Part shown: positions 1 through 24,501 of the stretch, piece after piece
How the letters are laid out: each line of letters opens with the position of its first letter
Numbering within the stretch: the stretch's first letter is position 1
From: a virus
Virus record (IMG/VR): IMGVR_UViG_3300044630_004385
Span: 1 to 24,501 of that record
Length of the DNA: 24,501 nt
Reading direction: 5' to 3' (one strand)
Translations under genes and position numbers: made by a program
The notes under the pieces: generated by a model
Told to the model about the DNA's origin: nothing
Databases searched by the model: none
Seen by the model: only the letters and a program-made list of their open reading frames with translations

Positions 1-1
1 G

Positions 2-166
2 GCTTACCCCGAGCGGTTCATCCCGGTCGCAGCCGTTGAGGCGGTGGTCGCGAAGCGTGGGCGGAAGAAGCGGGAGCCCGTTGACCTCTTCACGGCTGAC
101 ATCCCTGAAGAACCTGCATACACTAACGAGGCGCTAAATGCAGAGGCTTCGAGGGGGCTCAAGTGA
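2..166 (+). CDS. C-terminal end of an unidentified phage protein (partial)
   Basis: The frame open from the left edge encodes 54 residues ending in ASRGLK and stops with TGA at 164-166. The start lies outside the window. The fragment has a basic patch (KRGRKKREP) followed by an acidic, proline-containing tail. I recognise no domain. Its stop overlaps the GTG start of the next gene by four bases, so the two are probably translationally coupled. Its place just before the adaptor genes suggests a small head or connector-associated protein, but that is inferred from context only. Confidence 0.6.
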   Translation, partial: AYPERFIPVAAVEAVVAKRGRKKREPVDLFTADIPEEPAYTNEALNAEASRGLK

Positions 167-798
167 CACCTTCGGACGTAATCCTGGAAGCGCGTAAGCT
201 CCTCCTGGATGTTCAAGCACCCACCCGTTACAGCGAGGCAGACCTTCTCGGGTTTGTGAACCAGACGCTGAAGCGGATGGCTGTCTTTCGTCCGACCCTC
301 TTCTCCACCATTACTAGCGTCCCGCTGACTGCCAACACAGTCATCCAGGATCTACCCGCCGATGCCCATCGGCTGGTGCAGATGTTCTTCATCGACAACT
401 ACAACTCGGTGAACGAGGTTGACCGGGAAGTGCTGGAGCGGGCCTATCCGCAGTGGGTGTCTGATCCCGCTGGGATCCCATTTAACTTCATCCGCCACCC
501 TCGCAACGCCACCAAGTTCTTCCTCTACCCCCGCCCCATCGCCAACCTGACGGCGACGGTTGAGTATGTGGTGGAACCCAAGGTCTATACGATCAACGAG
601 ACGATCCTCTACCTCAAGGATACCTACCTGGGCGTGGTAGTGGACGGCGTGGTGTTCCTTGCGTCGTCTATCGACGATGAGCACGTGAACTCCAACCGAG
701 CCAAGCTGTTCCAGGAGTCTTTCACCAGTTCGCTCGGCGTGGATATGCAGCAACAGGCAGTGCTCGACAACGAGCGGATGCCGAGCAGGGGTAGGTAG
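163..798 (+). CDS. Phage head-tail adaptor-like protein
   Basis: This is a 211-residue protein starting at GTG 163, inside the stop of the upstream gene. The N-terminus (ILEARKLLLD, then RYSEADLLGFVNQ) followed by a FRPTLF segment and a beta-rich middle (QDLPADAHRLVQM, then FNFIRHPRNATKFFLYP) fits a widespread class of podovirus adaptor proteins, annotated in Pfam as a DUF I recall as DUF6682. These occupy the place of T7 gp11, between the portal ring and the tail nozzle. The pattern of a helical start, a beta-sandwich middle and a helical end (residues about 150-190) is consistent with adaptor subunits. The next gene follows after two bases. The family assignment is from memory; the structural role is inferred from gene order. 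Confidence 0.6.
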   Translation: MTPSDVILEARKLLLDVQAPTRYSEADLLGFVNQTLKRMAVFRPTLFSTITSVPLTANTVIQDLPADAHRLVQMFFIDNYNSVNEVDREVLERAYPQWVSDPAGIPFNFIRHPRNATKFFLYPRPIANLTATVEYVVEPKVYTINETILYLKDTYLGVVVDGVVFLASSIDDEHVNSNRAKLFQESFTSSLGVDMQQQAVLDNERMPSRGR

Positions 799-800
799 GT

Positions 801-1472
801 ATGGCGTCCCGCTCCTTCTCCACCCTGTCGGCCAAGGTCAGCGCCAGTGTCCCTGGCTGCCCCTACCCCCTGGTGGTGCAGTATATCCGCGACGCGGCTA
901 TCCGGGTCTGTGAGCGGGCGTTAGTCTGGCGCTACGAGCAGCCCGCCTTCAACCTAACGCCGGGTCAGTATCAGTATGCCTTCAATAAGCCTGCTGATAC
1001 CCAGGTCCATGCGGTGCTGATGGCGACGCTGAACAACTCGCCGCTTGAGATCCTCACCCTGGATGACGCCCGCAACCTCTACCCCGCGTGGCCTATCCTT
1101 TCTACGACCAGCACGGAGATCGAGGAGAACGGCACGGAGCCGCGCTCTGTTGCCCAGGTTGATACCTACCGGTATGTGGTTCTGCCTGCTCCGGATGCTG
1201 AGGCTACCTACAGCCTGCGGATGATCTACGCACTAAAGCCGTCGCGCAACGCCCTGGAGATGGATGAGAGCGTATTCGATGAGTACGAACTCCCGATCAT
1301 GCACGGCGCGCTTCAGAACCTGCTGGTGATGCCGAAAACTGACTGGTCTGACCGGGAGCTGGCAACCTACCACGCCAAGCAGTTCCTCTTCACCATGAAC
1401 GAAGCTCGGGCTCAGGCTAACCTGGGAGTGTTCCGGGGGTCTCTCTCCGTGCGGTTCCCGCCGTTCGCATAG
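801..1472 (+). CDS. Phage tail/adaptor structural protein
   Basis: This is a 223-residue protein. ATG 801 is preceded by a G-rich AGGGGTAGGTAGGT stretch that can serve as ribosome binding site. Near the N-terminus it carries a PGCPYPLVVQYIRDAAIRVC motif, which I recognise from many podovirus and prophage structural proteins placed just after the first adaptor gene. The centre is beta-rich with a Y-Y-LPAPDAEATYSLRM strand pattern. The C-terminal 60 residues are helical and end in FRGSLSVRFPPFA. By position it may be the second adaptor or a tail-tube-type protein. Exact ring placement cannot be decided from sequence, so I call it only a virion structural protein. Confidence 0.6.
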   Translation: MASRSFSTLSAKVSASVPGCPYPLVVQYIRDAAIRVCERALVWRYEQPAFNLTPGQYQYAFNKPADTQVHAVLMATLNNSPLEILTLDDARNLYPAWPILSTTSTEIEENGTEPRSVAQVDTYRYVVLPAPDAEATYSLRMIYALKPSRNALEMDESVFDEYELPIMHGALQNLLVMPKTDWSDRELATYHAKQFLFTMNEARAQANLGVFRGSLSVRFPPFA

Positions 1473-1481
1473 GAGGTAATC

Positions 1482-1832
1482 GTGGACCCTCGCATCACCG
1501 ACAATCGCATCCGACTGGTCAGGAACGATACCGGCCCGCAGATCCAGCTTACTCTGACGGATGAGATTACTGGCTCCCCTGTGAACTTAACCGGGGCTAG
1601 CGCGACGTTGCATATGAAGTCCGTGGCTACCGGAACTGTCGTGTTGAGCCGACAGCTGGGTATCCCGACGGCAACCGCCTCGCAGGGTCTGGCTTTCATC
1701 GTCTGGGGGTCTAATGACCTTAACCAGACGCCGGGGGATTACGACGGTGAGGTTGAGGTATTACTCTCTACTGGACTTCGGCAGACTGTGTATGATGTGC
1801 TGAAGTTCAGGATTAGAGACCAGTTTGCATGA
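1482..1832 (+). CDS. BppU N-terminal-like baseplate/tail protein
   Basis: This is a 116-residue protein starting at GTG 1482, with a strong ribosome binding site (AGGAGGT, 1471-1477) overlapping the previous stop region. The order of features is RLVRNDTGPQIQLTLTD, SPVNLTGASATLHMK, a GLAFIVWGSNDLNQTPGDYDGEVEV turn-strand region at residues about 65-90, and a closing DVLKFRIRD strand. This matches the compact beta-sandwich seen at the N-terminus of lactococcal phage BppU baseplate proteins and in many stand-alone phage proteins. In those systems the domain anchors receptor-binding components. Here it stands alone ahead of the fibre genes, so a role as fibre adaptor is plausible but inferred. 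The stop overlaps the next small ORF as ATGA. Confidence 0.55.
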   Translation: MDPRITDNRIRLVRNDTGPQIQLTLTDEITGSPVNLTGASATLHMKSVATGTVVLSRQLGIPTATASQGLAFIVWGSNDLNQTPGDYDGEVEVLLSTGLRQTVYDVLKFRIRDQFA

Positions 1833-1996
1833 GGCTCACCTACAGAGCTGGGGTTATCACGGCGGCAGTACGTGTGTCGTACATCCGCCTACGCATTGTG
1901 CTGGGCATCTACTCCAATCCCAACTACTTTGCTGAGGATTATGTAGAACCTGGGTATGTCGTTGTGTTTACCTCAACTCCTACGTTTCCCCCGTAA
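1829..1996 (+). CDS. Small hypothetical protein (55 aa)
   Basis: ATG 1829 overlaps the stop of the BppU-like gene (ATGA) and the frame runs to TAA at 1994-1996. The product begins MRLTYRAGVITAAVRVSY and ends with a tyrosine- and acid-containing segment (YFAEDYVEPGYVVVF). The alternating hydrophobic and polar pattern suggests beta strands rather than a membrane helix. The four-base overlap upstream and one-base overlap downstream support translation as part of the operon. I do not recognise the family. It sits between a BppU-like protein and fibres, so a minor tail role is possible. Confidence 0.5.
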   Translation: MRLTYRAGVITAAVRVSYIRLRIVLGIYSNPNYFAEDYVEPGYVVVFTSTPTFPP

Positions 1997-2103
1997 TGGG
2001 TGTTGCAGCTGGCGCTTTCAGCGGAGTGGCTGGATGTATTATGCTATGCTGCGTGACTTTTGGTGTTATAGACATATACGCATCCAGGGCACCTGGATCG
2101 TGA
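1996..2103 (+). CDS. Putative 35-residue single-pass membrane peptide
   Basis: ATG 1996 shares its A with the stop of the preceding small gene (TAATG) and the frame ends with TGA at 2101-2103. The peptide is dominated by a hydrophobic stretch with three cysteines (GVAGCIMLCCVTFGVIDIYA), long enough for one membrane helix, followed by a short ASRAPGS tail. No independent ribosome binding site is visible, so translation would depend on coupling to the upstream stop. It could be a small holin-like or tail-associated peptide, or a chance open frame. Coding status is moderate at best. Confidence 0.35.
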   Translation: MGVAAGAFSGVAGCIMLCCVTFGVIDIYASRAPGS

Positions 2104-2127
2104 TGACCCCCGCGTAGCGAGGTTCTT

Positions 2128-3396
2128 GTGGCGACGATCATCACACGAGCTGGGAAGGGGTTTCCCCTCACTAACGATGAGGTGGACGCTAACTTCACCA
2201 ATCTCAATAATGAGATCTCGTTTTCTGTCGCCAACACGATCTTTGTTCAGGCCACTGGCAACGATGCCAATGACGGTCGCACTGAGAGCAAGCCGAAGCG
2301 CACCATCAAAGCTGCGTGTCAAGCTGCTGCAACCCTGATCTCTGGCGGCACCTTCACCAGCCAGCACGTTGCGATCCGCATAGCTTCCGGTGACTACACC
2401 GAAGATTGCCCGATTACAGTGCCCGAGGGTGTCGCGATCATCGGGGACAGCCTCCGCTCTGTCTCCGTGCGCCCTGCTGTGGCTACTACCAACGTGTTTT
2501 TGCTAAACAGCAAGTGCTATGTTTATGGCATCACGGTGCGCGGACACCGCCTTAGCCCGAGCGCCATGGATATTACGCCTACGGGCTATGCAGGGGCGAA
2601 CGGCAGCAATCTTCCTCTGAACTCAACCCAGACCGGGTGGGCCTTCTCTTTTGCGCCGGGTGCTATCATCCGCGTTAGCCCGTATATCCAGAACTGCTCG
2701 TCGATCTCCGGCGCTTTCAACCCTACCACTGGTGCCTTGGTTACGCCGGGCGGCGGCGGTGTGCTGTGTGATCCCAGTACTTGCGCTGAGGGTAATCTGG
2801 TCAACAGCATTGTCGTTGATGCCTTTACCCAGATCAACCTGGGCGGGATCGGTGTGAAGGTAGTTGGCAAGGGCTACATGCAGCTCGTCAGCTTCTTTAA
2901 GAACTTCTGCCAGTTTGGCGTTCTGTGCGTAGATGGCGGGCACGCGACTCTACTGAACAGCAACTGTTCGTTTGGTAATTACGCCCTCTGGTCCCATAAC
3001 GGGCGTCAGCTTGATGATGGCGGGTACTTTGGGTCGCTCGTCGAGGCGTCGGGCTACACACTTTCCTATGCCGGGGCTGGGTTGTCTTATGACAAACTTC
3101 CGGATAGCCAGGGTGGGACCGGTGTAGCTGACCCCACAAAATACACGATCCGGACCTTTATCGACAGCAACTACGCTGTTGATAGTGATGACCTGGACGC
3201 TCGCCCGCGCATCTATATCACGGCTACCGATGAGGTAGGTGACTTCTACGCTGGGCCAGTGGCGGTAGAGAACGACGTTATCCGGCCTCAGTTCCGGATC
3301 AACCAACGGCGTGGCTCTATCGACGGGCGCGCTTTCTATCAGTCCATCTTCGGCTTCATGGCGCCCTTCATTCTGGCGCTTACCAAGAAGAGGTAG
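2128..3396 (+). CDS. Tail fibre protein with predicted beta-helix
   Basis: This is a 422-residue protein. GTG 2128 is preceded by GCGAGG. Residues 7-27 (TRAGKGFPLTNDEVDANFTNL) are a recurrent N-terminal motif of phage tail fibre and virion proteins. From about residue 40 (FVQATGNDANDG, then KRTIKAA) the protein looks like a right-handed parallel beta-helix of the pectate-lyase type, with YTEDCPITVPEGVAIIGD and glycine- and asparagine-rich turns through about residue 300. The C-terminus (RAFYQSIFGFMAPFILALTKKR) is hydrophobic and basic. From family knowledge such proteins trimerise and decorate or form fibres. No catalytic residues could be assigned, so depolymerase activity is not claimed. 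It precedes three further beta-rich fibre genes. Confidence 0.7.
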   Translation: MATIITRAGKGFPLTNDEVDANFTNLNNEISFSVANTIFVQATGNDANDGRTESKPKRTIKAACQAAATLISGGTFTSQHVAIRIASGDYTEDCPITVPEGVAIIGDSLRSVSVRPAVATTNVFLLNSKCYVYGITVRGHRLSPSAMDITPTGYAGANGSNLPLNSTQTGWAFSFAPGAIIRVSPYIQNCSSISGAFNPTTGALVTPGGGGVLCDPSTCAEGNLVNSIVVDAFTQINLGGIGVKVVGKGYMQLVSFFKNFCQFGVLCVDGGHATLLNSNCSFGNYALWSHNGRQLDDGGYFGSLVEASGYTLSYAGAGLSYDKLPDSQGGTGVADPTKYTIRTFIDSNYAVDSDDLDARPRIYITATDEVGDFYAGPVAVENDVIRPQFRINQRRGSIDGRAFYQSIFGFMAPFILALTKKR

Positions 3397-3399
3397 CCC

Positions 3400-3801
3400 A
3401 TGGCCGTAGCGCCTATCTTTAAGTTCCGGAACGTCCGGAAGAAGCTGTCCAGCACAAACAAGACCTTGATCTATGGTGTGATCGCTGGGTCTGACGGTGT
3501 TGGGACCGGGTACAGCCCGAGCGAGGTCTCGGCTGTTGTTCTGACGATCCAGGTAGCGAACACCTCGGCAAGCCCCGTCAACACAACGGTCAGCGTGACC
3601 GATGGCGTACTCGGCTCAGGTGGTGTCGTTGAGACCACTCTGGTCAACACCTACTCAGTTCCGGCCTACAACGCCTTTGATCCGTTGTCTGGCAACCTCG
3701 TTCTGACTGACGGCCTTCGCATCTACGCGCAGGCTGCGTCTGCGAACAACATCGAGATTGTCGTCTCCCTGCTTGAGATCGCCAATGCCTCAGCTTCTTG
3801 A
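3400..3801 (+). CDS. Small beta-rich fibre-associated protein
   Basis: This is a 133-residue protein. ATG 3400 follows AAGAGG by a few bases and lies four bases after the previous stop. The N-terminus is basic (FKFRNVRKKLSSTNKTLIYG). The rest has alternating strands rich in Ser, Thr and Val (VVLTIQVANTSASPVNTTVS), typical of an Ig-like or jelly-roll domain, with no signal peptide or membrane segment. Comparable short proteins occur beside fibre genes in aquatic phages, but I cannot name a family. Its last 17 bases overlap the start of the first repeat fibre gene, implying coordinated translation. It is probably a virion decoration or fibre component. Confidence 0.5.
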   Translation: MAVAPIFKFRNVRKKLSSTNKTLIYGVIAGSDGVGTGYSPSEVSAVVLTIQVANTSASPVNTTVSVTDGVLGSGGVVETTLVNTYSVPAYNAFDPLSGNLVLTDGLRIYAQAASANNIEIVVSLLEIANASAS

Positions 3802-5857
3802 TAACCGGTTCATCACCCTCGCTGACGCGCCGCAGGATTACACCGGGAACGAGGGCGATCTCGTCCGCGTTAAGGCGACAGCGGATGGTCTAGAGTTCGT
3901 AGCGCCAGAGGATTTGGATCTTGGTGCTGATACGTTTATCGCACTTACCGATACCCCTGCTAGCTACACATCAAATGCGAATAAGATAGTCAGGGTTAAG
4001 TCGGTTGAGGATGGCCTTGAGTTTATCTCTGCTAGCGCGTTGGTGGGCGGATCCGGTGGAAACCTTGCCAGCCCTACTAACTTCACGGACCTAAACGACA
4101 CCCCCAACAGCTACACGGGTGCCGATGGTAGGTTTGTGCAGGTTGATGGGGCAGCGGTTGTATTTAGCGATCCAACTTTTATTGGTCTGCCGGATACACC
4201 AGCTAGTTACAGCGGGCAGGCTAATAAGCAGGTCGCGGTCAACGGGGCCGGTGACGGTCTTGCGTTTGTTGACCCTACAGATACATTTATCTCTCTAACT
4301 GACACACCTAACGCCTACGGTTCCCTCGATGGCGGGCGGGCTGTTCGCGTTAAGCAGGACCGTACTGGCCTGGAGTTTTCGGACTTCACCTTTCTCTCGC
4401 TGTCCGATACCCCCGATACCTACACGACCTTCGCCAACACCGTCGTCAAGGTGAATGGCGCTGCTACCGGTCTGGTGTTCACACCCGAGATCGACACCTT
4501 CATCAAACTGACTGATACGCCTAGCGCCTACGGCGCGTCTGACGGCGGCAAGTTGGTTCGTGTGAAGTCCGACCGCACGGGGCTTGAGTTCGTCACACCA
4601 ACCGAAGTTGTGTCCACGGCCTTTTCCTTCCTGGATCTTACTGATGTCCCCGACACTTACACCGGGTCTGTCGGTAAGTATGTTCAGGTTAAGGCTGACA
4701 CCGGGGACGGTAAGCGCCTTCAGTTTGCTGACGCGACCGCCATTGCGGGCGGCCTCCCAACCGTGGTCATCGAATTGAAGCTCTACGACGAAAACTACAC
4801 AACCGGTACACAACCTACTGCTACGGGCGCTAATGCCATAGCCATCGGTGAGGGGTGTGTTGCTTCTGGGGCCAACTCCAATGTGGCTGGCGGTCGGGTA
4901 AATACGGCGTCTGGTCAGTATGCGGTGGTGGCTGGTGGTAACAGCAACACAGCAGCGGGCCAGGGTTCGACGATCACTGGCGGCCAGAATAACACCATCT
5001 CGTCTGGAACTTGGCACTCGATTATTTCTGGTACCGGCAACAGCATCGCGAACAACTCGCACTGCGGTATCATTGGTGGCCAGAACAACACCATTACCGG
5101 CCTCCAGAGTTCCTACTCGGTCATCATGGGCGGTCGTGATAACCGTATTGAGACCAGTCTTGCCTACGGCACGCTTCGCGGTAGCACTATTATTGGCGGC
5201 AAAAACAACACTATCCTACGCGACAATTCACTAATCGCAGGTGGTGAAAATAATACCACCACAGCACCCGAGTGCCTTGTCCTTGGCGGTGCTAATAACC
5301 AAGCCGATGGTGATTACAGCACTATTATCGGTGGTATATACGGCACAACCCGGCAACTCTATAACGCTCAGGTATTTGGCACGCAACGCCCAGGCCAGAC
5401 TACGGCTGGTAAGGCGCAGACATCGGTGTTTCTCCTGAGTAGTGACAGCGCGCTTGGGGCGGGCTTTACAAAGTTACTTCTGGACGGCGGTGGCAACCAT
5501 GGCGGTCGCCAGAATGTAGCGGGTGGCTACATTAACAGGGTGCGCCTGCCCGCTGATAACTTCACCTACATGCTGACTTGCTGGGTGGTGGGTCGCTCGC
5601 TGGTGGGCGCTGAGAGCGCGGCCTTTGAACTCAAGGCTATGATCCGCCTCAACGCTGGAGTGGCTCAGGTGCCATGCACGCCCACCAAGGTTGTTGTGTG
5701 CGCGACGACTGGCGCTCAGACCTGGGATGCTAGGCTCGTGGTGGCACCCGGCGCAGCTGGTTCGTTCACAGGCAACTTTGTTGATATCGAGGTTGATGGC
5801 GGCAGCGCCGACGTTCGCTGGGTAGCGCGTATGGAGACGGTGGAGTTGGTAATTTGA
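3785..5857 (+). CDS. Repeat-containing tail fibre, paralogue 1
   Basis: This is a 690-residue protein. I chose ATG 3785 over an in-frame TTG at 3758 because MPQLLDNRF matches the N-terminus of the downstream paralogue (MSALLDERF). Residues about 8-320 hold eight copies of a roughly 35-45-residue unit with core F-x-L-x-DTP-x-Y, a Gly/Asn turn and V-x-V plus GLEF. Residues about 345-535 are YadA-head-like, with repeated GG-x-NT motifs (AIAIGEGCVASGANSNVAGG, GGQNNTI twice). The C-terminal 130 residues (FTKLLLDGG, then GGYINRVRLP, ending METVELVI) form a beta domain shared with the next gene. This suggests a long trimeric fibre ending in a possible receptor-binding tip. The next gene starts inside its stop. 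Confidence 0.75.
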   Translation: MPQLLDNRFITLADAPQDYTGNEGDLVRVKATADGLEFVAPEDLDLGADTFIALTDTPASYTSNANKIVRVKSVEDGLEFISASALVGGSGGNLASPTNFTDLNDTPNSYTGADGRFVQVDGAAVVFSDPTFIGLPDTPASYSGQANKQVAVNGAGDGLAFVDPTDTFISLTDTPNAYGSLDGGRAVRVKQDRTGLEFSDFTFLSLSDTPDTYTTFANTVVKVNGAATGLVFTPEIDTFIKLTDTPSAYGASDGGKLVRVKSDRTGLEFVTPTEVVSTAFSFLDLTDVPDTYTGSVGKYVQVKADTGDGKRLQFADATAIAGGLPTVVIELKLYDENYTTGTQPTATGANAIAIGEGCVASGANSNVAGGRVNTASGQYAVVAGGNSNTAAGQGSTITGGQNNTISSGTWHSIISGTGNSIANNSHCGIIGGQNNTITGLQSSYSVIMGGRDNRIETSLAYGTLRGSTIIGGKNNTILRDNSLIAGGENNTTTAPECLVLGGANNQADGDYSTIIGGIYGTTRQLYNAQVFGTQRPGQTTAGKAQTSVFLLSSDSALGAGFTKLLLDGGGNHGGRQNVAGGYINRVRLPADNFTYMLTCWVVGRSLVGAESAAFELKAMIRLNAGVAQVPCTPTKVVVCATTGAQTWDARLVVAPGAAGSFTGNFVDIEVDGGSADVRWVARMETVELVI
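3806..4750 (+). repeat. Eight-copy 'L-x-DTP-x-Y' protein repeat array, fibre 1
   Basis: Eight degenerate coding repeats of roughly 90-150 bases are seen. Each encodes F-x-x-L-x-D-T/A/V-P followed by a Tyr, a short Gly-containing turn, a V-x-V strand and usually G-L-x-F. The third copy lacks the GL pair (AAVVF), and the fifth and seventh carry DRTGLEF. Divergence at synonymous positions shows the array is old. It is a protein-level repeat, not a CRISPR. Confidence 0.8.
4820..5390 (+). repeat. YadA-head-like coding repeats, fibre 1
   Basis: The encoded protein shows repeated 12-20-residue units with core (I/V)-x-GG-x-x-N-(T/N)-(I/A), starting at NAIAIGEG and continuing through VAGGNSN, ITGGQNNTI, IIGGQNNTI, IIGGKNNTI and IAGGENNT. 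This is the pattern of left-handed beta-roll head repeats in trimeric autotransporter adhesins. It implies a trimeric section in the phage fibre. Confidence 0.65.
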
Positions 5858-8565
5858 GCGCCCTCCTCGATGAACGCTTCACCTCACTGGTTGACACGCC
5901 TGCTACCCTAACCGGTAATGTACTGCTGCGTGTTAACTCGGCGGGTACGGGGCTGGAGTTTGTGGTCCCAGAAAATGTTCCGGGTATCACGCGCGCCTTT
6001 ACCGACCTTGTTGATGTGCCGCAGTCCTATATTGACCAGGGTGAGAAGATCGTCCGGGTAAAGGGTGATGAAAGCGGCCTTGAGTTTGTGGATCTCAGTG
6101 TCATCGTGGACACTGGTGGGACACCCACTCTCCTCGCCTCGCTTCTAGATTTATCTGACACTCCAGATAGCTACGCTGGTGCGGATGGGTTCTTCCTCAG
6201 GGTTTCCGGTAGCCAGATCGTATTTGACCAGCTGACCTTCCTAGATCTAGCAGATGCACCGCCAAGCTACGCAGCGCCCGGAGCGTTTCTGCGTGTGAAC
6301 AGCGGGGCGAACGCCCTGACCTTCTTCACGAAATCCCTAACCTTCACCGGTCTAACTGATACACCCGGATCCTATGGGGTATCCGATGGTGGTAAGGTTG
6401 TACGGGTAAAAGCTGATCGCACCGGCCTTGAGTTTACTACCGGTCGCTTCCTTGATCTGACCGACACACCTGCCAGCTTCTCTGGTCAGGCTAACAGGGT
6501 GCTTCGCGTCAACGCGGGTGCGACTGCTGTGGAGTTTCGTGCTGAGACGTTCACCAACTTCACTTCCCTTCTGGATACCCCCAATGCCTATGGTGTTGGT
6601 GATGGTGGGAAGTTTGTCGTTGTAGAGGATGTTGCCACCCCTACTCAGCTTGTCTTTCAAAGTGCTGCCGAGATTGCAGCATCAGCCCAGTCCTTCCTTA
6701 CCCTGACCGACACACCTGACACCTATGATGGGCAGATTGGTAAGTTTGTGCGCGTTACGCCGCTGCCAGATGGTACCAATGTTCTGCGTTTTGCTGATGT
6801 TACGGTCCTATCGTCCGACGCCGCCCAGGCTGTTCTAGAGTTGTACCGGGAAGAGTATCAGGGCGGTACGTCCCCGGTAGCTACAGGCAGCAATGCAGTT
6901 GCTATTGGTGAGGCTAATACCGCCTCTGCTACAGGATCAACCATCGTTGGCGGTCGGGCAAACACAGTGTCGGCTGTGGGCGGAACTGTTGTCGGCGGCT
7001 TCACCAACACGCTCTCTACACCCGGTGCAATCGTAGGCGGCACCCTCAATACCATCGCGGGTACTACGACGTTCGCTTTTGTCGGCGGCGGTCAGCAGAA
7101 CGCTATCACGAACGCAGACCGTGCGGTTATCGGGACGGGGCTGCGGAACCAGATTACGGGGGCCAACTCTAGCCGCTCGGTGATCGGCGGCGGCCTCGAC
7201 AACAGCATCAACCTGACGGCAAACCACGGCACCTATGAGGGTTCTGTTATTTGCGGCGGCCAGGGTAATGTAGTCTCTGGCGACGGGGCTACCGTCCTCG
7301 CCGGTTACTTTACAAATATTACAGCACCTAGATCGGTGGCGGTCATCTCGCAGTCGGGCCGCAAATATGACGCGCGTGAAGCGGTTTCGGGTGATTACTC
7401 GGTGGTGCTAGGCCCCCAGACCGCTACTGACCGTGGGTGGTTTGGCGCTCGGCCTTTCGCTAATGAGCCCGGCAGTTGGCGTGTGGAAGCTGGTGCCGTT
7501 AGAGGCTCGTTTGCTGGTGAGATCCAATCCACAACGCTCCTCTTTGCGGGGGCCACCTCCACCGGAGATTGGACGCGCCTCCTCCTCGACAGCGGCGTTA
7601 ACTACGGCAACCGGCGTGATGCTGTTGGCGGCTACCTCAGCCGCATAACACTGCCATCCGACGATGGTGTGTACTGGATTGAGGCTGAGGTTATTGGTCG
7701 GGACACTAGTGCTCCCCACAGCGCCACCTTTACTCTGCGTGGTGTTGTTATGGTCGATGCCGGTGCCGCCACGCTGCCCAATGGGTTTGAGCCGCTTGCG
7801 ATTTGCCGGTGTGGTCCCGGCTCTGCTGGGTGGGACGCTCGTATTTCAGTAGATGGTCTTGCTGTGGATATCGACGTTAAGGGTCGTCAGAGCCAGTCAA
7901 TTAACTGGGTTTGCAAAGTTAAGACCCTCGAACTGATGGTTAAGCAGGACGTTGCTAACAGCTTTACGCTAACCCCTATCAATGGTTTTGTCGATGGCGG
8001 CTACACCGTCAACGAAAACTCACTTGGAGCCTCTATTGTTACTATTAGCCGTCCAGGTGGTATTGCGGGCCTGACCTTTACTCCAGCTAATACAGCCTTT
8101 GAAGTTACGCCTGCTGGGGTGTTTAAGCTAATTAACACCCGCTTCCTTAACTTTGAGACAACTCCATTTTTGAACACCACTGTCTATGTCACCGGGCTAG
8201 GCGAAACCGACTACTTCAACATCCCCATTCGCGTCCTCAACGTCAACGAAGCCCCCTCCAATATTATCCTCACGGATGTGAACACCGGCTCCACTACGGA
8301 GCGAGCCGTACTGTCCGGCGTTGCAGGGGCGCGGGTTGCCTATATCTCCGTGGTTGATATTGATAGCACCACCCACACCCTGACGGTTCAGACCAGCCCC
8401 TCGCCGTTCGAGATCGTTAAGGAGAGTGTCGGCGGGGTCCTGCGGGACATCCTCAAGCTGAAGAGCGGCTCTTCGATCACTGTCAGCACGGTTGTTCAGA
8501 TCCGGGCAACAGACCCAGGTGGTCTGTTTAGAAACCAGAACTTCACTGTTGGGATACGGACATGA
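5854..8565 (+). CDS. Repeat-containing tail fibre, paralogue 2, with cadherin-like C-terminus
   Basis: This is a 903-residue protein. Start TTG 5854 overlaps the previous stop (TTGA); the encoded MSALLDERFTSLVDTP aligns with the N-terminus of paralogue 1, which supports this unusual start. It repeats the neighbour's architecture: eight L-x-DTP-x-Y units (residues about 7-320), a YadA-head-like section (about 345-500), and the shared beta domain (LLLDSGVNYGNRRD, then GGYLSRITLP, ending KTLELMV). It then adds about 205 residues with two cadherin-like repeats (YTVNENSLGASIV; then RVLNVNEAPSNIILTDVN and the partner strand STVVQIRATDPGGL). The added region may form an alternative tip. A TTG start may lower its expression relative to paralogue 1. 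Confidence 0.75.
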   Translation: MSALLDERFTSLVDTPATLTGNVLLRVNSAGTGLEFVVPENVPGITRAFTDLVDVPQSYIDQGEKIVRVKGDESGLEFVDLSVIVDTGGTPTLLASLLDLSDTPDSYAGADGFFLRVSGSQIVFDQLTFLDLADAPPSYAAPGAFLRVNSGANALTFFTKSLTFTGLTDTPGSYGVSDGGKVVRVKADRTGLEFTTGRFLDLTDTPASFSGQANRVLRVNAGATAVEFRAETFTNFTSLLDTPNAYGVGDGGKFVVVEDVATPTQLVFQSAAEIAASAQSFLTLTDTPDTYDGQIGKFVRVTPLPDGTNVLRFADVTVLSSDAAQAVLELYREEYQGGTSPVATGSNAVAIGEANTASATGSTIVGGRANTVSAVGGTVVGGFTNTLSTPGAIVGGTLNTIAGTTTFAFVGGGQQNAITNADRAVIGTGLRNQITGANSSRSVIGGGLDNSINLTANHGTYEGSVICGGQGNVVSGDGATVLAGYFTNITAPRSVAVISQSGRKYDAREAVSGDYSVVLGPQTATDRGWFGARPFANEPGSWRVEAGAVRGSFAGEIQSTTLLFAGATSTGDWTRLLLDSGVNYGNRRDAVGGYLSRITLPSDDGVYWIEAEVIGRDTSAPHSATFTLRGVVMVDAGAATLPNGFEPLAICRCGPGSAGWDARISVDGLAVDIDVKGRQSQSINWVCKVKTLELMVKQDVANSFTLTPINGFVDGGYTVNENSLGASIVTISRPGGIAGLTFTPANTAFEVTPAGVFKLINTRFLNFETTPFLNTTVYVTGLGETDYFNIPIRVLNVNEAPSNIILTDVNTGSTTERAVLSGVAGARVAYISVVDIDSTTHTLTVQTSPSPFEIVKESVGGVLRDILKLKSGSSITVSTVVQIRATDPGGLFRNQNFTVGIRT
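5872..6816 (+). repeat. Eight-copy 'L-x-DTP-x-Y' protein repeat array, fibre 2
   Basis: Eight repeats occur in the same order as in fibre 1. The third copy again has a GADG turn and lacks the GL pair (QIVF). The fifth again has SDGG, then DRTGLEF. The sixth has SGQAN, and the eighth ends with an R-x-x-FAD strand corresponding to RLQFAD in fibre 1. This colinearity points to duplication of the whole gene after the array existed. Confidence 0.8.
6883..7350 (+). repeat. YadA-head-like coding repeats, fibre 2
   Basis: The encoded units share the core V/I-x-GG-x-x-N-T/A-(V/I/L): NAVAIGEANTA, IVGGRANTV, VVGGFTNTL, IVGGTLNTI, VGGGQQNAI, VIGGGLDNSI, VICGGQGNVV. The section is slightly shorter and more diverged than in fibre 1 but occupies the same place between the repeat array and the C-terminal beta domain. 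Confidence 0.6.
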
Positions 8566-9077
8566 GCCTTGGTGCACTCTGGTCTGGTACGCGCGAGCTG
8601 CACCACGCTTGTGAGCGGCACCCGGTTGGCCAGCGTATGCTGGCTGGGCAAGTTACACCCCAAGAGTGGGCCGACTGGCTAGCCGCCTATTATGTTGTTC
8701 ATCTGGTAATAGATCGCACGCTACCACTACATTTCCATCGCCAGCCTTATCTACTGGCCGACTTTGCCGCCCTCCCCACGCCACACCTACCCATCGCGGC
8801 AACCACCTATGCTGCCGGGCTATATACTGACACCCGTGGTATTCTTGGCGCTTGCTACGTTCTACATGCCGCACACCGCCGTGGTGGGCGCGCTAAGGCC
8901 GAGATTATGCGTGCGTCTGGCCTCTCAACCCAGCATATTATCTACGAGCAGGAAGGTGAGGTTGAGGCGTTCGTTCGCTCTATGCGCGACAGGGAAGATC
9001 TGGTTGCCCCCGCTACAGCGGCTTTTGCCGCTATGCTTGCTACTATGGACGAGATAAACAACCGAGCTACAGTATAA
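8562..9077 (+). CDS. Heme oxygenase-like protein
   Basis: This is a 171-residue, mostly helical protein; ATG 8562 overlaps the fibre stop (ATGA). The N-terminal helix reads TRELHHACE, followed by MLAGQVTPQEW and a YYVVHLVID helix. From memory this parallels the proximal helix of mammalian heme oxygenase-1 (TKEVHTQAE, then GQVT and LYHIYVALE), placing His14 at the heme-ligand position (His25 in HO-1). The distal-helix region ILGACYVLHAAHRRGGR keeps a GG pair but has His where HO-1 has Asp140. If active it would cleave heme to biliverdin, CO and iron. The length is slightly below the usual 190-230 residues. A non-catalytic virion role or a related TenA-like fold is possible. It lies between fibre and lysis genes. 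Confidence 0.55.
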   Translation: MSLGALWSGTRELHHACERHPVGQRMLAGQVTPQEWADWLAAYYVVHLVIDRTLPLHFHRQPYLLADFAALPTPHLPIAATTYAAGLYTDTRGILGACYVLHAAHRRGGRAKAEIMRASGLSTQHIIYEQEGEVEAFVRSMRDREDLVAPATAAFAAMLATMDEINNRATV

Positions 9078-9104
9078 GACAGGCTGAGATAAGCGAGGTC
9101 GATG

Positions 9105-9356
9105 ATGGAAGTCAGCCCTATGTTTATCTGGCAGGTCATCACGACCGTGGCTATCGCGCCACTGGCATACTTCCTCAAGGCGTCACTTGATCGCCTACGT
9201 GAAGTAGAAGTAGGGCTAGCTCGCACTAGGGAACAACTGGCTGAGAAGTATGCAACGCGGGCCGATGTCCACTCCGACATCGGTAGGGTTCTGGATCGTC
9301 TAGAACATCTTGACCACAAGCTAGACAAGCTCTTACTCGCACGGGGGTCCATGTGA
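9105..9356 (+). CDS. Single-TM coiled-coil protein, candidate holin
   Basis: This protein has 83 residues from ATG 9105. I prefer this to ATG 9102, three bases upstream, because GAGG at 9095-9098 is then six bases away. Residues about 5-25 (MFIWQVITTVAIAPLAYFLK) form one membrane helix. The rest is a charged heptad-like coiled coil (LDRLREVEVGLARTREQLAE, then VLDRLEHLDHKLDKLLL). It immediately precedes the endolysin and their reading frames touch (TGATG), so a holin or holin-regulating role is the natural guess. Single-TM proteins with a C-terminal coiled coil are common in phage lysis loci, but I cannot tie this one to an experimentally proven holin class. Confidence 0.5.
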   Translation: MEVSPMFIWQVITTVAIAPLAYFLKASLDRLREVEVGLARTREQLAEKYATRADVHSDIGRVLDRLEHLDHKLDKLLLARGSM

Positions 9357-10000
9357 TGCGCCGGATCAACGCTGAGGGCGAAGCCTTTATAAAGCAGTGG
9401 GAAGGGCTTCGGCTGGAAGCCTATCGGTGTAGCGCCGGGGTCTGGACCATCGGTTATGGCCACACCACTCAGGCTTACGAAGGTATGCGGATTTCCAAGG
9501 CTGAGGCTGAACGGCTGCTTCGCCTGGATCTGGCGCTTTTTGAGGCCGAGGTTTCACGCGCCGTCGATGTCAAACTTACCGATAACCAGTTCTCTGCCCT
9601 GGTCAGCTGGACCTACAATATCGGTGTCAAGGCTATGCGGACCAGCACCCTGATCCGTAAGCTGAACGCTGGGGACTTTGGCGCAGTGCCGGGTGAGCTG
9701 GCCCGCTGGAACAAGATCAAGGGCAACGTCAGCCAGGGGCTGAGTAACCGGCGCGCAGCCGAGGCTGGTCTGTGGGCACGTGGATCCTTTGTGGCTTCCC
9801 GCGATGTCGAGCCGACTGAACCTGTCAGCACCTCTGCCGCCGGGGAGGTTAGCAAGCTGGGTGGCGTAGCCGCAGCAGCGGCAGCGGCGGCCCCTGCCAT
9901 CACTAGTCTCGGCGGTGTTCACTGGGCTGTTGGTGTGGCTCTGGTGGCTGGCGCAGTCGCCCTAACCGCTGTCTGGCTACTACGGAGGCGTGAGGCATGA
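9356..10000 (+). CDS. GH24 endolysin (lysozyme) with C-terminal membrane anchor
   Basis: This protein has 214 residues from ATG 9356 (GTG 9353 in frame is an alternative). It is a glycoside hydrolase family 24 muramidase cutting peptidoglycan. Residues 15-37 contain WEGLRLEAYRC, then SAGVWTIGYGHT, with catalytic Glu16 and Thr31. The usual Asp between them is Cys25, giving a Glu-x8-Cys-x5-Thr triad as in phage P1 Lyz. The lysozyme core continues through NQFSALVSWTYNIG to RRAAEAGLW (about residue 140). After a Ser/Pro/Ala linker and eight consecutive alanines comes a membrane helix near the end (VHWAVGVALVAGAVALTAVW) followed by LLRRREA. No N-terminal signal or SAR segment is visible. The stop overlaps the spanin start (ATGA). 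Confidence 0.85.
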   Translation: MRRINAEGEAFIKQWEGLRLEAYRCSAGVWTIGYGHTTQAYEGMRISKAEAERLLRLDLALFEAEVSRAVDVKLTDNQFSALVSWTYNIGVKAMRTSTLIRKLNAGDFGAVPGELARWNKIKGNVSQGLSNRRAAEAGLWARGSFVASRDVEPTEPVSTSAAGEVSKLGGVAAAAAAAAPAITSLGGVHWAVGVALVAGAVALTAVWLLRRREA

Positions 10001-10221
10001 TTGCCCTGCTGTGGAGCCGGGTTCAGGGTACTGTTGCCGCGATCTTGCTGGTGATCGGGGCTATGGTCTCAGCCTGGATTGTCGGTCGTAAGACCGGTGG
10101 TGAGCGGGTTCGGGCGCAGGCGGCAGCCCGCGAGCAGGAACTTAGGGAGACAGCAGATGCGGCTGCTCGTGATGCTCAGCGTTTCACTGCTTCTGAGCGG
10201 TTGCGCGACGGTAAGTTCTAG
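9997..10221 (+). CDS. Rz-like inner-membrane spanin (i-spanin)
   Basis: This is a 74-residue protein; ATG 9997 overlaps the endolysin stop. Residues about 9-29 (VQGTVAAILLVIGAMVSAWIV) form an N-terminal membrane helix, followed by a helical, charged periplasmic part (RVRAQAAAREQELRETADAA). Its place after the endolysin and its overlap with a lipoprotein gene in another frame identify it as the inner-membrane half of a two-component spanin, which disrupts the outer membrane at the last lysis step. It is short: lambda Rz is about 150 residues. The extent of the coiled coil that could span the periplasm is therefore limited, unless the partner supplies the rest. Confidence 0.65.
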   Translation: MIALLWSRVQGTVAAILLVIGAMVSAWIVGRKTGGERVRAQAAAREQELRETADAAARDAQRFTASERLRDGKF

Positions 10222-10360
10222 GCCCTGCCCCCAGGTGACGGAGTTCCCTCCCGCCCTCCAACAGCAGGCAGTCGAGGAACTTCGTGGTGCCCCGGCCTTG
10301 ACCCGGATGATGGACGCGATGGCTGTAGATCGTGCTTTCAATCGCGCCATTTGTAAGTAA
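10157..10360 (+). CDS. Rz1-like outer-membrane lipoprotein spanin (o-spanin)
   Basis: This is a 67-residue protein. I chose ATG 10157 because AGGGAGA (10143-10149) lies at a suitable distance and the protein then begins with a clean lipoprotein signal peptide (MRLLVMLSVSLLLSGC). The lipobox LSGC puts the lipidated cysteine at residue 16. The gene starts in a different frame inside the Rz-like gene and extends about 140 bases past its end, an overlapping rather than fully nested arrangement. The mature part has a short proline-containing segment (RPCPQVTEFPPALQQQ) and a helical tail. It would pair with the i-spanin across the periplasm to fuse or disrupt the outer membrane. Confidence 0.7.
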   Translation: MRLLVMLSVSLLLSGCATVSSRPCPQVTEFPPALQQQAVEELRGAPALTRMMDAMAVDRAFNRAICK

Positions 10361-10373
10361 ACTTGCACTAGGG

Positions 10374-10426
10374 TTTGCGCTGTGAAGAGCCCGCGCGCAA
10401 AAGTTACACTGCCCCACCGGGCTTTT
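10374..10426 (+). terminator. Overlapping stem-loops after the lysis genes; possible terminator or pseudoknot
   Basis: The 81-base gap between the spanin and the next gene holds two pairings. TTTGCGC (10374-10380) pairs perfectly with GCGCAAA (10395-10401). AAGAGCCCG (10385-10393), in the loop of the first hairpin, pairs with CGGGCTTTT (10418-10426) through nine pairs including one G-U, ending in a run of four T. The second pairing alone resembles a Rho-independent terminator with a long 24-base loop. Together they could form an H-type pseudoknot. The structure ends directly before the ribosome binding site of the next gene. No convincing promoter was found in the gap. Confidence 0.35.
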
Positions 10427-10441
10427 AGGAGAGAGCCAGCA

Positions 10442-10588
10442 ATGCCTGGAATGTCGAAGGCCAACGGGAAGAAGATGGCGTCCTACCAGAAGGGTGGGAT
10501 GGTCAAGGGTTTCAAGCCGTGTGCGGGTTGCCCGTCCCCGGCCAAGTGCCGTGCCGCTGGTGCCTGCGCCAAGGCGGGTAAGAAGTAA
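10442..10588 (+). CDS. Small cysteine-motif protein (48 aa) with KGGMV motif
   Basis: I chose ATG 10442 because AGGAGAGA (10428-10435) lies six bases upstream; an in-frame GTG at 10382 would place the coding start inside the stem-loop region. The protein is basic. After a KANGKKMASYQKGGMVKG segment it carries four cysteines spaced C-x2-C-x5-C-x5-C (residues 27, 30, 36 and 42), ending AKAGKK. The spacing could hold a metal ion or form disulphides. I have no family name. Similar short KGGMV-type proteins occur among phage structural genes. The next gene begins two bases after its stop. Confidence 0.6.
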   Translation: MPGMSKANGKKMASYQKGGMVKGFKPCAGCPSPAKCRAAGACAKAGKK

Positions 10589-10590
10589 CA

Positions 10591-13014
10591 GTGACTGCGG
10601 TTAAGATCACCAAGTTCCTTGGGACGGCTCCGAAGAACGCTTCGGAGCTGTTGGCGGATACTGCTGCCCAGGTTGCTCGCAACAGCAAGCTATACTCCGG
10701 TGATCTTATTCCGTATCCGCGCCCTACTATCACCGCCAACACTGGCCGCGCTGGCACTATCCGCACGCTCTACGCGCTGCGAGACCCGGATACTGATGAC
10801 CTAGTTTGGCTGTCTTGGAACGATACCGTTGATATAGTTACGCCAGCGACGGACTTCATCGGTGAGCAGCGGTTCTACTACACTGGGGATGGGGTGCCGA
10901 AGGTAAGCACCTACGATCTGGCTACCCAGGGCGCGGCACCTTACCCCACCAACTACTACGAGTTGGGGCTTCCCCTCCCCACGGTTAAGCCTACCACCAC
11001 GGCAACGGCCTTTGTGGTCGCCTCGTCGGCGTCGTTTGCTCGCTCGGCTGGTAACAACGTCACCCTGGTGACTAGTGCGCCGCACAACCTAAAGTCTGGT
11101 TCGCTCATCACGGTCTCTGGATTTGCCTTCCGTACCGGCACCTACAGCCGGTCTGGTACGACCATCACGGTTACGATCACTGGCCATGGGTTGAGCAACG
11201 GCACTGATGTACTGCTACGCTTCACCTCTGGTACGGCAACCTCGAACAGCTACACCGTGACCGTGACGGGCGTGGATACCTTTACCTGCAACGACACCGC
11301 GTCAGGTTCTACGTCGGGTGATGTCAGCTGGGATATCGGGGATCTCAACACAACCGCCGAAGCGACGGTCATCAACCCCACAACGATAAGCTACTTCTCG
11401 CCCGGCCCTATCGTAGCTACCACCGCCAATACCGATGGTCGCGTGGACCTCGGTGGGCAGGTTCAGGGGCGCACCTACCTCTATACTTGGTACACAGGCT
11501 GGGAAGAGGAGTCTATCGGCTCGGCTCCGTCTGACCCGCTGTTCATCAAGGAGGGGCAGGTCGTCACCGTGGCGACCCTCCCAACTGTGCCGCCGGTAGG
11601 TAATAATTTCGTCCGTGGCATCCGCCTTTACCGCACGCTCGCTGGGACTACCGACGCCGCCTATTTCCGGCTGGCCACCCTCTGGTTCCCCAACAATGTT
11701 GCGGCTGTGTCGCGTGTGGGCAATGTATCCACGGTATCCTTCGTCTATCCACACAAGCTGTTCAAGACCGACCGGTTCAAGATCAGCGGGTGCACTGACG
11801 CCACCTTCAACATCACTGGCGGTATCGTCACTGAAGTGGTGGACCAGTACACTCTCCAGTATGCCCAGGTGGCAGCTGATGTGGCCCCGACTGTTGCGTC
11901 TGGTGATCTCTACTACGATGTGTCGGAGAACCCTCCGACCACGGCAGCGCGCTACTGGGGCGACGGTGGCGACTACTCCTTTACGGATGACTTTGACTTC
12001 CGTTCGCTAACAGGTGTCCTACCATCGTCGAACTACGATGCCCCGCCACCTGGGCTCCAGGGGCTTACCCTGATCCAGAACAACATCCTGGTGGGGTTCG
12101 TCGGGAACACGCTCTACTTCTCGGAGCCTGGGATCTTCCATGCGTGGCCTACGACATACGAGCGCCCGCTGGATAGCAATATCGTTGGGCTAGCGCCCAT
12201 CGGTGGTTCGCTCCTGGTACTTACCGAGGATTACCCGCACATCCTCTCGGGCTCTAGCCCTGCGATCATGTCGCAGTCGCGGCTATCTGCGCGCTACCCC
12301 TGCGTCAACCGCCGCAGCATCGTGGAGACCAGCTTCGGGGTGGTGTACGCCACCCATGACGGCCTCGTGCTATACTCACCTTCGTCTGCCGCGCAGCTGC
12401 TTACCCGGCTGGTCCACAGCAGCGACACCTGGAACGCGGCGCTCGACCCGTCCACTCTGGTCGGTGTATCCTATAAAGATACTTACATCGCATCTCACGC
12501 CACGGCTTCTATCGTCTTTGAGCCTGGGGTTGGGCGCAGCGAACCTACCTTTGTGGATAACGACTTTGCTTTCACAGCGGTGTGGTACGACCCTATCACC
12601 AACAACCTCTACGCAACCGCTGGCACCGCTGGTGACATCTACCAGTGGGATGATTTGGCACAGCCCAACACTACCATGTCATGGAAGTCCAAGACCTTTA
12701 TCACCAAGGACTTCACGAATGTGGGCGCGGCGCGGGTGGTGGCTGACTATACCGGCCTGCCGGGTTCGCCCTTATGGGAAGCAGTAGATATTGACTGGGA
12801 GGATGCCGATGCGCTGTGGGATGCGGCTGACCCCATAACTTTCCGGTTCTATGTAGATAAAGAGTTGATCTTTACGACTACTAGATCCAATAGCGGGGTG
12901 TTTCGCCTACCTGCTGGGTATAAGTCTGATACCTTTGAGGTTGGGTTGGATAGCCTCGTTCGGGTACGTGCGATCTACCTGGGTGGCACACCCATCAGCT
13001 TGAGGAACGCTTAA
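10591..13014 (+). CDS. Large tail (nozzle-type) virion protein
   Basis: This is an 807-residue protein starting at GTG 10591. The N-terminus (KITKFLGTAPKNASELL, then AAQVARNSKLYSGDLIPYP) is a signature I associate with large podovirus tail proteins in the position of T7 gp12, the tail nozzle. The middle and C-terminal two-thirds show repeated beta strands (TLIQNNILVGFVGNTLYFSE, then GSLLVLTEDYPHIL and FGVVYATHDGLVLYSP) suggesting a beta-propeller-like platform. Three small beta modules with an H-x-L-x-x-G core interrupt it (residues about 150-185, 185-250 and 375-435). No signal peptide or transmembrane segment is evident. The stop overlaps the next start (TAATG). The nozzle role is inferred from gene order and length. 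Confidence 0.65.
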   Translation: MTAVKITKFLGTAPKNASELLADTAAQVARNSKLYSGDLIPYPRPTITANTGRAGTIRTLYALRDPDTDDLVWLSWNDTVDIVTPATDFIGEQRFYYTGDGVPKVSTYDLATQGAAPYPTNYYELGLPLPTVKPTTTATAFVVASSASFARSAGNNVTLVTSAPHNLKSGSLITVSGFAFRTGTYSRSGTTITVTITGHGLSNGTDVLLRFTSGTATSNSYTVTVTGVDTFTCNDTASGSTSGDVSWDIGDLNTTAEATVINPTTISYFSPGPIVATTANTDGRVDLGGQVQGRTYLYTWYTGWEEESIGSAPSDPLFIKEGQVVTVATLPTVPPVGNNFVRGIRLYRTLAGTTDAAYFRLATLWFPNNVAAVSRVGNVSTVSFVYPHKLFKTDRFKISGCTDATFNITGGIVTEVVDQYTLQYAQVAADVAPTVASGDLYYDVSENPPTTAARYWGDGGDYSFTDDFDFRSLTGVLPSSNYDAPPPGLQGLTLIQNNILVGFVGNTLYFSEPGIFHAWPTTYERPLDSNIVGLAPIGGSLLVLTEDYPHILSGSSPAIMSQSRLSARYPCVNRRSIVETSFGVVYATHDGLVLYSPSSAAQLLTRLVHSSDTWNAALDPSTLVGVSYKDTYIASHATASIVFEPGVGRSEPTFVDNDFAFTAVWYDPITNNLYATAGTAGDIYQWDDLAQPNTTMSWKSKTFITKDFTNVGAARVVADYTGLPGSPLWEAVDIDWEDADALWDAADPITFRFYVDKELIFTTTRSNSGVFRLPAGYKSDTFEVGLDSLVRVRAIYLGGTPISLRNA

Positions 13015-13364
13015 TGGCCCGGTTTACGGGTATCCCCGACATCCCGCAAAGCGGGATTGATGAGTGGCAGTTCCGAACCCTGGACGCCATCAAGCAGAAC
13101 GTCGAGCTGCTAGCCGGGATCCGCAATGAAATTGACGGGGCCAGCGCCGCTGTGCTGCGCTCTAATGTTACTACCAGCGCCCCTGCACAAGCGCAGTTTC
13201 AGGGGCTGTCTGCGCGCGGTAGTGGGTTCACAATCTCGGGTGTCCAGGTGCCAACCCTGGACGATCACGTGGCGCTTCTACGGGATTTGCAGCTTCTTTC
13301 TCAGGATGTCGCCGTGCTGCGCTCAACCCTTGTGTCGCTTATCTCACAGCTGAGGGGGTCGTGA
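13014..13364 (+). CDS. Small virion-associated protein with coiled-coil ends
   Basis: This is a 116-residue protein; ATG 13014 uses the last base of the upstream stop. The N-terminus ARFTGIPDIPQSGIDEWQ and LDAIKQNVELLAGIRNE resemble short proteins that follow the large tail protein in many podoviruses. The C-terminal 35 residues (LDDHVALLRDLQLLSQDVAV) form a leucine-rich helix suited to oligomerisation. No enzyme motif is visible. The stop is directly coupled to the next gene (GTGATG). Probably a minor tail or connector component; the family is not named with confidence. Confidence 0.5.
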   Translation: MARFTGIPDIPQSGIDEWQFRTLDAIKQNVELLAGIRNEIDGASAAVLRSNVTTSAPAQAQFQGLSARGSGFTISGVQVPTLDDHVALLRDLQLLSQDVAVLRSTLVSLISQLRGS

Positions 13365-14164
13365 TGGCCTATAATACAGCTTCCGACCTGCCCCCTGCTC
13401 TGGCAAGTCTGCTCAACGCTGGTGGTAACTCTGCGGCCCCGATGCCTACCATGGGGATCGGCACGGCCTCGATGGCACCGCAAATGCCATCCTTCCAGGT
13501 AGGTGGTATGGTTGGCCCCGGCGGTATGCCCGTGCGTCCCCCCGGTATGGGTATGGACATGATGGCTGGCGCGGGCGGTGCGCCCGGCCTTGCTGCCCCT
13601 GGTGCGGCGCAGCAGACGCTACGCCCTGAGCAGATTATCCCCGAAGCCCAGCGGTTCGTGCAGCAGCATCCCGAGCAGGTTCAGCAAATGCTGAGCGAGC
13701 TTCAGGGCTTGCTCCAGTCGGGCGAACTTACCCGCGAAGAGCTGAACATGGTTGTTCAGATGGCCCGTTCGGCAGCGCAGAACCCGGCGCTTTATCCGCA
13801 GCTGCGTCGTATCGCCATCCAGCGCGGCGTGGCTGAGCCCGGTGAGATTAGCGAGCAGTTCGACGCTGGCCTCGTGTTCATCCTGGTGCTCATGGGTGAG
13901 GCCATGCAGATGGGCGCTGGCGGCGCAAGCCGTCCCGAACAGTCGGGCGTGATGCCGTCCTTCAAGCAGGGTGGGATGCTGCCCGATAAGGATAAGAGCC
14001 GTCCCGTGGTAGCCCAGCTCCATGAGGGTGAGTACGTCATCCCGTCGCATGTTGTGAAGGCCAAGGGTACTGAGTTCTTCGACCGGATGCTTGAGTCCTA
14101 TAAGAAGGACGGCAGCCGCAAGGTTAAGGGTGAAGATGACTACGACGATGACTCGTCGGATTGA
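13364..14164 (+). CDS. GGM-motif virion protein with acidic tail
   Basis: This protein has 266 residues from ATG 13364 (GTG 13361 in frame), preceded by GAGGGGG. Residues about 20-85 are Gly/Pro/Met-rich with FQVGGMVGPGGMPVRPPG. A helical region follows (RFVQQHPEQVQQMLSELQGL to ARSAAQNP). Near the C-terminus FKQGGML and VAQLHEGEYVIPSHVVKAKG resemble the end motif of many phage tape-measure and internal proteins (GG-x-V, then GEYVI and a G-x-x-x-L/F-x turn). It closes with a strongly acidic GEDDYDDDSSD tail. It may be an assembly or internal virion protein; the function is unknown. The last 29 bases overlap the GNAT-like gene. Confidence 0.5.
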   Translation: MAYNTASDLPPALASLLNAGGNSAAPMPTMGIGTASMAPQMPSFQVGGMVGPGGMPVRPPGMGMDMMAGAGGAPGLAAPGAAQQTLRPEQIIPEAQRFVQQHPEQVQQMLSELQGLLQSGELTREELNMVVQMARSAAQNPALYPQLRRIAIQRGVAEPGEISEQFDAGLVFILVLMGEAMQMGAGGASRPEQSGVMPSFKQGGMLPDKDKSRPVVAQLHEGEYVIPSHVVKAKGTEFFDRMLESYKKDGSRKVKGEDDYDDDSSD

Positions 14165-14576
14165 GTTGCTAGATCCCAAGCGGGTTGGGGAACTGTGGCC
14201 TCAGATCGAACCGCTAATCAAGCGGGTCTCTGATAGTAGTAGCCATGCCCCTGACCCGCTAGACATTGAAGGTGTATGGGTCGCAGCTACCAATGGCGTG
14301 TGTCATGTCCTTGCTTTTTACGAGGGCGATGAGCTTGCCATGGTGCTGGCGTTTGAGTTTGGCCGTACCAAAGGGGCTAGGACAGCCACTATCCTTGCAG
14401 TAGCGGGTCGGGATTTATCCGCGTTCAAGGTGGCGTTCTGGCCTTCTATCCTTGCATGGTTCAAGGAAAACGGCGCAAAGTATGTAGATGCCTACGCAGA
14501 GCCGAGGCTGGCTAGGATCTACCTACGGAAGTTCGGTTTTACCGAAACTTGTTCATATGTTAGAATGGCGCTGTAG
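14136..14576 (+). CDS. GNAT-like acetyltransferase-fold protein
   Basis: This protein has 146 residues from ATG 14136, chosen for the AAGGG at 14126-14130; ATG 14148 is also possible. It starts inside the acidic tail of the previous gene. The order of elements fits a GNAT fold: an N-terminal helix (ELWPQIEPLIKRV), strands GVWVAATNGVCHVLAFYEGD and MVLAFEF, strand TATILAVAG, helix FWPSILAWFKENG, strand KYVDAYAE and the end motif LARIYLRKFGFTETCSYVRM. Phages often carry such proteins among internal virion genes. The pyrophosphate-binding Q/R-x-x-G-x-G/A loop is not clearly present, so catalytic activity is uncertain and a structural or virion role is possible. Confidence 0.6.
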   Translation: MTTTMTRRIELLDPKRVGELWPQIEPLIKRVSDSSSHAPDPLDIEGVWVAATNGVCHVLAFYEGDELAMVLAFEFGRTKGARTATILAVAGRDLSAFKVAFWPSILAWFKENGAKYVDAYAEPRLARIYLRKFGFTETCSYVRMAL

Positions 14577-14585
14577 GAGACCATC

Positions 14586-15746
14586 ATGGGTGGCAGACGT
14601 AACCGGGGTATTCTTGGCGCAGCTATCGGTATCGTAGCTGCTGTCGCGCTTCCATTTGCCGCCCCGGTTATTGCGACGGCAGTGTTTGGTAGTACAGCTC
14701 TTGGTGCGATGACCGCAGCTGGTGCCCTTTATGGTGCTGCCACTGGTGCGCTCTCCGGGTCCATCACTGGTAATATGGGCCGTGGCGCGTTGATCGGTGG
14801 TGCTACCGGCGCAGCTGGCGGTTTCATCCAAGGCGGCGGAATCCAAGCTACGCAGAACGCTCTGTTTGGTGCGCCTCCGGTGGCAAATGCTCCCCCGGTT
14901 GGTCTTTCGACACCTGCCATAGCGGAACCTAGCGGTCTTGCTGGTCTAGAGGCTGCTGCATCTATGCCACCACCTGCCGGTACACCAACTACATTTGGCG
15001 AAGCATTCCGCGCAGGCTTCAGCGGGCAACCTGTTGCCGCTACTGGTGGGATTGGTAGCGCCACTACCGGCGCTGCGGGCACGGCTGCTCAAGGTGCTGT
15101 TCAGGGTGCTGCTGGTACAGCCGCTCAGGGTGCTGCTGGCGCTGCCTCCCCCAGCTTCTTCTCTGCGGCGGGGCTCGGCCAAGCCGCTGGTCGTGTTGCC
15201 GCTGGTCTCACCACTCCAGCTGGTCTTGCCAGTGTCGGCCAGCTTGCCCTGACGATGTACAACCGCCCGCCTGAAGGGCTGACGGCAGCGGAGCAGGCTT
15301 ACGTCAACGAGACGGCAGCCTTGGCACAGACCAACCGTGCTGCGTTCGACCAGCGTGTGGCTGCCGCTCGCAGCCTGCTTCAGCGTGGTGAGGCCAATCC
15401 TGAACAGGCTTTTGCCCAGGCTAGCCTGGGTGCCCAGCGGCGCTTCCAACAGGCGGGTATGCGGGACGCGAGTGATTATCGCCGTGGCGAGATCGCTGGT
15501 GGTATGGCTGGTGCGGCTGCTGTCCCCGCTGAGTTCAACCGCTCTTACGAAGCCACGCGGGCTGGTCTGAACGCGATGCCCACCACGGCTCCAGCCGGTG
15601 CTGCCTCCATGGCACTCCCGGCATACCGTGACGCTGAGCGTCGTGAGCGCGAGTACGAGCGTGATATAGCCAGTGCCGTTGGCGGCCTCGGTAGTGCCCT
15701 GGGTGGTCGGTCGTCTCAGGGCAGCCAGAAGTCGCTCTTCGCTTAA
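14586..15746 (+). CDS. Internal virion protein, gp14-type
   Basis: This is a 386-residue protein; ATG 14586 follows TAGGAGA at 14573-14579. Residues 9-85 are hydrophobic and rich in Gly and Ala (ILGAAIGIVAAVALPFAAPV, then GAMTAAGALYGAATGALSGS), matching the membrane-inserting N-terminus of internal (ejection) proteins in the gp14 position of T7-like phages. The middle has an imperfect tandem repeat around residues 160-188 (GAAGTAAQGAVQ, then GAAGTAAQGAAG). The C-terminal 150 residues are helical and charged (LTAAEQAYVNETAALAQTN, RAAFDQRVAAARSLLQRGE, RREREYERDIASAVGGLG). From family knowledge such proteins leave the virion with the DNA and help build a channel through the cell envelope. Assignment rests on composition and gene order. 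Confidence 0.6.
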   Translation: MGGRRNRGILGAAIGIVAAVALPFAAPVIATAVFGSTALGAMTAAGALYGAATGALSGSITGNMGRGALIGGATGAAGGFIQGGGIQATQNALFGAPPVANAPPVGLSTPAIAEPSGLAGLEAAASMPPPAGTPTTFGEAFRAGFSGQPVAATGGIGSATTGAAGTAAQGAVQGAAGTAAQGAAGAASPSFFSAAGLGQAAGRVAAGLTTPAGLASVGQLALTMYNRPPEGLTAAEQAYVNETAALAQTNRAAFDQRVAAARSLLQRGEANPEQAFAQASLGAQRRFQQAGMRDASDYRRGEIAGGMAGAAAVPAEFNRSYEATRAGLNAMPTTAPAGAASMALPAYRDAERREREYERDIASAVGGLGSALGGRSSQGSQKSLFA

Positions 15747-15764
15747 CGCAGTCCGGGGGTCTCG

Positions 15765-17582
15765 ATGTCCGGTTCGCTCTACCAGTACACGCCGTATTCC
15801 ATGGAGGGCCAGTCTCCGGGCCAAGCCTTCCGTAGCGGCTTCGTTGGCGGCCAGGAGATCGAGGCTAACGCTCTCCGTATGGACGAACTGCGCCAGATGC
15901 AGCAGATGCGCGAAGCGCAGAACCAGCGTGCCCAGGCGGCTGAGCAGCGTCTTGCCCAGCAGTTCCCCCTGGATATGAAGGCAGCCGGAGTTAGGATCGG
16001 TCGCGACCAGCAGATGGCTCCGCTTACGGTGGAGCAGGCCAAGCTACAGATCAGGGGGTTGCAGCAGGGTATTGCTGATAGAGCTGCTCTTAATACCGCC
16101 CTGCGCGGCATGGCGCTCCCTGCTCTAGTTGCTCCGGGCGCACCGACTGCTCGCCCTGCTGCGGGTGTTGCTGTGCCGGGGTCTATCCCTGGGTTTATGG
16201 CACCCGAAGCCGCTCCTACCCCTGCTCCTGCTACTCCTGCTGCCGCTACACCCGGCCCGCAGGCTTCGTCTTACTTCCCCGATGTAAATCTAGATCGTCG
16301 CTTTACCGGTGTGCAGACAGCAAGTGCCGGTATATCGCCTGACCTGCTGCGAGACCTAGTAGCTCGCGGTGCAGTTAGCCTCGACCAGCCTACGCCAGAG
16401 GAACCTGCCGATCTAACCGGTAGGGGTGCGCCTGTTGGGATGCCCACCCAGTCCGCCCCTCCGCGCGTTGCGGTCCCCGGTGAGGGTGAAGCTGTTCCTG
16501 GAGGGATGGAAGCTGGGCTCGCAGAACCGTCCCCGCTTGCGGACGCTCAACAGTCTCTGCGTAATTTCTTGGCTAACCGTTCCGACGATCAGCTTCGTGA
16601 GATTGTTGCCCGTGGCACACCCAGCACGGTCTATGGGCAACGTAGTAGTGTGACCGCAGGGCAGGCGTCACTGGCTGAGTCTGCTAGGGCTTTGCTTGAA
16701 CAACGGGCATCCGGCACTGCTGCCGCGCCTACCTCCGCCGCAGCTAGACCCGCCGCCGCAGCCACTGGTGATGAGCGCCTTAGGGACTATGAGGCGGCGA
16801 GCCGCCTTGATGCAGCGACGCAGCGCCGTGGCGTTACTACCACGGCGGCGGATACCGCCGTCGAGCGCAGCCTACCGCCGTCCCAGCCATATATCCTGGA
16901 GCCGCTGCGGATTGAGGCGGATCGCCGTCGCCTCACCACTGAGTATGGGCGTATCCAGCAGCAGTACGCTGTGGCCCTGGCGTCTAGGAACGCGGCAGCG
17001 GTAGCCCAGCTTGTGCAGCGGGCCGATCAGATCAACCAGGAACTTACCTACCTGAATGGTATGACGGCGATTACCCAGTTCCGTAACGGGGATGTCGCGC
17101 CGCTAGCTGGTGTACTCCACCAGGAGTCTGGTGGTCGTCTTTCGTTCCAGCCGCGTTCGGATGGCACGTTCAATCTGTTCCTTGACGGGCGCTTGTCGAA
17201 CCAGGGTGTGTCGCGTGAGCAGATCGAGGCCAGCGCGCGGATGCAGTTTGACACCCGGTTCCAGGAACAGGTGCAGCAGCGTCAGCAGCAGACCGCTCAG
17301 TTGGCGCTTCTCCGGGCGCAGGAAGAGATCAAGCAGGGCGCTAGGGTTAACGCAGAGAGCCTCCTTGAGATCGTTAAGGCTCAGGCTGCGGCAGCATCGC
17401 CTAACCTGGATGTGCAGCGGGTTACTGGCGCTGATGGGCAGCAGATGATCGTTGTTGTTGATAAGCGCACTGGTCAAACTGTGAGTGGTGCTCGTATTAT
17501 CCAGGTGCCACCACCTGCTGGTAGCGGGCGCAACGCGCAGCCCACGTTCACTATCGAGCCGATGCCGGTGGGACAACGCTAA
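15765..17582 (+). CDS. Internal virion protein, gp15-type
   Basis: This is a 605-residue protein from ATG 15765, preceded by a G-rich run. Order of parts: a short N-terminal head (SLYQYTPYSMEGQSPGQAF), a glutamine-rich coiled coil at about residues 30-70 (RMDELRQMQQMREAQNQRAQ), a Pro/Ala linker at about 118-165, a Gln/Arg/Ala helical middle with a small domain near LRNFLANRSDDQLREIVARG, and a C-terminal helical-beta part with IQQQYAVALASRNAAAVAQL, RFQEQVQQRQQQTAQLALLR and a final strand pair (QMIVVVDKRTGQTV). Following the gp14-type gene and preceding the giant protein, it fits the gp15 position of T7-like ejection proteins. No enzymatic motif was recognised. Confidence 0.5.
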   Translation: MSGSLYQYTPYSMEGQSPGQAFRSGFVGGQEIEANALRMDELRQMQQMREAQNQRAQAAEQRLAQQFPLDMKAAGVRIGRDQQMAPLTVEQAKLQIRGLQQGIADRAALNTALRGMALPALVAPGAPTARPAAGVAVPGSIPGFMAPEAAPTPAPATPAAATPGPQASSYFPDVNLDRRFTGVQTASAGISPDLLRDLVARGAVSLDQPTPEEPADLTGRGAPVGMPTQSAPPRVAVPGEGEAVPGGMEAGLAEPSPLADAQQSLRNFLANRSDDQLREIVARGTPSTVYGQRSSVTAGQASLAESARALLEQRASGTAAAPTSAAARPAAAATGDERLRDYEAASRLDAATQRRGVTTTAADTAVERSLPPSQPYILEPLRIEADRRRLTTEYGRIQQQYAVALASRNAAAVAQLVQRADQINQELTYLNGMTAITQFRNGDVAPLAGVLHQESGGRLSFQPRSDGTFNLFLDGRLSNQGVSREQIEASARMQFDTRFQEQVQQRQQQTAQLALLRAQEEIKQGARVNAESLLEIVKAQAAAASPNLDVQRVTGADGQQMIVVVDKRTGQTVSGARIIQVPPPAGSGRNAQPTFTIEPMPVGQR

Positions 17583-17597
17583 CCGAAGGACAGGCGT

Positions 17598-20500
17598 ATG
17601 TCTGATCTTTTCTACTCTCCAGAACAGATTGCGCTTGGTCTTGAGATTTCTGGGGCGCCGCGTAGTGTCACGCAGGCGGCAGGTCTTGGTGGGCTTGCTA
17701 CCTCCACTGCGGATCAGGCTGCGTTCCAGGAGCAGGTTCTTCAACGGGTTAATGTTGGGCTGCAAGGTCTGCGGGCACCGCCCGCACCTGGAGCTTCGGC
17801 TTACTTCAACCCGACTACCAACCAGATGTTTGCCGGTGGACGGGCGTTTGATGTCCGTGATGTCGGCTCGGCGCTCCAGGCGTCGCAGGCTCTTTCCCCT
17901 TCTGAACCCCCTCCTGGCGCTGGCTGGCAGCCGCTGACCCAGCGCGGGTTTTCGGATTACGTCGCTGGCTTCTCTGAGCGCCGTGGCACTGGTGAGTTGC
18001 TGGCGCGCGGCGCGCGTGCTGCCGTTGGTGGTATCGTCGGTGGTGTTGGTCGTGGCATCGAGATGCTCGGTGCGCCCGAGACTGGTCGTGGTATTGCCGA
18101 GGTTGGTGAAGCCATCACCGGCCAGGATGAGTTCGACCGCCAGCGGTCGGCCATGATCCAGCGCAGCAACTCCACGTTCAACAACATCATTGATGCGGCC
18201 ATCGAAGGTGTTCCTTCGGTCCTCACTGGTGGTGCTGCGGCCCTTGCTGGTGGTCTTGTTGGCGGTCCTGCGGGTGCGGCTGTCGGTCTTGGCTTGGCGC
18301 GTGCGCGCACTGTTGGCGCAGTGGGCGGTCTGCTTGCCTCTAGCTTTCCACAGCAGCTGAACAGCTTCTACGAGGCGGCGCGCGACGCGCGGACCCCGGA
18401 TGGTCAACCGGCTTATGATGTTTCCAACCCGCAGGTTCAGTTGGAGATCCTGGCCGGTGCGGTGGGGACCAGCCTCCTCGACATCATCGCCCCTGGCCGT
18501 GTGGCCGGGAGCCTTTCTCGCGCCCTGACTGATGGTGTCCAGCAGGCTAGTCAGCGGTCTGTCACCGGGCTGGCACGAGCCAAGTCGGTGGGCGGTGCTG
18601 CGGCGCGTAGCGGCCTAGAAGAAGCCGGGACTGAGGCACTCCAGACGGTGGTGGAGCAGGCGCTGTTCGACCCGCAGTTCCGTAGCTTGCTGACGGCTAA
18701 CGACTGGAAGGCCCTCGCCCCCTACGTCGTCGAACAGTATGGTGAGAACGCGCTGATTGCAGCGGGTGCGGGTGCTCTGCTGGGCGCTGGCTTTGGTGGC
18801 GCGGGGCGGTTCTTCGAGACTGGGCGTGAGCCGCGCGACATCCTCCAGAGGCAGGGTCAGCAGCCTGCGGTTCCCCCTCAGCAGCAACTCCTACTGGAAG
18901 GGCCGCCGCGCCAACAGCCTCTACTGATGCTGCCCCCGCCGACGCCGCCTACGACGCCGACGCCGCCTACAGATGCTGAGATGTACGGGTTTAGTGCGGG
19001 CGCACTTGGCGACACGATCACGCCGGGCGGTATCTCCTCCATGGAGAACCCACCTGCTCAGAGTGCCATGGTGTGGAACGAGCAGCTTGGTATTTTCGTT
19101 CCTGCGCCGCCGACGCCGACCAGGAGGCCGACTGTACCGTCCTCGGAGGTTATCCCTCTTGGTGGTACGGTCGCGCCGCCGACTGAACAGTTTGGCCCCT
19201 TCGGGCGTGAGCAGTTTGGTCCCACCAGGGCGCAGCCGGTTCCGCCTCTAGCCGTAGAGCCGCAGCGCCCGCCCGTTGTCGCCCCCGAGACCTTTGTTCC
19301 TGGGCTGGAAGCCTTTCGCCGTCAGCCGCCTGCGGCACCGCCGCCGACCCAGCTGGCTGAGACCGAAGCGGGCAACCGCCTCCTGGCGCTGCGCCGTCAG
19401 CTGGAGCTTCAGCAGGCCGAAGCGCAGCGGGCTACCCAGCCGCCAGTGCGGCTGCCCACAGCAGCGGAGATGGATTACGACGCGGCACTGGCCCAGGCCG
19501 CTATGCAGCGCGAGCCGCTGAACGCTGAGGCGGTTATGACATCTCCCAACCGTGGGCTGAACAACGCACGTCGCAATCTGGTGGACCGTTTCAACGGGTT
19601 GACCGAGGCCGAGCAGGACACGGTCCTGGAGGGGTACGACAACAACCCTCTGGCGTTTGAAGACGCCGTTCGCGGTATGAACATGACGCAGGTTCGGCAG
19701 GCACAGGCGGAAATCAACCGCCTTGCTACGACGCCGCGCCCGGCACCGCGTCCCCGTCCTACCCCCGCTGTCGATCTAAGGAGACCCACTCGTGCCGCTG
19801 AAACAGGGCAAGTCGGACAAGGCCGTCTCCGCAAACGTCAGGCAGTTGATGAAGGAGGGGCGGCCCCAGAAACAGGCCGTGGCAATCGCACTCTCCGTCG
19901 CGGAGCGGGGGCGCAAGCCCAAGCCGCGCAAGAAGTAACCCCGGCACCCGCTCCTGCCCCGGCTGAGGAGGTAGCCGCCCCGCGCCCTTTAGAGGTGGCC
20001 GCCGCTCCGGTGGCGGCGGAAGCTCCGGTGGCGGCGGAAGCTCCGGTGGTAACGGCGGAAGCCGCCCCCGTGGCGGAGGTGCCAGCAGCAACCTCCGTCG
20101 CTCCCGTAGCTGAAGCGCCTACCCCGGCACCTGTCCTCACCTCCAGTGCTATGGCTGCGGCCCGCGATGCGGGCCTCACCGTGGAAGAGATGGGCGACGA
20201 GGCGAAGGTTGATCAGGCACAGCAGGGCTGGATCAAGGTTCCTGGCAGCCCGTGGCAGCAGGCTTCGGAGCAGCTTCGTAGCGAGCTGTCTGACCGGATC
20301 GAGGCACGCTCCGAAAAGGGGCAGGATGTTGGTGCCCACATGCAGGCGCTTGATCGCCTGGAGCGCCAGCTTGTCCGTGTGCCGAAGGCACCTACCAGTG
20401 CCACTGCCCCTGACAGCCCGATGTCTCGCTGGGCTTCGGTCATGGAGGATGATGGCCGGGGCTACAACTACCTCAGTCCTAAGGGCCAGCAGGAATGGGC

Positions 20501-23500
20501 AAACGCCCAACCGACGCGCACTGAAGCCGAGCGCATCGCGAAGGCAAACCCTTCGGAAGAGACGGCACGGACCATCAGCTTTATCGACGGCCTTCAGAGG
20601 AAGCTGGATAGCGGTGAGCTTGACTCGGAGCGGGTTGGGAAGATCCTGGACACTCTTGAAAGGGCTGCCAAAAGCGACAACCCGTTTGTCGCAGCAGCAG
20701 CAAAGCGGGCGGGGAACTTCTCCCTCGCGACCTGGAACACCCTGACTGGTACGCGCAACCTGGATGGGTCTGCGGTACGCCCGATGGCACCCGGTCGTGC
20801 CCGGATGCTGGTGCAAACTTTCCTGTCGAAGCTGGTAACTAAGCCAAAAGTTACGGTCGTTGCCAACCAACAGGAGTTGCAGCGGACCAACCCGGCGCTC
20901 TACGCCCAGGCCAACGCGGCTCGCCCTCAGGGCGACTTCGCCACGGCTGCGGCTGCTGGTTACTCCTTCGGTGATGGCAACGTCATCATCTTCACCGACC
21001 GTATCGCCAACGAGCAGCACCTCCGCTTCGTCCTGGCGCACGAGACCTTCGGTCACTTCGGTATGCGTGGCGTCATGCCGGGCGACCGCTTCGACGCTCT
21101 CATGGGGAGCATCTACGACACCGACCCGCAGGCCAAGGCAGCGGCTGATGCTGCCATGGAGGCACGCGGTCTCTCCAAGCCCGAAGCTGTTGAGGAATAC
21201 CTCTCCGACTACGCGGCGCTGTTGAACACCAGCACGGTCGCGCGGGTCTGGAACGCTATCAAGAACATCCTGAGCAAACTGGGCGTGCGCTTCGGTGACA
21301 CCGCCACGCGCTACTTCCTTGACCAGTCCCGTCGCTACGTTCGTGAGGGCCGCCAGGGTGTGACCTTCGATGCGGAAGCAGTCGCGCAGCGCCTACACGC
21401 GGTGGAGACGGGTTCGGCTGGCACTGGCCGTTACAGCCCCGAGGCTGCCTTCTCGGTAAGCTCTCGCGCACAGGTTATGATCGACGGTCTCGCCACTGGC
21501 TATAAGAGCCTTGACGATGTGATGGCCAACATCGTGCGGGCCGGTAAGGGTTTCCGTGGTCAGTTCGACCGGTTCAAGGCTGATGTCCTGAGCCTCTTCA
21601 ACTTCCGGGCGATGGATAACCCTTGGCTATTTGAGCTGAACAAGCTGATCGGGCTGATGAACACGACCGCCATGTCGGTCAAGACGAACATCAACGAGTT
21701 CCTGCGCCCGCTCTACAACATGGACGCCGCCTCGCAGATCCGCATCTCGCAGTTGATGTACGATGTGCGTCAGATGAAGGATGCAGAGTTCAACTCTAGG
21801 AAGCTCCCGAAAGGAAAACTCTATCAAGTCGATAACGAGGGCAACCTCGTACCCAACAAACCCTTGGAGGAGAAGCTCTTCCAGGAAGGTCTGCTTACGC
21901 TGGAGCAGATCCGTGACGGTGTGACCTACAAGTACACCATCGAAGGGACTGACGGGAAACCGCAGACCATCGAGCGCAAGATCGAGGGTCGGCCTAAGTT
22001 CACCGAAGAAGAGTACGCAGCCTATGTGCGTACCCGCCGAGCAGTGGCCAACGTGGAACTGGAGGTTCTGCGCGCCCTCTACAGCGACTTGCTCCAGAAC
22101 CGGACGGTGACGAACCGCGAGGTCAGCCGTCTCATCAAGGGCAAGAAGGGTATCCTGGACACCAAGGATAAGGCGTTCGTCCGCGAGTACGCTGATAAGT
22201 TCCAGGCGTTCTACACGCAGAACGCTGAGGTCGATGCTAGTGGTGTGTATGTGCTGGATACGGCTTCCACACAGAAGGCACGGAAGTTCCTGGAGGCTGT
22301 GAACGCAGCCTTTATCTGGCGCGACACAAAGAACCTTGACCCTGCCCGCGAGGAAGCCGTGCGGGCGTTCTTCCCGGATAAGACCCAGGCTGATGACTTC
22401 ATAGCCAAGCTGAACGACACACGCTCGCGCCGCGATAAGATATCCGACGCCAACCGCCTGAACCTCCAGACTGCCGTGGAACAGCTGGTGCTCAACGAGA
22501 TCGACTATGGGCGGAAAGAGGCGCGCATCAAGGAGAACATCGCGACCGGCTACATCCCGGTATATCGCGAAGGTATGTACCAGATGCGCCTGCGGGCGTT
22601 CATCAATGGGCAGCCTGTAGATGTAAAGCATACACACAAGGATCTGCTGGCCTATTCCCAGTTCGATAACCCGCAAGACGCACTGGATATGGCCACGGCG
22701 TTTAACAACGACCTAAAGGATAAGACCTTTACGCTGCTGGTTAGGGACTCTGCCGGTAACTACTCACCTAAGGAAGTGACCCTGGTTGCCGATACTGGCA
22801 CGGTCATCACCAATGCCATGACCGAACCTGGGTTTGATCTGGATAACTTTCTCTACGGTATGCAGATCCTCGGCCAGAAGCTCGATCCAAAGGTGATGGA
22901 GCGGCTGATTATCCGCACGACCAACCACAACAATGCGCGGCGCGGGCGACTGAAGTTCTCCCAAACCCCTGGCTACGACAACACGCAGGGTATCGTCGCC
23001 ATCTCTCGGCACATCGAGAAGCAGGCGTCTGCGGTGGCTCGTGCGATCACCCGGCAGTCTGTGCGTGAGATGATGGACCTGGGGAATGAGAACTCCAGGG
23101 CGATGCTGAATGGTGACAAGGCAAACGTGGCTAGGCTGCGGGCTGAGTACGACCGCATCAACGCAGACCCCACCTCTACGGCGGATGCGAAGGCTGACAT
23201 CCGTAGCCGCTACACCTTTGCGGTGGCCATGGATCGCAAGACCAACCCGCAGGGGCAGCCCAGCAAGGCCAACCAGTATTACAACGAAGGTGCCAAGGCC
23301 ATCGACTTCCTTGATGGTAGTAAGTTTGTGGATGAGTCTAACTTCGGTGCTGGCCCCATCGCTTCGCGTGTGCGCGCCTATACCAGCATGTTGCAGTTGG
23401 GCGGCTCTATCGCACAGGGCGTGCTGAACCTGCTGAGCATCGAGACCAACTGGAAGCCGTACATGGCGTCCTTCAATCAGCGGAATGGCTTTGGCGCTGG

Positions 23501-24501
23501 GTTCAACTACTTCACGGTCACGGCTGAGTATAACCGCGCGTTCATGAAGATCGGTGCTCCGGGCATGACGAACTTCGCCATGAACGAAGCCAACTTCTAC
23601 GATGCTGGGGCCGAGCCTACTGACAAAACGCTGCTCAAGGACTGGAAGCCGGGCATCGCACAAAGCAAGGCACTCCAGACTAAGTATGGAATGACTGCCG
23701 AGGAGGCACGGGTTATCGCCCGTGAGATCCGCGAAGGTAAGCTGATCCCGGCACAGTCGAACGCCATGACAGCTACAGCCCGTGGCTACAGCACCAATAA
23801 GTGGGCGCTGAAGTTCATGGATACTTGGATGGCACCCTTCAACCTGTCCGAACAGGCTGCTCGTCGCGCTGCCTTCTTGTCTGCCTACCGGCTATTCTAC
23901 AACCGTGGCATCGGTGCTGGGATGGACGCGAAGAAGGCGTCTGAGAGGGCGCGTGAAGAAGCCGTCAGGTCTCTGGACCTGACGCTCGGTGAGTACTCCA
24001 TGATGAACCGCCCTGCCTTCTGGCGCGGCGGGATGCAGTCCTTCCTGTATATGTACAAGGCATACCCCACCACGGTGGTCCAGCTGCTGGCGCGTTTGGA
24101 TCGCCCCGCTCAGCTGAGCGCGCTGGCCGGTCTGTGGCTGCTGGCGGGGATGTCTGGCCTGCCCTTCGCGGAGGATTTGGAAGATCTGATCGACACCCTG
24201 TCCCAGAAACTGGGCCTGGGCCAAGGTAGCATCCGGGCTGAGCTGATCCGCCATATCGAAAGTATCGCGCCGGGTATGTCGGCACCGCTGCTGCGTGGTC
24301 TTATGAATGAGATCGGGTTGGCTGACGTAGCTTCCCGGACTGGGGTGGGCAACCTCCTCCCTGGCACCGACATGTTCCTAGCAGGCGCGGACCAGACCCG
24401 TGCGATGATGGACATCCTTGGTCCAGCCGCTGGCTTCCTGGGAGGCGCTCTCGGGATGGCCACCAATCTGGTGTCCTACCCGTTCTCCTCGACTAAGACC
24501 T
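17598..24501 (+). CDS. Giant polyvalent (PLxRFG-type) virion protein, partial at the 3' end
   Basis: ATG 17598 follows GAAGGACAGG. The frame stays open to the window edge (at least 2301 residues). Residues about 130-160, 205-258 and 383-410 are Gly/Ala-rich and possibly membrane-active; EEAGTEALQTVVEQALF precedes the last. Residues about 415-860 are a Pro/Ala/Gln linker that includes APVAAE repeats. A metallopeptidase-like segment has GDGNVIIFTDRIANEQH and LAHETFGHFGMRG, with HExxGH at 1148-1153. The C-terminal part (FNLSEQAARRAAFLSAYRLF, FLYMYKAYPTTVVQLLARL, GLPFAEDLEDLIDTLSQKLG, GVGNLLPGTDMF) resembles phage PLxRFG proteins. After gp14/gp15-like genes, it occupies the T7 gp16 place and is probably ejected with DNA. 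The zincin site is non-canonical, so activity is uncertain. Confidence 0.75.
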   Translation, partial: MSDLFYSPEQIALGLEISGAPRSVTQAAGLGGLATSTADQAAFQEQVLQRVNVGLQGLRAPPAPGASAYFNPTTNQMFAGGRAFDVRDVGSALQASQALSPSEPPPGAGWQPLTQRGFSDYVAGFSERRGTGELLARGARAAVGGIVGGVGRGIEMLGAPETGRGIAEVGEAITGQDEFDRQRSAMIQRSNSTFNNIIDAAIEGVPSVLTGGAAALAGGLVGGPAGAAVGLGLARARTVGAVGGLLASSFPQQLNSFYEAARDARTPDGQPAYDVSNPQVQLEILAGAVGTSLLDIIAPGRVAGSLSRALTDGVQQASQRSVTGLARAKSVGGAAARSGLEEAGTEALQTVVEQALFDPQFRSLLTANDWKALAPYVVEQYGENALIAAGAGALLGAGFGGAGRFFETGREPRDILQRQGQQPAVPPQQQLLLEGPPRQQPLLMLPPPTPPTTPTPPTDAEMYGFSAGALGDTITPGGISSMENPPAQSAMVWNEQLGIFVPAPPTPTRRPTVPSSEVIPLGGTVAPPTEQFGPFGREQFGPTRAQPVPPLAVEPQRPPVVAPETFVPGLEAFRRQPPAAPPPTQLAETEAGNRLLALRRQLELQQAEAQRATQPPVRLPTAAEMDYDAALAQAAMQREPLNAEAVMTSPNRGLNNARRNLVDRFNGLTEAEQDTVLEGYDNNPLAFEDAVRGMNMTQVRQAQAEINRLATTPRPAPRPRPTPAVDLRRPTRAAETGQVGQGRLRKRQAVDEGGAAPETGRGNRTLRRGAGAQAQAAQEVTPAPAPAPAEEVAAPRPLEVAAAPVAAEAPVAAEAPVVTAEAAPVAEVPAATSVAPVAEAPTPAPVLTSSAMAAARDAGLTVEEMGDEAKVDQAQQGWIKVPGSPWQQASEQLRSELSDRIEARSEKGQDVGAHMQALDRLERQLVRVPKAPTSATAPDSPMSRWASVMEDDGRGYNYLSPKGQQEWANAQPTRTEAERIAKANPSEETARTISFIDGLQRKLDSGELDSERVGKILDTLERAAKSDNPFVAAAAKRAGNFSLATWNTLTGTRNLDGSAVRPMAPGRARMLVQTFLSKLVTKPKVTVVANQQELQRTNPALYAQANAARPQGDFATAAAAGYSFGDGNVIIFTDRIANEQHLRFVLAHETFGHFGMRGVMPGDRFDALMGSIYDTDPQAKAAADAAMEARGLSKPEAVEEYLSDYAALLNTSTVARVWNAIKNILSKLGVRFGDTATRYFLDQSRRYVREGRQGVTFDAEAVAQRLHAVETGSAGTGRYSPEAAFSVSSRAQVMIDGLATGYKSLDDVMANIVRAGKGFRGQFDRFKADVLSLFNFRAMDNPWLFELNKLIGLMNTTAMSVKTNINEFLRPLYNMDAASQIRISQLMYDVRQMKDAEFNSRKLPKGKLYQVDNEGNLVPNKPLEEKLFQEGLLTLEQIRDGVTYKYTIEGTDGKPQTIERKIEGRPKFTEEEYAAYVRTRRAVANVELEVLRALYSDLLQNRTVTNREVSRLIKGKKGILDTKDKAFVREYADKFQAFYTQNAEVDASGVYVLDTASTQKARKFLEAVNAAFIWRDTKNLDPAREEAVRAFFPDKTQADDFIAKLNDTRSRRDKISDANRLNLQTAVEQLVLNEIDYGRKEARIKENIATGYIPVYREGMYQMRLRAFINGQPVDVKHTHKDLLAYSQFDNPQDALDMATAFNNDLKDKTFTLLVRDSAGNYSPKEVTLVADTGTVITNAMTEPGFDLDNFLYGMQILGQKLDPKVMERLIIRTTNHNNARRGRLKFSQTPGYDNTQGIVAISRHIEKQASAVARAITRQSVREMMDLGNENSRAMLNGDKANVARLRAEYDRINADPTSTADAKADIRSRYTFAVAMDRKTNPQGQPSKANQYYNEGAKAIDFLDGSKFVDESNFGAGPIASRVRAYTSMLQLGGSIAQGVLNLLSIETNWKPYMASFNQRNGFGAGFNYFTVTAEYNRAFMKIGAPGMTNFAMNEANFYDAGAEPTDKTLLKDWKPGIAQSKALQTKYGMTAEEARVIAREIREGKLIPAQSNAMTATARGYSTNKWALKFMDTWMAPFNLSEQAARRAAFLSAYRLFYNRGIGAGMDAKKASERAREEAVRSLDLTLGEYSMMNRPAFWRGGMQSFLYMYKAYPTTVVQLLARLDRPAQLSALAGLWLLAGMSGLPFAEDLEDLIDTLSQKLGLGQGSIRAELIRHIESIAPGMSAPLLRGLMNEIGLADVASRTGVGNLLPGTDMFLAGADQTRAMMDILGPAAGFLGGALGMATNLVSYPFSSTKT
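19777..19784 (+). promoter_or_regulatory. Strong internal Shine-Dalgarno for the nested gene
   Basis: TAAGGAGA lies within the giant gene's coding sequence (frame GAT-CTA-AGG-AGA). It is seven bases before a GTG in a different frame. The AAGGAG core and spacing are near-ideal for ribosome binding, and a TAA precedes it in the nested gene's own frame. This makes accidental occurrence less likely and points to real initiation at 19792. Confidence 0.6.
19792..19938 (+). CDS. Nested small basic phage protein (48 aa) in an alternate frame
   Basis: This complete frame runs from GTG 19792 to TAA 19936-19938, shifted by one base relative to the surrounding giant gene. The product starts MPLKQGKSDKAVSANVRQLM and continues KEGRPQKQAVAIALSVAE, ending in a basic RGRKPKPRKK tail. 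From memory, this pattern (P-L-K-x-G-K-S, then an S-x-N-x-x-x-x-M helix, then G-x-P-Q-K-Q-A-V-A-I-A-L-S) recurs in short stand-alone proteins of many phages and prophages, with unknown function. A strong Shine-Dalgarno lies at 19777-19784. By my count it has about 14 Lys/Arg against 3 Asp/Glu, which suggests nucleic-acid or virion association. The giant protein's own residues here (about 732-780) are an Arg/Gly/Ala-rich linker, as expected for overprinting. Confidence 0.7.
   Translation: MPLKQGKSDKAVSANVRQLMKEGRPQKQAVAIALSVAERGRKPKPRKK
20004..20060 (+). repeat. 18-base in-frame minisatellite in the giant gene
   Basis: Two identical 18-base copies (20004-20021 and 20022-20039) and a third diverged copy encode the hexapeptide A-P-V-A-A-E about three times in a Pro/Ala linker. 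The perfect identity of the first two copies suggests recent slippage. The length is a multiple of three, so changes in copy number would alter linker length without shifting the frame. Confidence 0.75.

Follow-up and report, generated by a model that had tools for sequence, protein, structure and literature searches.

A small phrog_2423 gene nested in the +1 frame of a giant phage late gene, and the recurrence of its slot in other phages

The giant gene and the frame within it

The window analysed here is a stretch of 24,501 nucleotides of viral DNA (IMG/VR record IMGVR_UViG_3300044630_004385), a 24.5 kb record that is probably a fragment. Its late module comprises structural proteins, tail fibre-like proteins and a phrog_511 internal virion protein, followed by the open reading frame of a giant protein. 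The features of interest are as follows.

10591..13014, + strand: internal virion protein gene (phrog_511), upstream of the giant gene
17598..24500, + strand: host giant gene, at least 2301 aa, open at its 3' end and running off the window
19698..20102, + strand: Ala/Pro-rich linker with few hydrophobic residues (giant residues 701-835), housing the nested gene
19777..19784, + strand: Shine-Dalgarno sequence TAAGGAGA, 7 nt 5' of the nested GTG at 19792
19792..19938, + strand: nested small gene of phrog_2423, GTG start, 48 codons, TAA stop, 48 aa, pI 11.5

Because the phrog_511 gene precedes it on the same strand, the giant can be assigned to the late structural or ejection module. The giant itself consists of a conserved N-terminal part (residues 1-420) and a C-terminal part from about residue 814, with a variable linker between them. 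Its C-terminal part matches phrog_11358, its PHROG matches are only to families of unknown function, and no Pfam domain was matched in it, so that the label “polyvalent” given to it in the original prediction is not borne out. Polyvalent proteins (PMC5512222) share with the window giant the character of a giant late-module protein, but the latter is without recognisable enzymatic or effector Pfam domains; a DarB-like PHROG match was seen in 2 of the 18 giants and other host proteins examined. The linker also contains, just 3' of the nested gene, a perfect 18-base tandem repeat of 2.6 copies (window 20004-20049) that encodes Val-Ala-Ala-Glu-Ala-Pro in the giant frame.

The small frame stands at +1 relative to the giant frame (17598-24500), on the same strand and entirely inside it. 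The 48-codon frame with its Shine-Dalgarno sequence, seven-base spacing, start and stop was found where the original prediction had put it, and an initiation signal at 19792 (TAAGGAGA and GTG), the lack of which had been named beforehand as counting against the gene, is present. Among the 109 ATG and GTG codons that the giant gene has in its +1 frame, this Shine-Dalgarno sequence ranks in the best 2%, and the TAA that it contains at 19777 is an in-frame stop of the small frame, five codons 5' of the GTG. The length of the frame was rejected as evidence: when this GC-rich giant was shuffled synonymously 300 times, a +1 open reading frame of at least 48 codons arose every time, and shuffled versions of most of the other hosts tested likewise yield +1 frames that are as long or longer. 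A length of 48 codons is compatible with chance; the homology of the product and the constraint on it are not.

The small protein family and the frame under constraint

The nested product matches phrog_2423 with an E value of 4.4e-19, residues 1-45 aligning with positions 1-45 of the 52 in the profile, and shares with the family the MPLK start, the PQKQAVAIAL helix and the basic tail over the whole conserved length. All residues invariant in a 26-member alignment (M1, P2, L3, G6, K10, S13, N15, P25 and K27-I32) are present in it, and it is predicted to form a two-helix hairpin (residues 9-22 and 26-39) followed by the basic tail. The resemblance to a recurrent short phage protein, which the original prediction had proposed, is thereby borne out as membership of phrog_2423. 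Membership of Pfam DUF6496 (PF20106) was considered and rejected, the score being 10.7 bits (E 0.7) against a gathering cut-off of 24 bits, and no DUF6496 match at E 0.01 was found among the members of set A2.

Relatives of the nested product occur in 182 phage records and in hundreds of IMG/VR contigs, and the majority of those inspected are stand-alone genes. Homologues beyond the overlap, which the original prediction needed, are therefore plentiful, and the inner gene, with hundreds of relatives, does not qualify as an overprinted gene formed de novo. In the annotated phages inspected, phrog_2423 members are stand-alone genes, whereas the window copy sits inside another gene. Head and late modules are frequent locations of the stand-alone copies, some of which lie near head genes; the Pbunavirus copy stands behind a head morphogenesis gene and is annotated as “virion protein”. 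Other copies are found in the tRNA cluster of phiCbK and behind a tRNA nucleotidyltransferase gene (L323), so the role of the protein need not involve a giant. Of 17 GC-rich stand-alone copies, 6 are already open in the frame needed by a giant, which would make it easy for one to be captured, whether by fusion or by being inserted into a linker. Both this small family and the second one described below are broad, and most of their members stand alone; of the two readings, that of the inner gene is therefore probably the older and the passage of the giant across it the newer.

The two readings of the overlap can be told apart by the codon positions at which relatives differ, the wobble position of the small gene being codon position 1 of the giant. 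Between the window and its closest relative, L001, a codon alignment gives 3, 3 and 15 differences at positions 1, 2 and 3 of the small frame. Across 13 disjoint pairs from several groups the differences in the overlap number 144:58:48 at giant positions 1:2:3, against shares of.285/.216/.499 in the giant flanks, and 22 further pairs give 296:189:147 against.286/.201/.514. The chi-square P values of 3e-27 and 2e-44 for these two comparisons treat differences as independent and are indicative only, the direction being the same in nearly all pairs; the second set shares some records with the contigs of the first, so the two are not fully independent. In 12 of the 13 pairs, L242/L250 being the exception, the small protein is better conserved than the host flanks, and in most pairs the small proteins are 88-98% identical where the flanks are 52-91% identical. 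Elemovirus types A and F have 5 differences between them over 5.8 kb; four of these fall within the 129-nt overlap, and 3 of the 4 are silent in the small frame. The check on synonymous-site constraint that had been suggested thus came out in favour of the gene, with differences concentrated at the small-frame wobble position in a reversal of the pattern in the flanks. The nested frame is the constrained one, and the frame of the giant is the passenger in the overlap.

Recurrence of the slot in other phages

In L001 a phrog_2423 gene is nested in a homologous giant. The giants of L001 and the window are 58% identical over residues 1-420 and 67% identical from about residue 814 on; between these parts they can be aligned only across and just around the overlap. 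Searching with the single giant sequence gave no matches, whereas a scan with an alignment of the C-terminal parts of the two giants worked, returning ten further giants at 38-52% identity. In L160-L165, L167 and L168 a phrog_2423 gene is nested at the same place and at +1, with a GTG or ATG start and the stop kept, and a Shine-Dalgarno-like site is present in all scored nested relatives of the window's giant group. No copy other than the nested one was found in the records of L001, L160, L164, L168, L019, L022 and L071. The relatives that have retained the giant have the nested frame as well, where frame-disrupting changes would have spoken against the gene. These comparisons strongly support the view that 19792-19938 is a real gene nested in another; the nesting is not peculiar to this phage, since the arrangement is recurrent and two small families use the slot. 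One viral contig (G011) carries two giant open frames, each with a nested phrog_2423 gene (L061 481 and L325 39107).

The initiation signal is not uniform. Strong Shine-Dalgarno sequences precede the nested gene in the window, L001, L165, L168 and L027, where they rank among the top 1-2.4% of the +1 starts of their gene; such a sequence is absent before the nested gene in AT-rich giants, and likewise in L022, L071 and L088. In nested genes of the AT-rich and scaffold-position groups that have no Shine-Dalgarno sequence (for example L205, L208, L228, L217 and L242) an in-frame stop often stands about five codons before the ATG.

Three homologous giants that have no phrog_2423 gene (L166, L169 and L234) carry, in the same slot and the same +1 frame, a gene for a protein beginning MPFKS.AQRR. 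These proteins match phrog_1375, a PHROG of unknown function, weakly (E 5e-4 and 0.05), and proteins of this kind occupy the slot in most other giants too. No profile similarity between phrog_2423 and the MPFKS.AQRR family was detected (hhalign probability 2%), although both share an MP[LF]K start, two short predicted helices and then a basic tail. Neither small protein gave a meaningful PDB match by sequence or fold, and no function is indicated by fold or domain. In a tree of the giant C-terminal parts, a quick tree with long outgroup branches, the phrog_2423 carriers form one clade (SH-aLRT 99) within the MPFKS carriers, so that the simplest history is a single replacement in the slot. The slot may nevertheless have been refilled more than once, as the L160-type small protein has a 15-residue insertion that it shares with stand-alone genes on contigs of betaproteobacterial genome assemblies.

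Other small frames were observed in individual giants. At L350:6351 a third kind of small basic open reading frame lies at +1, at residue 1188 of a 4418-codon giant (MIRKLPNKNLWRLVSKSGKNLGEFKSRKAAEKRERQV...), and matches 107 phage records in part, mostly along 25 residues at E about 4e-3; judged by this frame, the slot may hold yet another family. At L388:6561 a divergent MPFK small gene is nested at +1 with two further protein-like +1 frames nearby (7599 and 7791), and this single giant possibly contains several nested genes.

When the second family was scanned for, 32 of 76 sites lay within a larger open frame, and the +1 arrangement was always included. The host genes comprise the group of the window, a large AT-rich group that includes Elemovirus, two more groups of giants, the single L027, and a gene of a second kind, roughly 400 codons long, that lies between the portal and a capsid-type virion protein and so occupies the scaffold position. 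In cultured Elemovirus the nested gene, which starts with ATG and encodes 42 residues, lies in a giant gene of about 3,690 codons annotated as “structural protein”, and is itself unannotated in the records inspected. Two records (L209:3472 and L210:4828) with an MPFKS gene nested in a terminase large subunit frame were set aside: terminase homology starts from residue 159, behind the small gene at residue 83, and the upstream open frame may therefore be fortuitous.

A less biased test is offered by 80 giants that were retrieved by their own HExxH peptidase region, the small genes being sought afterwards. Fifty-two have a nested small gene, 14 have one adjacent (1-11 nt 3' of the giant stop), 2 have one elsewhere, and in 12 no gene of the two families was recognised in or behind the giant, so that the small gene is not obligatory. 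Grouped at 90% identity, the giants fall into 58 clusters (39 nested only, 6 adjacent only, 11 with none, 2 mixed). The offset was +1 in all 51 of 51 scored nested hits and in two extra weak ones. In three giants that have no nested gene of the main families, other small basic genes stand right behind the stop (L343:14879, L355:16005 and L350:16084; MPF[RK]K.G.NKNVSPSG..., MPKDACYKKVKAKYKV...).

Profile comparison by hhalign relates giant groups 1 and 4 (99.6%) and probably groups 3 and 4 (82.5%), and L296 links group B in part to a group 4 giant. Homology among all giant groups was not upheld, and no relation of L027 was found in these profile comparisons. These relations are also compatible with a single ancient origin in giants and an independent one for the gene in scaffold position.

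Interpretation and significance

We think it probable that the small gene is older than its setting, lies at +1 in the linker of the giant, is internally initiated and serves as an assembly or ejection partner of the giant. Ribosomes would start at the nested Shine-Dalgarno sequence and GTG within the mRNA of the giant and would produce a 48-residue basic helical-hairpin protein, and the segment of the giant read across the nested gene would be a tolerant linker. An independent start codon alone would not fix the ratio of this product to the giant. The stand-alone copies in head and late modules, together with the adjacency of small genes to giants, favour a partner in late assembly or ejection, most likely of the giant itself or of the head that packs it, and the same or an interchangeable small basic protein would sit in the slot or directly behind other giants of the kind. 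Homology, conservation, constraint on the small frame, the recurring slot, the exchange of families in it and the linkage with giant genes are observed; internal initiation, a role in late morphogenesis and the partnership with the giant are what we infer. There is perhaps an even chance that, more generally, the giant late proteins of diverse phages have a dedicated small basic partner encoded in the +1 slot or immediately behind the giant, that the slot acts as a cassette for equivalent but non-homologous proteins, and that the linker has been shaped by the out-of-frame reading of the partner gene.

The small gene could instead be real and expressed and have found in the linker of the giant a safe landing place while serving elsewhere, with no functional tie between the two. 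The use of the slot by two families with no detectable similarity would suit such an arrangement, as would the small gene in the scaffold-position host and the several contexts of the stand-alone copies. Against it, a copy that is not nested is usually the very next gene behind the giant (14 of 80, with only 2 elsewhere), which suggests that co-expression matters, and the two families have their layout in common; we regard a tie-free lodging as possible but rather unlikely. Capture of a stand-alone gene by read-through, with translation since lost and conservation reflecting only its recency, would be easy to begin, given the open host frames of the stand-alone copies, and L337 resembles a decayed copy. 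The high identity of the small proteins relative to the flanks, the wobble-biased change, and the conservation of the gene, with start and stop retained, in dozens of diverged giants make such a relic very improbable.

A strong Shine-Dalgarno-like site can stimulate ribosomal slippage, and the one in the window could thus promote a programmed +1 frameshift whose product would be an N-terminal portion of the giant ending in a basic tail. The constant +1 offset might seem to point the same way; it was rejected as evidence because in the window and L019, though not in L027 and L160, the residues of the small protein nearly exclude the other offset, which helps to explain the constancy. Conservation sets in precisely at the start codon, just as it does in the stand-alone genes, and the in-frame TAA at 19777 means that slippage in the window would have to fall within five codons, so that a frameshift is scarcely likely. 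Least credible of all is selection on the overlap only as part of the giant, with the other frame as a by-product. Close relatives do also resemble each other fairly well in the host-frame translation of the overlap, but within the overlap it is the wobble position of the giant that varies least and its first position that varies most, the reverse of the flanks, and synonymous resampling of the giant codons yields a mean of 26% and a maximum of 50% identity to the small protein. The reading in which an older small gene is started within the giant's message and partners it accordingly remains the one that we prefer.

Embedded genes are a known kind, of which Rz1 is an instance: in phage lambda, Rz1 is a complete gene lying out of frame within Rz, with its own start, and the two act jointly in lysis. 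The window likewise has a complete out-of-frame gene within a gene, with its own start, but here the inner gene comes from free-standing families, one of which has taken the place of the other, and the outer is a giant late gene. We know of no other nested genes that recur in a same-frame slot with such family exchange. Overprinted viral genes (PMC8227390) are similar in that one stretch of DNA specifies two proteins; overprinting adds the inner frame as the new gene, whereas the inner gene of the window belongs to a broad stand-alone family and it is the reading of the giant across it that appears newer. In the open-access literature, which leaves subscription papers largely uncovered, we found no paper on the motifs of the small families, their PHROG numbers or the slot. 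Embedded genes are held to be rare in Caudoviricetes, Rz/Rz1 being among the best examples, and annotators are urged to record them only with caution (PMC8785237), so a nested gene such as this is easily missed.

Dozens of diverged phages hide a small gene at this one place, which speaks for a conserved partnership overlooked by gene finders. Two common families of phage proteins are linked with giant proteins of the ejection type and with the scaffold position, and their role can be tested in a culturable phage. The arrangement also indicates a route to gene overlap in which it is the larger gene, not the smaller, that gains the new reading.
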